From assembly GCA_002256345.1 (NCBI GenBank), contig NKIY01000010.1, positions 124,001 through 188,000 of the forward strand: a DNA stretch of 64,000 nt, given 5' to 3'. This stretch comes from Bradyrhizobiaceae bacterium PARB1. GTDB taxonomy: Bacteria; Pseudomonadota; Alphaproteobacteria; Rhizobiales; Xanthobacteraceae. Position numbers and translations under genes: made by a program. Shown one piece after another: positions 1 through 64,000 of this stretch (its first letter is position 1; every line of letters starts with the position of its first letter). The notes under the pieces were generated by a model. It searched no databases. It was not told the origin of the DNA and saw nothing but the letters and a program-made list of their open reading frames with translations.

Positions 1-908
1 GCGTGCTCGCGGGCGAGGGTGCGGATGGTTTCCTCGGCAGCCAGGGCTGCGGCCGATTGAGGAATGCCTGTCGGTTGGCAAAGGCTGACCGTACGCTTGA
101 CGTTCGGATTGATCAGCCGTCGGGCGAGGATAGGGATTTCTGCTGCGCGTGCGACACCGGACGAGTTGATCGTCGCGAATTCTCCATTGCGAACGAGCTT
201 CATCATGACGGGCAGGGAGTCGATGTCGCATGTCACATTCAGTGGAACGCCGGCTTCGGAGAACGCGCGCTCGACCAGAAGACGGAGGCCATTTGTCTTT
301 TCCGGCAACACCATGGGGACGTCGGCAAGCAATGAGAGGTCGCAGGTTGTTGCGTTGACGTCGCCGACATGTGGCGCCCCGAATACCGAGAGCTCCTCGG
401 TAAAGAGTGGCCGCACGGCGATGCCCGGCGCGTCGGAGCTGCGAAACAGGATCGCCATGTCGAGACGTCCATTGGCCAGCAACTCGTTCAGATAGCCGCT
501 GAAGCTCTCGAATAACTGCAGCTTCACGCCCGGATGATCCTTCCGGAGACGCTCCACCAGCGGCACAGCGAGCACCGAGGCAATACTGGTCGGGAGGCCG
601 ATGGCGACCGGACCGACTGCGCCGCTGCCTTCATCGGCGATGTCAGCTTCTAGCTCCTGCAACTGACGGAGCACGATGCGGGCATGGCGATATAGTTTCG
701 CGCCGGCATCGGTCGGCTTCACGCCGGCTGCGCTGCGCAGCAGAAGTGGCACGCCGAGCTCATACTCCATTGCCGCGATCTGCTGGCTCAAGGACGGCTG
801 AGAGACAGACAGTAGAGCAGAGGCCTTCGACAGGCTTCCCATGTCGACGACGCTGACGAAGTATCTCAGATGTCTCAATTCCAATGCATCCGCCTCGCGA
901 TCAATCAT
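1..908 (-). CDS. LysR-family transcriptional regulator (C-terminus cut by window edge)
   Basis: DNA-binding regulator, about 302 codons visible before the left edge, so nearly full length for the family. The first 70 residues form the LysR winged helix (ELRHLRYF, then SQPSLSQQIAAMEYELG); the rest is a periplasmic-binding-protein-like effector domain. The ATG at 908 opens the frame, but a TTG at 884, directly before ELRHLRYF, matches the usual LysR start better. It is divergent from the Bug receptor at 1097, which it probably controls (inference from arrangement). The effector cannot be deduced. The 188-base gap to 1097 holds no operator that I would defend. Confidence 0.9.
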   Translation of the reverse strand, partial: MIDREADALELRHLRYFVSVVDMGSLSKASALLSVSQPSLSQQIAAMEYELGVPLLLRSAAGVKPTDAGAKLYRHARIVLRQLQELEADIADEGSGAVGPVAIGLPTSIASVLAVPLVERLRKDHPGVKLQLFESFSGYLNELLANGRLDMAILFRSSDAPGIAVRPLFTEELSVFGAPHVGDVNATTCDLSLLADVPMVLPEKTNGLRLLVERAFSEAGVPLNVTCDIDSLPVMMKLVRNGEFATINSSGVARAAEIPILARRLINPNVKRTVSLCQPTGIPQSAAALAAEETIRTLAREH

Positions 909-1096
909 TGATCGCCAATTGCTTACACCGGATGGCGGGCGGTCTGCCACCGCTCCCTGCGGCAGATTGTGTCAGCGCGCCACCCTATACCCCTCAGAGC
1001 ATCAGCCTATGGGACGCCGGATCGCGGGTATGTCAGAAAAGCACATAACAGGGCGCGCGCGACGCCCAATGAACTAACAATCAAGGGGAGGCATTC

Positions 1097-2068
1097 TTGC
1101 GCCAATTACTCATAGGCATTGCATTGCTGGCCGTTTCGCTGACCTCGGCGAGGGCGGATGGTTACCCGGATCGTCCGATCACACTCGTGGTCCCTTACGC
1201 AGCTGGCGGCACCACCGACGTTCTGGGGCGATTGCTTGCAAAGGCGCTGGGGGCTGAGCTGAAGCAAACGGTGATCGTCGAGAATGTGGGCGGTGCGGGC
1301 GGCACGCTCGGTACCCAGCGCGTTGTGCGGGCAAAGCCGGACGGCTACACGTTGAATTTCGGCAACATGGGATCGATGGCGGCGAGCGTGCCGCTTTATC
1401 CAATGCTCGGGTTCGATACGCGCAAGGATCTGGTCGGTATTGGCGTCTTCGCCAATGTCCCGATGATGATCTCGGTCAGCAAGAAGAGTGGGATCAACAG
1501 CCTTGGCGAGCTCATCGCCCGCCTGAAGGAGCAGAGCGGCCGGGTCACATTCGGGCATTCGGGCGCCAGTTCGACCGCGCAGCTTGCTGCGGCCATGCTA
1601 CTCTATCTGACGGAAACCAAGGCAACGCTCGTTCCTTATCGTGGATCGGGGCCCGCCATTCAGGACCTTATCGCCGGCAATATCGATGTAGTGATCGATC
1701 AGACCGTGACCATGATCCCGGCCCATCAGAACGGTCTTGTGCGATCGATCGGGCTGACTGGAGCGCAGCGCTTGGCTCAAGTACCAGACGTACCGACCTT
1801 CGCCGAAAGCAATGTACCGAAATTCGACCTTCAGGTCTGGAATGCGTTGGCAGCGCCTGCAGGAACGCCACCCGCTGTCATTGCTGCTCTGGAAGCCGCC
1901 CTTGCCAGGTCACTTGAGAACGAGGAAGTCAAAGCGCGCTTCGCGGAACTCGCGGCACAAGCGCCGCCGAAGTCGGAGCTCGGTGGCGCAGCCTTGGAGA
2001 AGCTGATCAAGTCGGAGGTCGAGCGCTGGTCGACGATCGTCAAGGAAGCTAAGCTCGACGCGCAATAG
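1097..2068 (+). CDS. Bug/TctC-type tripartite tricarboxylate transporter substrate-binding protein
   Basis: Periplasmic solute receptor of the Bug family, 323 residues as usual. A signal peptide (about 1-20, ending SARA) precedes the mature start DGYPDRPITLVVPYAAGG. The family-typical PITLVVPYAAGGTTD and KPDGYTL segments contact a carboxylate ligand in known Bug structures. It starts with TTG, supported by an AGGGGAGG Shine-Dalgarno at 1084-1091. No TctA or TctB membrane partner is in the window, so this is an orphan receptor. Divergent from the LysR gene, it is followed by a strong hairpin, so it is probably a single-gene unit. The substrate is unknown. Confidence 0.92.
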   Translation: MRQLLIGIALLAVSLTSARADGYPDRPITLVVPYAAGGTTDVLGRLLAKALGAELKQTVIVENVGGAGGTLGTQRVVRAKPDGYTLNFGNMGSMAASVPLYPMLGFDTRKDLVGIGVFANVPMMISVSKKSGINSLGELIARLKEQSGRVTFGHSGASSTAQLAAAMLLYLTETKATLVPYRGSGPAIQDLIAGNIDVVIDQTVTMIPAHQNGLVRSIGLTGAQRLAQVPDVPTFAESNVPKFDLQVWNALAAPAGTPPAVIAALEAALARSLENEEVKARFAELAAQAPPKSELGGAALEKLIKSEVERWSTIVKEAKLDAQ

Positions 2069-2076
2069 GCGCACCG

Positions 2077-2110
2077 GAATGCTGCGCATCTCAGGTGATG
2101 CGCAGCATTC
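2077..2110 (+). terminator. Perfect 14-bp inverted repeat between convergent genes
   Basis: GAATGCTGCGCATC (2077-2090), a six-base loop, then its exact complement (2097-2110). It sits 8 bases after the Bug stop and abuts the stop of the minus-strand hydrolase. Only a weak T-rich tail (TCATTGTTT) follows on the plus strand. It probably ends transcription from the plus side and may protect both 3' ends. Confidence 0.75.
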
Positions 2111-3319
2111 TCATTGTTTCAGCGACGCAAAGACCGGTCGCAGATATCGCAGCATCTCTGCAGGATGCTCCGTCATCGGAAAGTGTCCGAGCTCCGGCAT
2201 TTCGATGACCTGCGCATTCTCGATCCAGCCGGCGAGTTGGTGCGCGTCATCGACTGTTGCCGAGAAATCGTAATGGCCGATCAGGAGTGATACCGGGATC
2301 GTCTTGCCATCGATCCGTTTGGCAATCTGCTCGCCGTCGAATTCGTCCGAGTAGAAGGCGAGGTCGCCATCATAGATGCTGGGCGCACCCTGCGAATAGA
2401 TATAGGCGGCGCGGCGACGCAGATCGGCGGGGCTCCGCGGCCCGAGCAGGCCGCGCACATAGGCAGCGGAATGCCAGCCGCCATTGACCTTGGCATGGGT
2501 GAGATAGTCGTTGCGACGACCGCGCGGTCGCAACGGTGCTTCTAGAGCGATCACCCCGCGGATGAGATCCGGACGTTCCGCACCGAGAACCATGGCGATG
2601 CCGGCCCCCATCGAGCATCCCATCGCCACGACCGGCTCGCGGATCACCTGTTCGATGAAGCTTACGCACCAGTCGAGATAGGTCCGCTGATCGAGCAGAT
2701 ACGCATCGCCAGCCCAGTCCGCCGGCGGCATCGAACGACCGTGAAAGGGCATGTCGAAGCCGATGAGACGCCAATCCTCGCCAAGGGCGGGGTCGCACAT
2801 CACGCCGTGAAACTGGCGAGTGTCAGCGCCAGCCGTATGGAGGCAGAGCACCGGCGCGCCAGTGCCGGCTTCCTCGCTATAGATCTGCGCGCCCCGGCCT
2901 GTGGAACTCGTAATGCTGTGATAGCTGCCACGCAAACGCCCAAGATCCGCTGGCGGTGCCTCGACTTCGTAGGGCGTGAGATTGGCGAAGATGGCCTCGA
3001 AGCAGGCGCGCGCTTGCGCGATCGCGAGGGGATCGCCGGTGATCGTGAAACGCGGATTGCGCAACTGGATCGATGAGAAGGAGTGATAGGTTGGTGGCGC
3101 CGGATCGGCGAGCACCAGCGCCCAATCATCGGCGCTGGCGGCAATCCCGATCTCGCTGGCGTTATCGGACACGCCGGGCGGCGTACCGATCACGACGTCA
3201 TGAGCCTGATCGTCGACCGTAAAGCGCACGCGCAGCGAAAGGCCGCGCGTAAACACTTTTACTTCCGGCTTGGCGAGCGCCGCCGTCAGGTGATCGACGA
3301 ACCGTTCGAAGACGGACAT
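2111..3319 (-). CDS. Alpha/beta hydrolase with an extra N-terminal domain
   Basis: A 402-residue protein. Residues about 130-402 are a typical alpha/beta hydrolase: nucleophile elbow GCSMG (Ser236), likely acid Asp351 (GHYDFS) and catalytic His379 (ELGHFPM). Residues 1-115 do not belong to that fold. They look like a compact domain ending in FTITGDPLAIAQARACFEAI, reminiscent of SCP-2-type lipid-binding domains (tentative). It is last of three minus-strand genes after the GntR regulator and the dehydrogenase, 9 bases from the latter. A role in cleaving an ester or C-C bond of the imported compound is inference only. Confidence 0.88.
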   Translation of the reverse strand: MSVFERFVDHLTAALAKPEVKVFTRGLSLRVRFTVDDQAHDVVIGTPPGVSDNASEIGIAASADDWALVLADPAPPTYHSFSSIQLRNPRFTITGDPLAIAQARACFEAIFANLTPYEVEAPPADLGRLRGSYHSITSSTGRGAQIYSEEAGTGAPVLCLHTAGADTRQFHGVMCDPALGEDWRLIGFDMPFHGRSMPPADWAGDAYLLDQRTYLDWCVSFIEQVIREPVVAMGCSMGAGIAMVLGAERPDLIRGVIALEAPLRPRGRRNDYLTHAKVNGGWHSAAYVRGLLGPRSPADLRRRAAYIYSQGAPSIYDGDLAFYSDEFDGEQIAKRIDGKTIPVSLLIGHYDFSATVDDAHQLAGWIENAQVIEMPELGHFPMTEHPAEMLRYLRPVFASLKQ

Positions 3320-3328
3320 CGATGCGGC

Positions 3329-4219
3329 TCACTTGTCCGCGGTGAGGTAACGGCCGATCTCGGTGTGATCAGACTTGGGGCCGAGCTGCTTGAGCGCGTT
3401 GTTCCACATGGCCGTGATTTCGTCGGCGAGGGGCGCTTTGACGCCGATCTGATGCGCGAGCTCGTCGGCGGTCTGGATATCCTTGGCCATGAGCGCCATG
3501 GCGAAGCCTGACGCATAGCTTTCCGAGATCATGAACTGCTTGAGCTTGTTCTCTGTGGAATTGTTGCGGCCGGTCGAAGCATTGAGCACGTCCACCAGCG
3601 TGTTCGGCTCGATGCCGAACTTGCTGCCGATGGCAAGCGCTTCTGCTGCTGCTGCGAGGCCGGCGGCAGAGACATAGTTGTTCAGCGCCTTGGCGGCGTG
3701 GCCGGAGCCGAGCGGGCCTGTGCGGAAAGCAGAGGGGCCCATGGAGAGCAGAACCTTGTCAGCGCGATCGATCGTCGCGTGAGCGCCGCCGGCCATGATC
3801 GCCAGCGTGCCGCTGACGGCGCGCTTCACGCCGCCGGAGACAGGGGCATCGATGAATTCAAAACCGTCCGCGATCAGTTCTTCGCCGAGGGCGCGGGTGC
3901 CCAGCGGAGCGGATGAGCTCATATCGATGATCACGGTGCCCTTGGCGAGCTTGGCCTTGAAACCTTCAATGGCTGCACGCACGATCTTGCCATCCGGAAG
4001 CAGTGTAACGATGGCTGCAGCGTCAACGATGGCTTCATCGATCGTCGCAGCGGCATTACCGCCTTCTCCAGCGAAGGCGCTACGCGCATCCGCCGACAGG
4101 TCGAAGCCCATCACCTGAAAACCGGCGCGAGCGATACAGGCGGCCATCGGGCGGCCCATATTGCCAAGTCCGATCACGGTGACCTTGGCGGGCGGGTTGA
4201 TTGCGGCTGAAGTCGTCAC
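3329..4219 (-). CDS. 3-hydroxyisobutyrate dehydrogenase-family NAD(P)-dependent oxidoreductase
   Basis: Beta-hydroxyacid dehydrogenase of 296 residues, the family length. The Rossmann motif GLGNMG is at 17-22, the substrate-binding DAPVSGG at 124-130, and the catalytic lysine at 177 in GSGHAAKALNN. Members oxidise 3-hydroxyisobutyrate, tartronate semialdehyde (reverse), or related hydroxyacids; the exact substrate is not visible. It lies between the GntR regulator (54 bases upstream) and the alpha/beta hydrolase (9 bases downstream), so all three are likely co-transcribed. The C-terminal domain is intact. Confidence 0.93.
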   Translation of the reverse strand: MTTSAAINPPAKVTVIGLGNMGRPMAACIARAGFQVMGFDLSADARSAFAGEGGNAAATIDEAIVDAAAIVTLLPDGKIVRAAIEGFKAKLAKGTVIIDMSSSAPLGTRALGEELIADGFEFIDAPVSGGVKRAVSGTLAIMAGGAHATIDRADKVLLSMGPSAFRTGPLGSGHAAKALNNYVSAAGLAAAAEALAIGSKFGIEPNTLVDVLNASTGRNNSTENKLKQFMISESYASGFAMALMAKDIQTADELAHQIGVKAPLADEITAMWNNALKQLGPKSDHTEIGRYLTADK

Positions 4220-4273
4220 GGGCGTTTCCTCTGTTACTCTTTGTCTTTTGAATTGATTGAACGTATTTGCTGA

Positions 4274-4954
4274 TCAGTCGCTGCGACGCAATGCGTCGAG
4301 CGCCACCTTCGCGGCATTTTGAATGTGGAGAACGCAGGCGCGTTCAGCGGCTGCCTCATCGCCGTTTTCGATAGCGGTCAGGATCGTCTCGATCTCGCGC
4401 AGGCTGGTGCCGATGCGGTTCGCTTGCGTCATGGATGTCATGCGCAAGACCGTGACGCGGTTGAGCAGCATTTTCAGGAACCGCTCGACGAAGCCGTTGC
4501 CGCAGCCTTCGAGCAAGGCGGCGTAGAATTCGGTCTTGGCGGCGAGTAGGTCGCTGCGGTCTTCCTGGCCCGCGACTTCGCCCATCCGCACAAACTGCTT
4601 GCGTAGTCGTGCGATGATCGCGGGATCCCGGCGCCGCGCGCATTCGCGGCCAGCATAGCCTTCGAGCAGCCCGCGAAGATCATAGAGCTGTGCAGCTTCT
4701 TCGGCGGTGATCGTGCTGACGACAGGGCCTCGGTGCGGAATCGTTGTCACCAGACCCTCGGCCTCGAGCTGCCGGAGGGCTTCGCGGATCGACGTGCGGC
4801 CGACACCGGTCTGTTCGCAGAGTTCGCGTTCGATAAGCCGCTGGCCGGGCTTGAAGCGGCCGCTTCCGATCGCGGAGCGCAACCGATTCTCTACCAACTG
4901 GCGCAAGCTGGTGGTTTCTCGCGTGACATTGAGGTCCGAGTCGTTTTCTGCCAT
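4274..4954 (-). CDS. GntR-family regulator, FCD (FadR-like) subgroup
   Basis: Transcription factor of 226 residues. The N-terminal winged helix (about 18-80) has GRFKPGQRLIERELCEQTGVGRTS, and the all-helical FCD ligand domain (about 85-210) starts LYDLRGLLEGYAG. FCD regulators usually bind carboxylic acids, often through a metal. It is the first gene of a minus-strand trio and is divergent from the ABC importer starting at 5061. A long nested dyad lies 17 bases upstream of its start codon, so autoregulation and control of the importer are both likely (inference). Confidence 0.93.
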   Translation of the reverse strand: MAENDSDLNVTRETTSLRQLVENRLRSAIGSGRFKPGQRLIERELCEQTGVGRTSIREALRQLEAEGLVTTIPHRGPVVSTITAEEAAQLYDLRGLLEGYAGRECARRRDPAIIARLRKQFVRMGEVAGQEDRSDLLAAKTEFYAALLEGCGNGFVERFLKMLLNRVTVLRMTSMTQANRIGTSLREIETILTAIENGDEAAAERACVLHIQNAAKVALDALRRSD

Positions 4955-4971
4955 GCGTCAATTGACCTCCT

Positions 4972-5010
4972 ATCAGACAATCTGTCAAGCAGCTTGACCG
5001 CCTGTCTGAT
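4972..5010. promoter_or_regulatory. Nested dyad, probable GntR operator
   Basis: Two perfect inverted repeats share one centre. Outer arms ATCAGACA (4972-4979) and TGTCTGAT (5003-5010) enclose inner arms GTCAAG (4984-4989) and CTTGAC (4993-4998) around CAG, with four bases between outer and inner arms on each side. It lies in the 106-base gap between the divergent gntR-type gene and the importer operon, where a shared operator is expected. That GntR binds here is inference. Confidence 0.7.
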
Positions 5011-5060
5011 TTGTGTTCCCCATGTGACAAGCCTTGAAGGCACTCATCGGAGGAACTGCC

Positions 5061-6284
5061 ATGTCGAAAACGTCATTTACACGCGGGGGCATCGATCGCC
5101 GCACGGTTCTGGCCGGATCGGCTGCGCTGATCGCGACGCCATGGATTTCCTCGGCCGCGCGCGCCCAGGCCAAACAGGTGAATATCGGCGTGATCATGCC
5201 GCTGTCGGGCGCCAATGCGCAGTTCGGCATAAACTCCCGCAATGGTATCGAACTGGTCGCGGATGAGATCAACGCGGCCGGCGGCATCAAGGCGCTCGGT
5301 GGTGCGAAGATCAACCTGATCTTCGCCGATGCGACTTCGACGCCCACCACGGCTGGCACTGTTGCGCAGCGCATGATCAGCCAGAACGAAGTGACGGCCA
5401 TTCTCGGCGCCTTCGCCTCGTCGTTGACCATCGCGATCTCCGAAGTCACCGAGCGTCGCGATATCCCGCTGCTGACAATGTCGTTCGCCGACCAGATCAC
5501 CGGCCGCGGCTTCAAGAACATCTTTCAGGTCGTTGCCAAGGCGTCGGCGCTCGGCAAGGCGCAGCTCGATTACACCGTGGCAATCGCGCAGGCTGCGGGC
5601 ACCAAGATCGACAAGATCGCGATCATGTATGAAGACACGGCCTATGGCACGGCCCAGGCTGGCGGTCTCCGCGCGGCTGCCAAGGCGGCGAATATCGAAC
5701 TGGTGATGGATGATGCCTATCCGCTGGGAATCACCGACACGACGCCGCTGATCAACAAGCTCCGCGCGTCCGGCGCTCAGGCTGTTTTCCCGGTCTCCTA
5801 TCTCAATGACAGCCTGCTGCTCATCCGCACCATGCGCCAGCAGCGCATCACCATTCCGGCCATCGGCGGCGCCGCCGGCTATGTGATCCCGGACTTTGAG
5901 AAGGGCCTCGGCGAGTTTGCCGAAGGCGTGCTGTCGATCGCGCCGGCCAATTACGATCTCGACACCAGCCTGACCGATCGCTTCCGCAAGCGCTTCGGCT
6001 ACTTCATGGTGCATGAAGCGCTCGAACATGCAGTCGCGCTGGATGTGCTGGTGCAGGCCATCGAGAAGGCGAAGTCGGCCAAGGCCGAGGATGTCACCAT
6101 GGCGCTGCGCGGCGGAAAATTCACCGGCGGCTGGACCAATGCCATGACCGGCGGCGCCGTGCAGTTCGACAGCACGGGCCTCAACACCGCATCAATCCCG
6201 GTGATGGTGCAGTGGCGCAAGAAAGAACTCGTGACCGTTTGGCCGAAGGAAGTGGCCAAGGGTACGGCCGAGTGGAAATCCTGA
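5061..6284 (+). CDS. Branched-chain amino acid-type ABC transporter substrate-binding protein (LivK-like)
   Basis: Periplasmic receptor of 407 residues in the Leu/Ile/Val-binding family, whose members also bind aromatic acids and other carboxylates. The N-terminus carries a twin-arginine-like signal (DRRTVLAGSAALIATPW, cleavage near ARAQA). The mature part begins VNIGVIMPLSGANAQFG. I chose the ATG at 5061, which has GGAGG at 5049-5053, over an in-frame upstream codon at 5034. It heads a six-gene unit with two permeases, two ATPases and a small decarboxylase-like protein. Catabolic neighbours make an aromatic or hydroxy acid more likely than an amino acid (inference). Confidence 0.93.
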   Translation: MSKTSFTRGGIDRRTVLAGSAALIATPWISSAARAQAKQVNIGVIMPLSGANAQFGINSRNGIELVADEINAAGGIKALGGAKINLIFADATSTPTTAGTVAQRMISQNEVTAILGAFASSLTIAISEVTERRDIPLLTMSFADQITGRGFKNIFQVVAKASALGKAQLDYTVAIAQAAGTKIDKIAIMYEDTAYGTAQAGGLRAAAKAANIELVMDDAYPLGITDTTPLINKLRASGAQAVFPVSYLNDSLLLIRTMRQQRITIPAIGGAAGYVIPDFEKGLGEFAEGVLSIAPANYDLDTSLTDRFRKRFGYFMVHEALEHAVALDVLVQAIEKAKSAKAEDVTMALRGGKFTGGWTNAMTGGAVQFDSTGLNTASIPVMVQWRKKELVTVWPKEVAKGTAEWKS

Positions 6285-6304
6285 TCAGCTAGCGAAAGAA
6301 GATC

Positions 6305-7165
6305 GTGTCGTTCATTCAAGCGATATTGGACGGCCTTCTGGTTGGCGGCGTTTACGCCGTCATCTCGATCGGCCTGACACTCGTCTACGGCGTGATGGGC
6401 ATCGTGAATTTCGCGCAGGCGGAATTCCTGATGATCGGCATGTTCGTGTCATGGTTTGCCTGGGCCTATCTCGGCCTCGATCCCGTCCTGGCGGCGCCAC
6501 TGTCTTTTGCAGTGGCGTTCGCGCTGGGTTGGCTGGTGCAGGGGCAATTGATCTCGCGCGTGCTGAAAGCGCCGTCCGTTGCTCAGATCTTTCTGACTGT
6601 CGGCCTGCTGATCGTGCTCGAAAACGGCGCGCTGCTCGCCTTCGGATCGCAGTTTCGCTCGGTTACGACATCCTATCAGACCATGTCGCTGTCGCTTGGA
6701 TCGCTGTTTATTAGCGTGCCGTATCTCATCGCATTTTCCATGTCGCTGGCTTGCGGCCTGGCTTTGTGGTGGTTCATGCGCTCCAGCTGGTTCGGTCGCG
6801 CGATGCGGGCGACGGCGCAGAATCCCATGGCTGCGCAGCTGATGGGGATCGATACGGCTCTGATGTACAAGATGGCCTTCGCGCTCGGCGTCGGTCTCAC
6901 CGCTTTCGGTGGCGCCGTCATTCTTCCTTATGTCACGGTGTTCCCGCAGGTCGGCAGCCAGTTTGTCGTCCTCATGTTTACGGTCGTCGTACTCGGCGGT
7001 CTGGGCAGTGTTGCGGGTGCGGTGGTTGGCGGTCTGGCGGTTGGCGTCATCCAGGCGCTGTCGGCGCTGTTCTTCCCGATCCAGCTGCAAAACCTCGTCC
7101 TTTTCCTCGTCTTCATTCTCGTGCTCGCCGTTCGGCCGCAGGGTCTCGTGGGAGCAAGCCGATGA
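6305..7165 (+). CDS. LivH-type ABC transporter permease
   Basis: Inner-membrane permease of 286 residues with about eight hydrophobic spans, opening IQAILDGLLVGGVYAVISIGL as is standard for LivH proteins. The start is GTG at 6305, 20 bases after the receptor gene. It should pair with the LivM-type permease that overlaps its last four bases. Length and composition are normal. Confidence 0.93.
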   Translation: MSFIQAILDGLLVGGVYAVISIGLTLVYGVMGIVNFAQAEFLMIGMFVSWFAWAYLGLDPVLAAPLSFAVAFALGWLVQGQLISRVLKAPSVAQIFLTVGLLIVLENGALLAFGSQFRSVTTSYQTMSLSLGSLFISVPYLIAFSMSLACGLALWWFMRSSWFGRAMRATAQNPMAAQLMGIDTALMYKMAFALGVGLTAFGGAVILPYVTVFPQVGSQFVVLMFTVVVLGGLGSVAGAVVGGLAVGVIQALSALFFPIQLQNLVLFLVFILVLAVRPQGLVGASR

Positions 7166-8136
7166 AACGCTGGATCGCGATCGCTATTGTTGTTCTGATT
7201 GCGGCAGCCGTGCCGCAGTTCTTGAGCCCGACCGGGTACTGGATCCGCGTCTTCACCTTCACGCTTCTGTTCGCCGCGATGGCGCAGGCGTGGAATCTGA
7301 TCGGCGGCCTCGCCAATCAGCTTTCGCTTGGGCACGCGGCATTTTTCGGCATCGGCGCCTACACCTCCACGATCCTGTTGCTGAAATTCGGCATCAGCCC
7401 GTGGATCGGCATGTTCGTGGCTGGTGCGCTTGGCGGTCTCGCAGCGCTCATTATCGCGATCCCGACCATGCGGCTGCAGGGCCATTACTTCGCGCTGGCG
7501 ACCTTGGCCTTCGGTGAGGTGGCACGCGTCATCGCCAATGTCTGGACTTCGCTGACTGGCGGTCCGGGCGGACTGTCGGTGCCCTTCGTTCCACCGAGTT
7601 TCGCCGCATATTCGTTCAAGCAACTGCTTCCGCATGCCTACATTGCGCTGGCGGCGCTCATCATCGTCACGGTGATCTTCGAAGTCATCCGACGCGGAGC
7701 GATGGGCTATCGTCTGCGCGCCATCCGCGAGAATGCGGCGGCAGCGGAGGTCATCGGCATCGATACGACCAAGGTCAAGCTGCAGACGGCGGTCATCTCG
7801 GGCGTGCTGACGGCGATGCTGGGCACGCTGTTTGCCCAGGTCGCAGTGTTCTTCGACCCCGATACCGCATTCAGCGCGGCGTCGATCTCGATCCGCGTCG
7901 CTTTGATCGCCATCATCGGCGGTGTCGGCACCGCTGTTGGTCCCATCCTCGGCGCGTTCTTCATCGTGCCAATGGAGGAGTTGATGAACGACCTGTTCTC
8001 GTCCGGTGCAGCAGGTCTGTCGCAACTGATCTTCGGCGTGATCTTGATCGTTGTCATCCTCTGGCGTCCACGCGGACTTGTGACCATCTTCGAGGCGCTG
8101 CGCGCTCGACTTCAGGGCAAGGGAGCGCAATCATGA
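7162..8136 (+). CDS. LivM-type ABC transporter permease
   Basis: Inner-membrane permease of 324 residues. It contains the family segment WNLIGGLANQLSLGHAAFFGIGAY (about 44-67) and ends RPRGLVTIFEALRARLQG. The frame is open much further upstream, but the ATG at 7162 overlaps the preceding stop (ATGA), the usual translational-coupling arrangement, and directly precedes the first membrane span. It forms the transmembrane heterodimer with the LivH-type protein. The next gene again overlaps by four bases. Confidence 0.93.
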   Translation: MKRWIAIAIVVLIAAAVPQFLSPTGYWIRVFTFTLLFAAMAQAWNLIGGLANQLSLGHAAFFGIGAYTSTILLLKFGISPWIGMFVAGALGGLAALIIAIPTMRLQGHYFALATLAFGEVARVIANVWTSLTGGPGGLSVPFVPPSFAAYSFKQLLPHAYIALAALIIVTVIFEVIRRGAMGYRLRAIRENAAAAEVIGIDTTKVKLQTAVISGVLTAMLGTLFAQVAVFFDPDTAFSAASISIRVALIAIIGGVGTAVGPILGAFFIVPMEELMNDLFSSGAAGLSQLIFGVILIVVILWRPRGLVTIFEALRARLQGKGAQS

Positions 8137-8858
8137 CAATCCTTGATGTGCGCAGCGTCTCAAAGCGCTTCGGCGGATTGCAGGCGTTGTCCGATGTGAC
8201 GTTCGCCGTTCCGAAAGGGCAGATCGTCGGCCTGATCGGACCTAATGGTGCCGGCAAGACCACCTTCTTCAGCACGCTGTGCGGGCTGATCAAGCCGGAT
8301 AACGGCGCCATCACGCTCGATGGCACCAGCATCGCCGGCCAGAAGCCGCACAAGGTGGCCGGCCTCGGCATGACCAAGACGTTCCAGAACGTGGCGCTGT
8401 TTGCCGAAAGCTCGGTGCTCGACAATGTGCTGACGGCGGGCCTGCTGCGTCACGATGTCGAGACGGCGCGAGAGCGGGCGCTGGTCTGTCTCGACCGCGT
8501 CGGCCTCAAATCCGTTGCGTACAAGATGGCCGGAAATCTGTCGTTTCCGGAACGCGCGCGGGTCGAACTCGCGCGGGCCCTCTGTACCGATCCCAAGGTT
8601 CTGCTGCTCGACGAGGTCATGGCGGCGCTCAATCCCGTCGAGATGCAGGAGATCATGGATCTGATCCGACAGTTACGCGATGACGGCATCACGCTGCTCG
8701 TCGTCGAACATCACATGCGGGCTATCATGGCGATCTGCGATCGTATTCTCGTACTCAATTTCGGGCGTCTGCTTGCCGACGGTACGCCGCGCGAGGTCGC
8801 CAACGATCCTGTGGTGGTTGAGGCTTATCTTGGCCGTTCGGCGGAGGGCCACGCATGA
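8133..8858 (+). CDS. LivG-type ABC transporter ATP-binding protein
   Basis: Cytoplasmic ATPase of 241 residues. The Walker A motif GPNGAGKTT lies near 33-41 and Walker B is VLLLDEVMAAL. The ABC signature reads LSFPERARVELARAL, so the central glycine is absent; this is a looser version of the motif seen in some LivG proteins. H-loop VVEHHM is present. The ATGA overlap with livM-type and with the next ATPase gene indicates tight coupling. It should form the nucleotide-binding dimer with the LivF-type protein. Confidence 0.92.
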   Translation: MTILDVRSVSKRFGGLQALSDVTFAVPKGQIVGLIGPNGAGKTTFFSTLCGLIKPDNGAITLDGTSIAGQKPHKVAGLGMTKTFQNVALFAESSVLDNVLTAGLLRHDVETARERALVCLDRVGLKSVAYKMAGNLSFPERARVELARALCTDPKVLLLDEVMAALNPVEMQEIMDLIRQLRDDGITLLVVEHHMRAIMAICDRILVLNFGRLLADGTPREVANDPVVVEAYLGRSAEGHA

Positions 8859-9577
8859 CCACTTCTCAGCCTTTGCTCGAGATCAAGGGCCTCAATGCCG
8901 GCTATGGCGGCATCGATGTGCTGCACGATATCGATATCGAGATGCGCGAAGGCGAATTCGTCTGCATCATCGGTGCGAACACTGCGGGCAAGAGCACGAT
9001 CCTGCGCACGATCTCGCGTCTTGTTCCCAATGTCCGTGGGACCTTGCGCTTCAACGGCAACGATCTCGCCGCGCGCACGGCGCATGACATTCCGTCGCTC
9101 GGCATCGCCCATGTTCCGGAAGGACGTCATGTCTTCCCGGATATGAGTGTTGAGGAAAACCTGATGATGGGTGCGTTCACCGCGCGGAAGGCGACTGATT
9201 TGCAGCAGCGGATGGAGCGCATCTTCGAGCTGTTTCCGCGCACGCGTGAGCGGCGGTCCCAACTTGCCGGCACCCTGTCCGGCGGCGAGCAGCAGATGGT
9301 CGCGGTCGGCCGTGCGTTGATGCTGCAGCCCAAATTGCTGTTGCTCGATGAACCCAGCCATGGTCTCGCGCCGAAGGTCGTCGAGGAAATGCACGATGCG
9401 TTCGTGAAGATTCATCGCGGCGGGACCTCCATTCTGCTCGTCGAGCAGAATGTCAGCCTCGCGCTTGATGTTGCCGCGCGCGGCTACGTTCTGGAAAGTG
9501 GTCGTGTCACACTCCAGGGCACCTCCGCCGAGTTGAATGAAAACCCGGCCGTTCGCGCTGCCTATCTCGGTATCTGA
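8855..9577 (+). CDS. LivF-type ABC transporter ATP-binding protein
   Basis: Second ATPase of the importer, 240 residues. It has a canonical signature LSGGEQQMVAVGRAL, Walker B LLLLDEPSHGL and H-loop VEQNV. Walker A reads GANTAGKST: threonine replaces the usual glycine at the fourth position, but the G-x4-GKS/T consensus is kept, so activity is expected. It overlaps the LivG-type gene by ATGA. The carboxymuconolactone-decarboxylase-like gene follows after 52 bases. Confidence 0.92.
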   Translation: MTTSQPLLEIKGLNAGYGGIDVLHDIDIEMREGEFVCIIGANTAGKSTILRTISRLVPNVRGTLRFNGNDLAARTAHDIPSLGIAHVPEGRHVFPDMSVEENLMMGAFTARKATDLQQRMERIFELFPRTRERRSQLAGTLSGGEQQMVAVGRALMLQPKLLLLDEPSHGLAPKVVEEMHDAFVKIHRGGTSILLVEQNVSLALDVAARGYVLESGRVTLQGTSAELNENPAVRAAYLGI

Positions 9578-9629
9578 CCGACGGGCAGGCGAGGGCAAGC
9601 GACTACACCCACCAAGAAGGAGCCACAAC

Positions 9630-10034
9630 ATGAGCTACAGCCAGACCATCACCCTTGGCGGCCTGTTTGACGAAGGCCTGAAGACCCGCCGTGAAGTTCT
9701 CGGCGCCGCTTATGTCGACAAGTCGATCGAGGCTGCCAATGATTTCATGATGGCGTTCCAGCACATCACCACCGAATGGTGCTGGGGCTATGCTTGGAAT
9801 CGTCCAGGCCTCGACAGAAAAACCCGCAGCATGCTGAACTTGGCCATGCTGACAGCACTCAACCGATCGCCCGAAATCAAGCTGCACACCCGCGGCGCGG
9901 TCAATAACGGCGTGACCGTCGAGGAAATCAAGGAAGTCCTACTGCACGCCACCGTCTACTGCGGCATTCCCGCCGGCCTCGACGCCTTCAAGGTGGCGAA
10001 CGAGGTTCTCAAGGAGATGGGGCAACTCAAGTAG
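9630..10034 (+). CDS. Carboxymuconolactone decarboxylase-family protein
   Basis: Small protein of 134 residues. It has the conserved core of the CMD fold (TRSMLNLAMLTALNR, then KLHTRGAVNNGVTVEEIKEVLLHATVYCGIPA), the PcaC-like form without the AhpD CxxC pair. PcaC decarboxylates 4-carboxymuconolactone in the protocatechuate branch of the beta-ketoadipate pathway; many paralogues act elsewhere. The ATG at 9630 follows an AAGAAGGAG ribosome site, so the upstream in-frame extension is rejected. As last gene of the importer operon, followed by a terminator, it suggests that the imported compound is aromatic-derived (inference). Confidence 0.88.
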   Translation: MSYSQTITLGGLFDEGLKTRREVLGAAYVDKSIEAANDFMMAFQHITTEWCWGYAWNRPGLDRKTRSMLNLAMLTALNRSPEIKLHTRGAVNNGVTVEEIKEVLLHATVYCGIPAGLDAFKVANEVLKEMGQLK

Positions 10035-10096
10035 CGTTTAAAAAGCAGCCGCATCGGCTAGGCTCGATTTTTCCCAGTATCCTCGAAATAATCTCG

Positions 10097-10128
10097 GCCG
10101 CGCCGGTCAGATCCGGCGCGGCATTTTT
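10097..10128 (+). terminator. Rho-independent terminator of the importer operon
   Basis: Perfect 10-bp GC stem GCCGCGCCGG (10097-10106) / CCGGCGCGGC (10113-10122) with a six-base loop, then ATTTTT. It stands 62 bases after the stop of the decarboxylase-like gene and ends the six-gene plus-strand unit that begins at 5061. The rest of 10035-10272 shows no gene. Confidence 0.88.
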
Positions 10129-10272
10129 GCGGGCTTGCCGTTGCGATCGTGGAGAGCATTGAACGCTACAAATTTCCCGTTTTCTGCTTTGAGCGACGTT
10201 GTTTGATGGAGAGACGAAGATTTACGATCGAGAAATGTTAGCAATTGGTGCAAAGCGGACATTCGAGACGAA

Positions 10273-10458
10273 TTACATCAGGTGTTTGCTCCATTTGTGA
10301 TCGCAGTGACCTGCGTTCCAGTCAGTCTCGACTTTCAAATAAGTACAGAAACGGCAAGCGAACACCTTGACCACCGCGCCATCGTCATAAGCACCAAATT
10401 GAACGAGCTCCAGCTCGGTGTCGCATCGCGCGCAGCGTCGTTGTTTATCTGGCATCAT
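10273..10458 (-). CDS. Small zinc-ribbon protein of unknown function
   Basis: A 61-residue protein with two CxxC knuckles (CARC near 9-12 and CRFC near 35-38), plus a further Cys and His in GHCDHKWSKHL. This is the pattern of a one-domain zinc ribbon. It begins 5 bases after the enoyl-CoA hydratase stop, so the two are probably co-transcribed; translation could start at either of two consecutive ATG codons. No specific function can be assigned. Its regular cysteine spacing argues against a random frame. Confidence 0.6.
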   Translation of the reverse strand: MMPDKQRRCARCDTELELVQFGAYDDGAVVKVFACRFCTYLKVETDWNAGHCDHKWSKHLM

Positions 10459-10463
10459 CTCGC

Positions 10464-11288
10464 TTAAGGGAAAACAGCCGGGCGTTTCTCGATGAACGCG
10501 TGCACGGCCTCACGATGCTCATCCGTCTGGGATGAGCGAACCAGTCTTTCGGCTTCCTTATCCAAGGATGCGGCGAATCCGAGCGCGGGGGCTTCGTCGA
10601 GATTGTCCTTGATGGCGCTGTAGGCGTGGATCGGCCCGTCCGCGAGCTGTAACGCCAAGGCAAATGCTTCGGTAGCGAGATACTCGGGGGCGACTATCCG
10701 GTTGAACAAGCCGATCGTCTCGCAGCGCTCCGCATCGATGCGCTCCGATAGCAGCAGCAATTCTCGCGCCCGGGCAGGCCCGACGGCGCGAATGAGAAGC
10801 CACGTAATGCCGTAATCGCCGCTCAGGCCGATCCGCGCATAGGCTGTACTAACGAACGCATTCGTGGCCGCAATGCGGATGTCGCATGCGAGTGCGAGCG
10901 CCAGACCGGCGCCCGCAGCGGGGCCGGGCAAGGCAGCGATCGTCGGCTTGCGCAACCCGACAAGGGCGCCGGTCAGCGTGCGTTGCCGTTCGATAAGCCT
11001 AGCTACGCGCTGGCCGACGTTCATCTCGGCTGCGCTGCTGCGGTCGCCCAGTCCCTTGACGTCCCCCCCGGCGCAGAACGCCGCACCGGCACCTGTGATC
11101 AGTAGCGTCCTGACAGCGTCGTCGCTCGCCGCATCGCGAATGACCCGGCGGAGCGCCGGCGTCAGATTGTCGGAGAGCGCATTGCGTGCTTCGGGACGAT
11201 TGAGAGTAATCACCATGACGCGACGATCGATGCGGCATCGCAGTTCATCGGTGCCCGTATCGACGGTTATCGAGACCGTGCCTGACAT
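10464..11288 (-). CDS. Enoyl-CoA hydratase/isomerase (crotonase) family protein
   Basis: Crotonase-fold enzyme of 274 residues. The oxyanion-hole segments are RPEARNALSDNL and GAGAAFCAGGDVKGLGDR; the active-site helix reads YARIGLSGDYGITWLLIRAVG. The family hydrates or isomerises acyl-CoA double bonds in beta-oxidation and in aromatic or terpenoid degradation. It leads the minus-strand pair with the zinc-ribbon protein and is divergent from the AraC regulator. Its promoter overlaps the first copy of the AGTTCTA palindrome, linking it to the genes near 16 and 18 kb. The substrate is not visible. Confidence 0.92.
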   Translation of the reverse strand: MSGTVSITVDTGTDELRCRIDRRVMVITLNRPEARNALSDNLTPALRRVIRDAASDDAVRTLLITGAGAAFCAGGDVKGLGDRSSAAEMNVGQRVARLIERQRTLTGALVGLRKPTIAALPGPAAGAGLALALACDIRIAATNAFVSTAYARIGLSGDYGITWLLIRAVGPARARELLLLSERIDAERCETIGLFNRIVAPEYLATEAFALALQLADGPIHAYSAIKDNLDEAPALGFAASLDKEAERLVRSSQTDEHREAVHAFIEKRPAVFP

Positions 11289-11329
11289 CGCTACCTCCCA
11301 TCGCCGCGATCTTCGTCGCGAAAATTGAC

Positions 11330-11371
11330 AGTTCTAAAATAGAACTATAGCGTTTGCCCAACAGCTGGCAA
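11330..11371 (-). promoter_or_regulatory. Promoter of the crotonase gene with palindromic operator (copy 1)
   Basis: On the minus strand, TTGCCA (11371-11366) and TATAGT (11349-11344) are separated by 16 bases, a good sigma-70 promoter for the gene starting at 11288. The perfect palindrome AGTTCTA-AAA-TAGAACT (11330-11346) covers the -10 box and expected start point, a repressor-like position. On the plus strand the same palindrome abuts TTGACA (11325-11330), as at 16348 and 18616. Confidence 0.7.
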
Positions 11372-11512
11372 GATCGCGTATTGCGATTTGTCAGTTCAAC
11401 GAGGCGGCCGTTCAACGCGCCCTCGGGGAGGAAGCCGGGACGACGTCGCAGCACGATCGACTATCATCGACCGTGCGAAAAGGCGTCGGCTGCGATATCG
11501 GGAGGATGCGAC

Positions 11513-12370
11513 GTGCCTACATCATCCGAGAGTTTCGTCAGGATCGTCGGAGGTCACGTCACATCGGCGGTCGTCTACAACACGCCGTCCATCCGCATCG
11601 AGAGCTTCCGGAGGAATGTCGCCGGACGGGTCCAGTGGCACTTCAAGCAGCCGGAGCTTGCGCTCTTTATGTATGGAAGAGGTGCGCGCAACCTGCATGG
11701 TCGGATGGACGGCAGGCCGTTCGATCAGACCTTCGACGGCAAGCTGGCGCTTTATCCGGCCGGCATGGAATTCGACGCAGAATTCAGGGTCACCACGAAC
11801 AGGTCGGAATATACGGCGGTCTTTTTCGATCCTGCTTTCGTCGCGGAGCGCTTTCCATGTTCCGCGGCGGTGCCACGGCTGGGTTTCGACTGCCGCATGA
11901 TCGCGTTGGGGCTGCAGGAGCTTTGCGGCGAGGCCGGGTCCGACGATGACATCTTCGCCATGATGGCGGAGGGGTGGGCCATACAGACGCTGGCAGCTCT
12001 GCGTCGCCTGAATGAAACGCCGGCCGATGCAAGCCACCGCGGTGGCCTGACGCCCTCGAACCTCAGGAGAATCCGCGAGTTCGTGGAAGCCAATCTCGGG
12101 AAATCCATTGTCCTGGCCGACCTTGCCGCGCTGGCCGGGGTGAGCACCCGTCATTTCATCCGTGCTTTTTCCGAGAGCACCGGCAAGACACCGCACCAGT
12201 ATGTCATCGCGCGTCGTATCGACCAAGCGAAGTGCCTGCTGGCCGACGACAGGCATTCGCTCACCGATATCGCCCTCGCGATCGGCTTCAGCCATTCGCA
12301 GCATTTCGCAAGTGCGTTCAAGAAGCATACCGGTGTCTGCCCATCGCATTTTCGCGCTGCGATGCAATGA
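11513..12370 (+). CDS. AraC-family transcriptional regulator
   Basis: Regulator of 285 residues. The C-terminal hundred residues carry the two AraC helix-turn-helix motifs (LADLAALAGVSTRHFIRAF and DIALAIGFSHSQHFASAF). The N-terminal part is a ligand or dimerisation domain I cannot place further. The GTG at 11513 has GGAGG at 11501-11505; the earlier in-frame ATG at 11354 would add 53 residues unlike the family, so I reject it. It is divergent from the crotonase gene and upstream of the CoA-transferase cluster, which it may activate. Confidence 0.9.
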   Translation: MPTSSESFVRIVGGHVTSAVVYNTPSIRIESFRRNVAGRVQWHFKQPELALFMYGRGARNLHGRMDGRPFDQTFDGKLALYPAGMEFDAEFRVTTNRSEYTAVFFDPAFVAERFPCSAAVPRLGFDCRMIALGLQELCGEAGSDDDIFAMMAEGWAIQTLAALRRLNETPADASHRGGLTPSNLRRIREFVEANLGKSIVLADLAALAGVSTRHFIRAFSESTGKTPHQYVIARRIDQAKCLLADDRHSLTDIALAIGFSHSQHFASAFKKHTGVCPSHFRAAMQ

Positions 12371-12489
12371 CGAATTCGTGCAAGGCGATGTCGCTTTTGC
12401 GGCGATCCGGCATTTTCCAGCAAGTCTGCCTATCGATGCCGTTTTAACTCCTCCACCCACAGGCGCATGTCGCGCCATCTATCGTGGGA

Positions 12490-13707
12490 ATGGAGCGCAT
12501 GCCAGGGCCGCTTTCGGGAGTCAGGGTCCTCGATCTGACCAGCGTCGTATCGGGACCGTTCGCAACGATGTTCTTGGCCGACCAGGGCGCCGAGGTCATC
12601 AAGATCGAGCCGCTCGGCGGTGACATCACGCGCCGCAGCCGTGCGGCCATCGACAAGGCAGGTCAGTTCTCGGCGCTGTTCATTTCCTCCAACCGGGGAA
12701 AGCGCTCGATCTCGCTCGACATCAAGAGCGAGCAGGGCGCCCAGATCGTGGGCAAGCTCGTCGCCGAGGCCGACGTTCTCGTCCAGAACTTCCGTCCCGG
12801 AACGATGGAGCGCCTTGGGCTTGGCGCCGACGATCTGCGTCAGAGATATCCACGCCTAATCTACGTCTCTATCAGCGGGGTCGGAGAGACGGGCCCTTAT
12901 GCGAAGAAGCGGGTCTACGATCCAATTGTGCAAGGGCTCTCGGGCTTCGCCGATATCCAGTCCCAGGCGGTCACCAACCGCCCGCAGATGATCCGGACGA
13001 TTGTCGCCGACAAGACCACCGCCGTCCTGACCGCTCAGGCCGTATCCTCGGCGCTGTATGCCCGCGAGAAGACGGGACGTGGCGATCACATCCGAGTCGC
13101 CATGCTCGATGCGATGCTGGCCTTTCTCTGGCCGGAAGGAATGATGCAGCACACTGTCGTCGGTACCGAGGCGAGCTCGCCCGATCCGAACGACCGTCCT
13201 GACCTGATCTTCAAGACGCTCGACGGCTACATCACCGCAGGCACGATTTCAGATTCGGAATGGCAGGGCTTTTGCCGGGCTACGGACGATGCAGCGCTTG
13301 CGAAGGACGAGCGGTTCGCTACCCCGGCCGGACGATCAGTCAACGCGACGGCCCGCATCAACCGCATGCAGGAATACATCGCTCAACGCACCACCAGGGA
13401 GTGGCTGGCCCGCCTCGATGCGGAAGATGTGCCGTGCGCTCCCGTGCTGCGCCGGAACGAGATCGTGTCCAACGAGCAGGTTGTCGCCCGCGGCATCATT
13501 GAAGAGTTCGAGCAGCCGTCGGTCGGCCGCGTGCGTCAACCCAAGCCAGCGGCCCGGTTCGAGGAACGGCCGGCGGCGATCGGCGGTCCTGCACCGCTCA
13601 TCGGCGAGCACAGCAAGGAAATCTTGAGCTCGCTCGGTTTCGACGATGCGGCGGTGGCCATGATGATCTCGTCGAAAGTCGTTAGGGCAGGAAACAAGGA
13701 GGGCTGA
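12490..13707 (+). CDS. Class III CoA-transferase (CaiB/BaiF family)
   Basis: About 405 residues. The family opening PLSGVRVLDLTSVVSGPFATMFLADQGAEVIKIE is clear, and the catalytic aspartate is probably in GDHIRVAMLDAMLAFL. These enzymes move CoA between carboxylic acids, so this is a likely activation step for an imported acid. Start choice is uncertain: GTG 12484, ATG 12490 and ATG 12499 are all in frame and none has a strong ribosome site. It heads a run with SDR (1 base gap), GST (1 base overlap) and a Bug receptor. Confidence 0.93.
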   Translation: MERMPGPLSGVRVLDLTSVVSGPFATMFLADQGAEVIKIEPLGGDITRRSRAAIDKAGQFSALFISSNRGKRSISLDIKSEQGAQIVGKLVAEADVLVQNFRPGTMERLGLGADDLRQRYPRLIYVSISGVGETGPYAKKRVYDPIVQGLSGFADIQSQAVTNRPQMIRTIVADKTTAVLTAQAVSSALYAREKTGRGDHIRVAMLDAMLAFLWPEGMMQHTVVGTEASSPDPNDRPDLIFKTLDGYITAGTISDSEWQGFCRATDDAALAKDERFATPAGRSVNATARINRMQEYIAQRTTREWLARLDAEDVPCAPVLRRNEIVSNEQVVARGIIEEFEQPSVGRVRQPKPAARFEERPAAIGGPAPLIGEHSKEILSSLGFDDAAVAMMISSKVVRAGNKEG

Positions 13708-13708
13708 C

Positions 13709-14449
13709 ATGTCCGAGCACAGGAAAGTTGCGCTGCTGGTCGGCGCGGGAGATGCGATCGGTGCGGCGGTGGCACGGCGTTTCGCGCAGGGGGGCTACAC
13801 CGTCTGCGTCGCCCGGCGCGACGCCGCGAAATCGGCAGCTCTCGTCGATGAGCTGCGCTCGCAAGGTCACGATGCCCATGCCAGGTCGGTTGATGCGCGC
13901 AAGGAGGAGGAGGTTCAAAACCTCTTCCAGTTCGTCGAGAACGAACTCGGTGCGATCGAGGTTTGCCTGTTCAACGCTGGCTCCAACGTGCAGAAGCCGC
14001 TGCTCGAGACCACGGAGAAGCTTTTCTTCAAGGCGTGGGAACTCGCCTGCTTCGCTGGATTTCTGGTCGGCCGGGAAGCCGCAAAGCATATGGTCCCCCG
14101 CGGCGCTGGCACGATGCTGTTCACCGGCGCGACGGCCAGCGTCCGCGGCAGCAGCGAATTCGCGGCCTTCTCGGCGGCGAAGTTTGGTCTTCGCGCGGTG
14201 GCACAGGCCATGGCGCGGGAGCTCGGACCCAAGAATATTCACGTTGTCCATCTGCTGATCGATGCCGGTGTCGATAGCGAGGCAATCCACGAACGGATGC
14301 GCGCGCGCGGCATCGATCCTGCGGCGCGGGGGCTCGACACCCTGACGAAGACGGAATCGATCGCCGACGCGTACTGGTTTGCCCATTCGCAGAAGCGTGA
14401 CGGGTGGACGCATGAACTCGACCTCAGGCCGGCCATGGAGAAGTGGTGA
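13709..14449 (+). CDS. Atypical short-chain dehydrogenase/reductase (SDR), first of two paralogues
   Basis: SDR-fold protein of 246 residues with a modified cofactor loop (LVGAGDAIGAAVARRFAQGG) and the NAG-like segment LFNAGSN. The catalytic YxxxK is FSAAK here: phenylalanine replaces tyrosine, while the lysine is kept. The same change occurs in the paralogue at 21001, so it is a subfamily trait and not damage. The usual proton-donating step may therefore be missing or supplied otherwise. It lies between the CoA-transferase and the GST gene, both within a base or two, in a clear operon. Confidence 0.9.
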   Translation: MSEHRKVALLVGAGDAIGAAVARRFAQGGYTVCVARRDAAKSAALVDELRSQGHDAHARSVDARKEEEVQNLFQFVENELGAIEVCLFNAGSNVQKPLLETTEKLFFKAWELACFAGFLVGREAAKHMVPRGAGTMLFTGATASVRGSSEFAAFSAAKFGLRAVAQAMARELGPKNIHVVHLLIDAGVDSEAIHERMRARGIDPAARGLDTLTKTESIADAYWFAHSQKRDGWTHELDLRPAMEKW

Positions 14450-15096
14450 TGAGCCCGGACCTCATTCTTTGGGGGGTCGGCACCAGCCGCACCATCCGGC
14501 CGCACTGGGCTCTTCACGAACTCAAGCTTCCATATACAAGAAAGCCGATCCTTCCGCGCACCGGGGAGACTGAAACTCCGGAATACACAGCGCTTAACCC
14601 ACGGCAGAAGGTTCCGTTGCTGCAGGATCGCGATCTCACGATTGGCGAGAGTGCTGCGATCATCGCATATCTCGCCAAGACCTATCCAAACGAAGCGATC
14701 GCTCTGCTGCCGCGAGATACGGACGACTATGCCAAGTGGCTCGAATGGTGCTTCTTCATCGTCACCGAACTCGATTCGACGAGCCTGTATGTGATGCGTC
14801 GGCACGGCAACATCAAGGGGCTGTCACACATCTACGGCGATGCCCCCGGTGTCGTCACTCAGGCCGCCGAGTATTTCCGGAAGCAGTTGAAGCATGTCGA
14901 TGTCGCATTATCGGACGGTCGCGAGTTTCTGCTCGGCGATGAGTTCACGACGGCGGACATTCTGCTTACGACCTGTCTGACATGGGCGGTCGATTACCAG
15001 GTCGGTATCTGTGACAGAGCTCAGTCCTATCTCGACCGCATCGTGACACGGTCGGCATATCTGGAGGCATCAGTCGCTAATCGACCCGGACAGTAA
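14449..15096 (+). CDS. Glutathione S-transferase family protein
   Basis: A 215-residue protein with an N-terminal thioredoxin-like domain (ILWGVGTSRTIRPHWALHEL, then the GSH-binding NPRQKVPLL and GESAAII near 50-70) and an all-alpha C-terminal domain. The ATG at 14449 overlaps the SDR stop by one base (TGATG). Such enzymes in catabolic operons often isomerise or dehalogenate intermediates, but no special motif decides this. After it, 15097-15316 (220 bases) shows no gene. Confidence 0.9.
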   Translation: MSPDLILWGVGTSRTIRPHWALHELKLPYTRKPILPRTGETETPEYTALNPRQKVPLLQDRDLTIGESAAIIAYLAKTYPNEAIALLPRDTDDYAKWLEWCFFIVTELDSTSLYVMRRHGNIKGLSHIYGDAPGVVTQAAEYFRKQLKHVDVALSDGREFLLGDEFTTADILLTTCLTWAVDYQVGICDRAQSYLDRIVTRSAYLEASVANRPGQ

Positions 15097-15316
15097 GCTC
15101 GAGAACGGACCGCACGAAGCGACAGGCCGTATCGGCATCACGGTCCGGATCAGCGAATGCCGTCGGCCCGCCGGTGGATTTCGCTGGCAGATCTATCCGC
15201 AGCCACGCACCGCATCGTCCGTCGAGATGAAGATCAGGCCGCTCGGCAGGAAGTGGCGAAGCGCCAGGTCTGACGAAAAGAAATGCCCGAACGGGCCTAT
15301 AAAGGGGGAAACGACG

Positions 15317-16300
15317 ATGAGGATATCAAGACGAGCGCTTCTCGGCGCGGTGGTTTCTTCCGTCGCCTGTCCGGCGATCGGACGAGCTTCCATCAGCAAC
15401 TGGCCACAGCGCACGATCAAGATCGTGGTCGGCTTCGCCCCAGGCGGGCAGACGGACACCTATGCCAGGATCTACGGCGAATTCATCGGTAACCAGACCG
15501 GCGTGCCGGTTGTTGTAGAGAACAAGACCGGCGCGCTCGGGTCCATCGCCGGCGCGGAAGTCAAACGAGCCGCGCCGGACGGATACACACTCCTCTTCAA
15601 CACCTCCGGCGCGATGACGGTGAACCGCGTGCTGGTCAAGGATCTGGGCTACGACACCAACAAGGACTTCCAGTTGGTCTCGGCGATGCCCACGGGCGGG
15701 TTGCCGTTGATCGTATCAACCAAACTCGATGTCTCGGACCTGGACGGCTTCGTGCGTCACGCGCGCAAGAGCGGTCGCGTCACGCTCGGCACCTTCGGCG
15801 TGGGATCGCCGCCGCATCTGACGGTCCTCGCGCTCAACAAGCAATACGGGCTGAATATCGAGCCTATCCACTACAGGGGCGAGGCGCCCATGTTCACCGA
15901 CGTCGTAGCGCAGACTGTGGATGGCGGCGTCGGTACGATCATCGGAGCGCAGCCGGTCCTGCAGTCCGGTAGCGGCCGGGTGATCGCGGTGCCGCGCAAA
16001 CGGTTGCTGACGCATCCCGACGTGAAGACGTTCGCGGAGCAGGGGGCAGACTCCCCGATGTTCGGCCTCCTCACATATCAGTGCTGTGCAGTCCCGACCG
16101 GTACGCCGGCCGAGATCGTCGCACGCCTGTCCGATCTCATCATGAAGGCGGCCAAGACTGAGAAGGTGAAGGCGATGTTCGATACTTTCGGGATCGACGA
16201 GGGGCCGATGTCGGTCGAAGCCACACGAGAACTTTATGCACGCGAGTCCCCTGTCTGGATCGATCTGGCACGGCAAGCGATTGTGGAAAGGAAAACCTGA
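15317..16300 (+). CDS. Bug/TctC-type substrate-binding protein
   Basis: Orphan Bug receptor of 327 residues. The N-terminus MRISRRALLGAVVSSVACPAI looks like a twin-arginine or strongly basic signal peptide; the mature protein starts with NWPQRTIKIVVGFAPGGQTDTYARI. The ATG at 15317 follows AAAGGGGGAAA, so the earlier in-frame codon at 15227 is rejected. It follows the CoA-transferase/SDR/GST run and probably delivers that pathway's acid. No TctAB partners are present. Confidence 0.92.
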   Translation: MRISRRALLGAVVSSVACPAIGRASISNWPQRTIKIVVGFAPGGQTDTYARIYGEFIGNQTGVPVVVENKTGALGSIAGAEVKRAAPDGYTLLFNTSGAMTVNRVLVKDLGYDTNKDFQLVSAMPTGGLPLIVSTKLDVSDLDGFVRHARKSGRVTLGTFGVGSPPHLTVLALNKQYGLNIEPIHYRGEAPMFTDVVAQTVDGGVGTIIGAQPVLQSGSGRVIAVPRKRLLTHPDVKTFAEQGADSPMFGLLTYQCCAVPTGTPAEIVARLSDLIMKAAKTEKVKAMFDTFGIDEGPMSVEATRELYARESPVWIDLARQAIVERKT

Positions 16301-16347
16301 CGCGGGTCTGCTGTGGCAAGGCTCGTCGCTCCGCGGCAAGTTGGCGA

Positions 16348-16370
16348 TTGACAAGTTCTAAAAAAGAACT
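16348..16370 (+). promoter_or_regulatory. Palindromic operator (copy 2) next to a -35 box
   Basis: TTGACA (16348-16353) is followed directly by AGTTCTA-AAA-AAGAACT (16354-16370), one base different from the perfect palindrome at 11330 and 18621. No good -10 box stands at the expected distance. The nearest gene in this direction is the solute receptor at 16759, so it would have a leader of nearly 400 bases. The 458-base gap 16301-16758 otherwise shows only a weak 50-codon frame from 16444. Confidence 0.6.
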
Positions 16371-16758
16371 GACGATCCAATCCAATCGCGGTCTGAAGAT
16401 CGTGTCGCCAAAGCGGATTAGGCAGAAAATTGGGAGCGTGGAAATGCCTCGGAACCGAGCGCGTCGGCAGGCAATGCCGGCGATCGTTGGCATGATATCG
16501 CGCCGGGGGAGCGCCGTTCGATCCGGCGCGCTCGCGGCCCGGAGCCGCAGCCATCGCGGTCGTTGCAGAATGCTTGCTGCAATCGAGTCGATCTAATCCA
16601 CACCATGCGATCGAACTGAGGCTGCGGTCAGCGGCTGCGGACATGAATCTCGTGGCGGTCGGCGATCTCGCTCGCCGCACGTGTAACGAAGGCGACGGCC
16701 ATGACTGAAAATCAGAATGGCAGGCGAACAAGCCTGCTGCAAATGGAGGGAGCGGACG

Positions 16759-17958
16759 ATGGTTACCAGGGTGATTTTCGGCGTTGCAATTGCGGCAACG
16801 ATTTTCGGTACCCCGGCATGGGGAGGACCGCTTGGTGTTACCGATACTGAGATCAAGATAGGCGCGACTTTTCCATTCAGTGGTCCGGCATCGCCACTGA
16901 GCAACACCGGCAAGGGTCTCATCGCTTATGTCAATTCGATCAATGATCGCGGCGGCATCGATGGCAAGAAGATCAATCTCATTACCTATGACGATGCCTA
17001 CAGCCCGCCGAAGACGGTCGAGCAGACGCGCAAACTCGTTGAAAGCGATGAGGTTGCGTTCCTGTTCAGCCCGCTGGGCACGCCTGGTATCGGTGCGACC
17101 ATCAAGTATGTGAACGCGAAGAAGGTCCCGCACTTGTTCGTGGTGAGCGGTGTGAACAAGTTCACGAACTTCAAGGAATTCCCGATGACGACGACGGGAT
17201 TGCCCAGCTACGATACGGAAGGAAAGATATACGCGAAATATATCACCAAAACTCTCCCGGATGCGAAGATCGCGCTGCTCTACCAGAATGACGATCTGGG
17301 CAAGGATTTCCTCGCTGCGTTCAAGGCCTATTTCAAGGAAGGGTTCGACAAGAAAGTCGTGGCGTCTGCCTATGAGCTGAGTGAGCCGACGATCGACTCG
17401 CATGTCGTGAATCTGAGGGCGTCGGGAGCGAGTGCATTCCTTGTTGCAGGCACGCCGAAATTTGCGGCTCAGGCCATCAAGAAGGCGTCCGAGATCGGGT
17501 GGAAGCCGCTATTCCTGATCAATTATGTGTCCAGCTCGGTTGCGTCGACCATTGTCCCCGCGGGACCCGAAAAAGCGATCGGTGTCGTTGCGGCGACGAT
17601 CGCGAAGGATCCAAGCGACCAGAAGTGGGCCGATGATGCCGGTGTCAGATGGTACAAGGCACACTTCGCGAAGTATCTGCCCGGCGCTGATATCGGCGAC
17701 GCGAACTATGTCTATGGAACGGAGCAGGGCCAGATCCTGGAGCAGATCCTGAAGCAATGCGCGGGCGACTATTCACGCGAGAACGTCCTCAAACAGGCGC
17801 GCAATATCCGCAATCTGTCACTGCCGACCCTGATTCCGGGGATCACGATCAACACCGGACCCGACAATAGCATGGCCTATACCCAGCTTCAGCTGCAACG
17901 CTGGAGCGGAACGTCGTGGGAGCAATTCGGAGGAATCCTGAATGCTGAATCGGATTAA
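16759..17958 (+). CDS. LivK-like ABC transporter substrate-binding protein, without its own permease
   Basis: Periplasmic receptor of 399 residues. It has a signal peptide (VTRVIFGVAIAATIFGTPAWG) and the family opening LGVTDTEIKIGATFPFSGPASPLS. The ATG at 16759 has GGAGGGAG just upstream; the in-frame codon at 16717 is rejected. No permease or ATPase genes adjoin it, so it may feed the importer at 5061-9577 or a remote one (inference). It lies downstream of operator copy 2 and before the convergent hxlR-type gene. Confidence 0.92.
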   Translation: MVTRVIFGVAIAATIFGTPAWGGPLGVTDTEIKIGATFPFSGPASPLSNTGKGLIAYVNSINDRGGIDGKKINLITYDDAYSPPKTVEQTRKLVESDEVAFLFSPLGTPGIGATIKYVNAKKVPHLFVVSGVNKFTNFKEFPMTTTGLPSYDTEGKIYAKYITKTLPDAKIALLYQNDDLGKDFLAAFKAYFKEGFDKKVVASAYELSEPTIDSHVVNLRASGASAFLVAGTPKFAAQAIKKASEIGWKPLFLINYVSSSVASTIVPAGPEKAIGVVAATIAKDPSDQKWADDAGVRWYKAHFAKYLPGADIGDANYVYGTEQGQILEQILKQCAGDYSRENVLKQARNIRNLSLPTLIPGITINTGPDNSMAYTQLQLQRWSGTSWEQFGGILNAESD

Positions 17959-18003
17959 GCATACCCATCGGGTTCGCGCCCATCCGTGCGTGGACCCGGC
18001 ATC

Positions 18004-18516
18004 CTAAGCACGGCTAGGTTTGGCCGAACGAGAGCTTTCCGTGCGAACTTTCGGCAATACAGCTTCGCGCGCACCTGGTCCGGGATGAACATGAACTTCC
18101 TTGGCCAGCACCGGCTCGCCGCATTCCGAACAGACCATGAGCGGGTCAAAATGCTGGCCGCATGATTTGTGCTCGTGGAGCATCGGCCTGCCGCGCGAGT
18201 CCACCATGTGGACATTGCCCCAATGCACGATCGACATGATGATCGGATAGAGGTCCAGACCCTTCTGCGTGAGGATATATTCGTAGCGCTTGGGCGCTTC
18301 CATATAGGGAATGCGTCGAAGCACGCCGAAGCGAACGAGCTTCTTGAGCCGGTCGGCAAGCAGATGTCGCGTAATTCCGAGCGAGGTCTGAAATGCATCG
18401 AACCGGCGCTTGCGCAGGAAGCATTCGCGCAGGATCATCAGGCTCCAGCGGTCGCCGATGACGGCAACCGTGCGGGCGAGCGAGCACGGCTCCTCCTCTA
18501 GCGCATCCCATTTCAT
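18004..18516 (-). CDS. HxlR-family transcriptional regulator
   Basis: Winged-helix regulator of 170 residues. The HxlR domain is at about 10-100 (CSLARTVAVIGDRWSLMILRECFLRKRRFDAF). A longer than usual C-terminal tail contains CGQHFDPLMVCSECGEP, so four cysteine or histidine residues could bind metal or sense oxidants. It is divergent from the DsbA-like gene at 18697, and its own promoter carries a GGTACGTACC palindrome between the -35 and -10 boxes. It is the best-placed local candidate to bind the AGTTCTA palindromes, but this is not shown. Confidence 0.92.
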   Translation of the reverse strand: MKWDALEEEPCSLARTVAVIGDRWSLMILRECFLRKRRFDAFQTSLGITRHLLADRLKKLVRFGVLRRIPYMEAPKRYEYILTQKGLDLYPIIMSIVHWGNVHMVDSRGRPMLHEHKSCGQHFDPLMVCSECGEPVLAKEVHVHPGPGAREAVLPKVRTESSRSAKPSRA

Positions 18517-18546
18517 TCAGTCTCTCCGGACGAGTGTATTTCTCAC

Positions 18547-18575
18547 ATTCTATTTTGGTACGTACCGCAAGACAA
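18547..18575 (-). promoter_or_regulatory. Promoter of the HxlR-type gene with internal palindrome
   Basis: On the minus strand, TTGTCT (18575-18570) and TAGAAT (18552-18547) are 17 bases apart. The perfect 10-bp palindrome GGTACGTACC (18557-18566) lies in the spacer. It is 31 bases from the start codon at 18516. The layout suggests autorepression by steric block (inference). Confidence 0.68.
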
Positions 18576-18615
18576 GGCGTGGCAGGAAATGGGGCGGCCA
18601 CATCATGGTTGTCGA

Positions 18616-18644
18616 TTGACAGTTCTAAAATAGAACTCTAGATT
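18616..18644 (+). promoter_or_regulatory. Promoter of the DsbA-like/acyl-CoA synthetase genes with palindromic operator (copy 3)
   Basis: TTGACA (18616-18621) and TAGATT (18639-18644) are exactly 17 bases apart. The perfect palindrome AGTTCTA-AAA-TAGAACT (18621-18637) fills the spacer. It is identical over 17 bases to copy 1 at 11330. The downstream gene starts at 18697. The position is typical of a repressor site. Confidence 0.75.
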
Positions 18645-18696
18645 GATCTGAAGGGCGGATGTTTGATGGCGCCCGCCAGGATGTGAGGAGGCGCAT

Positions 18697-19335
18697 TTGA
18701 CCGACCGGCTGGAGCCAGAATTCCATTTCGATTTCGGAAGTCCGAACGCTTATCTCGCAGAGCTTGCCCTGCCTGCAATCGAACGGCGGACCGGCGTTCA
18801 ATTCCGATACATCCCGGTCCTGCTGGGCGGCATCTACAAGGCCACCGGCAATATGTCGCCCGCGGAATCGTTGCGCGGCATCAGGAACAAGCCCGAATAC
18901 CAGCGACTGGAATCCGAGCGGTTCATGCGACGCCACGGCATTACGACATTCAACAGCAATCCGTTTTTCCCGGTCAACACGCTGATGCTGATGCGCGGCG
19001 TGGTCGCAGCCCAGTTCGAAGGCGTGTTCGAGCCATATTTCAGGGCTGCCTACCATCACATGTGGGAAGCGCCGAAGAAGATGGATGATCCCGAGGTGTT
19101 TGCGGCGGCGTTCAGGTCGTCGGGCATCGATATCGACAGGCTGATCGCGCGCGCACAGCAGGACGACGTCAAGCAGAAGCTCATCAGGAACACGACTGAT
19201 GCAGTTGCCCGCGGATCTTTCGGGTCGCCGACCTTCTTCGTCGGCAGCGAAATCTTCTTCGGCAAGGACAGTCTCAGGGACGTGGAAGACGCGATCAACG
19301 AGCAGGCGTCGGTCTTTAAGGCCAAGCGCGCTTGA
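18697..19335 (+). CDS. DsbA-family / 2-hydroxychromene-2-carboxylate isomerase-like protein
   Basis: Thioredoxin-fold protein of 212 residues in the kappa-GST/HCCA isomerase group. The active-site segment FHFDFGSPNAYLAE has Ser15 in place of a CxxC pair, and the cis-proline loop is GSPTFFVG. HCCA isomerase acts in naphthalene degradation with glutathione; many relatives have unknown substrates. It starts with TTG at 18697 preceded by GAGGAGG. As first gene after operator copy 3, it is followed closely by the acyl-CoA synthetase and further beta-oxidation-type genes. Confidence 0.9.
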   Translation: MTDRLEPEFHFDFGSPNAYLAELALPAIERRTGVQFRYIPVLLGGIYKATGNMSPAESLRGIRNKPEYQRLESERFMRRHGITTFNSNPFFPVNTLMLMRGVVAAQFEGVFEPYFRAAYHHMWEAPKKMDDPEVFAAAFRSSGIDIDRLIARAQQDDVKQKLIRNTTDAVARGSFGSPTFFVGSEIFFGKDSLRDVEDAINEQASVFKAKRA

Positions 19336-19394
19336 ACCGCGCGACGATCGATTTAGAAGCCGCGATCAAGCGGCTCTTTCCAGGGAGGACGGAG

Positions 19395-20948
19395 ATGTTG
19401 AAGACGGTGGAACCGGATCATGCCGCACGCATACTCGCTGCGCTACCGCGTCGCATCCACGGCGTGATCGACCGGCACGCGTCCGAAACGCCTGATCGCG
19501 TTGCCCTGGTCGAAGACGACCGCGCATGGACCTACGGTCAGTTGTTCGATTCTGTCGCAGACATTGCGCACGACCTGACGGAACTGGAAATCCGGCCGGG
19601 CGACCGGCTGATGATCGTGAGCGAGAATAGCATCGCGCTCGCAGCATTGCTGATCGCCGCAAGTCGTCTTGATATCTGGGCGATCGTCGTCAATCCGCGG
19701 CTGTCCGCGCGCGAGCTGGACCAGATCAGGGACCATAGCGGTGCACGGCGCGTGTTTCTCACCACAGGCGTGTCGAAAGAAGCCGGCACGCATGCAGAGC
19801 GATACGGGGCTCAGCTACGTCGCATCGGTCCGCTATCCGACATCGCGGTGACGGCGCTGAACGCAGACACATCTCCCGAGCCCGTCGAGGACAGCCCGAA
19901 GAACCAGGTTGCCGTCCTGATCTACACGTCGGGCACGACTGGCACGCCGAAGGGAGTCATGCTGACGCATGAAAACCTGCTGTTCAGCGCAAAGACCACC
20001 GCGGATATCCGCCGCATGACGCCCGCCGATAAGCAATACATCGTTTTGCCGATCTCCCACATCGTTGGAATTTCGCTGCTGGTCATGACGTTGATGACCG
20101 GCGCCACGGTCCGGCTCGTCGCCAAATACGATCCTGCGGCCTTGGCGAAGGCGATCGCGGAGGAAGGCATCACGATTCTCAACGGCGTGCCCGCTACCTA
20201 TCAGCGATTGCTGGAATACAAGGCGCTCACAGGTCTGGACAGGCTCAATCCAGGATCGCTTCGGCTCATTGCGGTCGCGGGAGCGCCGCTTGACCTCGAT
20301 CTCAAGTCGCGCGTTCAGCGGGAGCTCGGGCTTCCGCTGCTGAACGGATACGGAATCACCGAGTGTTCGCCCGGTCTGTCCGGCGTGCGCATCGACGCGC
20401 CGCGCGACGATCAGGCGGTCGGCCCGCTATTGCCGGGGATCGAGGCGAAGATTCTGGGGCTTGATGGCGCGCCCAGGCCTGCGGGCGAGGTCGGTGAGTT
20501 GCATGTCCGCGGTCGCAATGTGATGCGTGGCTATTACCGGGCGCCCGATCTGACCGCAAAGGCGATCGATCCGGACGGCTGGTTCAATACGGGCGATCTC
20601 GCACGCTTCGAAGGCGACTGCCTCTATATTGTCGGGCGCACCAAGGAAATGATCATCCGTTCGGGCTTCAACGTCTATCCGGCAGAGATCGAGGCCGTGC
20701 TCAGCACACATGCATCCGTGGTGCAGTGCGCCGTGGTCGGACGCCCGGTCGATGGAAATGAAGAAGTTGTGGCCTTTGTCCAGCTTCTTCAAGGCACCGA
20801 GACGACGGTGGACGATCTGCTGGCGCATGTCAGTCCTCAACTGACCTCCTACAAGCGGCCGTCTGAGATCATCGTGTTGCCGGCGCTGCCGGCCACATCC
20901 ACCGGCAAAATCCTCAAACACAAACTGGCCGAGTCGCTACGCAGCTAG
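19395..20948 (+). CDS. AMP-dependent acyl-CoA synthetase (class I adenylate-forming enzyme)
   Basis: Ligase of about 517 residues that activates a carboxylic acid with ATP and CoA. The P-loop-like motif is YTSGTTGTPKGVMLTH; further motifs are GYGITECSPG, GWFNTGDLARFEGD, GRTKEMIIRSGFNVYP and the C-terminal catalytic lysine in TSTGKILKHKL. The ATG at 19395 follows GGGAGGA with good spacing. A TTG at 19332 overlapping the previous stop (TTGA) would add 21 residues and cannot be excluded. Acid specificity is not readable. It is the entry enzyme of this gene run. Confidence 0.92.
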   Translation: MLKTVEPDHAARILAALPRRIHGVIDRHASETPDRVALVEDDRAWTYGQLFDSVADIAHDLTELEIRPGDRLMIVSENSIALAALLIAASRLDIWAIVVNPRLSARELDQIRDHSGARRVFLTTGVSKEAGTHAERYGAQLRRIGPLSDIAVTALNADTSPEPVEDSPKNQVAVLIYTSGTTGTPKGVMLTHENLLFSAKTTADIRRMTPADKQYIVLPISHIVGISLLVMTLMTGATVRLVAKYDPAALAKAIAEEGITILNGVPATYQRLLEYKALTGLDRLNPGSLRLIAVAGAPLDLDLKSRVQRELGLPLLNGYGITECSPGLSGVRIDAPRDDQAVGPLLPGIEAKILGLDGAPRPAGEVGELHVRGRNVMRGYYRAPDLTAKAIDPDGWFNTGDLARFEGDCLYIVGRTKEMIIRSGFNVYPAEIEAVLSTHASVVQCAVVGRPVDGNEEVVAFVQLLQGTETTVDDLLAHVSPQLTSYKRPSEIIVLPALPATSTGKILKHKLAESLRS

Positions 20949-21000
20949 CCAAGTTGCAACCATCGTCCCCCCAACAACACGCGTATCCGGGAGAACTCAG

Positions 21001-21744
21001 TTGGAAAAACGCAATGCAACGGTCGCCGTCGTCGGCGCCGGTGACTTCATCGGTGGCGAGATCGCCAAGAAATTCGCAGCCGAAGGCTTCACGGTCTTCG
21101 TCGGGCGACGCCAGGGCGAGAAGCTGGAGCCGCTGATCAAAGAGATCGAGGCCGCTGGTGGAACGGTGTTCGGGCGAGCGCTTGACGCCCGCAAGGAAGA
21201 GGAGATGGTCAAATTCATCGCTGATGCCGACGCTCACGCTCCACTGGAGATCTGCGTCTTCAACATCGGCGCCAATGTCAATTTCCCGATCGTCGAGACC
21301 ACCGAGCGGGTGTTCCGCAAGGTGTGGGAGATGGCGTGCTATTCCGGCTTCCTGGCGGGCCGCGAGGCTGCGCGGGCAATGCTGCCGCGGGGCAAAGGCA
21401 ATATCTTTTTCACCGGTGCAACGGCAAGCCTACGCGGCGGCAACGGCTTCGCCGCTTTCGCCAGCGCGAAGTTCGGCTTGCGCGCGGTTGCGCAATCGAT
21501 GGCGCGGGAGCTCGGCCCCAAGAACATCCACGTGGCACACCTGATCATCGACTCCAGCGTCGATACGGAATGGGTGCGACAGCTGATCGCCAGCCGCGAA
21601 GGTCCGCAGGCGATGGATAACCTCGATCCCAATCGCCTGATGCGGCCGGCTGCCGTCGCCGAGGCTTACTGGGCGCTCTACCAGCAGCCGCGGGATGCTT
21701 GGACGTTCGAGCAAGAAATCCGGCCATTCGGCGAGAAATGGTAG
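21001..21744 (+). CDS. Atypical SDR, second paralogue
   Basis: A 247-residue SDR, clearly paralogous to the protein at 13709: same cofactor loop (VVGAGDFIGGEIAKKFAAEG), same SARELGPKNIHV-like region. The catalytic tyrosine is again phenylalanine (FASAK). The start is TTG at 21001. It follows the acyl-CoA synthetase by 52 bases and precedes two acyl-CoA dehydrogenases by 6. The two copies in neighbouring, palindrome-linked clusters suggest steps on related intermediates or a heteromer (inference). Confidence 0.9.
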   Translation: MEKRNATVAVVGAGDFIGGEIAKKFAAEGFTVFVGRRQGEKLEPLIKEIEAAGGTVFGRALDARKEEEMVKFIADADAHAPLEICVFNIGANVNFPIVETTERVFRKVWEMACYSGFLAGREAARAMLPRGKGNIFFTGATASLRGGNGFAAFASAKFGLRAVAQSMARELGPKNIHVAHLIIDSSVDTEWVRQLIASREGPQAMDNLDPNRLMRPAAVAEAYWALYQQPRDAWTFEQEIRPFGEKW

Positions 21745-21750
21745 CACGCC

Positions 21751-22932
21751 ATGGAGTTGAATCTCTCTGCCGAAGATCAGGCCTTCCGGGATGAGGTTCG
21801 CTCCTTCATCGCGGAGAACTACCCGAAAGAGATGCGCGTCGCCAATCCGGAGACCGATCTGACGAAGCAGCAATCGCTTCTCTGGCACAAGATCCTGCAT
21901 CGGAAGGGCTGGATCGCGCCACTATGGCCAAAAGAGTATGGCGGCCCCGGCTGGTCGCTTACCCGGCGCTTCATCTGGGATCAGGAAACCTCGCGGGCCG
22001 GCACGCTGCCCCCGCTGGCGTTCAGCGTGACGATGGTCGGCCCCGTCATTTACACATTCGGAACGGACGCTCAGAAGGCGAAGTTCCTGCCGCGCATTCT
22101 GTCGGGTGAGGACTGGTGGTGCCAAGGATATTCCGAGCCTGGCTCCGGCTCCGACCTGGCGTCGGTGCGGACCAAGGCCGTGCGCGACGGCGATCATTAT
22201 ATCGTCAATGGCCACAAGACATGGACGACGCTTGCACAGCATGCGGACTGGATCTTCTGCCTTGTCCGCACGAATCCCGCGGCAAAGCCCCAGGCGGGCA
22301 TTTCCTTTCTCCTCATCGACATGAAATCGCCGGGCGTGATCGTGCGGCCGATCATCACGATCGACGGTTCTCACGAGGTCAACGACGTTTTCCTCGAAGA
22401 CGTGCGGGTACCGGTCGAGAACCTCATCGGCGAAGAGAACAAGGGCTGGACCTATGCCAAGTTCCTGCTCGGCAATGAACGCACCAGCATGGCCGGCATC
22501 GGTCGCTCGACGCGCTATCTGCAGCGTCTCAAGGAGATCGTCCGGTCGGAAATCCCGGAAGACGATCCGGCTTTTGCGGAATTCGTCCGCGAGATCGCGC
22601 GTGTCGAACTTGACGTGCTCGCGCTCGAAGCGACCGAACTGCGTGTCGTCGCGCAGATGTCGCGTGGCATCGATCCTGGGCCGGCTGCATCGCTCTTCAA
22701 GATCAGGGGCACTGAAATCTTCCAGCGCATCACCGATCTCACGCATCGTGCGATCGGAAACCACGGTCTTGCCCTTCGCGAGCATCCCGGCGGCGGCAAT
22801 CGCTTCATGCCCGGGCCCGACTACGGGCACACGGCAACGGAGAAGTATCTGAATTCACGCAAGCTCAGCATCTACGGCGGCTCCAACGAGATCCAGCGCA
22901 ATATCATCGCAAAAGCGGTGCTCGGTCTCTGA
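21751..22932 (+). CDS. Acyl-CoA dehydrogenase, first of an adjacent pair
   Basis: FAD enzyme of 393 residues. It has the FAD/substrate loop CQGYSEPGSGSDLASVRTKA and the C-terminal signature IYGGSNEIQRNIIAKAVLGL. The position of the MCAD-type catalytic glutamate in that signature is glycine, so a base elsewhere or in a partner would be needed. It is larger and better conserved than its neighbour at 22953. Pairs like this form alpha2beta2 enzymes in actinobacterial steroid side-chain degradation (FadE pairs); a similar complex is plausible here. Confidence 0.93.
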   Translation: MELNLSAEDQAFRDEVRSFIAENYPKEMRVANPETDLTKQQSLLWHKILHRKGWIAPLWPKEYGGPGWSLTRRFIWDQETSRAGTLPPLAFSVTMVGPVIYTFGTDAQKAKFLPRILSGEDWWCQGYSEPGSGSDLASVRTKAVRDGDHYIVNGHKTWTTLAQHADWIFCLVRTNPAAKPQAGISFLLIDMKSPGVIVRPIITIDGSHEVNDVFLEDVRVPVENLIGEENKGWTYAKFLLGNERTSMAGIGRSTRYLQRLKEIVRSEIPEDDPAFAEFVREIARVELDVLALEATELRVVAQMSRGIDPGPAASLFKIRGTEIFQRITDLTHRAIGNHGLALREHPGGGNRFMPGPDYGHTATEKYLNSRKLSIYGGSNEIQRNIIAKAVLGL

Positions 22933-22952
22933 CGGTACGAAGGGTAGGATCC

Positions 22953-24083
22953 ATGGACATCGAACTGACCGAAGACCAGGAACTGCTCCGCAACAGCGTG
23001 CAGCGCTTCCTCAGGGACGAATATGACTTCGACGTGCGGACCCGCATCATCACGGGCGAAGACGGATGGAGCCGCACGCATTGGGCCAAGTTTGCGGATC
23101 TGGGTCTCCTCGCCGCGCCGTTTGCGGAAGAATATGGTGGCTTCGGCAACGGACCGCTATCGACGATGATCGTGATGCAGGAATTCGGACGCCACCTCGT
23201 GGTCGAACCTTATTTCGAGACGGTTGTGCTGGCCGGCGGTCTGATCGAAATATTGGGCACGGCAATCCAGCGCCGTGAACTGCTTGCCGAAATCGCTGCG
23301 GGCAAGGCAACCTGGGCGCTGGCCTGGGCCGAACCGGGATCGCGCTACGATCTCAACAAGGTCTCTGTTTCCGCGGATCGCAGTGGCAGCGACTATGTGC
23401 TCTCCGGCACCAAGGCTGCGGTGATCGGAGCGCCCTGGGCCGACCGTTTGATCGTCTCCGCACGAACATCCGGCCGGAGCGACGATCGCGATGGTGTCTC
23501 GCTATTCGTGGTCGATCGCAGGGCGGCCGGCTTGCATCTGCAGGGGTACCGGACGATTGATGGCCGCCGAGCCGCCGAGGTCACCCTCAAGGACGTGCGG
23601 GTATCTGCGAGCAGCATGCTCGGACATGAAGGCGGCGGCGTTGCCGCGCTCGAAAGTTGCCGCGATCGGGCCATCGGCGCGCTGTGTGCCGAGGCCGTGG
23701 GCGCGATGACCGAGCTGAATGCCGTAACGCTCGACTACAGCAAGACCCGCAAGCAGTTCGGCGTGACACTGGGGTCATTCCAGGTGCTGCAGCACAGAAT
23801 GGTCGATATGTTCATCGCCCTGCAAGAGGCAGTATCGCTTGTGCAGCACCTGACGCTGACACTGATGTCGAACGACAACAACGTCTCCAAGCTGGCCTCC
23901 GGTGCGAAGTCAAAGGTCGGGTATGCGGCCAGGTTCATCGGTGAACAGGCAATCCAGCTCCACGGCGGCATGGGCATGAGTAACGAACTCAAGGTCGGGC
24001 ACTACTTCAAACGGATTGGCGCCATCGACATCCAGTTCGGCGATCCGGCTTTCCATCTAATGCGCTTTGCCCGTTCTGCCTAA
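22953..24083 (+). CDS. Acyl-CoA dehydrogenase, second of the pair
   Basis: Acyl-CoA dehydrogenase-fold protein of 376 residues with ALAWAEPGSRYDLNKV in place of a full FAD-binding loop. Its C-terminus (AIQLHGGMGMSNELKVGHYFKRIGAIDIQFGD) keeps the helix-bundle signature but lacks the usual EIQR segment. It begins 20 bases after its partner. The weaker conservation fits the non-catalytic or FAD-sharing subunit of a heterotetramer (inference). Confidence 0.92.
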   Translation: MDIELTEDQELLRNSVQRFLRDEYDFDVRTRIITGEDGWSRTHWAKFADLGLLAAPFAEEYGGFGNGPLSTMIVMQEFGRHLVVEPYFETVVLAGGLIEILGTAIQRRELLAEIAAGKATWALAWAEPGSRYDLNKVSVSADRSGSDYVLSGTKAAVIGAPWADRLIVSARTSGRSDDRDGVSLFVVDRRAAGLHLQGYRTIDGRRAAEVTLKDVRVSASSMLGHEGGGVAALESCRDRAIGALCAEAVGAMTELNAVTLDYSKTRKQFGVTLGSFQVLQHRMVDMFIALQEAVSLVQHLTLTLMSNDNNVSKLASGAKSKVGYAARFIGEQAIQLHGGMGMSNELKVGHYFKRIGAIDIQFGDPAFHLMRFARSA

Positions 24084-24162
24084 CTTGCAGCTAGCCGGCA
24101 GTTGAAGCCGGCGGGGTCGAACCGTTCCTAGATTGCCAGCTAACCAAAACCGGGAGATCGTT

Positions 24163-25170
24163 ATGAGGACTGCCATCACGGATTTGTTCGGGATCGAACA
24201 TCCCATTATTCAAGGCGGCATGCATTACGTGGGTTTTGCCGAGCTTGCTGCGGCTGTCTCGAACGCCGGTGGCTTGGGCATCATTACGGGATTGACGCAG
24301 CGCACCCCCGAGAAGCTCGCGAAGGAAATCGCACGCTGCCATGACATGACCGACAAGCCATTCGGCGTGAACCTGACGTTCTTGCCGAGCTTCGATGCGC
24401 CGCCTTATGCGGAGTATATCGGGGCGATCAAGGAGGGCGGTATCAAGGCCGTCGAGACGGCGGGGCGAAGCCCGGAGCAATATATGCCGGCCCTGAAAGA
24501 GGCAGGGATTAAAGTCATCCACAAATGCACCTCCGTCCGTCATTCGCTCAAGGCGGAAAAAATCGGTTGCGACGCGGTGAGTGTCGATGGTTTCGAATGC
24601 GGCGGTCATCCGGGTGAAGACGACATGCCAAATATGATTCTCCTGCCGCGCGCTGCCGAAGAGCTGAAGATTCCGTTCGTGGCCTCGGGCGGCATGGCTG
24701 ATGCACGCAGCCTGGTCGCCGCGCTCGCGATGGGCGCGGCGGGCATGAACATGGGCACGCGCTTTGTCGCGACCAAGGAGGCGCCGGTGCACCAAAACGT
24801 CAAGGATGCGATCGTCAAGGCGTCGGAGCTCGATACGCGGCTGGTGATGCGGTCACTCAGGAATACCGAGCGGGTTCTCAACAATGCCAGCGTGGAGCGG
24901 TTGATTGCCACCGAGCGCGCAAAGGGCGATGCGCTGGTCATTGGCGACATCATCAACGAGGTTGCCGGCGTCTATCCGAAGGTCATGGTCGATGGCGACA
25001 TGGATGCCGGCGCCTGGAGTTGTGGCATGGTGGCCGGTCTGATCAACGACATCCCGACCGTCAAGGAGCTGATAGACCGGATCATGGCTGATGCAGAGAC
25101 CATCATTCGCCAGCGCCTGACCGGCCTTCTTGACGCAACTATTCAGAAGCCTTTGCGAGCTGCAGGCTGA
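24163..25170 (+). CDS. Nitronate monooxygenase / 2-nitropropane dioxygenase-family flavoprotein
   Basis: FMN-dependent TIM-barrel protein of 335 residues. It opens with DLFGIEHPIIQGGMHYVGFAELAAAVSNAGG and has the phosphate-binding GGMADARSL and the loop FECGGHPGED with the family histidine. The ATG at 24163 follows GGGAG. Members oxidise nitronates, but close relatives in acyl-CoA clusters may be enoyl-CoA reductase-like. It is last in the plus-strand run, 79 bases after the acyl-CoA dehydrogenase, so a role in that pathway is plausible. Confidence 0.9.
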   Translation: MRTAITDLFGIEHPIIQGGMHYVGFAELAAAVSNAGGLGIITGLTQRTPEKLAKEIARCHDMTDKPFGVNLTFLPSFDAPPYAEYIGAIKEGGIKAVETAGRSPEQYMPALKEAGIKVIHKCTSVRHSLKAEKIGCDAVSVDGFECGGHPGEDDMPNMILLPRAAEELKIPFVASGGMADARSLVAALAMGAAGMNMGTRFVATKEAPVHQNVKDAIVKASELDTRLVMRSLRNTERVLNNASVERLIATERAKGDALVIGDIINEVAGVYPKVMVDGDMDAGAWSCGMVAGLINDIPTVKELIDRIMADAETIIRQRLTGLLDATIQKPLRAAG

Positions 25171-25542
25171 ACGATGAATAACGGACCGGAGCAGGGAGAT
25201 CGTATACAAGACGGTTTCCCGCCACGATCTGCCGCCGATGCGACCACGACACGGGTCTTGCTATTTAGTGTTCCGCGATAGCCAGTGCCCCCAGTGACAA
25301 CCGGCAAAGCCGTAATACGATCATCGCACCACAATGAAGCCAATGCGTGCGTCAAAAATTTGGTCTCTTCAGTTGATAGCTCAAGCAGCCTGTCGATGGG
25401 CGATGTTAAAAAGGTAGTCTCCCACGTGTTGGCAGTTGCGTTCGTTTGTTCCAAGTTAGTCTAGGCGATGCGCTGAAAATCAGCGAATGACCGGTATTAG
25501 CGCTAAGCTGACATTGTAGTCTCTTTCGGGTGCTTTGCGGGG
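25171..25542. other. Gene-free gap between convergent units
   Basis: 372 bases between the stops of the flavoprotein and the ABC ATPase. A 103-codon minus frame (25143-25454) crosses it but overlaps the upstream gene, lacks a ribosome site and has no recognisable motif. Two small palindromes are visible: CGCTGA-AAA-TCAGCG (25471-25485) and TTAGCGCTAA (25497-25506). No T-tract terminator is clear. Confidence 0.6.
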
Positions 25543-26591
25543 TTAAATCCTGGCGGCTTCGTCATGAAGATGCGGTGTCTGGATTTCGCCTGTTCTGTGA
25601 CAGGCTACGAAGTGGTTGTCTGTTCCTGCGTGCAGTGTCGGTAACTCGTTGCGACAGCGTTCTAGCACGAAGGGGCAGCGCTGTGCGAAGCGGCAGCCGG
25701 GCGGCGGATCGACCGGGCTTGGCGGATCGCCCTTGACCAGATAGTTTTTCTTCAGTCGGTCGCGCAGCGGGCCGGGCGGTGCCGCGGCGGCAATCAGCGA
25801 CCAGCTATAGGGATGTGTCGGCGCGGAGAAGAACACGCTGCTCGGTGCCTGTTCGACGATCTTGCCAAGATACATCACTGCGATCTCGTCGCAAAAATGC
25901 TGGATCACGCCGAGATCGTGCGAGATGAAGATGTAAGTGAGGCCGCGCTCGCGCTGCAACTTCTTCAGGAGATTCAGGATTTGTGCCTGGATGGCAACGT
26001 CGAGTGCTGACACTGCTTCGTCGCAGACGATCAGGTCGGGTTCGGGCGCCATCGCGCGAGCGATGCACAGGCGTTGGCGCTGGCCCCCGGAGAACTGATG
26101 CGGGAAAAGATCTGCGACTTGCGGCGGCAATCCCACTTCGGCAAGCAGTTTCTTGACCCGCGCATCACGCTCGCGCGGCGTGCCGATGCCGAGCAGGTCG
26201 AGCGGTTCGCGGATCAGCTCGCCGGCACGGCGGCGTGGATCGAGCGCCGAGAACGGATCCTGGAACACGATCTGGAATTTGGCGCGCGCGAGGCGAAGTT
26301 TTTCGCCGCGATAGTCGGCGATGTTCTCGCCGTCGAACACGATCTGGCCGGAGGTCGACGGAATCAGTCGCATTACGGCTTGTGCTGTGGTGGATTTACC
26401 CGAGCCGCTCTCGCCAACGATGCCGAAGGTGGTGCCGCGGCGGACGCGGAAACTGACGCCATCGACCGCGTGGACTTTGGAGGGCGCGCCGAACAGGCCA
26501 CGACGGCCGACGGGGAAATGCACGACGAGATCGTTGACGTCGAGCAGGATGTCGTTGGTCGCCACACCGACGGGAATAGGGAGGCCATCGC

Positions 26592-26595
<4 letters not shown>
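25543..26595 (-). CDS. Dipeptide/oligopeptide ABC transporter ATP-binding protein (DppF/OppF type)
   Basis: ATPase of 350 residues. Walker A is GESGSGKSTT, the signature FSGGQRQRLCIARAM and Walker B LIVCDEAVSALD. The C-terminal oligopeptide-transporter extension carries the cysteine-rich GCRFAQRCPFVLERC. The ATG at 26595 overlaps the preceding stop by four bases; the open frame upstream to 26718 is rejected. Last gene of the seven-gene minus-strand operon. Confidence 0.93.
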
Positions 26596-27584
<989 letters not shown>

Positions 27585-27587
27585 GGC

Positions 27588-28490
27588 TCAGCCTCGCTTC
27601 CGCAGGCGTGGATTGATGGCGTCATTGATGCCGTCGCCGATCAGGCTGATGGCAAGCACGGCGACGAAGATGGCGAGGCCGGGGAAGGTCACGGTCCACC
27701 AGGCATCGAGCACGTAGTTGCGGTTCTGGCCAAGCATCAGGCCCCAGCTCATAGTGTTGGGATCGCCGAGGCCGAGAAAGCTGAGGCCGCCCTCGAACAG
27801 GATGGCGACGCCGATGGCGAGCGTTGCGGAGACGATGATCGGCGGCAGCGCATTGGGTAGCACGACGCGCAGAATGAGATGGCCGTTACCGCCACCGGCG
27901 GCGCGCGATGCCTTGACGAAATCGAGATTGCGAAGCCGCAGGAATTCGGCGCGGGTGAGGCGCGCTGCCGAAGGCCAGCTGACGACGCCGATGGCGATGG
28001 TCACCACGGTCAGGGTTTGGCCGAACAGAGTGACCAGCACCATCGCGAAGAGCAGCGGTGGCAGAATCTGGAAGAATTCGGTGATCTTGACCAGTGCGGT
28101 GTCGATCGGGCCGCCGAAGAAACCGGCCAGCGAGCCGATGGTGACGCCGATCACGATGGTGATGATGGCCGCGGTGCCGCCCACGGTCAGCGTGGCGCGG
28201 CCGCCTTGCAACAGGCCGGCAAGCACGTCGCGGCCGAGATAGTCGGTACCGAGCCAGGCATCGGCATCAGGGGGCGTGAAGGGCGCGCCGGCGATGTCGA
28301 TGGGATCGACGCCATAGAGATGCGGGCCGAAGATGGTGGCCAGGACGATGATGAACAGCACGGCCGCACCAGCAACGCCCGAGGGACTGCGCGCAAACTG
28401 GCGCAGTGCGGCAGCCATGGGCGAGGCACCGGCCTGCGTCGGCAGCGCGGTCTTGTCGGGCCGGATAGCGGTGGTCTCAATGGTAGTCAT
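27588..28490 (-). CDS. DppC/OppC-type ABC permease
   Basis: Inner-membrane permease of 300 residues. The N-terminal membrane span is AVLFIIVLATIFGP. The cytoplasmic coupling motif EFLRLRNLDFVKASRAAGGGNGHLILRVVLPNALPPI is typical of DppC. It overlaps the upstream permease by four bases and lies 3 bases before the first ATPase gene. Confidence 0.93.
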   Translation of the reverse strand: MTTIETTAIRPDKTALPTQAGASPMAAALRQFARSPSGVAGAAVLFIIVLATIFGPHLYGVDPIDIAGAPFTPPDADAWLGTDYLGRDVLAGLLQGGRATLTVGGTAAIITIVIGVTIGSLAGFFGGPIDTALVKITEFFQILPPLLFAMVLVTLFGQTLTVVTIAIGVVSWPSAARLTRAEFLRLRNLDFVKASRAAGGGNGHLILRVVLPNALPPIIVSATLAIGVAILFEGGLSFLGLGDPNTMSWGLMLGQNRNYVLDAWWTVTFPGLAIFVAVLAISLIGDGINDAINPRLRKRG

Positions 28491-29467
28491 CGGCTTCCCG
28501 AACGGATGCGCGGATCGACCAGGCGATAGACCAGATCGGTGATGATGTTGGCGGCCATCACGATGACCGCGGAGAAGAACAACACGGCGAGGAGGGTCGG
28601 ATAGTCGCGGCGCAGGATAGAGTCGAACACAAGGCGGCCCATGCCGGGCCAGGAGAATACCGTTTCCACCAGCACGGCGCCGGCGAACAGATGACCAAAT
28701 TGCAGACCGGCCACGGTGACAATGGGGATCAACGTGTTACGCAGCGCATGCTTGCCGATCACGATGACCTCCGGCAGTCCCTTCGCCCGCGCGGTGCGCA
28801 CGTAGTCGGCGGTCAACGCGTCGATCATGTTGATGCGGGCGAGGCGGCTGTACTGCGCGAGATAGACGAAGCCGAGCGTCGTTGCCGGCAGGATGAGATG
28901 CTTGAGGACGTCGAGCACATAGGCGAAGCCGGCTTTGGGGCGCGCAACGTCGGTCATGCCGGTGACGGGCAGGATCGGCCATATCGAGCCGAACAACAGA
29001 ATCAGCATCAGTCCGGTCCAGAACACCGGCGCGGCATAGCCGGCTAGCGAAACGATTGTGACGCCCTGGCTGAACAGGCCGTTCGGCTTGCGGGCGCTGA
29101 TGACGCCGAGCAACGTGCCGATCGTTACCGAGATCACAAGCGCTGACAGCACCAGATAGAGCGTTGCCGGGACGCGATGGGCAATGAGATTGAGCACCGG
29201 TTCGTTGAAATAATAAGAATAGCCGAAGTCGCCGGTAGCGACCTTGCCGAGATAGGTGAAGAGCTGCTCGAGCATGCTCTTGTCGAGCCCGTATTTGATC
29301 CGCAGCGCGGCGATTACCTCGGCGGAGGTGCCGCCCATCTCGCCGGCGATCACCATCACGGGATCGCCGGGCGCGGTGTGGATCAGGCAGAAATTGAGGA
29401 CCAGCACGGCGAGTAGCAGGCCGAACGCATTGGCCAGTTGCCTGAGAAAATGGAGTGTGAGGTTCAT
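28487..29467 (-). CDS. DppB/OppB-type ABC permease
   Basis: Permease of 326 residues, opening LTLHFLRQLANAFGLLLAVLVLNF and carrying the coupling motif ALTADYVRTARAKGLPEVIVIGKHALRNTLIPI. The ATG at 29467 is placed where the DppB fold begins, so the 19 upstream in-frame residues are rejected. It begins 32 bases after the receptor gene and overlaps DppC-type by four bases. Confidence 0.93.
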   Translation of the reverse strand: MNLTLHFLRQLANAFGLLLAVLVLNFCLIHTAPGDPVMVIAGEMGGTSAEVIAALRIKYGLDKSMLEQLFTYLGKVATGDFGYSYYFNEPVLNLIAHRVPATLYLVLSALVISVTIGTLLGVISARKPNGLFSQGVTIVSLAGYAAPVFWTGLMLILLFGSIWPILPVTGMTDVARPKAGFAYVLDVLKHLILPATTLGFVYLAQYSRLARINMIDALTADYVRTARAKGLPEVIVIGKHALRNTLIPIVTVAGLQFGHLFAGAVLVETVFSWPGMGRLVFDSILRRDYPTLLAVLFFSAVIVMAANIITDLVYRLVDPRIRSGSR

Positions 29468-29499
29468 GGTGCCGGCCCCTTCGGGAAACGCCGTGGACC

Positions 29500-31128
29500 T
29501 CAGGTCCGCGGCGGGACCTCCCAATAGAGTTCATCGAGCGGTGACATCATGCCCCAGATCGAGGTGGGCAATCCGCCGAGGCCCTTGGAGAAGGCGTTGT
29601 GATAGGGCACTGCATTGATGAAATAGATCGGAGCATCGGTGACGACGGTCTTCTGGAAGTCCGAATACAGCGCCTTGCGCTTCTCTGGCGACGTTTCCTG
29701 TGCAGCCTTGGCCAGCAGGTCGTCCACCTTGGGATTGCTGTATTGCTGGGTATTCGACCAGATGATGCCCTTGCGGATATTGCTGCTAAGATAGGTGCGA
29801 TCGACACCGATCACCGGGTCGCCCCAGTTGAAGACGGTGTCCATGGTGAGGTCGAAGTCGTAATTCGAGACACGCTGAGCCCACGTCGGGAAGTCAGCTG
29901 CGGCGCGGACTTCGAGATTGATGCCGGCTCGCTTGAGCTGCGAGCGCAGATACTCGGCCACATTGCGCTGCTGCTCGTCGCTGCCCGGGATGTAGTCGAT
30001 GGTCAGCGTCATCCGCGAACCGTCCGGCTTCTTGGTGAGTCCAGCGTCGTCGAGCAGCTTCTGCGACTTCGCGAGATCGAGCTTGTACATCTCGACGCCG
30101 GGCTCATCGAGCGGTGAACCGGGCGCGATCGGGCTGGTCGCGACCTTGGCCTTGCCGTTCATCAGCTTGCCGGTGATGAAGTCGCGGTTGGCGGCATAGG
30201 CGATGGCCTGGCGGACGCGCACATCGTCAAGCGGCTTCTTTTTGGTGTTGAAAGCGAGCCAGTTGACCGGGCCGACGCCGTCAAAGCCCTTGTTGGTGAT
30301 GACGACACTTGGCATCTTTTCGATACGTTCGATGTCGCGCACGCCGGCGACGAAGGGCAAGACATTGACGTCGCCTCGTTCCAGCGAAACGACGGCAGCA
30401 TTGGCGTCCGACACCAGCCTCACAACAATCTTGTCGAGCTTGGGCCGGCCGGGGATGAAGAATTTGTCGAATTTCTCCAACGTATAGAATTCGCCCTGCT
30501 TGTAGTCGGTGAGGCGATAGGGGCCGGAGCCCACCGGCTTGAGATTGGCCGGGTGCGACTTGACGTCCTGGCCGTCACCATAGACGTGTTTCGGCAGGAT
30601 CGGCATCAACGCAGGCGACATCGCCAGCAGCAGCGCCGGATGCGGATGCTTGAGGCGAATGATCGCGGTGAGCGGATCGGGCGTATCGACCTTGTCCACC
30701 GCGGCCAGCATGGTCTGGAACGGGTGATTGGACTTGATGGTCATGATCGAGAAGGCGACGTCCTCGGACGTGACCGGTTTGCCGTCGTGGAACAGCGCGT
30801 TGTCGACCAGCTTCAACGTCACCGAGAGGCCGTCTGCCGACGTTTCCCACGACTTGGCGAGATAGGGCTGCGGCTTCCAATTGTCATCATAGCGCAGCGG
30901 GCTGGCGAAAATCTGGCTCGATGGCATCGCGGTGGCCATGCCCGACTGCACGGCGCCGTTGAAATGGCGCGGCACCTGAGTGGAGGCCACCACCACCGTG
31001 CCGCCATCCGCGGCGAGAGCGGGCTTGATACTAGGTGCGATGGCGGTCGCCGCCAGAGCGAGGCCAAGCGCGACGGTGAGAAGAGAGGCTTTCAGCGAGC
31101 GGGGTCGGTCAGACCGGGTCGAAGACAT
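29500..31128 (-). CDS. Peptide-type ABC transporter substrate-binding protein (SBP family 5)
   Basis: Periplasmic receptor of 542 residues, the usual size for family 5. It has a basic signal peptide (about 1-39, ending KPALA) and the characteristic WETSADGLSVTLKLVDNALFHDGKPVTSEDVAFS block. The family binds peptides but also opines, nickel, glutathione and various amines. It is third in the operon, 14 bases after the CobW-type gene, so the importer is expressed with the amidohydrolase. The ligand is unknown. Confidence 0.93.
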   Translation of the reverse strand: MSSTRSDRPRSLKASLLTVALGLALAATAIAPSIKPALAADGGTVVVASTQVPRHFNGAVQSGMATAMPSSQIFASPLRYDDNWKPQPYLAKSWETSADGLSVTLKLVDNALFHDGKPVTSEDVAFSIMTIKSNHPFQTMLAAVDKVDTPDPLTAIIRLKHPHPALLLAMSPALMPILPKHVYGDGQDVKSHPANLKPVGSGPYRLTDYKQGEFYTLEKFDKFFIPGRPKLDKIVVRLVSDANAAVVSLERGDVNVLPFVAGVRDIERIEKMPSVVITNKGFDGVGPVNWLAFNTKKKPLDDVRVRQAIAYAANRDFITGKLMNGKAKVATSPIAPGSPLDEPGVEMYKLDLAKSQKLLDDAGLTKKPDGSRMTLTIDYIPGSDEQQRNVAEYLRSQLKRAGINLEVRAAADFPTWAQRVSNYDFDLTMDTVFNWGDPVIGVDRTYLSSNIRKGIIWSNTQQYSNPKVDDLLAKAAQETSPEKRKALYSDFQKTVVTDAPIYFINAVPYHNAFSKGLGGLPTSIWGMMSPLDELYWEVPPRT

Positions 31129-31142
31129 GGAGTGTCCTTCTC

Positions 31143-32132
31143 TCAGAGGGTGAATGTGGCTTGCCGGTGGTTGGTGTCCGCCGTTGTCACGGAATTCGAT
31201 TGAACGAGGGCGGCGTCGAGGATCGTATCGAGCCGGTCCGTGTCGGGCAGCGCATCGGTGCCGACGCCAACAAGCAGGATGCCACTGTCTTGCGACAGGC
31301 CATCAGGTAACGGCGTCAGCATCCAGTCCTGTCCGATCATTTGCAGCAACCAAGGGGATACGTTGTCGGCGAAGCGGCACGTGCCTTTCAGCCTCAGCAA
31401 TTGCGGCGGTAACGCTTTGAGTGCTTTGGCCAATGCATCGCGATCGAAAGCGCCGGTCCGGACATAGGACCAACGGCGGAAGTTCAGCTCGTGGTCAGTA
31501 CGATTTCCATTCGCGGCATTGAAACGCGAGGCTGGCTTGAACGTGCCGTCCGGCAGGCCGGGTAGGCTATGTTCGGTCGTCTCGACGATCGCGACACCAG
31601 GGCGCAATGCGGTGATTGTGCTACGCGTGGCATCGACTGCGGCGCGGTCCAGCAGATCGACCTTGGTGAGCAGTACGAGATTGGCGCGGTCGAACTGTCC
31701 GCGCACGGTATCGCCGACACGGGTGTCGTCCAGCAGGTTTGCGATGCGCGAAGCGTCCGCCAGTACAATTACCGCATTCAGCCGCAGGCTGGGCTCTACC
31801 AGCGCAATCTCGGCGATGCGCCAGGGATCGCCGACGCCGGAGGCTTCGATGATGATATGGTCGAATACGGTGCCGCCGTCGAGGACGCGGCCGAGCGTAT
31901 CGAGAAAGCCGCTTCCGATGCTGCAGCAGACGCAGCCATTGGCCAACGTCATGGTCTCGCCATCGTGCTTTGCGATCAGCGCCGCATCGATATTTACCGC
32001 GCCAAAATCATTCACCAGCACGGCATAGCGCCCGTTGGCGCTGCGCAGCAGGTGGTTCAGATAGGTCGTCTTGCCGGCGCCGAGAAAGCCGCCGATCACC
32101 GTCACAGGTGTTTTGTAGTGCGACGCCATCAT
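31143..32132 (-). CDS. CobW/COG0523-family GTP-binding protein (putative metallochaperone)
   Basis: G3E GTPase of 329 residues. The P-loop is GGFLGAGKTTYLN (about 14-26), followed by the metal-binding CxCC motif in ANGCVCCSIGSG, EASGVGDP and the NKxD-like TKVD. The C-terminal CobW_C domain contains ALPPQLLRLKGTCRF. Family members hand zinc, iron or cobalt to enzymes. The ATG at 32132 overlaps the amidohydrolase stop (ATGA), although the frame is open much further. Co-translation with a metal-dependent amidohydrolase suggests that it loads that enzyme (inference). Confidence 0.92.
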   Translation of the reverse strand: MMASHYKTPVTVIGGFLGAGKTTYLNHLLRSANGRYAVLVNDFGAVNIDAALIAKHDGETMTLANGCVCCSIGSGFLDTLGRVLDGGTVFDHIIIEASGVGDPWRIAEIALVEPSLRLNAVIVLADASRIANLLDDTRVGDTVRGQFDRANLVLLTKVDLLDRAAVDATRSTITALRPGVAIVETTEHSLPGLPDGTFKPASRFNAANGNRTDHELNFRRWSYVRTGAFDRDALAKALKALPPQLLRLKGTCRFADNVSPWLLQMIGQDWMLTPLPDGLSQDSGILLVGVGTDALPDTDRLDTILDAALVQSNSVTTADTNHRQATFTL

Positions 32133-33772
32133 GCCCGGGGCGCTTCCCGGATAATACCACCGACCACGGTGCCCCAGATATTGATATCCTTGATCGTCTC
32201 CGGCGCGACCTCGAGCGGATCGGCGTCGAGCACGACGAAGTCGGCATATTTGCCAGTTTCGATGCTGCCGACGAGATGGTCGAGCTTCAAAGTATAAGCA
32301 GCATCGATGGTGATGGCGTCGAGCGCCTGCTGCACGGTGAGCGCCTCGGTCTCCTTCCCGAGCACGCGGCCCGACGAGGTCACGCGATTGACGGCGCACC
32401 ATGCGGTGAATAATGGGCTCAGCGGCGTCACCGGCGCATCGGAGTGAATCGCAAAGGGCACACCCGCGCGTAAAGCCGTGCCTGTGGCGTCGAGGCGATG
32501 GGCGCGCTCCGGGCCTATGGTGAGATCGTAATGCGAATCGCCCCAGTAGTAGACGTGGTTGGCGAAAAGATTCACGCACATGCCGAGCGTTTTCATGCGC
32601 TTGAATTGCGCGGCATCGGCCATCTGGCAATGCTGCAACGTATGGCGATGATCGGGCATCGGCGTCGCGATCTGCGCGGCCTCGATCGCTTCGAGTGCGA
32701 CTTCAGTGGCTTCGTCGCCATTGGTGTGGATATGCATCTGGATGCCGGCCGCATGATAGGTGGCGACGATGCCGGGCAGTTCTTCCGGCGCGATGTACCA
32801 GAGGCCGTTGGGTGCGCCGTTGTGATAGCCGGGCCAGCGCAAGCGCGCGGTAAAACCCTGGATCGAGCCATCGACCACCAGCTTGACGATGCCGTAATGC
32901 AGCTTGTCGTTATTGGTCGCCTTCAGCGCCTTGACCTTCTCCACGCCTGCGTCCGGGCTGTGCGAGACCGATGCCATCGCCGGCACGAGGCGCACCGAAA
33001 AATCATCGCGGCGGCTGGCGGCGCGATAGACCTCGACGGTGAGGTCGGCGAGATCGTTGTGCAAATCGGTGACGGTGGTAACGCCCTGCACGCAGCAGGA
33101 CGATGCGTAGCGATTTACATCATCAGCGGTGAGATTACCGGAAAGCGGATTGCTGCCGAGCACGCGGAACACGCGAAAGCGCGCGGCGATGCCCTGCACT
33201 TCGCCGGAAGGCTCGCCGTCCTTGCCCATCACAACGCCGGAGATGTTCGTAGTTCGATCGAGTTCGGCGCGCTGCAGCACCAGCGTGTTGACATTGCTGA
33301 TATGGAAGCTCGCATGCACTACCATGATCGGCCGCGTGGTGGAGACGCGGTCGAGATCCTGGCGGGCGAGCGAGATGCTGCCGATATGCAAGGGATCAAA
33401 ACCCCATGCGAAGAGCGGTGCGTCGGGGTCGGTCATCGTCTTTTCGGCTTCCAGCAGGCGCGCGACGATGGCGTCTATATCTGGCAGGCCTTTCACCACT
33501 TTGCCTTCGGGCGAGCGGCGGTCGAAGGCGCCCACATAAGGTAGCGACCACATCATGCCTTCCATGATGTGGCTGTGGCCTTCGACAAAGCCGGGCAGCA
33601 GCACCTTGTCCTTGAAACGGTCGTCGACCTTGCCGCCGAGGCTGGCAAGTTCATCAAGGCTGCCGACGGCGACGATGCGGCCCTCGCGCACTGCAACATG
33701 CGTGGCTGCAGGGCGCGAAGGATTCATGGTCACGATCTTGCGGGCGGAAAAAACAACCGTATCCTTGCTCAC
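32129..33772 (-). CDS. YtcJ-type metal-dependent amidohydrolase
   Basis: Amidohydrolase-superfamily enzyme of 547 residues. The metal-binding HxH is in PGFVEGHSHIMEG near 70, further ligands are in IHTNGDEATE and the C-terminal FAIHSDAPVTP, and the end DFVVLDADPLEV closes the beta-sandwich domain. It hydrolyses an amide or related C-N bond, substrate unknown. I place the start at GTG 33772 (VSKDTVVFSARKIVTMNP), with GGGGA upstream; longer frames would run through the repeat operator at 33807-33872. It is the first gene of the seven-gene operon. Confidence 0.9.
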   Translation of the reverse strand: MSKDTVVFSARKIVTMNPSRPAATHVAVREGRIVAVGSLDELASLGGKVDDRFKDKVLLPGFVEGHSHIMEGMMWSLPYVGAFDRRSPEGKVVKGLPDIDAIVARLLEAEKTMTDPDAPLFAWGFDPLHIGSISLARQDLDRVSTTRPIMVVHASFHISNVNTLVLQRAELDRTTNISGVVMGKDGEPSGEVQGIAARFRVFRVLGSNPLSGNLTADDVNRYASSCCVQGVTTVTDLHNDLADLTVEVYRAASRRDDFSVRLVPAMASVSHSPDAGVEKVKALKATNNDKLHYGIVKLVVDGSIQGFTARLRWPGYHNGAPNGLWYIAPEELPGIVATYHAAGIQMHIHTNGDEATEVALEAIEAAQIATPMPDHRHTLQHCQMADAAQFKRMKTLGMCVNLFANHVYYWGDSHYDLTIGPERAHRLDATGTALRAGVPFAIHSDAPVTPLSPLFTAWCAVNRVTSSGRVLGKETEALTVQQALDAITIDAAYTLKLDHLVGSIETGKYADFVVLDADPLEVAPETIKDINIWGTVVGGIIREAPRA

Positions 33773-33806
33773 TTGACCATCCCCAGTTTCCGTTACGGGA
33801 GCGTGA

Positions 33807-33872
33807 GGCCAGTCACTGCTCCGAGCCAGCGCCAGATCGGATGCACGAATGGGGCCAGTCATGCAGACTGGC
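33807..33872. promoter_or_regulatory. GGCCAGTCA direct repeat plus inverted repeat, probable MocR operator
   Basis: GGCCAGTCA occurs at 33807-33815 and again at 33853-33861, 46 bases apart. The second copy is also the left arm of a perfect dyad GCCAGTC-N5-GACTGGC (33854-33872). It lies between the divergent amidohydrolase operon (start 33772) and MocR gene (start about 33948). MocR regulators such as PdxR and GabR commonly bind direct repeats; binding here is inference. A related dyad occurs at 36370. Confidence 0.7.
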
Positions 33873-33947
33873 ATAGTCAGTTTGGCGTGGCTCTTGCTTT
33901 GCGTTTGGATCTGCGGTCGTGGGCGTCAGCTCTGTGTGCCGGAATTA

Positions 33948-35504
33948 ATGGGGGCGGTGATGGCGAATCCGGGGAGAACAACCAAGGCCGCACTGGCGGA
34001 CGGCCGTTCCGGGGCGTCCGGCATTGGCGATGCGCTGTTCTGGGGCTCCCTGTTCCAGGGGCTGGATCGTCGCGGCCCGTTCCTGCAGCTGCAAATTCGC
34101 CAGCTGATTTGCACCGCCATTGAGGAAGGTCGTCTCGCGCTCGGTGTGCGGATGCCGTCGAGCCGCGAGTTGGCAACTTTGCTCGACGTCTCGCGCAATA
34201 CAGTCGTGATTGCCTACGAACAGCTCGTCGATCAGAATTTTCTTATTTCCCGTGAGCGAAGCGGCTTCTATGTCGCAGGTCTTCCCAAGCATTTGGGCAC
34301 GCAACGTGAACTTCGTGCGGCGCCCGATGACACCGGAGCGGCGCGCTGGGCCGATCGTTTTGCAGTGCGGCCGTCAGGTCATCGTAACATCGTCAAACCA
34401 CTCAACTGGCAGGACTATCCGTATCCGTTCATCTTCGGCCAGTTCGATCCCAGCTTGTTCCCGACCAATGACTGGCGCGAAAGCGCGCGCGCCGCGCTCA
34501 GCGTGCTGGAGATCAACAACTGGGCGCGCGACCTGATTGACGAGGACGATCCGGCGCTGATTGAGCAACTGCGGCTGCAGGTGCTGCCGCGCCGCGGTAT
34601 CCGCGCGCGGCCGGACGAGATCATGATGACCATGGGCGCGCAGCATGCGCTCTATCTAATCGCGCGGCTTTTCACCAAGCCGGGAACGCGGGTCGGCATG
34701 GAAGATCCCGGCTATCCAGATGCGCGCAACATTTTTGGCATACTGACGGAGAACATCGTTCCGCTGGCTGTGGATGGCGATGGCATGGTGCTGGGCGAGG
34801 GGGTCGAGAGTTGTGATCTCGCTTATGTCACCGCCGGGCACCAGTGCCCGACCACGGCAGTGATGCCCGAGGCGCGGCGGCTGGCGCTGTTGCGCAAGGC
34901 GCATGAGCGCGACATCGTTCTCATTGAGGACGATTATGAAAGCGAGCTGATTCAGGAAGGGCCTGCACTGCCGCCGCTGATGAGCCTCGATCGCAATGAT
35001 CGCGTGCTCTATGTCGGTAGTCTGTCCAAGGCGCTCGCGCCGGGCCTGCGCCTAGGTTACGTGACCGCGCCGGCGCCCGTTATTCGTGAACTCCGCGCGC
35101 TGCGGCGGCTGATGCTGCGGCATCCGCCACTAAACAATCAGCGTGTGGCGGCGCTGTTCATCGGTCTCGGCCATTATCGCTCGCATCTGCAGCGCGTGTC
35201 GCGCGTGCTCCTGGAGCGGGCACGGATTCTCGATCAACTGCTACCGCAGCATTTTGGCAATTGCAGTTTCGTACGCGGCGTCGGCAGCACTAGTTATTGG
35301 GTGACGGGGCCAAGTGGCTTCGATGCGACGGAGCTGGCCAAGGCGGCGCTGTCCGAAGGCGTGGTGATCGAGCCCGGCGATGTGTTCGCGATGACCAAGG
35401 GCAGCCGCACCAACAACTTCCGCCTCGGCTTCTCTTCGATCCGTAATGATCGCATCGAGCCGGGCATCGAGCGCCTTGGCCGTATCATTGCGCGGATGAC
35501 CTGA
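33948..35504 (+). CDS. MocR-family regulator (GntR winged helix fused to aminotransferase fold)
   Basis: About 518 residues. An N-terminal GntR helix-turn-helix (LQIRQLICTAIEEGRLALGVRMPSSRELATLLDVSRNTV) is joined to a class I aminotransferase domain. The PLP lysine is in LYVGSLSKALAPGLRLGY and the phosphate-binding arginine follows it. Such proteins sense amines, amino acids or PLP. ATG codons at 33948 and 33960 are both possible; the frame from 33849 adds a hydrophobic stretch foreign to the family. Divergent from the amidohydrolase operon and near an amine oxidase gene, it is the obvious regulator of this locus. Confidence 0.92.
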   Translation: MGAVMANPGRTTKAALADGRSGASGIGDALFWGSLFQGLDRRGPFLQLQIRQLICTAIEEGRLALGVRMPSSRELATLLDVSRNTVVIAYEQLVDQNFLISRERSGFYVAGLPKHLGTQRELRAAPDDTGAARWADRFAVRPSGHRNIVKPLNWQDYPYPFIFGQFDPSLFPTNDWRESARAALSVLEINNWARDLIDEDDPALIEQLRLQVLPRRGIRARPDEIMMTMGAQHALYLIARLFTKPGTRVGMEDPGYPDARNIFGILTENIVPLAVDGDGMVLGEGVESCDLAYVTAGHQCPTTAVMPEARRLALLRKAHERDIVLIEDDYESELIQEGPALPPLMSLDRNDRVLYVGSLSKALAPGLRLGYVTAPAPVIRELRALRRLMLRHPPLNNQRVAALFIGLGHYRSHLQRVSRVLLERARILDQLLPQHFGNCSFVRGVGSTSYWVTGPSGFDATELAKAALSEGVVIEPGDVFAMTKGSRTNNFRLGFSSIRNDRIEPGIERLGRIIARMT

Positions 35505-35508
35505 TCCG

Positions 35509-36291
35509 TCAGGTCAGTTCGCCGATGCCTTTGATCGCGCTCACGAGCGCGACGACGCCAAGGCTGGCGATGGAGACCTGGCGGTGCATCGTGTCGCTGC
35601 CGCGGCGGAAGGCAAGTTCGCCGAGCCGTGTGCCGAGCCACATCACAGGCAAGCCAAGCAGCGACAGGCCGACCGTGTGCAGATTCATCAGCCCAACGCT
35701 GACGAAGCTGACCGTGGCCGTGATGGAGGTCATCAGGAAGAACACCATCAGGGATGCGCGTGCTGCCCGGCGCGGCATCGGCAGCGACATGTAATAGGCC
35801 ACGACCGGGGGGCCGGGCATGGCGGCGAGGCCGTTGAAGAGGCCGGAGAAAAAGCCGGTGATGGAAGTCAGTGATCGCGGCGGCGTGTCGGGCAGGGCAA
35901 AGCCGCGCTTCAGGGCAAAGACGGCGAACAAGGTGATGGCGCTGATGGCGAGGCGTGCCGCCGGGGCGGAGATGGTACTGAGCACCAGCGTGCCGAGCGG
36001 CGAGCCGATGACGGCGCCGAGCGTCAGCCAGCGCAGCGACGGCCAGTCGCAGGCCTTCGAGGCCTGGCGGAAATCCATCAGGCTGCCGGCAAGCTGCAAG
36101 CCGATCGCGACCGGTACGGCTTCGGTGGGTTTCATGAACAGGCTGAGCAGCGGTACGGCAGCGAGCGCGAAGCCGAAGCCGGTATAGCCGCGCAGCACGG
36201 CGGCTGCGAAGATCGAGGCAATGGAGAGCAGCACCAGCTTCGGCGTCAGTGCCGCGCCGAGGTCGCTGATAGCGATCAAGAGATCGTGCAT
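35509..36291 (-). CDS. TauE/SafE (TSUP) family membrane exporter
   Basis: Polytopic membrane protein of 260 residues with two copies of the TSUP repeat, the first containing RGYTGFGFALAAVPLLSLF and the second GFFSGLFNGLAAMPGPPVV. Members move sulfite, sulfoacetate, taurine or other organic anions. The ATG at 36291 (MHDLLIAISDLG) is preferred over 36342. It is convergent with the MocR gene (4 bases between stops) and divergent from the SnoaL-like/oxidase pair across the 36370 dyad. Confidence 0.88.
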   Translation of the reverse strand: MHDLLIAISDLGAALTPKLVLLSIASIFAAAVLRGYTGFGFALAAVPLLSLFMKPTEAVPVAIGLQLAGSLMDFRQASKACDWPSLRWLTLGAVIGSPLGTLVLSTISAPAARLAISAITLFAVFALKRGFALPDTPPRSLTSITGFFSGLFNGLAAMPGPPVVAYYMSLPMPRRAARASLMVFFLMTSITATVSFVSVGLMNLHTVGLSLLGLPVMWLGTRLGELAFRRGSDTMHRQVSIASLGVVALVSAIKGIGELT

Positions 36292-36369
36292 GTCCGTCCA
36301 GCCTTCGTCAGGCCGCCACCATGGCGGCGTGGGCTGGAACATGCAGGGCCAGCGTCACATAGATGTTTG

Positions 36370-36388
36370 GGCCAGATCAGGTCTGGCC
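36370..36388. promoter_or_regulatory. Dyad with GGCCAG half-sites, second probable MocR operator
   Basis: Perfect inverted repeat GGCCAGA (36370-36376), five bases, TCTGGCC (36382-36388). It lies in the 221-base gap between the divergent TSUP gene and the SnoaL-like gene. The GGCCAG half-site is shared with the repeats at 33807-33872, though arm spacing differs by two bases. Confidence 0.6.
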
Positions 36389-36512
36389 GGGTGGTTGGGG
36401 GCAACTGGCCCTAAGCGCGCGGCCATGCCGCTGGCAACCTCAAGTCATCATCGGCCCGCCGTGTCGATACCTATGTCCAGAATCGTATGTCCCTGATCGA
36501 GAGAGCCTTGCA

Positions 36513-36914
36513 ATGTCCGAACCGTCAGCGCGCCACCAGCTTCTCGTCACGCTGTTCGAGGCGTTCAACCGCCACGACGCCGATGGCGTGATGGCCTGCA
36601 TGACCGATGACATCATGTTCGATACGGCCGTCGGCGCGGAGATGTATGGCAACCGCGTCACTGGCAGCTCCGACGTGAAGGCTGCGTTCGAGCAGGTCTG
36701 GGGCGGCATGCCCGATGTGAGCTGGACCTGCACATCGCATAGCGTGTTCGGCGACCGTGGCCTGTCGGAATGGATTTTCCGCGGCACAGCCGCCAATGGC
36801 ACGCGCATCGAGGCCGAGGGGTGCGACCTCTTTACCTTCACGGGCGACAAGATCTCGCGCAAGAGCGCTTTCCGTAAGGATCGGCAGCCGCTGCCTGCCA
36901 AGGCGACGTCGTAA
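36513..36914 (+). CDS. SnoaL-like / NTF2-fold protein
   Basis: A 133-residue alpha+beta barrel protein. The segment LFEAFNRHDADGVMACMTDDIMFDTAVGAEMYGNRVTG is typical of SnoaL-like polyketide-cyclase relatives, which isomerise or bind small ligands. The ATG at 36513 is chosen by homology; the frame upstream to 36363 is unlike the family and crosses the dyad. It precedes the FAD oxidase by 12 bases. The actual reaction is unknown. Confidence 0.85.
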   Translation: MSEPSARHQLLVTLFEAFNRHDADGVMACMTDDIMFDTAVGAEMYGNRVTGSSDVKAAFEQVWGGMPDVSWTCTSHSVFGDRGLSEWIFRGTAANGTRIEAEGCDLFTFTGDKISRKSAFRKDRQPLPAKATS

Positions 36915-36926
36915 GGAGGCGCTCTC

Positions 36927-38300
36927 ATGTCGATTGCGCCCTACGACCAGCATCACGATCCGCTTGTTTCGCCCGGCCCCGGTACCAACCGCGATTATGC
37001 CCCGACATACTGGACTGCGACTGCCGGTACGCCGCCGGCGGATGACGGCCCAATCAGCGGTGACATTGATGCCGATGTGGCGATTATCGGTTCCGGCTAT
37101 ACGGGGCTGGCCTGTGCGATCTTCCTCGTCCGCGAATTCGGCATCAAGGCGGTCGTGCTCGAAGCCAATCGGGTCGCCTGGGGCTGCAGCACACGCAATG
37201 GCGGGCAGGGGCAGAACGCGTCGGGACGGCTGTCACGTTCGGAATGGATCGAACGCTGGGGCCGCGATGTGGCGTTGCGCCTGCATGCAGAAGTGCAGGA
37301 CGGGTTCGAGACCTTCGAGGACCTGATCAAGACCGGCAATATCGATTGCGAGCCGCAGCGCGGCGGGCATCTCTATCTCGCGCACCGCCAGCGCATGTTT
37401 GACAAGATCGCGGCCGAGTCGAAGGTGCAAAACGACATCTTCGGCTACAAGACGCGCGTGTTATCAGCGGACGAAGTGCGGCGCGACTATGTGAATGAGG
37501 CCGAATGCGTCGGCGCGGTGCATGAACCGCTGGGCACCGGCGTGCATCCGGCCAAGCTCGCTTTCGGCTACATGCGCATGGCGCGCGAGCTCGGTGCGAA
37601 AATCTACACCGGTAGTCCCGTACTGGAGATCACGACGCGCGGCGGCGTGCATCATCTGCGTACACCGGGCGGCACGGTGCATGCGCGTGCCGTCGGTATC
37701 GCGACCGGCGCCTACACGTCGCTTGGCCTGACTCCGCTTCTGCGCGGGCGCTGCATGCCGATCATGTCGAATTCCATCGTAACGCGCCCGCTCACCGATG
37801 CGGAGTTGGAGGCGACTGGCTTCAAGACCACGCAGGTAATCACCGATACGCGTACGCTGCGCTTCTATTATCGTCGGTTGCCGGACAACCGCGTGCAGAT
37901 CGGCAGTCGCAGCGCCATCACCGGTGCCGACGCCGCTAACCAGAAGCATCTGCAGCTCCTGATCGACGGGCTGCATCGCAAATTCCCGGCGCTGAAGGGC
38001 ATTGCGATCAATTACTCATGGTGGGGCTGGGTTGATGTCAGCCACGACATGATGCCGCGCATCTTCCGCCCCGATCCCAGCCAGACGCTGTTCTATGCGC
38101 TCGGCTATGGCGGCAATGGCGTATCCTATTCGGCGCAGGCCGGCCGCCGCATGGCGCAGATGATCGGCGGTAAGGCGTTCAAGGGGCAGGACTTGCCGAT
38201 CTTCAACTCGCCGCTGCCGACGCATCCGTTCTCGCCATTCCGGCGCATCGGGCAGCGGATGCTTTATAAATTGTATCAGGCGCGCGACGAGGCTGCCTGA
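36927..38300 (+). CDS. FAD-dependent amine oxidoreductase (DadA/PuuB type)
   Basis: Flavoprotein of 457 residues. The FAD-binding DVAIIGSGYTGLACAIFL and the NGGQGQN loop are close to gamma-glutamylputrescine oxidase PuuB, and the C-terminal FYALGYGGNGVSYSAQAGRRMAQMI is the usual closing FAD motif. The family oxidises a secondary amine or amino acid. It starts with ATG at 36927 after AAGGAGG. Neighbouring MocR regulator, peptide-type importer, amidohydrolase and gamma-glutamyltransferase remnant all fit catabolism of an N-substituted amine or amide (inference). Confidence 0.92.
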   Translation: MSIAPYDQHHDPLVSPGPGTNRDYAPTYWTATAGTPPADDGPISGDIDADVAIIGSGYTGLACAIFLVREFGIKAVVLEANRVAWGCSTRNGGQGQNASGRLSRSEWIERWGRDVALRLHAEVQDGFETFEDLIKTGNIDCEPQRGGHLYLAHRQRMFDKIAAESKVQNDIFGYKTRVLSADEVRRDYVNEAECVGAVHEPLGTGVHPAKLAFGYMRMARELGAKIYTGSPVLEITTRGGVHHLRTPGGTVHARAVGIATGAYTSLGLTPLLRGRCMPIMSNSIVTRPLTDAELEATGFKTTQVITDTRTLRFYYRRLPDNRVQIGSRSAITGADAANQKHLQLLIDGLHRKFPALKGIAINYSWWGWVDVSHDMMPRIFRPDPSQTLFYALGYGGNGVSYSAQAGRRMAQMIGGKAFKGQDLPIFNSPLPTHPFSPFRRIGQRMLYKLYQARDEAA

Positions 38301-38398
38301 ATAGTTGCGGCTTGTCGGACGACCTGTGCCAGGCGGTGCGCATCCCTCGTCTGGCATTTCGCGCCAATGGATATACACTTGCGTCGGACCCAAGCAGC

Positions 38399-38497
38399 TT
38401 AGGGCTGCGAGGACGTACGCGCGCGTCGCAAGGTCTCTGACGGCAGCTCGGTAAAATGCCGCTTGTAGTCGAGGGAGAACTGGCTGAAATGCCAGAA
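38399..38497 (-). pseudogene. Remnant of an AraC-family regulator (C-terminal 32 codons)
   Basis: Minus-strand translation ends FWHFSQFSLDYKRHF then TELPSETLRR and a TAA at 38401-38399. This is the last helix region of an AraC/XylS protein of the GFWHFGQFARDYRRLFGE type. Upstream of the FWHF only KH-P and a few residues fit, and the rest is lost. It is too short to function and indicates a deleted regulator. Confidence 0.75.
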
Positions 38498-38640
38498 GGG
38501 ATGCTTGGTGCAGGAGCGCCGACTACGGCAGCAGGCCGCTCTCGGAGTTTTTCGCGGCTGCCATAGATGCGGCCTAGAACGGTCTCCGCGTTACGCCCTG
38601 CGTTCCCACCGATGCTTGCGAGGCAACCAAGGGCGCCTGC

Positions 38641-39226
38641 CGCGCCCGCAAAGCATATTTCTGCGATCCTGCGATTGACACGGTCGATACGTCTTACTTC
38701 CTGTCAGATGGTTACCTCGCCGGCTTCCGCGCAAGGGTCGACATGGCGAAAGCCTCAGCAGTGCTGAGTTGGGACGATATCGAGCATCGCGACACGGTTT
38801 ATGTCACGGTCGTGGACCGCGACCTGAATGCGGTTTCACTGATCAATTCGTCGCTCTATCCGTTTGGTAGCGGCGTCTACGCGAAGAAGTCGGGGGAGGG
38901 GCTGCGCAATCGCGGATGGAGTTTTCGTGCTGCTCCCGGTCCCCCCGAATTCGCCGGGGTCGCGCAAACGTCCGATGCATACCATCATTCCAGGGATGCT
39001 GATGAAGGATGACCACGCGGTGATGCGGTTCGGCGTGATGGGTGGTCATTACCAAGCCTGTGGTTACGCTAATTTCCTGGCCAATGCGCTGGATCGCGGA
39101 ATAGATATTCAGGCGGCGGCTGAAGCGCCTCGCTCTTTCGCTTTTGACGGCCTGTTGGAACTCGAAGCCACCATCCCGGAAATGATAAAGGACGATTTGT
39201 CGGCACGTGGGCATCGCGTTAAGTGA
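38641..39226 (+). pseudogene. Frameshifted remnant of gamma-glutamyltransferase
   Basis: Two frames together match the GGT C-terminal half. One (from 38641) reads [19 protein letters not shown] and then [20 protein letters not shown] and ends near GLRNRGWSF. The next (from about 38925) reads [20 protein letters not shown], then [19 protein letters not shown] and [13 protein letters not shown]. The nucleophile threonine region and everything N-terminal are missing. One frameshift near 38925 joins the pieces. It would have processed gamma-glutamyl compounds in the periplasm; its loss next to a PuuB-like oxidase is notable. Confidence 0.85.
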
Positions 39227-39441
39227 GTCGATGCCGGAATTGGCGCATGGTCAGACGCCGGACTTGGTGACGTCCGTTCATGGCGCAAAGCAGACATCGC
39301 TTGTTGAAGATCTGGTAGTAACTGGCATTATCTGGCCGGTCGGTGTGTTTGCATGAAAATGCGTCGCAGTTGAAACCACCAAAATCTACCAGAAGGCGAA
39401 ATGCTCCCCCGTGAGAGGAAGGCCTCTGCAGTCAACCAATG
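39227..39441. repeat. Intergenic stretch with a degraded palindromic repeat
   Basis: No gene seen. Around 39269-39300 the minus strand reads ATGTCTGCTTTGCGCC followed by a partly complementary AACGGAC. This style of intergenic palindrome (also at 52821-52858) I associate from memory with Bradyrhizobium relatives. Assignment to a named repeat family would need a search. Confidence 0.4.
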
Positions 39442-39708
39442 TTAAAGATACTTCGCGATTAGTTTGAACTCCTGCAGTTGATCTCGTCTGGTTGAGGCCG
39501 TGGGCTTCTGTGGTTGTTCCAAGCATTGGCTGATGTGATCGTGAATCAGAGCTTTCTTGGCATTCTCGATAGCACTCTCGACGGCTTGCATTTGTTGGGC
39601 GATCTGCAGGCAAGACTGCCCTTGTTCAATCATTTCAATGATCGCTTGTAGATGCCCGTCAGCGCGCTTGAGGCGCTTGATAATTGCGGGATGATTGTCC
39701 TTTGACAT
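39442..39708 (-). CDS. CsoR/RcnR-family metal-sensing repressor
   Basis: All-helical DUF156 repressor of 88 residues, the usual length. Cys33 (EQGQSCLQ), His58 and Cys62 (HDHISQC) have exactly the spacing of the Cu(I) ligands Cys36, His61 and Cys65 of M. tuberculosis CsoR. This points to copper(I) or a nickel-sensing variant and not to the formaldehyde sensor FrmR. A G/C-tract palindrome of the CsoR type lies directly upstream. No copper exporter is nearby; the genes downstream of the operator on the plus strand lead to an NRAMP-like transporter. Confidence 0.9.
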   Translation of the reverse strand: MSKDNHPAIIKRLKRADGHLQAIIEMIEQGQSCLQIAQQMQAVESAIENAKKALIHDHISQCLEQPQKPTASTRRDQLQEFKLIAKYL

Positions 39709-39717
39709 GTGATCTCC

Positions 39718-39735
39718 TATCCTCCCAAGAGGATA
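39718..39735. promoter_or_regulatory. Inverted repeat in the leader of the CsoR-type gene
   Basis: Perfect seven-base arms TATCCTC (39718-39724) and GAGGATA (39729-39735) around CCAA, 9 bases upstream of the start codon at 39708. On the minus strand it contains the gene's own GAGGATA purine-rich stretch. It could be a second repressor half-operator or a hairpin over the ribosome site. Confidence 0.5.
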
Positions 39736-39738
39736 GCA

Positions 39739-39760
39739 TATATCCCCCCTGGGGGATATA
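39739..39760. promoter_or_regulatory. CsoR/RcnR-type operator
   Basis: Ten-base arms TATATCCCCC (39739-39748) and GGGGGATATA (39751-39760) with a two-base centre CT. An A/T-flanked run of C then G is the established operator type of the DUF156 family. It stands 30 bases upstream of the repressor gene and could control transcription in both directions. Confidence 0.88.
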
Positions 39761-40060
39761 GAAAAACGCTTGACTCGGTTGTGGGGCAGGCGTACTGGCC
39801 AATCATTGTCTGGAACAGATCGTTCAAGACAGAACTTTCAAACTGAAACGACGAGCATTCACGAACAACAAATGGGCAGTACCACCATTGGCAACGCCAA
39901 CCCGGCGACGATGTTCGGGTTCGCGGTGCCGCAAAACATCAGGCCGCAAGGCATCAAGATCAATCGCGACGGCTATGGCCGCGTGAGGGTTGGTGGTCGC
40001 GACTAGCTGACCGCTTGCTGCTCACCGACCTGCCGCGCAAAGCGGACGTGGAGGTGAGCG

Positions 40061-40420
40061 ATGTTCACAAGACTCGCAAAATCCAGACTTGCAGGATTTC
40101 GGTTCATTCAGCCGCGGCAGATCATGCCGAGGTTGAGCGAGCTCGTGTTTTACAAAGACACTCTTTCCAATAACTCGCATTCCAATGACGACCTGCCGGA
40201 TTTTCGCCATCCGGTGGCAAAGGGCAAGCGTGGGTCTCCATCCCCTGCGCTTGCCTGTCATTGGTCTAATCGCAATGGCCGGCTCGAATGCTGTTGGACG
40301 ACAGAGAGCAGTGGCGACGTGCAAATCGACGATGTCGATGAACATGAGTATGCCCAAGGTGGCGTTCTGCGCCTTTCGTCGAAACGATCGCGTCGGTTCA
40401 TTCTAGCGCCGGCTGGATAA
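40061..40420 (+). CDS. Small protein of unknown function
   Basis: A 119-residue frame with a good ribosome site (GGAGGTGAGCG before the ATG at 40061). The centre reads LACHWSNRNGRLECCWTTES, a short Cys/Trp-rich segment resembling uncharacterised Rhizobiales proteins that I know only as hypothetical. No signal peptide or membrane span is apparent. A weaker frame (44 codons from ATG 39872) precedes it and has no ribosome site. It could be a passenger of the CsoR-controlled transcript. Confidence 0.5.
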   Translation: MFTRLAKSRLAGFRFIQPRQIMPRLSELVFYKDTLSNNSHSNDDLPDFRHPVAKGKRGSPSPALACHWSNRNGRLECCWTTESSGDVQIDDVDEHEYAQGGVLRLSSKRSRRFILAPAG

Positions 40421-40542
40421 GCAGAGGAATTGCAAATGGACGAAGGACCTAGTTGTCCCGCCGCCCACCTCTCCGGTGCTGCGACGGGAGTCCCCTTGGG
40501 AAACAGACACACTGATTTTTGTGAAGCCGTGATCCTGTCCGG

Positions 40543-40623
40543 TCGAGGTGTCGTGGGCGTCTAGTCCTCCGCTCACCTTGTGCCGGCGATCGTCGGCATC
40601 GAGGTGAACATCGGAGGCGGAAG
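40543..40623 (+). ncRNA. Riboswitch-like leader that can sequester a Shine-Dalgarno sequence
   Basis: CCTCCG (40566-40571) is perfectly complementary to CGGAGG (40612-40617), which contains the ribosome site of the next gene (ATG 40624). Inside, TCACCT (40573-40578) pairs with AGGTGA (40602-40607) and TGCCG (40581-40585) with CGGCA (40594-40598), giving about 17 pairs. The octamer TCGAGGTG occurs twice, at 40543-40550 and 40599-40606. The first copy could instead pair with CACCT and open the hairpin. Upstream sequence from about 40437 is also hairpin-rich. I recognise no known riboswitch class. Confidence 0.55.
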
Positions 40624-40986
40624 ATGGTCGACGTCAGACATCTGTCGAATCTCAAATTCTTTGATTTCTTCAATGGTGTCCGTCGAGGCGGATACTTAAC
40701 GGCGGGTCGTGCTCAGGTTCGCACCACGTTCAATCAAGACATGGCGGAGAGGCACGGCGTCGAGGCAACGCTGGTGTTCAATGCCTGCGGCGACATCACG
40801 ACGTTGGACGCGTTATGGGTTGAACTGTGGCGGTTCACATCGGCCTTTGGCTGGCGTGACGTTGGAATGCCACTCACCTACGGCGTCACCAAGGGCTCCA
40901 TACCAAGCGAAAATTGCGGCTGCCAAAGATCGCTCTCGGGGGCGTTGATTCACGCCTCCTTGGATGATGTGCGCATGAGCATTTAG
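40624..40986 (+). CDS. Unrecognised protein downstream of the structured leader
   Basis: A 120-residue frame starting with ATG 6 bases after GGAGG. The sequence begins VDVRHLSNLKFFDFFNGVRRG and contains AERHGVEATLVFNACGD. No domain, signal or membrane segment is recognised. The convincing ribosome site and its position under a switchable hairpin favour a real product, possibly a leader or regulatory protein for the NRAMP gene 200 bases on. It may equally be a decayed gene. Confidence 0.45.
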   Translation: MVDVRHLSNLKFFDFFNGVRRGGYLTAGRAQVRTTFNQDMAERHGVEATLVFNACGDITTLDALWVELWRFTSAFGWRDVGMPLTYGVTKGSIPSENCGCQRSLSGALIHASLDDVRMSI

Positions 40987-41000
40987 CGCCGTAGTCAAAT

Positions 41001-41025
41001 CACCAAATCCGTCATCGGATTGGTG
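41001..41025 (+). ncRNA. Hairpin in the NRAMP gene leader
   Basis: CACCA-A-ATCCG (41001-41011) pairs with CGGATTGGTG (41016-41025) around a TCAT loop: ten pairs with one bulged A. It begins 15 bases after the preceding stop, in the 200-base untranslated region before ATG 41187. No T-tract follows, so it is not a standard terminator. A smaller GGGT-ATG-ACCC hairpin lies at about 41084-41094. It could be part of a metal-responsive leader. Confidence 0.45.
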
Positions 41026-41186
41026 CTGCCCTGAGCATAGGCCGCCCAACACCTCGTGTCAGTCGAACGCGACTTGTTGCGCCAACGGGTATGACCCTCG
41101 TTCGCCTTTCTCTCAACTCATCAACGTCAGTTTCCCGCCAGAAGAGGCTTGGGAATTGGCTCGAACAATCACGTAGGAAATAGATC

Positions 41187-42878
41187 ATGGCCACTATCGA
41201 TAGTGCAGTTACACAAGCGGAAAAGCACGACGGTGCCGCTCCAGAAATTCATGCCGCTGTGCTGGATAAAGCTCATCTCGGCGACATTCATGGCGCCCTT
41301 GGCAGCATTGCCGAGGACGATGTCGCCCCGCGCGCGACGTTAGGAGCGCGATTTAAAACCCTGGCTGCAATCGTTGGTCCGGGATTGATCGTGATGGTTG
41401 GTGACAACGACGCTGGTGCTTTTGGGACCTACACTCAGGCTGGCCAGAACTACGGTACGACGCTGCTCTGGACGTTGATGCTGCTCATCCCGGTTCTTTA
41501 TGTAAACCAGGAAATGGTCGTGCGGCTCGGAGCGGTAACCGGCGTCGGCCATGCGCGGCTGATATTCGAACGCTTTGGCAAGTTCTGGGGTGCCTTCAGC
41601 GTTATCGACCTGTTTCTGCTCAACGCGCTGACGTTGGTGACGGAGTTCATCGGCATTAGCCTCGCGCTCAGTTATCTCGGGCTATCGCAGTTCTGGGGCG
41701 TTCTGCTGTCTGCCTTGATCGTCATGATTGCAGTAAGCACCGGTGACTTCCGGCGCTTCGAGCGTTTTGCGATCGGGCTGGTCGCCGGCAGCCTGCTTCT
41801 GGTGCCGATCATCCTGATGGTGCATCCACCGGTTGGCCAAATGGCTCACGATTTCTTCGTGCCGAAGATGCCTCCGGAAAGCAAACTGAGCGAGGTGATG
41901 CTGCTGATCATCGCTATCGTCGGTACCACCGTGGCTCCCTGGCAGCTGTTCTTCCAGCAGAGCTATATCGTCGACAAGAGAATTACGCCGCGCTTCATCC
42001 GCTACGAGCGTTGGGATCTATGCTTCGGTATCGTTCTGGTGATTCTCGGCGCCGTGGCGATGATGGGCTTCTGTGCTGCAATTTTCGCCGGGCAGCCGGA
42101 GTTCGGGAACTACACCGATGCACTCGGAACGGCGGTCGGGCTGGAAAAGTATGCTGGCAAATTGCCCGCTACCTTGTTCGCATTGGCGTTGCTCGATGCC
42201 AGCATCATCGGGGCGGCAGCGGTTTCGCTTGCCACGGCCTATGCGATCGGTGATGTATTTTCACTGAAGCACTCGCTGCATCGCAAGCCGCAGGATGCCA
42301 AAGGGTTTTACGGCATCTATTTCGGTTTGATCGTTTTGGCGGCAGTGCTGGTTCTGACGCCGGGTACCCCGTTGGGTCTCCTGACCAATGCGGTCCAGAC
42401 TCTCGCCGGGGTCCTGCTTCCGAGTGCAACGGTATTCCTGCTCTTGCTCTGCAACGACAAGGCGGTTCTCGGCCCTTGGATCAACTCGCGCCAGCTGAAT
42501 GTATTCACCGGTGCGGTTGTCGCGGCACTGGTGATGCTGTCCATCATCCTTACGGCATCCGTCTTGTTCCCGAATATGGACGAGCAATGGATCATCGGCA
42601 TTCTTGGCGGCGGTAGCCTGCTTGCGATTGTCGTCACGATCGGCGTTCGACTCATCGAGTCCTATCGTGCACCGGCGAAGCGATTCAGCCGAAGCATTGT
42701 GCGCAAGTCGGTACGACAGGATTTCGATACCTGGCGGATGCCGCCGCTCGATCAGTTGCCGCGGGCTCATCTCAGTATGCTCAGCCGAATCTGGATGGTC
42801 GTGTTGCGAGGTTATCTCGTCATCGCGGCCGGGCTGGTCTTGCTGCGCATCGTACAGCTTGTCACGACCGGCGTGTAA
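41187..42878 (+). CDS. NRAMP-related divalent metal transporter with altered metal site
   Basis: Inner-membrane protein of 563 residues with about 11 spans and a 60-residue N-terminal tail. The overall NRAMP fold is clear (FKTLAAIVGPGLIVMVGDNDAGAFGTYTQAGQ). However, the TM1 metal motif DPGN is replaced by DNDAG, and TM6 reads GTTVAPWQLFFQQSYIVDKR in place of the MPH form. The APWxxFFQQS type of TM6 recalls the NRAMP-related magnesium transporters, so magnesium or another hard ion is likelier than manganese (inference). It is downstream of the CsoR operator and leader elements, with a porin after it. Confidence 0.9.
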   Translation: MATIDSAVTQAEKHDGAAPEIHAAVLDKAHLGDIHGALGSIAEDDVAPRATLGARFKTLAAIVGPGLIVMVGDNDAGAFGTYTQAGQNYGTTLLWTLMLLIPVLYVNQEMVVRLGAVTGVGHARLIFERFGKFWGAFSVIDLFLLNALTLVTEFIGISLALSYLGLSQFWGVLLSALIVMIAVSTGDFRRFERFAIGLVAGSLLLVPIILMVHPPVGQMAHDFFVPKMPPESKLSEVMLLIIAIVGTTVAPWQLFFQQSYIVDKRITPRFIRYERWDLCFGIVLVILGAVAMMGFCAAIFAGQPEFGNYTDALGTAVGLEKYAGKLPATLFALALLDASIIGAAAVSLATAYAIGDVFSLKHSLHRKPQDAKGFYGIYFGLIVLAAVLVLTPGTPLGLLTNAVQTLAGVLLPSATVFLLLLCNDKAVLGPWINSRQLNVFTGAVVAALVMLSIILTASVLFPNMDEQWIIGILGGGSLLAIVVTIGVRLIESYRAPAKRFSRSIVRKSVRQDFDTWRMPPLDQLPRAHLSMLSRIWMVVLRGYLVIAAGLVLLRIVQLVTTGV

Positions 42879-42892
42879 ATGCGCGTTTTGAA

Positions 42893-42919
42893 GGGCCGCT
42901 TCCCAATCGGGAAGGGCCC
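42893..42919 (+). ncRNA. Stable hairpin after the NRAMP gene
   Basis: GGGCC...TTCCC (42893-42904) pairs with GGGAA...GGCCC (42909-42919) around AATC, ten G/C-rich pairs with a small internal loop. It is 15 bases past the stop at 42878. No run of T follows, so it more likely stabilises the mRNA or attenuates read-through into the next two genes than ends transcription. Confidence 0.5.
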
Positions 42920-42957
42920 GGCTGGTTCGCTCGTCGAAGGATGAGGAGGATTAGGCA

Positions 42958-43200
42958 ATGTGGATCGACAATCCGTTTGCAGCGCTGATCGAGGCCGCTC
43001 GGCGATATGCCGCGTTGGTCATGCTGCGGCTCGCCAGCGTCATTCTGCGGACGGCCATTGAACTTCGCCAGCGCTGCTTGATCTCAAGCCGCAACCTTCA
43101 CGCGGCACTTACGATTGCGGAGGTCTTCGGACGATCCGCAACCGTCGTGATGTTCGGATGCAAGTGGGGCGTCAGGCCGCCGCGATCCGGATCCGAATGA
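42958..43200 (+). CDS. Small hypothetical protein
   Basis: An 80-residue frame with GAGGAGGATTAGGCA before the ATG at 42958, a strong ribosome site. The centre (ALIEAARRYAALVMLRLASVILRTAIELRQR) is an amphipathic, partly hydrophobic helix that could attach to a membrane. No family is recognised. Its place between the NRAMP-like transporter and the porin suggests an accessory role in the same uptake route (inference). Confidence 0.5.
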   Translation: MWIDNPFAALIEAARRYAALVMLRLASVILRTAIELRQRCLISSRNLHAALTIAEVFGRSATVVMFGCKWGVRPPRSGSE

Positions 43201-43258
43201 TGCCATCGTCGCTCCGGCGATCGCTACGTGTCAATCAAATCCGTGAAATGAGAGTGTT

Positions 43259-45256
43259 ATGAAAAAGGTCTGTTCTGTTTTTGGCGGCGCCTGCGCTGCA
43301 TTGGCCGCAAGCTCGTTGGCAAGCGCTGCCGACTTGTCGAAAGAACTGTTGGTCAAGACTCCTGTCCGCGCCGTTTATGATTGGACCGGGTTCTATGTCG
43401 GCGGTCATTTCGGTTATGGCGACGGCAGCTTGGGTCCGAATACCAATCCGATTCTCGGACAGGCGGTGGTGTTTCCATCCACGATTACGGGTCTCATTGG
43501 AGGCTTTCAAGCGGGATACGATCTTCAGCTTTCGGATCGCGTCGTGATCGGCATGGAAGCCGATGTCTCGCTCGTGAGTCCCGTTGATACTACGAAACAC
43601 GCGCCCGGCGCATTCGACACCGCCATTGATTATGTGGGCACGGTGCGGGGGCGTATCGGATATGCTTTCGGCATGTTGATGCCTTACGCGACCGGGGGGC
43701 TCGCTTGGGGGCAGACCAAGGTGAATGTCTTCGCCGATGATGGCAGCGCTCTGTTCTCGAAACAACGCACGCATCTCGGCTGGACGGCGGGTGCCGGTGT
43801 TGAAATGGCGGTCGGCGGTAACTGGAGCGCGAAGCTGGAATATGACTACATCAATCTGGCGGGCCGATCATATGACCTCAGAGACGTCTCTCTCCCGAAC
43901 GTGCATGTTGATCCCAGCATGCACCTCGTCAAGGCCGGGCTGAATTACAGGCTGTGGAATACGCCATCGTGGTCGTCATCGAGGCCGTCCGTGAAAACGG
44001 AAATCATGCCAGAATCGGCCGACTGGAATATTCACGGCCAAACCACTTTCATCGGACAAGGCTATCCGCGGATTCGCTCGCCATATCAAGGCGCGAACAG
44101 TTTACCGGCGGGAGGCCAGGCTCGTGAAACATTGACGGCTGCTGCGTTTCTTGGTTGGCGGCTGTGGGACGGCGGTGAGTTCTATTTCAATCCGGAATTG
44201 GCGCAGGGCTTTGGCTTGAATGGCACGCTCGGACTGGCGGGCTTTCCGAACGGTGAGGCGCAGAAGGGCGGGGCGGAGTATCCGAAATTTCGTGCGCAGC
44301 GCTACTTCTTGCGCCAGACCTTCGGTCTTGGCGGCGAACAGGAAGAGGTTGCGGACGCCGCGCTGCAACTTGCCGGTAAGCGCGATATCAATCGTGTGAC
44401 GCTGACAATCGGCCGCTTTGCTGTTGGAGATTTCTTTGATGGAAATTCATATGCCAAGGATCCCCGTGCGGACTTTATGAATTGGGCGATTTGGTCAGCC
44501 GGCGCCTACGACTTCCCGGCAGATCTTCCCGGCTTCACACGCGGTGCGGTCATCGAACTAAATCATAAAGATTGGGCGTTGCGGACCGGTGTCTTCCAGG
44601 TTCCGGAAGAGCAAAACAGCGATGTTCTCGTCTTCAAGGACGGGGCAGGTGCGGTGGTCGAGCTGGAAGAACGCTACGCGATGTTTGGACAACCGGGTAA
44701 ACTCCGTTTGGGTGCGTTCGCCAATCGTGGCAAGACGGGGAACTACCGCAATGCGCTCGGGATTGTCGCTTCCGATCCTTCACTTGACATCAACAACGTG
44801 ATGGCAGGCTCTCGCGCAGAGCGCGTCAAATATGGCTTCTATGTCAATATGGAGCAGGCCATCACGAACAACGTCGGGATATTCGCTCGTGCCAGCTGGA
44901 ATGATGGCCAGACCGAAATCCTGTCTTTTACAGACATCGATCGAAGCATGTCTGGTGGCGTCTCAATCAAGGGCAGCGCTTGGGGGCGCCCCAGCGACAC
45001 TATTGGGATTGGCGGGGCGATCAATGGATTATCCAGCGCCAATCGGGATTTCCTGGCTGCGGGTGGAAACGGATTACTGATTGGCGATGGCCAGATGAAT
45101 TATCGGAGCGAGAAGATTGTCGAGGCTTACTATGCCTACAGTTTCAACGCGTGGAGCACGTTGACATTCGATTATCAGTTTGTTGCCAATCCTGCTTACA
45201 ACGCGGACCGGGGGCCTGCGTCGATTTTTGCAGCACGTGCGCATGCGGAGTTCTAA
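43259..45256 (+). CDS. Two-barrel outer-membrane protein: Omp25/31-like domain fused to a carbohydrate-porin (OprB-like) domain
   Basis: Outer-membrane protein of 665 residues. After a signal peptide (1-23, ASSLASA), residues about 40-235 form an Omp25/31-like barrel (YDWTGFYVGGHFGYG at its start, WSAKLEYDYINL, then HLVKAGLNYRLW). Residues about 255-665 resemble OprB-type porins (WNIHGQTTFIGQG, VTLTIGRFAVGDFFDGN) and end AARAHAEF with the terminal phenylalanine required for outer-membrane insertion. A 20-residue polar linker joins them. Placed after the metal transporter, it may let the cation or its ligand cross the outer membrane. Confidence 0.88.
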   Translation: MKKVCSVFGGACAALAASSLASAADLSKELLVKTPVRAVYDWTGFYVGGHFGYGDGSLGPNTNPILGQAVVFPSTITGLIGGFQAGYDLQLSDRVVIGMEADVSLVSPVDTTKHAPGAFDTAIDYVGTVRGRIGYAFGMLMPYATGGLAWGQTKVNVFADDGSALFSKQRTHLGWTAGAGVEMAVGGNWSAKLEYDYINLAGRSYDLRDVSLPNVHVDPSMHLVKAGLNYRLWNTPSWSSSRPSVKTEIMPESADWNIHGQTTFIGQGYPRIRSPYQGANSLPAGGQARETLTAAAFLGWRLWDGGEFYFNPELAQGFGLNGTLGLAGFPNGEAQKGGAEYPKFRAQRYFLRQTFGLGGEQEEVADAALQLAGKRDINRVTLTIGRFAVGDFFDGNSYAKDPRADFMNWAIWSAGAYDFPADLPGFTRGAVIELNHKDWALRTGVFQVPEEQNSDVLVFKDGAGAVVELEERYAMFGQPGKLRLGAFANRGKTGNYRNALGIVASDPSLDINNVMAGSRAERVKYGFYVNMEQAITNNVGIFARASWNDGQTEILSFTDIDRSMSGGVSIKGSAWGRPSDTIGIGGAINGLSSANRDFLAAGGNGLLIGDGQMNYRSEKIVEAYYAYSFNAWSTLTFDYQFVANPAYNADRGPASIFAARAHAEF

Positions 45257-45882
45257 GGTGCCCTTTGTAAATTCGCTGAACCGCGTGCATTTCTGAGCCG
45301 CGGAGTTATTGAGGCCGACTATCGTCATCCATGATGCGAGCATGAGCTTGTTTCAAGGATGACGTAGGCGGCCCACGCCTCGGTCGCGCAGGCGGTCTAT
45401 TCAACTTAAGTGGCGGAGTCTCTCTTTTCGATCGAAATACGCATTCCACCAGGTCAACTCCCGTAGGAGACCGATTCCGTCCAGTGGGCGGAGGAGCTAT
45501 TGAAGCGTCTGCAGATTGGGCGGCAGGACGCGCTCGGCGCGACACAATCCGCACCAGAAGCACTTCGATTTGCAACAACGTATGTTTTGTCGTGGACGTT
45601 CCTTCCGGGGTGGCTTCCCGACGGCGCTGAACCGGATGCTGGATCTGACGAACCAGCGGGATCGGATGACGATCATGTTGGCGCTAGCGATCGATTTTAA
45701 AGAACGGTGGGCCCGGGCATGGTCTGCTCATAGCGCGAAGCGGGCATGACTAAACAAGAGTTGTCGTCGAATAGCTGTGTTTCTCACCCTTGTCCGAAAC
45801 AGCCGAAGGCAACTGATCGGCAAGGTTATCCGGCACTTTTAATACTGTGGCTCGCTCGATCCGACTAGAGCGAGCCTGTTTT
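45257..45882. other. Low-coding gap with fragmentary frames
   Basis: 626 bases between the porin and the convergent IclR gene. The clearest frame is 45516-45749 (77 codons, LNRMLDLTNQRDRMTIMLALAIDFKERW), which looks protein-like but lacks a ribosome site and a recognisable family. A GGCGGAGGAG-like purine run at 45488-45496 precedes a different frame. I read it as decayed coding DNA. No terminator with a T-tract is clear. Confidence 0.45.
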
Positions 45883-46620
45883 TCACTCTTGTACCGTTCT
45901 TCGAAATGTCGGCCACGTGCCACCTAGTTGAGTGGTCAGCTCACGTGCGCCGGTCGCAAGCGTGCTGCGCATTTTTTTTATTGCGCTTTCACCGAAGCGC
46001 TCGCGGGGGCCAGAAAGAGAAAGTGCTCCAAGAATACCTGCCGGGCCGAAGACTGGCGCGGCAACGCCAGCGCATGCAGGATCGCGTTCGCCAAGGGACA
46101 GTGTCCAACCGCATGTGCGGATATCATCATAGCGTTTTCCAGTCTCTCCTTCGAATGCAAGGAGCACGTGACCGGCGGCCCCGGCTTTGAGGGAGAAAAC
46201 ATCGCCGGCCGTCACCCGGTCCAATGTTGCGTGGCGCGAATCCTCGCGTAGCAGGCAAAGCCGATGCGTGGCATCCTGGCGAACATGGAATGACGCGCTT
46301 TCCGTACCCTGCGCCACGAGGCTGCGCAGCACCGGTACGACCGACGCCCTGAGGCGGTTCTTGCGCTCATAGGCAATGCCGAATCGGAAAGCGATAACGC
46401 CCAGATCGTAACAGCCATCGTGAAGTTTCACGGCATAGCCATTACGTTCGAGCGACGTCATCAGGCGAAGGATCGTGCTCTTGTAGAGCCCCGTCGCGCG
46501 CGACAGTTCGGCGAGGGTGACGGGTGCGTCGGATGTTTCCAGCGCGCGCAGGACGGTGAAAGCGCGCTCCAGCGCAGCAACGCCTCCGTCAGTGGCGGGG
46601 AAGTTCTGCGTATCGACCAT
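45883..46620 (-). CDS. IclR-family transcriptional regulator
   Basis: Regulator of 245 residues. The N-terminal winged helix (ALERAFTVLRALETSDAPVTLAELSRATGLYKSTILRLMTSL) is followed by the IclR effector domain (GIAYERKNRLRASVVPVLRSL onwards, closing AAPVFGPAGILGALSLSGP). It is divergent from the acyl-CoA carboxylase operon. A three-half-site operator lies in the 415-base gap between them, so it probably governs that operon. IclR proteins of catabolic clusters mostly sense the pathway substrate. Confidence 0.93.
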   Translation of the reverse strand: MVDTQNFPATDGGVAALERAFTVLRALETSDAPVTLAELSRATGLYKSTILRLMTSLERNGYAVKLHDGCYDLGVIAFRFGIAYERKNRLRASVVPVLRSLVAQGTESASFHVRQDATHRLCLLREDSRHATLDRVTAGDVFSLKAGAAGHVLLAFEGETGKRYDDIRTCGWTLSLGERDPACAGVAAPVFGPAGILGALSLSGPRERFGESAIKKMRSTLATGARELTTQLGGTWPTFRRTVQE

Positions 46621-46870
46621 CTATATTCCAGCCTGCAGGGTAGCGATGCGGTGCGCCACCGATACGCGATGATTACACGAGTGCCGATCACTTTGAAATG
46701 AGCAAGGCCGTCGCTCCTCGTCTCACGCGTGATGATGAGTCCGACACGCGCTGACGTTCTGTCTGTGCGAACGCCGTAGCTACAATTGGTCTGATCGATG
46801 TGCATGCGACACATGCGCCGAACGACAACTCTTGACGGCAAATCATTCAAAACTCTACGATACAAAAAAG

Positions 46871-46897
46871 AGAACAGTTGTTCTGTTGAGCAGAACA
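46871..46897. promoter_or_regulatory. Three-half-site operator (AGAACA), probable IclR site
   Basis: AGAACA (46871-46876), TGTTCT (46879-46884) and AGAACA (46892-46897) form a palindrome plus a direct repeat offset by 21 bases, two helical turns. Equally, TGTTCTG (46879-46885) and CAGAACA (46891-46897) are a perfect seven-base inverted repeat. This recalls the PcaU/PobR operators, which have three repeats. The rest of 46621-47035 shows no gene. Confidence 0.7.
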
Positions 46898-47035
46898 GTA
46901 GCGAGGCGCAGATTTCGCCCGCGCGTACGACCGTGGCGATGCGCAATCATTCCACCTCCGTAAATGCTCACTGACATCGAATTGATAGCTGCCTCGCCGC
47001 AATGGCGAGGCAGAGGAAACGAGTATGAGGACGGA

Positions 47036-50000
47036 ATGACGTTGGCTGTGTCTTCGCGAAAAATGCTGATCGCGAACAGGGGCGAGATCGCCATTCGCAT
47101 CGCGCGAACTGCTGCAAAGTTGGGAATTCGCACCTGCGCGATTTATCCGGAAGACGATGCCGGGTCGCGTCACGTCGCCACCTCCGATTGGTCGGCGCGC
47201 ATTTCCGGCCGCGGCGCTTCTGCTTATCTGGACCATGCCGAGATCGTTCGCACTGCCGTGCGCGAAGGGTGCGATCTCATCCATCCCGGTTATGGTTTTC
47301 TGTCCGAGAACGCCGAGTTCGCCGATGCCTGCAAGGCGAATGGCCTGACTTTCATCGGCCCCGGCGGTGATGCATTGAAGGCGCTTGGCGACAAGGCGCA
47401 AGCGCGGCAGATTGCGCGTAAGCTCTCGGTACCGCTGATCCAGGGACTCGATGTCGTCAGTTCGCCAGACGAGTTGGCCGCATTCTTTGACGCGCAGGGC
47501 GACGGTGGCAGCATCGTCATCAAGGCCGTGTCCGGCGGCGGCGGACGGGGCATCCGCATCGTGAAGAAGCGTGACGAGATTGCGTCGGCGCTACAGAGCT
47601 GTCGTGCGGAAGCGCTGGCGGCGTTCGGCGATCAGAATGTATATGTCGAGCGCCTGATCGAACGTGCGCGGCATGTCGAGGTTCAGGTCATCGCCGACGG
47701 AAGTGGCGGCGTGATCCATCTCTGGCATCGCGAATGCAGCCTGCAGCGCCGCAACCAGAAGATTATCGAGATCGCGCCGTGCCTGTGGATTGCTCCTGAT
47801 GTGGCTGAAGCCATGCTGAAGGATGCATGCCGGATCGTTCAGGAGGTCAACTATGTTGGCCTGGCCACCGTCGAGTTCCTCTATGACGTTGGTCGCAACG
47901 ACTACGCTTTCATGGAAGTCAATCCGCGCATTCAGGTTGAGCACACCGTTACCGAGGAAATTCTCGATCTCGATCTCGTCGCCTTGCAGATCGGCGTCTG
48001 CACGGGCACGAGTCTGGAGGCGCAGGGGCTCAGCCAGCGCGCTGTGCCAAAGCCGCGCGAGATTGCGATCCAGGCGCGGGTCAATGCGGAAAGCATGGGA
48101 GCCGATGGCACGGCGAGCCCGGCCGTCGGTCTCGTTGCGCTCTATGAGCCGCCGGGCGGGCCGAAGATTCGTATCGATGGTGCAGGCTTTTCGGGCCTCA
48201 CGCTGACGCCGTATTACGATTCACTGCTGGCCAAGGTCATCGTCCGCGCGGATGGCGGATGGGAAGCGGCGCGTGCGAGCCTCGATCGTGCGCTGTCCGA
48301 ATTCCAGGTGGCGGGCGTCGAGACCAATATCGGTTTCCTCCGCAGTGTCCTGCAATTGCCTGAGGTCAAATCGGGCGAGTTCACCACGCGCCTGATTGAC
48401 CAGAAGACGCGCGAGCTCGTCGAAGGCGACGTGCCGCCGCAGAAATTCAAGGCCGCGGCTGTTACGACACAAACTACTGCGCGCGTGAGCTTGAATATCG
48501 GAAGTGGGAATGTCGGCGTTCCATCCCCGATGCCCGGTGTCCTCATCTCTTTGCTGGTTGCCGAGAACGAGCCTGTCGGAGCGGGAACGCCGATTGCTGT
48601 GCTCGAAGCCATGAAGATGGAGCACGTGGTCACGTCTCACGCGGCGGGATATGTGCGGCAGCTCGCGCAGATCGGAAGCACGGTTGGCAAGGGCGACGTG
48701 CTGATCGTCGTCGAAACAGCGGAGGTCGAGGTCGCCGCTGAAGCCGTCGAGAACGAGTTCGATCCGGACGCGATTCGGCCCGATCTTCAGGAGGTACTGG
48801 ACCGTCTCGCTTTGTGTGAGGATGCGGCGCGCCCGGCCGCGGTGGACCGGCGGCACAATACGGGCAAGCGCACCGCCCGCGAGAATATCGCGTATCTTTG
48901 CGATCATGGATCGTTCGTCGAATACGGCGCGCTCGCCGTCGCGGCGCAACGCGGCCGGCATTCCGAAGAGTATCTGCGCGCCAATAGCCCGGCCGACGGC
49001 ATCGTGGCCGGTATCGCCAGCATCAATGCGGACGAATTCGGAGCCGAGCGCAGCCGTGTCGCCGTCATGGCCTATGACTACAGCGTCTTTGCGGGTACGC
49101 AAGGACATTTCGGTCATCGCAAGACGGACCGTCTGCTGAGCATCGCGGAAAAGGCGGCGCTGCCCATCGTGATCTATGCCGAAGGCGGCGGCGGCCGGCC
49201 GGGGGACACCGATAATAAACCCGGCGTCAATCTGGCCAATCCCACCTTCTGGAAGATGGCGCGCATGTCCGGCATCGCGCCGTTGGTGGGTATTGCGGCG
49301 GGCCGGTGCTTTGCCGGTAACGCAGCCGCACTTGGCGTCTGCGATGTCGTGATCGCCACGGAGGACGCGTCCATCGGCATGGGTGGACCGGCCATGATTG
49401 AGGCTGCCGGGCTCGGCACATGCTCGCCAGATGAAGTTGGTCCGTCCGATGTTCATTCGGCCAATGGCGTCATCGACGTTCTGGTGCGTGATGAAGCCGA
49501 AGCGACGGCCGTCGCGAAAAAGTATCTGTCCTATTTTCAGGGAGACACCGGTACCTGGGACGTATCCGACCAGCGTGTTCTACGCGCGGCCGTGCCGCCC
49601 GATCGCAAACGAGCTTACGACGTCATGCCGATTATCGAGACCGTGTTCGATATCGGCTCGGTACTGGAATTGCGACGCGGTTTTGGCCGCGGGGTTGTCA
49701 CGGCTTTTGCGCGACTCGAAGGCCGTGCCTGCGGTGTCGTCGCCAATGTCTCGGCCGTCAATGGCGGCGCCGTCGATCGCGACGAGGCGGACAAGACGGC
49801 GCGCTTCATGCAGCTTTGCGATGCTTATGACATTCCCATCGTCAGCTTCATCGACACGCCGGGATTTATGGTCGGGCCGGAAGCCGAGACCCGCGCCAAT
49901 GTCCGGCATTTCAGTCGCATCTTCCTCGTGGGCGCGAGCCTGACCACGCCGATGATCAGCGTCATCCTGCGTAAGGCCTATGGTCTCGGCGCCATGGCGA

Positions 50001-50332
50001 TGAGCGGCGGCAGCTTTCACGAAAGCAGTCAGATGACGTTCAGCTGGCCGTCTGGTGAATTCGGCGCCATGGGACTCGAAGGCGCGGCGCGCCTCGGCTT
50101 CCGCAAGGAACTGGAGGCAATCGACGATCTCAATGAGCGCGACAAGCGCTATCGCGAGATCGTCGATGGCATGTACCAGGCCGGAAAGGCGACCAGCATT
50201 GCACCATATCTCAGTATCGACACGGTCGCAGACCCCGCCGACACGCGGGCCCTGATCGCGAGCGGGCTGAAGGCCTTTGTGAAAATTCATGACGAGAAGC
50301 AATCCAAACGGTCGTTCGTGGACGCCTGGTGA
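47036..50332 (+). CDS. Single-chain biotin-dependent acyl-CoA carboxylase
   Basis: A 1098-residue protein that carries all carboxylase parts. The biotin carboxylase (about 8-455) begins MLIANRGEIAIRIARTA and includes VEVQVIADGSGGVIHLWHRECS and EVNPRIQVEHTVTEE. The biotinyl domain has EAMKMEHVV (Lys527 modified). The carboxyltransferase (about 590-1090) includes GRHSEEYLRANSPADGIVAG and IDTPGFMVGPEAE. This BC-BCCP-CT order in one chain matches the single-chain long-chain acyl-CoA carboxylases; substrate could be another acyl-CoA. ATG 47036 follows GAGGACGGA; the frame from 46964 is rejected. First gene of an operon with a 3-hydroxyacyl-CoA dehydrogenase and a Bug receptor. Confidence 0.94.
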   Translation: MTLAVSSRKMLIANRGEIAIRIARTAAKLGIRTCAIYPEDDAGSRHVATSDWSARISGRGASAYLDHAEIVRTAVREGCDLIHPGYGFLSENAEFADACKANGLTFIGPGGDALKALGDKAQARQIARKLSVPLIQGLDVVSSPDELAAFFDAQGDGGSIVIKAVSGGGGRGIRIVKKRDEIASALQSCRAEALAAFGDQNVYVERLIERARHVEVQVIADGSGGVIHLWHRECSLQRRNQKIIEIAPCLWIAPDVAEAMLKDACRIVQEVNYVGLATVEFLYDVGRNDYAFMEVNPRIQVEHTVTEEILDLDLVALQIGVCTGTSLEAQGLSQRAVPKPREIAIQARVNAESMGADGTASPAVGLVALYEPPGGPKIRIDGAGFSGLTLTPYYDSLLAKVIVRADGGWEAARASLDRALSEFQVAGVETNIGFLRSVLQLPEVKSGEFTTRLIDQKTRELVEGDVPPQKFKAAAVTTQTTARVSLNIGSGNVGVPSPMPGVLISLLVAENEPVGAGTPIAVLEAMKMEHVVTSHAAGYVRQLAQIGSTVGKGDVLIVVETAEVEVAAEAVENEFDPDAIRPDLQEVLDRLALCEDAARPAAVDRRHNTGKRTARENIAYLCDHGSFVEYGALAVAAQRGRHSEEYLRANSPADGIVAGIASINADEFGAERSRVAVMAYDYSVFAGTQGHFGHRKTDRLLSIAEKAALPIVIYAEGGGGRPGDTDNKPGVNLANPTFWKMARMSGIAPLVGIAAGRCFAGNAAALGVCDVVIATEDASIGMGGPAMIEAAGLGTCSPDEVGPSDVHSANGVIDVLVRDEAEATAVAKKYLSYFQGDTGTWDVSDQRVLRAAVPPDRKRAYDVMPIIETVFDIGSVLELRRGFGRGVVTAFARLEGRACGVVANVSAVNGGAVDRDEADKTARFMQLCDAYDIPIVSFIDTPGFMVGPEAETRANVRHFSRIFLVGASLTTPMISVILRKAYGLGAMAMSGGSFHESSQMTFSWPSGEFGAMGLEGAARLGFRKELEAIDDLNERDKRYREIVDGMYQAGKATSIAPYLSIDTVADPADTRALIASGLKAFVKIHDEKQSKRSFVDAW

Positions 50333-50383
50333 GGCGCCGGACCGAGCGTCCGGTGACAAAATATGCAAGAGGAAACGAAATCC

Positions 50384-51688
50384 ATGACTGACACGCAGTC
50401 CGAAGCTCTCCGCCATGTGGTTGCAGCGCGCAGCGAAGCGGAGAAGGGGCCGTCCGGCCAGACCATTCGCGCCATCCGCAAGGTCGGCGTGATCGGCGCC
50501 GGCACCATGGGGACCGGCATCGCCATGGCGATGTCCAATGCAGGCCTGTCCGTCACGCTGGTGGAGACGAGCGAGCAGGCGCTGGCCCGGGGCCTGGACA
50601 TGATCCGTGCGAACTACGAGGCCACGGCAGCGAAAGGACGCCTGACGCCTGAGCAGGTCGAGGAGCGCATGCAACGTATCGTCGGTCGAACCGATATGGA
50701 CGGATTTCGCGATGCCGACCTAATCGTGGAAGCCGTCTTCGAGGACATGAAGGTCAAGCTGGAGATTTTCCGCCAGCTCGATGCGATCGCTCCGCCGGAC
50801 GCCATTCTGGCCACCAACACGTCGCGTCTCGACGTCAATGAGATTGCGCGCGCGACCTCGCGGCCGCAAAGCGTGGTCGGCATGCACTTCTTCAGCCCGG
50901 CACATGTGATGAAGCTGCTGGAAGTCGTGCGCGGCACGGCGACCGGTTCTGAGGTTCTGGCCACCGTCATGGCGCTCGCGAAGCAGATCGGGAAGCAGCC
51001 GGTTCTGGTCGGCGTCTGCGACGGATTCGTCGGTAACCGCATGGTCAGCCATTACACGCGCGAAGCTCAGTTCCTCGTCGAGGAGGGCGCTTCGCCGGGG
51101 CAGGTGGACGGCGCGCTGGAGCGCTTCGGCATGGCGATGGGTCCCCTACGGATGCAGGACATGGCTGGCCTCGACATCTCATGGGCCGCGCGCAAGCGGG
51201 CCGCACCGACCCGGCCGGCAGATATCCGCTATTGCAAGATCGCCGACACGATCTGCGAGGCGGGTCGATTTGGCCAGAAGACCGGTGCGGGTTTCTATCG
51301 CTACGAGCCCGGTAGCAGGAAGCCACTTCCTGATCCGCGCGTTGAGGAGATCGCTGTCGCATGTGCTGCGGAGGCCGGTATCAAACGACGTGTCATTTCC
51401 GATGAGGAGATCGTTGAGCGAACGATCTTCGCTCTGGTGAACGAGGCAGCCAACATCCTGGCGGATGGCATCGCTCAGCGCGGCAGCGATATCGATGTCA
51501 TCTATGCCGATGGATACGGCTTCCCCGCTACGCGCGGCGGTCCTCTGTTTTATGCAGATGAAGTCGGTCTCGCCAAAGTCGCGGAACGCGTCGCGGCGTT
51601 TCATGCGGCGCATGGCGTGTTGTGGACGCCGGCACCGCTGCTGCTCGCCCTCGCCCGCAGCGGCAAACGCCTGTCCAGCTATGTCTGA
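50384..51688 (+). CDS. 3-hydroxyacyl-CoA dehydrogenase
   Basis: NAD-dependent enzyme of 434 residues. The Rossmann motif is VGVIGAGTMGTGIAMAMSNAG; the catalytic histidine is in VVGMHFFSPAHVMKLLEVV. Two copies of the C-terminal 3HCDH domain follow (FVGNRMVSHYTREAQFLVEEG and ERTIFALVNEAANILADG). It resembles the dehydrogenase half of FadB/FadJ without the hydratase. ATG 50384 follows AGAGGAAACG; ATG 50363 is an alternative. It probably oxidises a 3-hydroxyacyl-CoA made after the carboxylase step, but the order of steps is not readable. Confidence 0.93.
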   Translation: MTDTQSEALRHVVAARSEAEKGPSGQTIRAIRKVGVIGAGTMGTGIAMAMSNAGLSVTLVETSEQALARGLDMIRANYEATAAKGRLTPEQVEERMQRIVGRTDMDGFRDADLIVEAVFEDMKVKLEIFRQLDAIAPPDAILATNTSRLDVNEIARATSRPQSVVGMHFFSPAHVMKLLEVVRGTATGSEVLATVMALAKQIGKQPVLVGVCDGFVGNRMVSHYTREAQFLVEEGASPGQVDGALERFGMAMGPLRMQDMAGLDISWAARKRAAPTRPADIRYCKIADTICEAGRFGQKTGAGFYRYEPGSRKPLPDPRVEEIAVACAAEAGIKRRVISDEEIVERTIFALVNEAANILADGIAQRGSDIDVIYADGYGFPATRGGPLFYADEVGLAKVAERVAAFHAAHGVLWTPAPLLLALARSGKRLSSYV

Positions 51689-51764
51689 CGCTATTGCATC
51701 GCCGCAGCTGATAGCTGCGGCGCCAATCATATCCCATCACAATCAAAAAACTGGAGGAGACATC

Positions 51765-52769
51765 ATGACCAAGAGTAGTACGCGGCACCGTTTGTCAAAA
51801 TGGACGGTGACGATCGCGCTGACCGCCACGATTGGGCTGGCTGTGCAAGCACCGGCGGTCGCAGACACATTCCCGTCGAAGCCGATCCGCTTCGTTGTCG
51901 GATTCAGCGCCGGCAGTTCGGTCGATACTGTCGCACGCATTGTGGCAGAGGGGCTGCGCACGAAGTACAATTGGAACGTGGTCGTCGACAACCGCACCGG
52001 TGCCAACGGCCAGATCGCCGCCGGAGAGCTGCAATCTTCGCAGCCCGATGGCTATACGATGCTGATCTCCAATTCGAGCACCATCACGGTCAATCCACTG
52101 ATCTACAAGAAGCTGGCTTACGATGCGTCGCAATTCGTGCCGGTGACAGCCGTGGTAGCCGTCCCTTTCATCCTCACCTACAACCCGCAAAACACGCGGC
52201 TTGCTGGTGTGAAGACGCTGGCAGACCTTATCGATCGCGCACGCCAGAAGCCTGACGAGTTGATGTATGGGTCGGCCGGAAATGGTAACCTGATCCATCT
52301 TGCGAGTGCTCTGCTCTGCAGCTCCGCGAAGGTTCAGATGCGGCACGTGCCATATCGCGGTGCTGCGCCGATGCAAACTGCGGTGCTGGGCCGCGAGATT
52401 GACGTTAGCTTCGACACCACGTCGGCGGTGCCGCTGATCAAGAGCGGAAATCTGAATGCGCTGGCCATTTCGGCAGCTGAGCGCTGGCCGGATCTGCCGG
52501 ATGTGCCCACCGTCGCGGAGCAGGGCTATCCCGGCTACGATGTGTCGTTCTGGGTTGGAGCGTTCTTGCCGCCGAAGACTCCGACAAACGTTGTCAAGAC
52601 CTTCAACGAAGCGTTCAAGGCCGTCACCGAGGATCCGAAGATGCGGACGCTATTGTCGCAGCAAGGACGCATCATGATGCTGACGTCGGATCAGTTTGCG
52701 GAAAAGATCAAGACAGAGACGGAGCGTAACGCGACGATCGTCAAGGACGCCAAGATCGAGATCGAGTAA
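51765..52769 (+). CDS. Bug/TctC-type substrate-binding protein
   Basis: Orphan Bug receptor of 334 residues with a signal peptide (KWTVTIALTATIGLAVQAPAVA) and family segments FPSKPIRFVVGFSAGSSVD and QPDGYTMLISNSS. The ATG at 51765 has GGAGGA upstream; the long in-frame extension to 51465 overlaps the dehydrogenase and is rejected. Third gene of the IclR-associated operon, 76 bases after the dehydrogenase. A terminator-like repeat follows. Confidence 0.92.
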   Translation: MTKSSTRHRLSKWTVTIALTATIGLAVQAPAVADTFPSKPIRFVVGFSAGSSVDTVARIVAEGLRTKYNWNVVVDNRTGANGQIAAGELQSSQPDGYTMLISNSSTITVNPLIYKKLAYDASQFVPVTAVVAVPFILTYNPQNTRLAGVKTLADLIDRARQKPDELMYGSAGNGNLIHLASALLCSSAKVQMRHVPYRGAAPMQTAVLGREIDVSFDTTSAVPLIKSGNLNALAISAAERWPDLPDVPTVAEQGYPGYDVSFWVGAFLPPKTPTNVVKTFNEAFKAVTEDPKMRTLLSQQGRIMMLTSDQFAEKIKTETERNATIVKDAKIEIE

Positions 52770-52820
52770 TGTCGGATTTGGTCTTGGCGGAAAGCTTTTG
52801 TCGGCAAGATCGATTAATCA

Positions 52821-52858
52821 TCGGGATGTCCGCTTCAATAGGAAAGCGGATATCCCGA
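52821..52858. repeat. Long palindrome between convergent operons (terminator or intergenic repeat)
   Basis: TCGGGAT-G-TCCGCTT (52821-52835) pairs with AAGCGGA-T-ATCCCGA (52844-52858), 15 pairs including one G-T, with an eight-base loop. It lies between the stops of the Bug gene (52769) and the minus-strand monooxygenase (52931). The sequence style ATGTCCGCTT...AAGCGGA occurs, to my memory, in many intergenic regions of Bradyrhizobium relatives, and 39269-39300 holds a degraded relative. Confidence 0.65.
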
Positions 52859-52930
52859 CAATATATGTGACGACATCGTCTCGTGAAGTAGTTGGGCTTT
52901 GCGCGTCTCACCGGTGGGTATGAATCACAG

Positions 52931-54121
52931 TCACTTGTTGGACACGGCGTCGTACGAGAAAAGCCAGTGATAGCGGTTGCGGACTTTCGTCTCGTTCCAT
53001 TGCGAAGATACATAATGGACCGCATCTTCGGCATTCATTAGACGCTCATTGTGAAAGATGTTGCGGTTATGCTCGGCCTCAACAACGCAGCGGTTGGCTC
53101 GCGTCACGCGCTCCTGCTCGTAGGCGAGAAAGGCAGCTCCGTGGTCGCCCCGATTAACCGCAAGACATCGGGCCAGCGTCACGGCGTCCTCGATCGCCAT
53201 AACTGCGCCTTGCGCCATGAATGGCAACATCGGGTGGCACGCATCACCGACCAGTACCACGCGTCTTTTTGACCACTGCTCCATCGGAGGACGGCTCATG
53301 AGCGCCCATCGATAGTGAACATCGATATTATCGATCAGGACATGGACATCCGGATGCCATCCGGTGAAGTCGCCGGCGCACTCTTCACGTGTGCCCTTCG
53401 CGGTCCATGACTCCGTTTCCCAACCCGATCGTTCGACGACGCCGACGAAGTTGAAGAGTTCGCCCCGGCGGAGGGGATAGGTCACGACGTGGCGACCCGG
53501 TCCAACCCAGTTCGTCCCGATGTCGAGCCGGATATGCGACGGCAGCCGGGAAGATGGGATGACGCCGCGCCATGCCACGCAGCCGGTGAAATGCGCCGGC
53601 CCGGCTCCGAACACGGCTGCCCGCACGGCCGAATGGATTCCGTCCGCTCCAATCAGGATATCGCCCTCGATGCGTTGACCGTTGGACAGTGACACCGTCA
53701 CACCATCAGCGCGATCATCAACGGCAACGACACCAGCGCCCTGACGGATCGCACTGGGGTCATGCTGGATGACGGCATTGACCAGTGTGGTCTGAAGGTC
53801 TCCGCGGTGAACCATGAGGTAAGGAAATCCGTATTCGGCGACCGACATCGATCCGAGATCGAAGAGAGACCAGGTCTCGCCGCTATTCCACAGACGGATG
53901 GTTTTGGCGGCGGGCTCGACGGCCAGGTCTCGCACCGCGTCGAGGACGCCGAGCGATGCGAGCCCGCGCGTCCCGTTCGGGCTGATCTGCACGCCTGCAC
54001 CGGTCTCGCGCAACGTTTCGGCCTGCTCGAAGATCGTGACTCTGAAGCCACGCTGCATCAGCGCGATGGCCGTGCAAAGCCCCGCAATACCGGCCCCGGC
54101 AATCAGAATGTGTTGTGTCAT
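52931..54121 (-). CDS. FAD-dependent monooxygenase (salicylate/hydroxybenzoate hydroxylase type)
   Basis: Group A flavin hydroxylase of 396 residues. The dinucleotide fold is ILIAGAGIAGLCTAIALMQRG, the DG motif lies in IGADGIHSAVRAAVFG, and the FAD pyrophosphate motif is VLVGDACHPMLPFMAQGAVMAIEDA. Relatives hydroxylate salicylate, 3- or 6-hydroxybenzoate-type or hydroxynicotinate rings using NAD(P)H and oxygen. Start ATG 54121 places the fold at the N-terminus; ATG 54157 is possible. It follows a Bug receptor on the same strand, and candidate IclR operator A lies upstream of that receptor. Confidence 0.92.
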   Translation of the reverse strand: MTQHILIAGAGIAGLCTAIALMQRGFRVTIFEQAETLRETGAGVQISPNGTRGLASLGVLDAVRDLAVEPAAKTIRLWNSGETWSLFDLGSMSVAEYGFPYLMVHRGDLQTTLVNAVIQHDPSAIRQGAGVVAVDDRADGVTVSLSNGQRIEGDILIGADGIHSAVRAAVFGAGPAHFTGCVAWRGVIPSSRLPSHIRLDIGTNWVGPGRHVVTYPLRRGELFNFVGVVERSGWETESWTAKGTREECAGDFTGWHPDVHVLIDNIDVHYRWALMSRPPMEQWSKRRVVLVGDACHPMLPFMAQGAVMAIEDAVTLARCLAVNRGDHGAAFLAYEQERVTRANRCVVEAEHNRNIFHNERLMNAEDAVHYVSSQWNETKVRNRYHWLFSYDAVSNK

Positions 54122-54195
54122 GATCGCGTATCCCGGGCGGCTTGCTGTATCAGTCATTGCGGATTGAAGGAGGACTCCAATTGGTCCGCCGGCCG

Positions 54196-55173
54196 CTATT
54201 CCGAGGTGATCTCGGCATCCTTCACGACCTTGGCCCAGCGCTGGCGGTCCTTTGCGATGAGTGCCGCCAGCTGTTCGGGCGGACCGCCCCGCGCAATCAA
54301 GCCCTGCTTGTCGAGCAATGCCCGTACACTCGGCTGGTTCAGGATCGCGTTGAATTCGGCATTGTAGCGGTCGATGGTCGCCTTCGGCGTGCCAGCAGGT
54401 GCAAGGACGCCATACCAGAGGTCCACGTCGAAATCGGCGACGCCTGCTTCAGCCAGTGTCGGCACGTTCGGGGCTTGCGGAGCTCTTGATTTGCTGCCGA
54501 CGGCGAGAATACGGATTTGTCCGACTTCTGCGAGAGGAAGCGCGGTGTGGATCGGCAAGAACATCGCCGAGACATGGCCGCCCGCAAGATCCTTCACGGC
54601 GCCGGCCGAGCCCGGATAGGGAATATGCGTCAGCTTGACCTGCGCGGTCAGCTTGAACAGCTCCATCGCGAGATGTTGTGGTGTGCCGCGGCCGGGCGAC
54701 GCGTAATTGATCTCGCCAGGCTTGTTGCGTGCACGTTCCATCAGCTCCTGGAGTGTTGTGACGTTGAGCGAAGGATGCACGACCAAGGCGAGTGCGCCGG
54801 TCGCGATCTCCGCGATCGGCTCGAAACTCTTTTCCGGATCATAGGGAAGCCTGCGGTAGAGACTCGCATTCATGACGAAGGTGTTCACCGTCACCAACAG
54901 AGAGAGGCCATCCGGAGCAGCGCGGGCCGCGGCCTCGGTGCCGATATTGCCGCTCGCGCCAGCCTTGTTCTCGACGATGACCGGCTGGCTCCAGCGCTGG
55001 CGCAATTCCTCGCTGAGGAGGCGCGCCAGAAGGTCGGGTCCTGTGCCTGGCGAAAAAGGGACATTGAGCCTGATGGGTTGCTGGGACGATCCCTGCGCAA
55101 AGCCTGCTCTGGCCGAGAGAGGGGCCAAGGCCATGAAGCCAAGAACCATGCGACGTGAATATCTCGCGGGCAT
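54196..55173 (-). CDS. Bug/TctC-type substrate-binding protein
   Basis: Orphan Bug receptor of 325 residues. The signal is basic (MPARYSRRMVLGFMALAPLSARAGFAQG), possibly twin-arginine. Family segments are QPIRLNVPFSPGTGPDLLARLL and RAAPDGLSLLVTVNTF. The ATG at 55173 follows GAGGAAACGC. The frame continues far upstream through the IclR gene, which cannot be coding. It is divergent from the IclR regulator and upstream of the monooxygenase, so import and hydroxylation are probably coupled. Confidence 0.92.
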   Translation of the reverse strand: MPARYSRRMVLGFMALAPLSARAGFAQGSSQQPIRLNVPFSPGTGPDLLARLLSEELRQRWSQPVIVENKAGASGNIGTEAAARAAPDGLSLLVTVNTFVMNASLYRRLPYDPEKSFEPIAEIATGALALVVHPSLNVTTLQELMERARNKPGEINYASPGRGTPQHLAMELFKLTAQVKLTHIPYPGSAGAVKDLAGGHVSAMFLPIHTALPLAEVGQIRILAVGSKSRAPQAPNVPTLAEAGVADFDVDLWYGVLAPAGTPKATIDRYNAEFNAILNQPSVRALLDKQGLIARGGPPEQLAALIAKDRQRWAKVVKDAEITSE

Positions 55174-55228
55174 GCGTTTCCTCGTTGTCACGGCCCGCCG
55201 ATGTTTCTCAGATGGCCAAAATCGTAAT

Positions 55229-55249
55229 AATCTCTTATTATGAGATTTC
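55229..55249. promoter_or_regulatory. Candidate IclR operator A
   Basis: AATCTC (55229-55234) and GAGATT (55242-55247) are perfect inverted arms seven bases apart. Read on the minus strand the site begins GAAATCTCATA (55249-55239), an 11-mer found again exactly at 56136-56146 on the other side of the IclR gene. It lies between the divergent Bug gene (start 55173) and the IclR gene (start 55375). Confidence 0.72.
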
Positions 55250-55374
55250 ATCAAGTATGACCCGATCCGGTCGGCCAGTTCAAGATTGATTTTGGTCAAG
55301 CGGAAAAAGTATCTGCCTTGGAGCTGCGATGGCGGCACCGAATTGGAGCGACGACAAATCATGCGTTCTGCGGC

Positions 55375-56115
55375 ATGAAGCCAAGCAACAGCCTGGAGCG
55401 GGTACTCGGCGTTCTCGAAGTTTTCTCCGAGGACCGGCTGGAGTGGGCGCCAGAGGACCTGATGGCGCATCTCGGTTACAGCCGTCCCACGCTGTATCGC
55501 TACCTGAAGATTCTGAAAGATGCCGGCCTGCTGATGTCGTCGCGCAATGCAAGCGTTACGCTCGGCCCGAGAGTTGTCGAGATGGACTATCTCGCGCGGC
55601 AGTCGGATGCGTTGGTGCTGTCGGGGCAGCCGCATCTGAAGGCACTGACCAGGCGCTATTCCTGCAACGCGATGATCCTGCGCTGGTACGGCAACAAGAT
55701 TCTTTGCGTGGTGTCCGAGACGTCCGCGAAGAACCTGGTTAGTTCGTATCCGCGAGGTCGGCCGATGCCGCTTGGACGCGGTGCGATCGCGCGCTCGATC
55801 ATGGCTTTTCTGCCCCGTGCGCGCCTCGTGCCTTTGATCGAACAGAATCTCGACGATCTGCGTTCCGTCGGGCTCGGTATGACGGCCGAGGAAGTCCGGC
55901 AGAGCATGAAGCGGGTGCGTCGGGCGGGACATGCCGTCGCATTCGGGGAAGTTACGGCGGGCGCCGTCGGCATTGCTGCGCCGGTTCTCGACGACCGCGG
56001 CGCGCCAATTGCCAGCGTCTGCGTGACAATCGCAGGCACGCTGGTGGACGGGGCCGGAATCGATCGGATCGCCATTGACGTCAAAGCGGTAGCTTCTGAT
56101 ATATCCGCTGCCTAG
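55375..56115 (+). CDS. IclR-family transcriptional regulator
   Basis: Regulator of 246 residues. The winged helix (SLERVLGVLEVFSEDRLEWAPEDLMAHLGYSRPTLYRYLKIL) is slightly unusual, with Trp and Glu in the turn, then the effector domain follows (YSCNAMILRWYGNKILCVVSE, ending GIAAPVLDDRGAPIASVCVTI). ATG 55375 is preferred over TTG 55318, which would add 19 residues unlike the family. Identical 11-base elements on both sides suggest that it controls both the minus-strand pair and the plus-strand hydroxylase operon. Confidence 0.92.
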   Translation: MKPSNSLERVLGVLEVFSEDRLEWAPEDLMAHLGYSRPTLYRYLKILKDAGLLMSSRNASVTLGPRVVEMDYLARQSDALVLSGQPHLKALTRRYSCNAMILRWYGNKILCVVSETSAKNLVSSYPRGRPMPLGRGAIARSIMAFLPRARLVPLIEQNLDDLRSVGLGMTAEEVRQSMKRVRRAGHAVAFGEVTAGAVGIAAPVLDDRGAPIASVCVTIAGTLVDGAGIDRIAIDVKAVASDISAA

Positions 56116-56135
56116 CCAGAGCCTAAAAACTCATA

Positions 56136-56157
56136 GAAATCTCATATTGTAAGATTT
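56136..56157. promoter_or_regulatory. Candidate IclR operator B
   Basis: AAATCT (56137-56142) and AGATTT (56152-56157) are perfect arms nine bases apart. The left part GAAATCTCATA is identical to operator A. It lies in the 111-base gap between the IclR gene and the monooxygenase operon, 70 bases before its start codon. Confidence 0.72.
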
Positions 56158-56226
56158 GTCCTTGACTTCCCGCAGGCACTGCCGTTCCTTGGACGATAAC
56201 GAGTTCAAGAAGCAGGCAGGCGAGGA

Positions 56227-57828
56227 ATGACGGTCGAGACTTTGTCGTCTCCGCAGGTAATCATCGTAGGGGGCGGGCCGGTCGGCCTCGGACTGGCGAT
56301 CAATCTCGGGCAGCGCGGTGTGCGCTGTGTCCTGATCGAGAAATATGAAAGCCCCCAGCCCATCCCGAAGGGGCAAAATCTGACCCAGCGGACGCTGGAG
56401 CATTTTCATTTCTGGGGCGCCGAACCGGCGCTGCGAGCCGCGCGCACCATTCCGCGCGAATATGGCATCGGCGGCATGACCGCATACGGCACGTTGCTGA
56501 GCGATTACCGCTACGACTGGCTGCAGCGAGAATTGGTTCGCCCATATTACTTCACCGACAACGAGCGCTTGCCGCAATATGCGACGGAAGCGGTTCTGCG
56601 AAAGAGGCTCAGCGAGCTCCCGTCGGTCGAGACGCTGTATGGCTGGAGTGCCGAAGGCGTGACGCAGGACGATGATGGCGTCGAGGTCTCGCTACGCGCA
56701 CGGACCGGCGGCGAGACGCGCCGGCTGCGCGCGGAATACGCGGTCGGTTGCGACGGCAGCCGGTCTCTCGTCCGCGACGTCTGCGGCATCACCCAGACGA
56801 AGTCGGACCATGATCGATTGATGGTCCTTCTGGTGTTCCGGTCAGAGGGACTGCACAAGCTCCTCGAACGCTATCCGAATAAGTCCTTCTACAACGTGTT
56901 GCACCCCGACCTGAAAGGCTATTGGCGCTTTTTCGGCCGGGTCGATCTCGGCACGACCTGGTTTTTCCATGCGCCCGTGCCGATGGGCACGACCAAGGAC
57001 AATTTCGATTTCCGAGCGTTGTTGCGGGAGGCCGTCGGCGAGGAGTTTGATGTCGCTTTCGAGCATATCGGCTTCTGGGAGCTGCGAGTAGCAACTGCCG
57101 ACAGCTACCGAAGCGGCCGGGTATTCGTCGCCGGCGACGCCGCCCATAGCCATCCGCCTTACGGTGGCTATGGCATCAATACTGGTCTCGAAGACGCCGC
57201 CAATCTCGGATGGAAGCTGGCAGCAACTTTGCAAGGCTGGGCCGGTGCAGAATTGTTGGCCACCTATGACAGCGAAAGGCGCCCCGTCTTCGTCTCGACC
57301 GCGCGTGATTTCATCGAGAAGGCGATCGAGAGCGATCGCGATTTCCTGGCCGCATACAATCCCGCGACCGACAAGACGGCGTTCGAGGCCGAATGGCAGG
57401 CGCGCGCGTCGGGCGCGCGGTCGGAGGTGCATTCATTCGAGCCGAACTATGAAGGATCGCCAGTCGTGACGGGCGCCAATGGCGGTGCCCCGAGCGCGAT
57501 CGGCGGTCATGAGTTCACGGCGAGGGCAGGGCATCATCTGGCGCCGTTCCAGATGGCTTCGGGCCGGGACGTCTATGACGAGCTCGGTGCGGATTTCACG
57601 CTGATCGACTGCGGCGCGGCTCCGGACGTGGTCGCGGCTTTCGAAGCTGCGGCGGCGAACCGGGACGTGCCATTGAAGGTCGTGCGCGAGCGCGCCGGCG
57701 CCGCACAAAAGCACTACGGTGCGAGCCTCATCCTGGTGCGGCCAGACCAATTCGTTGCTTTCAGCACGAACGATGCGGCGAGCGATGCTGCGCAGGTCCT
57801 CCGCAGGGCGATAGGTGACACCGGCTGA
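56227..57828 (+). CDS. FAD-dependent aromatic hydroxylase (PheA/TfdB/MhpA type)
   Basis: Group A flavin hydroxylase of 533 residues, long form with a C-terminal thioredoxin-like domain (about 440-533). The FAD fold is VIIVGGGPVGLGLAINLGQRG, the DG motif VGCDGSRSLVRDVCG and the closing motif VFVAGDAAHSHPPYGGYGINTGLEDAANLGWKL. It hydroxylates a phenol-like or heteroaromatic ring; which one is not readable. First gene of a four-gene unit with the ThDP enzyme, a Bug receptor and another hydroxylase. Confidence 0.92.
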   Translation: MTVETLSSPQVIIVGGGPVGLGLAINLGQRGVRCVLIEKYESPQPIPKGQNLTQRTLEHFHFWGAEPALRAARTIPREYGIGGMTAYGTLLSDYRYDWLQRELVRPYYFTDNERLPQYATEAVLRKRLSELPSVETLYGWSAEGVTQDDDGVEVSLRARTGGETRRLRAEYAVGCDGSRSLVRDVCGITQTKSDHDRLMVLLVFRSEGLHKLLERYPNKSFYNVLHPDLKGYWRFFGRVDLGTTWFFHAPVPMGTTKDNFDFRALLREAVGEEFDVAFEHIGFWELRVATADSYRSGRVFVAGDAAHSHPPYGGYGINTGLEDAANLGWKLAATLQGWAGAELLATYDSERRPVFVSTARDFIEKAIESDRDFLAAYNPATDKTAFEAEWQARASGARSEVHSFEPNYEGSPVVTGANGGAPSAIGGHEFTARAGHHLAPFQMASGRDVYDELGADFTLIDCGAAPDVVAAFEAAAANRDVPLKVVRERAGAAQKHYGASLILVRPDQFVAFSTNDAASDAAQVLRRAIGDTG

Positions 57829-57896
57829 ACTGACACACGCGTTACCAAGACGAGACGCCGGAAAACGGCGCAAGTCAAAACAGGGAGTTGCAAGGT

Positions 57897-59630
57897 ATGA
57901 GCCGTCACAGCGCAGCGCATTATTTCCTTGAAGGGCTCGTCGATCTCGGCGTCGAATATATCTTCGCCAATCTCGGCACCGACCACGTGTCGCTGATCGA
58001 GGAGATCGCACGCTGGGATGCCGAAGGGCGGAAACATCCCGAAGTCATTCTCTGTCCGCATGAAGTCGTAGCGGTCCACATGGCTGGCGGCTACGCCCTC
58101 GCGACCGGGCGAGGGCAGGCAGTGTTCGTCCATGTGGATGCCGGCACCGCCAATGCCTGCATGGCGATCCAGAACCTGTTCCGCTACCGGCTTCCGGTCA
58201 TGCTGTTCGCCGGCCGCGCGCCGTTCACGCTGCATGGCGAGATGCCGGGATCGCGCGACACCTATGTACACTTCGTGCAGGATCCGTTCGATATCGCCAG
58301 CATCGTCCGTCCCTATGTGAAATGGGAATATTCGTTGCCGTCGGGCATCGTGGTGAAGGAGGCGCTCGCGCGTGCCAGCGCCTTCATGCAAAGCGCCCCG
58401 CCGGGACCGGTCTATATGATGCTGCCGCGCGAAACGCTGGCAGAGCAGTTTGACACCGATCAAATGCCATCCTACGTGCCTGCGCGCTATGGCAGCGTCG
58501 GCTTGGGCGGTATCGAACAGGAAAGGATCGACACCATCGCGCGGCGGCTGATGGCGGCGAGCAATCCAATCGCGATCACCGCCTATCTCGGACGCAATGC
58601 TGAGGCCGTCGCAGCTCTGGAGGCGCTTGCTCTCGCCTGTGGCGTTCGTGTCGTCGAGTTCAACTCGATCGACTTCAACATCTCGCAGGCCTCGCCATGC
58701 TTCTCCGGCTTCGATCCGCAGCCATTGCTCGACGACGCCGATCTCGGCCTGTTGCTCGATACCGACGTGCCTTTCGTCCCGCAATATGCGAAGCGCTTTG
58801 CCGAAATCGACTGGATCCAGATTGATGTCGATCCGCTGAAGGCGGATTTCCCGATGTGGGGCTTCCCGACCGACCTTCGGATCCAGGCGGATTGCGCGAT
58901 GGTTCTGCGTCAGGTGCTCGAACGCGTGCAGTCCCTTGCCGACAATGCCTATCGTGCGTCAGTCGCGCAACGCATCGCGACCTGGGAGGATGCGCGCAGT
59001 GCGCGCGAGCGTAAGCGTAAGGATGCCGCCTTGGCGCAGGGGAGCCTCGGTAGCCTCGGCGCCGCCTATGTTCTCTCGACGCTGAACGACAAGCTTTCCG
59101 CGCAAGACGTGGTGATCAACGAGGCGATCCGGAATGGACCGATCGTTCAGGAACAGATCGTCCGCACCGCACCCCAAAGCTATGTGGGTCTGGCCGGCGG
59201 TGGTCTTGGATTTTCAGGTGGCATGGCGCTCGGTCTCAAACTCGCCCAGCCACAACGACGCATCGTTCAGATTATTGGGGACGGCGGATTTCACTTTTCA
59301 TCACCGGATTCCGTTTACGCCGTCGCGCAGCAGTATGGTCTCCCGATTTTCACCGTCGTACTCGACAACGGTGGCTGGCAAGCCGTCAAATCGTCGGTTC
59401 AGCGCGTCTATCCGAAAGGCTCGGCGGCGGCCAGCAATGCGTTCCAGTCACAATTGCGTTCGGGACGTCAGGATGAGCGGCGCAATTTCTCCGAAGTCGG
59501 ACGAGCATTTGGAGCTCATGGCGAGCATGTAAGAGATCCCGAAGCGCTTGTCGCCGCGATCGATCGTTGTCTCGCCGCCGTTGATGGAGGTCGCGCAGCC
59601 GTGCTGCATGTCGAAATTACCCCGCTCTGA
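57897..59630 (+). CDS. Thiamine diphosphate-dependent enzyme (acetolactate synthase / decarboxylase superfamily)
   Basis: A 577-residue ThDP enzyme with PYR, central and PP domains. The catalytic glutamate is in ILCPHEVVAVHMAGGYA (near residue 58). The Mg/ThDP motif is GDGGFHFSSPDSV and then VVLDNGGW, where Asp stands in place of the first Asn of the usual NN. The family splits or joins C-C bonds next to a carbonyl (decarboxylases, carboligases, cyclic dione hydrolases). Next to ring hydroxylases it could cleave a dione or 2-keto acid product (inference). ATG 57897 follows GGGAGTTGCAAGGT. Confidence 0.9.
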   Translation: MSRHSAAHYFLEGLVDLGVEYIFANLGTDHVSLIEEIARWDAEGRKHPEVILCPHEVVAVHMAGGYALATGRGQAVFVHVDAGTANACMAIQNLFRYRLPVMLFAGRAPFTLHGEMPGSRDTYVHFVQDPFDIASIVRPYVKWEYSLPSGIVVKEALARASAFMQSAPPGPVYMMLPRETLAEQFDTDQMPSYVPARYGSVGLGGIEQERIDTIARRLMAASNPIAITAYLGRNAEAVAALEALALACGVRVVEFNSIDFNISQASPCFSGFDPQPLLDDADLGLLLDTDVPFVPQYAKRFAEIDWIQIDVDPLKADFPMWGFPTDLRIQADCAMVLRQVLERVQSLADNAYRASVAQRIATWEDARSARERKRKDAALAQGSLGSLGAAYVLSTLNDKLSAQDVVINEAIRNGPIVQEQIVRTAPQSYVGLAGGGLGFSGGMALGLKLAQPQRRIVQIIGDGGFHFSSPDSVYAVAQQYGLPIFTVVLDNGGWQAVKSSVQRVYPKGSAAASNAFQSQLRSGRQDERRNFSEVGRAFGAHGEHVRDPEALVAAIDRCLAAVDGGRAAVLHVEITPL

Positions 59631-59683
59631 CGGGTAAGCGGCCGCTAGAGCCGCACATATTGATAATCATTTGGGAGGATATC

Positions 59684-60661
59684 ATGAGAGCCGGACGTGT
59701 TGCCGCGTTGTTGTGCTTAATTCTTGCTTTGCCTGTCACCAGAGCCAAGGCATCGGATGAAGCGAGTAGCTATCCGAACCGCCCGATCCGTCTCGTCGTC
59801 GGTTTTACGGCCGGTGGCGGCAACGATATCATCGCGCGTGTGATTGGGCAGAAGCTGTCGGAGAGGCTCGGGCAGCCGGTAGTGGTCGAAAACAAGCCAG
59901 GTGCTGGCGCAGCCGTTGCGACTGAATATGTCGCGCGGTCTGCGCCCGATGGCTACACGCTGCTGATCGGCGCAAGCGGCGCTATGGTCATCAATCCAGC
60001 CGTCTACGAGAAGCTCAATTACGACACACTTCGCGATTTCGCGCCGATCTCCTCGTTGGGCTCGTTCCCGTTGATGCTCGTAGTCAAGGCATCCTCGCCT
60101 TTCAAATCCGTTGTCGACCTTGTCGCCTATACAAAGGCTAATCCCGGCAAAGCGAACTACTCGTCATCGTCCGCCGCCTTCCAGCTTGCGACTGAGCTGT
60201 TCAAACAGAAAACCGGCGCACCGATGCAGATGATTCCCTATAAGGGCGCAAATGACAGCGTCACTGCGGTGATCGCAGGCGACGTCATGGCGACAATAGC
60301 CGACGCCGGCCCGGTGATGGGACAGATCACGGGTGGTCAGGTCCGTGCGCTCGCCGTTGCGGCACCGAAGCGAATGGCGGAAATGCCCGATGTGCCGACG
60401 ATGAAGGAGGCGGGTGCGGATTTCGAAGCCGTGCTCTGGAGCGGAGTCTTCGCGCCGAAGGCGACGCCGCCGGCCATCGTAAAGAAGCTGCAGGACGAAT
60501 TCGTCCGGATCGCCCGGATGCCTGATGTTACCGCGCGGCTCAAGACTCTCAGCATCGATTCTGTCGGCAATACCTCGGACGAATTCACGCGGACCATCAC
60601 TTCAGACCTCGAACGCTGGGCGGCGGTCGCCCGCGCCGGAAACATCCGGCTGATGCAATAG
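59684..60661 (+). CDS. Bug/TctC-type substrate-binding protein
   Basis: Orphan Bug receptor of 325 residues. The signal peptide is RAGRVAALLCLILALPVTRAKA; family segments are YPNRPIRLVVGFTAGGGND and RSAPDGYTLLIGASG. The ATG at 59684 has GGGAGG upstream. Fifth Bug gene of the window and second in the IclR-flanked locus, so two related ligands or salts of one compound may be captured. Confidence 0.93.
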   Translation: MRAGRVAALLCLILALPVTRAKASDEASSYPNRPIRLVVGFTAGGGNDIIARVIGQKLSERLGQPVVVENKPGAGAAVATEYVARSAPDGYTLLIGASGAMVINPAVYEKLNYDTLRDFAPISSLGSFPLMLVVKASSPFKSVVDLVAYTKANPGKANYSSSSAAFQLATELFKQKTGAPMQMIPYKGANDSVTAVIAGDVMATIADAGPVMGQITGGQVRALAVAAPKRMAEMPDVPTMKEAGADFEAVLWSGVFAPKATPPAIVKKLQDEFVRIARMPDVTARLKTLSIDSVGNTSDEFTRTITSDLERWAAVARAGNIRLMQ

Positions 60662-60681
60662 AATCTGACAGAGAGTTCATC

Positions 60682-62373
60682 ATGAACGCTGAGCCCGTTC
60701 GTTTGAAGGCCGACGTCGTGGTCGTCGGTGCTGGGCCGGTCGGGCTCACGCTGGCGATGGATCTCGCCTGGCGCGGTGTCGAGGTGATCGTCATTGAAGC
60801 CCGGCCATGCGGGCAGCCGCCGAGTGTGAAATCCAATCACGTTTCGGCGCGATCGATGGAGATCTTCCGCAGACTCGGCGTCGCCGGAAAGGTTCGTAAC
60901 GCAGGGCTGCCGGCAGACTATCCCAATGACGTTGCGTATCGCACCAGTTTCCTCGGGCGCGAAATCACGCGTATCCCCATTCCTTGTCGCGCCGATCGTT
61001 ACACCGCGACGGAGTGCCCCGATGCCGATTGGCCGACGCCCGAACCGCCACACCGGATCAACCAGATCTATCTGGAACCGGTTCTGTTCGAGCATCTCGA
61101 AGCGATGCCGGCAGCTCGCATTCTGTCGGCGACCACCTATACGGACTTCATCGAGTCCGGCGATGGCGTCGTTGCGCGCGCAACGGACGCGCATGGAAAA
61201 GCGATCGAGATCGCGTGCGCCTATCTGGTCGGCTGCGATGGCGGTCGCTCCGGCGTCCGCAAGGCAATCGGTGCGACGCTGAGCGGCGACGTGGCCTTGC
61301 AACACGTCCAGTCGAGCTATATCCGTGCGCCGCGACTGCTGCCGATGTTGCGTGAGAAGGGCGGAGTGCCAGCTTGGGCGTCCTTCTCGCTAAATCCGGA
61401 GCAATCGGGGAATGTCTATGCGATCGACGGACGCGAGACCTGGCTCGTCCACGTCTATCTCAAGCCTGGCGTGACGGATTTCGAAGCAATCGACCGCGAC
61501 CGGGCGATCCGCACCGTGCTGGGGGTCGATCAAACCTTCGCTTACGAGCTGATCGGCAAGGAAGACTGGATCGGCCGGCGGCTGATGGTGGACCGGATGC
61601 GGCGAGGTCGCGTCTTCATCTGCGGGGACGCAAGCCATCTTTGGGTGCCCTATGCGGGCTACGGCATGAATGCCGGAATTGCGGATGCCGCGAACCTGGC
61701 CTGGCTCTTGGCGGCCCGCATCGCCGGCTGGGGAGCGGACGGCATCCTTACGGCCTATGAAGCTGAGCGTCTGCCGATTACGGAGCAGGTGTCGCATTTC
61801 GCGATGAACCACGCCCATGCGATGACGAAAGCACGCGGAGCAATCTCGTCACAGATCGACGCCAAGGGACCGGAGGGCGATGTCTATCGCGCCGAGGTCG
61901 CCCGATCGACATACGACCTCAATGTTCAGCAATATTGCTGCGCAGGATTGAACTTCGGCTATTACTACGAACGATCCCCGTTGATCGTCTACGACGACGA
62001 AGCCGCCCCTCCTTATTCGATGGGAGATTTTACAGCCTCCACGGCGCCAGGAGCGCGGGCTCCGCATTTCACGCTCAATAGCGGGCGATCCCTATATGAC
62101 GTGCTTGGTCACGGTTACACCCTGCTGCGGTTCGATACCGGTGCAAACGTCGATGCTTTGCTGGGGGCGGCGAATGCAAAGGATATCCCCATCGATGTGC
62201 TCGATTTAACGGCAGAAGCGGCGCCTGATGTCTATCGCCACGGGCTCGTACTGGTGCGTCCGGACCAACACATCGCCTGGCGCGGCGACTATATCCCGAA
62301 CGATCTGGCCGCATTCATCGATGCAATCCGCGGACGATACGGCGCTGAGCAGAGCAACAGCAAGCCAAATTAG
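60682..62373 (+). CDS. FAD-dependent aromatic hydroxylase, second in the operon
   Basis: Group A flavin hydroxylase of 563 residues with a C-terminal thioredoxin-like domain. The FAD fold is VVVVGAGPVGLTLAMDLAWRG, the DG motif VGCDGGRSGVRKAIG and the closing motif FICGDASHLWVPYAGYGMNAGIADAANLAWLL. It differs clearly from the hydroxylase at 56227, so successive hydroxylations are plausible. It begins 20 bases after the Bug gene and ends the operon. The gap 62374-62596 holds no gene that I recognise. Confidence 0.92.
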   Translation: MNAEPVRLKADVVVVGAGPVGLTLAMDLAWRGVEVIVIEARPCGQPPSVKSNHVSARSMEIFRRLGVAGKVRNAGLPADYPNDVAYRTSFLGREITRIPIPCRADRYTATECPDADWPTPEPPHRINQIYLEPVLFEHLEAMPAARILSATTYTDFIESGDGVVARATDAHGKAIEIACAYLVGCDGGRSGVRKAIGATLSGDVALQHVQSSYIRAPRLLPMLREKGGVPAWASFSLNPEQSGNVYAIDGRETWLVHVYLKPGVTDFEAIDRDRAIRTVLGVDQTFAYELIGKEDWIGRRLMVDRMRRGRVFICGDASHLWVPYAGYGMNAGIADAANLAWLLAARIAGWGADGILTAYEAERLPITEQVSHFAMNHAHAMTKARGAISSQIDAKGPEGDVYRAEVARSTYDLNVQQYCCAGLNFGYYYERSPLIVYDDEAAPPYSMGDFTASTAPGARAPHFTLNSGRSLYDVLGHGYTLLRFDTGANVDALLGAANAKDIPIDVLDLTAEAAPDVYRHGLVLVRPDQHIAWRGDYIPNDLAAFIDAIRGRYGAEQSNSKPN

Positions 62374-62653
62374 TGTCCGCGGTTGGCGCTTGGCGGATTT
62401 CAATACAGCTTCCGCTTCGAGCGATCATTGATGAGGTGTCCCTGATCTATTCAAGCGCCAGCACTGTCGTAAATCTGCAATAAGGTTTCCGTAGCTTCCG
62501 CCGCGTTCGTCAGCGAGGGGATGTGCTGACGTCGCAAGTGACGCAGTAGCAGCCGGAGTATCGGCCGGAGCTGCCACTGCAGGATATGCAGCTATCATGC
62601 TTGAGCGCGCCGACATTGCCTTAGCGCTGCTCAATCGGCAGAAACGACGATCG

Positions 62654-63328
62654 ATGCAAGCGCGGCCGCGGGCAATAGGCCTGACAGTCCTTCTGTTTCT
62701 GATTGCTCAGGTCATAACTGTGCCCGGCGGAGCTGCAGAACGGATATTCGAATTTGCAATCGCCGCCCAGCCGCTTTCCTCGGCACTTGCGCGCTACGGC
62801 GATGTCACGGGCAAAGAGGCGCTTTACGAAAGCGGCCTCATTGATCGACGGATGTCGGGTGGGTTCGATGGTCAAGCGACGCCAATGGCGGCGTTGAAAC
62901 AGCTATTGGTCGGGACAGGCTTGGCGGCTCGCTTCGTTGCCGAAGGCACTTTCATTCTCGAATTGGTTCTAGACAACCCAACTGCGCCGACTTCGGCGAA
63001 TAGGCGCTATCACGCGCTGGTTCAGCAGGACTTGCTCGAAATCCTCTGCGGACTGCCTGAGGCAAAGCCGGGCCAGTACCGGCTCGTCATCGCGATCTGG
63101 ATCGCCCCGGACGGTACAGTGCAGGATATGCTGAGAATCGGAGGTGTCGGTAGCCTCGAGACCGATGCCTTGGTCGATCGTACACTCCGTGCCATGCGCT
63201 TTCGCGAGCCACCCCCCTCGAATTTCATTCAACCGATCCGTTTGCTGTTGAGGCAGCACTGGCCCGCTGCCGCGACCGACTGTGCGGCCGTTGACGCTCG
63301 CCCTGCGACGCGAGGGGGCGCTAGGTGA
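62654..63328 (+). CDS. STN-domain / TonB-like periplasmic protein
   Basis: About 224 residues. A signal-anchor (MQARPRAIGLTVLLFLIAQVI) leads to an STN domain (FEFAIAAQPLSSALARYGDVTGKEALYESGLI then GTGLAARFVAEGTF), the fold found in secretins and signalling TonB receptors. The C-terminal half (QYRLVIAIWIAPDGTVQDMLRIGG) resembles a TonB C-terminal domain. An ATG at 62597 would add 19 residues. It overlaps the sigma factor gene by four bases, so it is probably part of its signalling chain. Confidence 0.82.
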   Translation: MQARPRAIGLTVLLFLIAQVITVPGGAAERIFEFAIAAQPLSSALARYGDVTGKEALYESGLIDRRMSGGFDGQATPMAALKQLLVGTGLAARFVAEGTFILELVLDNPTAPTSANRRYHALVQQDLLEILCGLPEAKPGQYRLVIAIWIAPDGTVQDMLRIGGVGSLETDALVDRTLRAMRFREPPPSNFIQPIRLLLRQHWPAAATDCAAVDARPATRGGAR

Positions 63329-63837
63329 GCGGGTTCGCCAAAACGATCATGCGCCGGCTGTTTAGTGAAGATTATGATGATCTCAGGCGTCGCCTCGCGC
63401 ATCGTCTGGGTTCTGCCGATCTCGCCAATGAGGCCATGCATGAGGCGTGGATTCGTTTGGCCACGGCTAAGAAAACACCTGCGATCGAGCAGCCAGAGCA
63501 TTATCTTTTTCGTGTGGCCATGAATGCCGCCACCGATCAGCACCGGAAGGAAGCTCGGCACAGACGGAGTGTCGAGCTCGATCTCGCGCTTGAGATTGCC
63601 GATGAGCGGCCAACGCCCGAAGAAGAGCTGATCGCGCGGGCCGAGATCGATCTATTTGACACCATCGTGGCCGAGCTACCGCCGCGGCAGCGTACGATCT
63701 TCCTGGCGGCGCGTGTCGGCAATATATCGCACGACGTTATTGCCAAGCAGATGCGGATCACGCGCCGTACGGTTGCCAGGGAATTGGTGCGCGCCCACGA
63801 ATATTGTTTGTCTCGCTGCAAAGAATTGATGGGCTAA
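63325..63837 (+). CDS. ECF sigma factor (FecI-like)
   Basis: Sigma-70-family factor of 170 residues with region 2 (LRRRLAHRLGSADLANEAMHEAWIRL) and region 4 (LPPRQRTIFLAARVGNISHDVIAKQMRITRRTVARELVRA). Start GTG at 63325 overlaps the STN gene (GTGA). A FecR-like gene follows 99 bases on, the classic order for iron- or ligand-responsive cell-surface signalling. A TonB-dependent receptor is expected beyond the window. Confidence 0.92.
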   Translation: MSGFAKTIMRRLFSEDYDDLRRRLAHRLGSADLANEAMHEAWIRLATAKKTPAIEQPEHYLFRVAMNAATDQHRKEARHRRSVELDLALEIADERPTPEEELIARAEIDLFDTIVAELPPRQRTIFLAARVGNISHDVIAKQMRITRRTVARELVRAHEYCLSRCKELMG

Positions 63838-63936
63838 GTGTCACATTTTGTCCGGTGGATACGTCTGACTCTTGTGGAATCGATAGAGCAACGCGGGGCC
63901 GGGCGAGCCACCGCGATTAGCACGGTATGACGACAG

Positions 63937-64000
63937 ATGAGCGAGCAACATAAGTCCAATCTTAGTGTGATCGAGCAGGAGGCCATCGCCTGGATTCAGA
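63937..64000 (+). CDS. FecR-like anti-sigma regulator (N-terminal fragment, cut by window edge)
   Basis: Only 21 codons are visible, reading MSEQHKSNLSVIEQEAIAWI. The EAIAW segment is how FecR-type proteins usually begin, and the position just after an ECF sigma gene fits. There is too little sequence for certainty. Confidence 0.6.
   Translation, partial: MSEQHKSNLSVIEQEAIAWIQ

Follow-up and report, generated by a model that had tools for sequence, protein, structure and literature searches.

Within the window, that is, the whole 64,000-nucleotide stretch of DNA that was analysed, a gene for an NRMT-like transporter lies behind three leader ORFs and a hairpin over a Shine-Dalgarno (SD) sequence, and ahead of a porin gene. 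The features of the locus are as follows.

39442..39708, minus strand: divergent gene for a CsoR/FrmR-type repressor (PF02583, E 2e-20); comparable genes adjoin NRMT in loci from Bradyrhizobium
39718..39759, strand not assigned: candidate repressor operator, inverted repeats TATCCTCCCAAGAGGATA and ATATCCCCCCTGGGGGATAT, read by eye
39872..40006, plus strand: leader ORF1, MGSTTIGNANPATMFGF..., 44 aa
40020..40059, plus strand: possible hairpin GCTCACC..GGTGAGC with conserved arms, covering the SD of ORF2
40061..40420, plus strand: leader ORF2, 119 aa, with a C.W...GRL.C.W core and no Pfam family
40436..40564, plus strand: leader ORF3, MDEGPSCPAAHLSGAATGVPLGNRHTDFCEAVILSGRGVVGV (MDEGPSCP...), 42 codons, AGAGGA before its ATG; putative Mg2+-sensing leader peptide
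40456..40489, plus strand: stem A, marked by covariation, its base at ORF nucleotide 21-22 by alignment
40539..40558, plus strand: candidate anti-sequestor half (CCGGTCGAGGTG...), a mimic of the SD-side arm
40566..40617, plus strand: SD-sequestering hairpin, 5' arm from 40566, SD CGGAGG at 40612-40617
40624..40986, plus strand: ORF of 120 aa with the hidden SD
41187..42878, plus strand: NRMT-like transporter of the NRAMP/SLC11 family (PF01566, E 2.8e-82)
43259..45256, plus strand: OMP/OprB-type porin, downstream of the transporter

The product of 41187..42878 is probably a Mg2+ importer. Its best PDB match is 7qia, the Mg2+ transporter EleNRMT (E 1.5e-46), followed by a match at E 5.2e-21, and the best match to an MntH has an E value of 2.1e-14. 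The binding site of NRMTs is described as differing by changes of Met to Ala, Ala to Thr, His to Trp, and Asn to Gly (PMC8806188); in an alignment read by eye, the transporter has Thr, Ala, and Trp as in NRMTs and Ala at the Asn position, which is Gly in EleNRMT (PMC8806188). A clostridial NrmT is described as transporting Mg2+ and as being under M-box control (PMC4072509).

The ribosome binding site (RBS) hidden in the window belongs to the ORF that precedes the transporter, and because this orphan ORF ends 200 nt before the transporter, the latter would be reached by coupling or polarity only. The 120-aa ORF occupies the place of a PRA-PH/MazG-like gene found in two related loci (L143 and L124). 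At 1690-2262 of L143, a PRA-PH/MazG-like nucleotide pyrophosphohydrolase gene (PF01503, E 7.5e-12) lies between the hairpin and NRMT, and the ORFs at that place in L124, L044, and L045 look PRA-PH/MazG-like by eye. The first residues of the 120-aa ORF also resemble this gene by eye, tblastn giving no match, and a search for homologues returned only the ORF itself among 101 genomes and none in genome contigs or plasmids.

Upstream, repeats resembling the candidate operator are also present in three related loci (L124, L127, and L053), and a possible -35 element is TTGACT at 39770. The paired inverted repeats lie in front of the CsoR/FrmR-type repressor (39442-39759), and the operon looks Mg2+-related; this repressor type is Cys-His-Cys-like in four of six rows compared by eye. 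In four Bradyrhizobium loci (L044 4006-4107, L045 4035-4120, L048 4517-4598, and L053 4471-4570), the 3' end of the csoR-like gene has a match to the Rhizobiales-2 sRNA (RF01723) on it or close by. Ten genomes of the same genus as the window's genome (G000) gave distant NRAMP matches only, the best having an E value of 1.6e-24 among the matches listed, and the operon was therefore possibly gained by transfer.

Leader ORF3 and its relatives

ORF3 was absent from the earlier note on this DNA. Relatives were gathered with the transporter at 41187 as query, taking the best 80 loci from named genomes, among which at least 574 candidates encode a relative, together with stretches of other genomes. 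These loci were searched for leaders with GACGAAGGACCTAGT, allowing up to three changes, and for acidic or GPS ORFs, and a DNA pattern was run on 397 genomes of the order and 146 Bradyrhizobium genomes as a further source. A total of 27 leaders (25 distinct) before orthologous NRMT-like genes came from these best 80 loci, the other stretches, and the pattern searches: the window, L143, L124, L049, L127, L044-L048, L053, L059, L140, L141, L144-L148, L150-L152, L089, L096, L099, L105, and L122. They include leaders from Bradyrhizobium, Methylocapsa (L089), Beijerinckiaceae (L096), Ancalomicrobiaceae (L099), Rhizobiales (L105), and an unplaced member of the Proteobacteria (L122).

ORF3 is 35-42 codons long across the leaders, and its start is strongly conserved. 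Among the 25 distinct leaders, codon 4 is always Gly (GGA in 20, GGC in 5), codon 5 always Pro (CCT in 23, CCC and CCG in one each), and codon 3 always Glu or Asp, while codon 2 is Asp in 20, Asn in four, and Lys in one; codon 6 is Ser in 23, and in 23 codon 8 is a further Pro. Changes in codons 3-5 are synonymous or are swaps of Glu and Asp. Codons 2-6 could be held by the peptide, by the RNA, or by both.

Upstream of ORF3, ORF1 and ORF2 (39872-40420) form what reads as a second ORF-plus-hairpin unit, conserved ahead of ORF3. The ORF2 start motif and ORF1 are present upstream in 26 of the 27 leaders, ORF1 having been identified in a pattern search by its MGS start (LGS in L049) in all leaders except L089, where the sequence is masked with N. 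By our own reading, 15 of 27 leaders, including the window, have the CTCACC/GGTGAG pairing at the SD of ORF2 as their minimum-energy fold, and the rest have another fold. The gap between the stop of ORF2 and ORF3 measures 9-18 nt in 23 of 27 leaders and 92 nt in L127; ORF2 is shortened in L148 and L046, and an unrelated ORF takes its place in L089. A relative of ORF2 with 46% identity is carried by the Bradyrhizobium plasmid pBb1S5b (L013).

Pattern, DNA, and model searches delimited the spread of this leader type. The pattern DTGRAMGAVGGNCCNAGT matched 11 of the 397 order genomes, and two of these matches, in the window and in L130, are credible; the nine others were judged not to be, on their peptide, the sequence before the start, and the lack of an NRMT. 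It also matched 14 of the 146 Bradyrhizobium genomes. Eleven of these, with a transporter inside 3 kb, were taken, L144 has the same peptide with no transporter within that reach, and the matches in L138 and L142 were put down to chance. A DNA search with 40400-41186 in 296 genomes of the family matched 11: besides the window, G320 gave a true leader, and the other nine gave short pieces judged to be chance; this search is insensitive, having missed G181, which holds L124 and is by its handle in the set. Model R1, run on 240 genomes of the class, gave 13 places in 12 genomes at E <=0.01, of which only the window is convincing; seven of the 12 places outside the window were judged on inspection to be chance. 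No R1 match up to E 1 was present in six NRMT loci (L050, L051, L052, L055, L066, and L126). Further, in the NRMT loci of beta- and gammaproteobacteria no ORF3-type ORF was recognised and SD pairing was mostly weak, many of these rows having no SD start found by the script.

Other short ORFs were seen near NRMT genes. Two NRMT leaders (L054 5783 and L125) have MDHQPR[LS]PAA rather than MDEGPS and strong start hairpins (-40.5 and -35.8), acidic short ORFs occur in L068 (MDSHSSY) and L072 (MNDHSRW), and four loci from Burkholderia (L100, L103, L118, and L121) have MNDSDSCP (VNDSDSCP in L118) some 450 nt upstream.

The same type of leader is found before genes of another kind. In L130, which is the same place as L153, a MEEGPSWTARR... 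ORF with a stem from nucleotide 21 is followed by TGTCTCCGT/ACGGAGACA pairing over the SD of an MgtE gene (PF01769, E 2.1e-33 in L153), and a MDEGPGCP ORF precedes MgtE in L157; a start-region hairpin follows the ORF in both L153 and L157. Among 30 MgtE loci of the family, with ORFs picked by eye, these two have the close peptide and six a relaxed one, namely MDDPSSR in L154-L156 and MPSDS or MPGES in L159-L161. The stability of the start hairpin in these eight leaders was matched by 0 to 15 of 200 shuffles, and the pairing of the SD region was reached by 1-16 of 200 shuffles in seven of them and by 68 in L161. Within the MgtE clade of L153, L158 has neither such an ORF nor a hairpin, and L183 has a strong hairpin without a recognised ORF. 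In the class at large, the script found no such ORF in 30 MgtE loci including L186 from the window's own genome, 10 of the 30 having no evaluable start. A second MgtE gene in the genome of L130 (L218; G659 C41:108324) has a MDDPSSR leader ORF, and two paralogues of one genome therefore have two leader types.

Related leader ORFs were also met behind NRMT genes. Model R1 finds MDEHPSRPAVAA... (the MDEHPSRP leader ORF) behind NRMT in Bradyrhizobium BTAi1 and BR13661 (L061 and L062; E 0.0013), and in L061 this ORF ends 48 nt before an OprB-type porin gene. Behind the Magnetospirillum NRMT, R1 reports MEDCPSPADG... (E 0.0016 in L057 and 0.17 in L060). An MgtC gene (PF02308, E 6.4e-37) lies about 0.5 kb beyond this ORF in L060, and none was found within 1.3 kb of it in L057.

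Pairing within ORF3 and over the downstream start

Stem A lies within ORF3 and carries the clearest covariation. In 25 rows (24 distinct), 88.7% of the cells are paired and 9 of 14 pairs have changed on both sides. In a set of 21 rows, in which the MgtE leader L153 was added and five of the 25 rows were left out, 86.7% of the cells are paired, 11 of 14 pairs have double-sided changes, and 30 double-sided cells compare with 9.6 in shuffles. For both row sets none of 500 shuffles reached any of the measures, and sliding the partner strand by one to three columns lowered both the paired and the covariation measures. The mRNA enters the ribosome some 11-13 nt downstream of the codon in the P site, so that the base of stem A would be reached when Gly4 occupies the P site and Pro5 the A site.

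Behind ORF3, which ends one base short of the hairpin arm at 40566, the pairing motifs named in the earlier note are all in place: CCTCCG at 40566 with CGGAGG at 40612, TCACCT at 40573 with AGGTGA at 40602, and TGCCG at 40581 with CGGCA at 40594. The octamer TCGAGGTG was likewise found at 40543, inside ORF3, and at 40599, with CACCT at 40574; by itself it is weak evidence because the plus strand of the 64-kb window holds four copies. Over the stretch that begins at the stop of ORF3 and runs 25 nt beyond the start codon, the SD GGAGG has a pairing probability of 0.99, a value reached in 4 of 100 shuffles of the part upstream of the SD, and the minimum free energy is -41.9, compared with a mean of -29.3 for the shuffles (z -4.1). 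The stability of the whole 240-nt region is ordinary (z -1.14; 25 of 200 shuffles fold as well). The evidence from this single sequence is moderate, and the weight rests on the homologues.

SD pairing is at least 0.75 in 26 of the 27 leaders, the exception being L105 (0.33), where the core is mostly unpaired. In 21 leaders the observed pairing was reached by at most 5 of 100 shuffles of the upstream part, and in the other six by more. With a frame of 63 nt upstream, pairing of at least 0.95 was found in 19 of 27 leaders versus 4 of 48 control starts, the controls being ORFs of at least 200 aa with ATG and SD, some of which may be NRMT genes. The ORF directly behind the hairpin is the transporter in seven leaders (L046, L047, L089, L096, L099, L105, and L122), and by position the hidden start is the transporter's own in L140, L141, L146, L150, and L151. 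The hairpins of different groups stand at the same place with different sequences, and by eye the arms in the window, L143, L124, and L049 include TCACC/GGTGA, TCGCC/GGCGA, and TCGCTC/GAGTGA; a MAFFT alignment of all SD hairpins (A2) was not structure-consistent and was left out of the counts. Homologous leaders, whose covariation had been named as a check on the proposed switch, show compensatory changes in the ORF-internal stem A; in the SD hairpin covariation is slight, one of 12 pairs being double-sided in 16 Bradyrhizobium rows.

As proposed, the two hairpins exclude one another in minimum-energy folds of growing transcripts. With the RNA ending at 40585 or 40598, CCGGTCGAGGTG pairs with CACCTTG..GCCGG, and from 40608 the SD-side hairpin is favoured; in stepwise folding of the window the anti-hairpin is the best structure until the 3' arm emerges. 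Across the leaders, the 3' part of ORF3 often resembles the SD arm, with TCGAGGTG in the window, GGCAGGAG in L099, and GCGGAG in Bradyrhizobium. The duplex energy of the anti-hairpin was matched by few of 200 shuffles in several leaders (5 in the window, 1 in L143, 2 in L099, 3 in L096, 5 in L146, and 8 in L045) and is average in L124 (105 of 200) and L145 (113 of 200). Many leaders have no advantage over their own shuffles, and five of the 25 (L127, L045, L048, L059, and L146) pair with a lower probability than their shuffles do on average. A Fisher combination over 12 representatives gave p values of 7e-4 for energy and 7e-5 for pairing (a zero count being entered as 1/200), which are optimistic because the leaders are related and the representatives were picked after the values were known. 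The anti-sequestor is thus only modestly supported by these folding models.

As had been noted, no known riboswitch class is recognised in the region. Rfam gave no riboswitch match in the window at the gathering level and, for 39700-41200 up to E 5, a single chance-level miRNA match. Six NRMT loci yielded only Rhizobiales-2 RNAs, in four of them, and no riboswitch, and eight MgtE loci yielded no match. Additionally, no conserved multi-branched fold was seen in the homologous leaders, in a comparison that leaves pseudoknots aside.

Models of regulation and their rivals

On balance we favour, with moderate confidence, a reading of the region as a translation-driven leader-ORF attenuator of a Mg2+ uptake operon. 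The sequence itself shows ORF3, stem A, the SD hairpin, and the mimic of the SD arm, that these are conserved, and that they are linked to Mg2+ transporter genes. Ribosomes would begin on the short ORF3. With ample Mg2+ they would translate all of it, covering the SD-arm mimic in its 3' part while RNA polymerase proceeds, and the downstream hairpin would shut over the SD and turn expression off. At low Mg2+, a ribosome joining the acidic start (Asp/Asn-Glu/Asp-Gly-Pro) with stem A at its leading edge would be unstable and would stall or drop off, leaving the 3' part of ORF3 free to pair with the emerging 5' arm of the hairpin; with that arm captured, the SD would be exposed and the transporter or the cistron preceding it would be made. 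Mg2+ as the signal, the destabilisation of the ribosome, and the direction of the switch are what we infer here, and the sign could be reversed, since a ribosome that reaches the end of ORF3 would unwind the 5' arm and could turn the gene on. Several observations count against the attenuator: four of the 25 leaders start with TTG, the acidic stretch of the peptide is short (two residues, or one in the NDGP and KDGP forms), and to these are added the six leaders whose SD pairing is reached by more than 5 of 100 shuffles, the mostly unpaired SD core of L105, the modest support for the anti-sequestor, the scarce covariation of the SD hairpin, the six NRMT loci with no R1 match, the MgtE loci L158 and L183, and the orphan ORF between the hidden SD and the transporter in the window.

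The position of the ORF3 stop, one base ahead of the hairpin, would equally suit plain translational coupling, in which the 5' arm is opened by ribosomes completing ORF3 at 40562-40564 and the ORF1-ORF2-ORF3 chain gates translation with no sensing. The conserved upstream ORFs and the short gap between ORF2 and ORF3 fit such a chain, but it leaves unexplained the acidic-Gly-Pro start, the fixed stem A, the mimic of the SD arm, and the link to Mg2+ genes, and we consider it unlikely. The earlier note had proposed a riboswitch, and of this the conserved regulatory hairpin pair over the SD is retained but not the aptamer, the best-conserved feature being the coding start of a short ORF. A riboswitch binding a metal or metabolite directly, with the start region of ORF3 and stem A as an aptamer that moves the downstream switch, would account for the near-invariant nucleotides in GACGAAGGACCTAGT, the covarying stem, and the mutually exclusive hairpins. 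The outcome of the Rfam searches speaks against it, as do the synonymous or Glu/Asp character of the substitutions in codons 3-5 and the six relaxed MgtE leaders, which have an acidic ORF and a start hairpin yet lack a GACGAAGGACCTAGT-type sequence; this account seems more doubtful still than coupling, though an RNA that senses Mg2+ directly keeps some probability.

As to the ligand, a metal ion had been guessed. The tie to metal transport holds, and Mg2+, rather than Cu, Mn, or Ni, is the most likely metal because the transporter resembles the Mg2+-transporting NRMT clade and an ORF3-type ORF precedes MgtE. The leader peptide might instead sense another signal (e.g., prolyl-tRNA, ATP, EF-P activity, or an antibiotic), with Mg2+ genes as indirect targets, and the Gly-Pro step and the Pro at codon 8 would suit a proline or EF-P readout. 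That the leader stands ahead of NRMT, of MgtE, and of a porin next to NRMT argues for Mg2+ itself, and this is the least probable of the accounts considered.

The M-box is an aptamer with an Rfam model, whereas neither the window nor the eight MgtE loci gave a riboswitch match in Rfam. The M-box (ykoK) Mg2+ riboswitch regulates the same kinds of transporter, NrmT and MgtE (PMC4072509), and an M-box accompanied by a leader ORF has been described in mycobacteria (PMC12810186). By analogy, the closest mechanisms would be those of Salmonella mgtQ, the nearest, and E. coli mgtL. In the mgtC-mgtB operon of Salmonella, the Asp2 and Glu5 codons of mgtQ are described as needed to free the hidden mgtB RBS via alternative stem-loops (PMC8092293). 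As with ORF3, a short ORF with early acidic codons precedes a Mg2+ transporter gene, and the stem-loop over the next RBS, its mutually exclusive anti-stem, and the translational control are counterparts of what is predicted for the leaders here (PMC8092293). In contrast, the mgtQ ORF, situated between mgtC and mgtB, is 8 codons long (PMC8092293), while the ORFs here extend over 35-42 codons up to the hairpin; the conserved Gly-Pro, the internal stem A, the NRMT and MgtE transporters, and the alphaproteobacterial hosts are further differences. In the mgtL and corL leaders of mgtA and corA, inefficient translation of the leader ORF at low Mg2+ is tied, as is proposed for ORF3, to expression of an importer, but through Rho-dependent transcription termination, whereas the output predicted here is SD occlusion (PMC11282234, PMC11552253); E. 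coli mgtL also resembles ORF3 in its acidic and Pro-containing start, EPDP (PMC11282234). The leader ORFs mgtM and mgtP of Salmonella mgtCBR provide a parallel for multiple short ORFs in one Mg2+ operon leader, although they encode other peptides and exert ATP- and tRNA-Pro-responsive transcriptional control (PMC8092293). In the titles and abstracts of the open-access literature, a scope that most subscription papers fall outside, no description of these alphaproteobacterial leaders was found.

A proposed family of leader peptides

A wider proposal, put forward tentatively, is that leader peptides of the form M-[D/N]-[D/E]-G-P-S make up a family of Mg2+ sensors in alphaproteobacteria that has not been described before, each peptide going with a stem met by the ribosome as it joins Gly4 to Pro5 and with an SD-hiding hairpin, and that the family may control separate parts of Mg2+ uptake (NRMT, MgtE, and the outer-membrane porin), sometimes in tandem with a second ORF-hairpin unit. 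Ribosome abortion at low Mg2+ has been described as a sensor in Escherichia coli and Salmonella. If the proposal is true, this kind of sensing would recur well beyond enterobacteria with a different peptide, and NRMT, a class of Mg2+ transporter for which the M-box is the described control, would gain a predicted regulator. The leaders would also offer a compact system for testing how the nascent sequence and a downstream stem act in destabilising the ribosome, and soil and root-nodule alphaproteobacteria would be using low-Mg2+ ribosome abortion with another peptide and other transporters.
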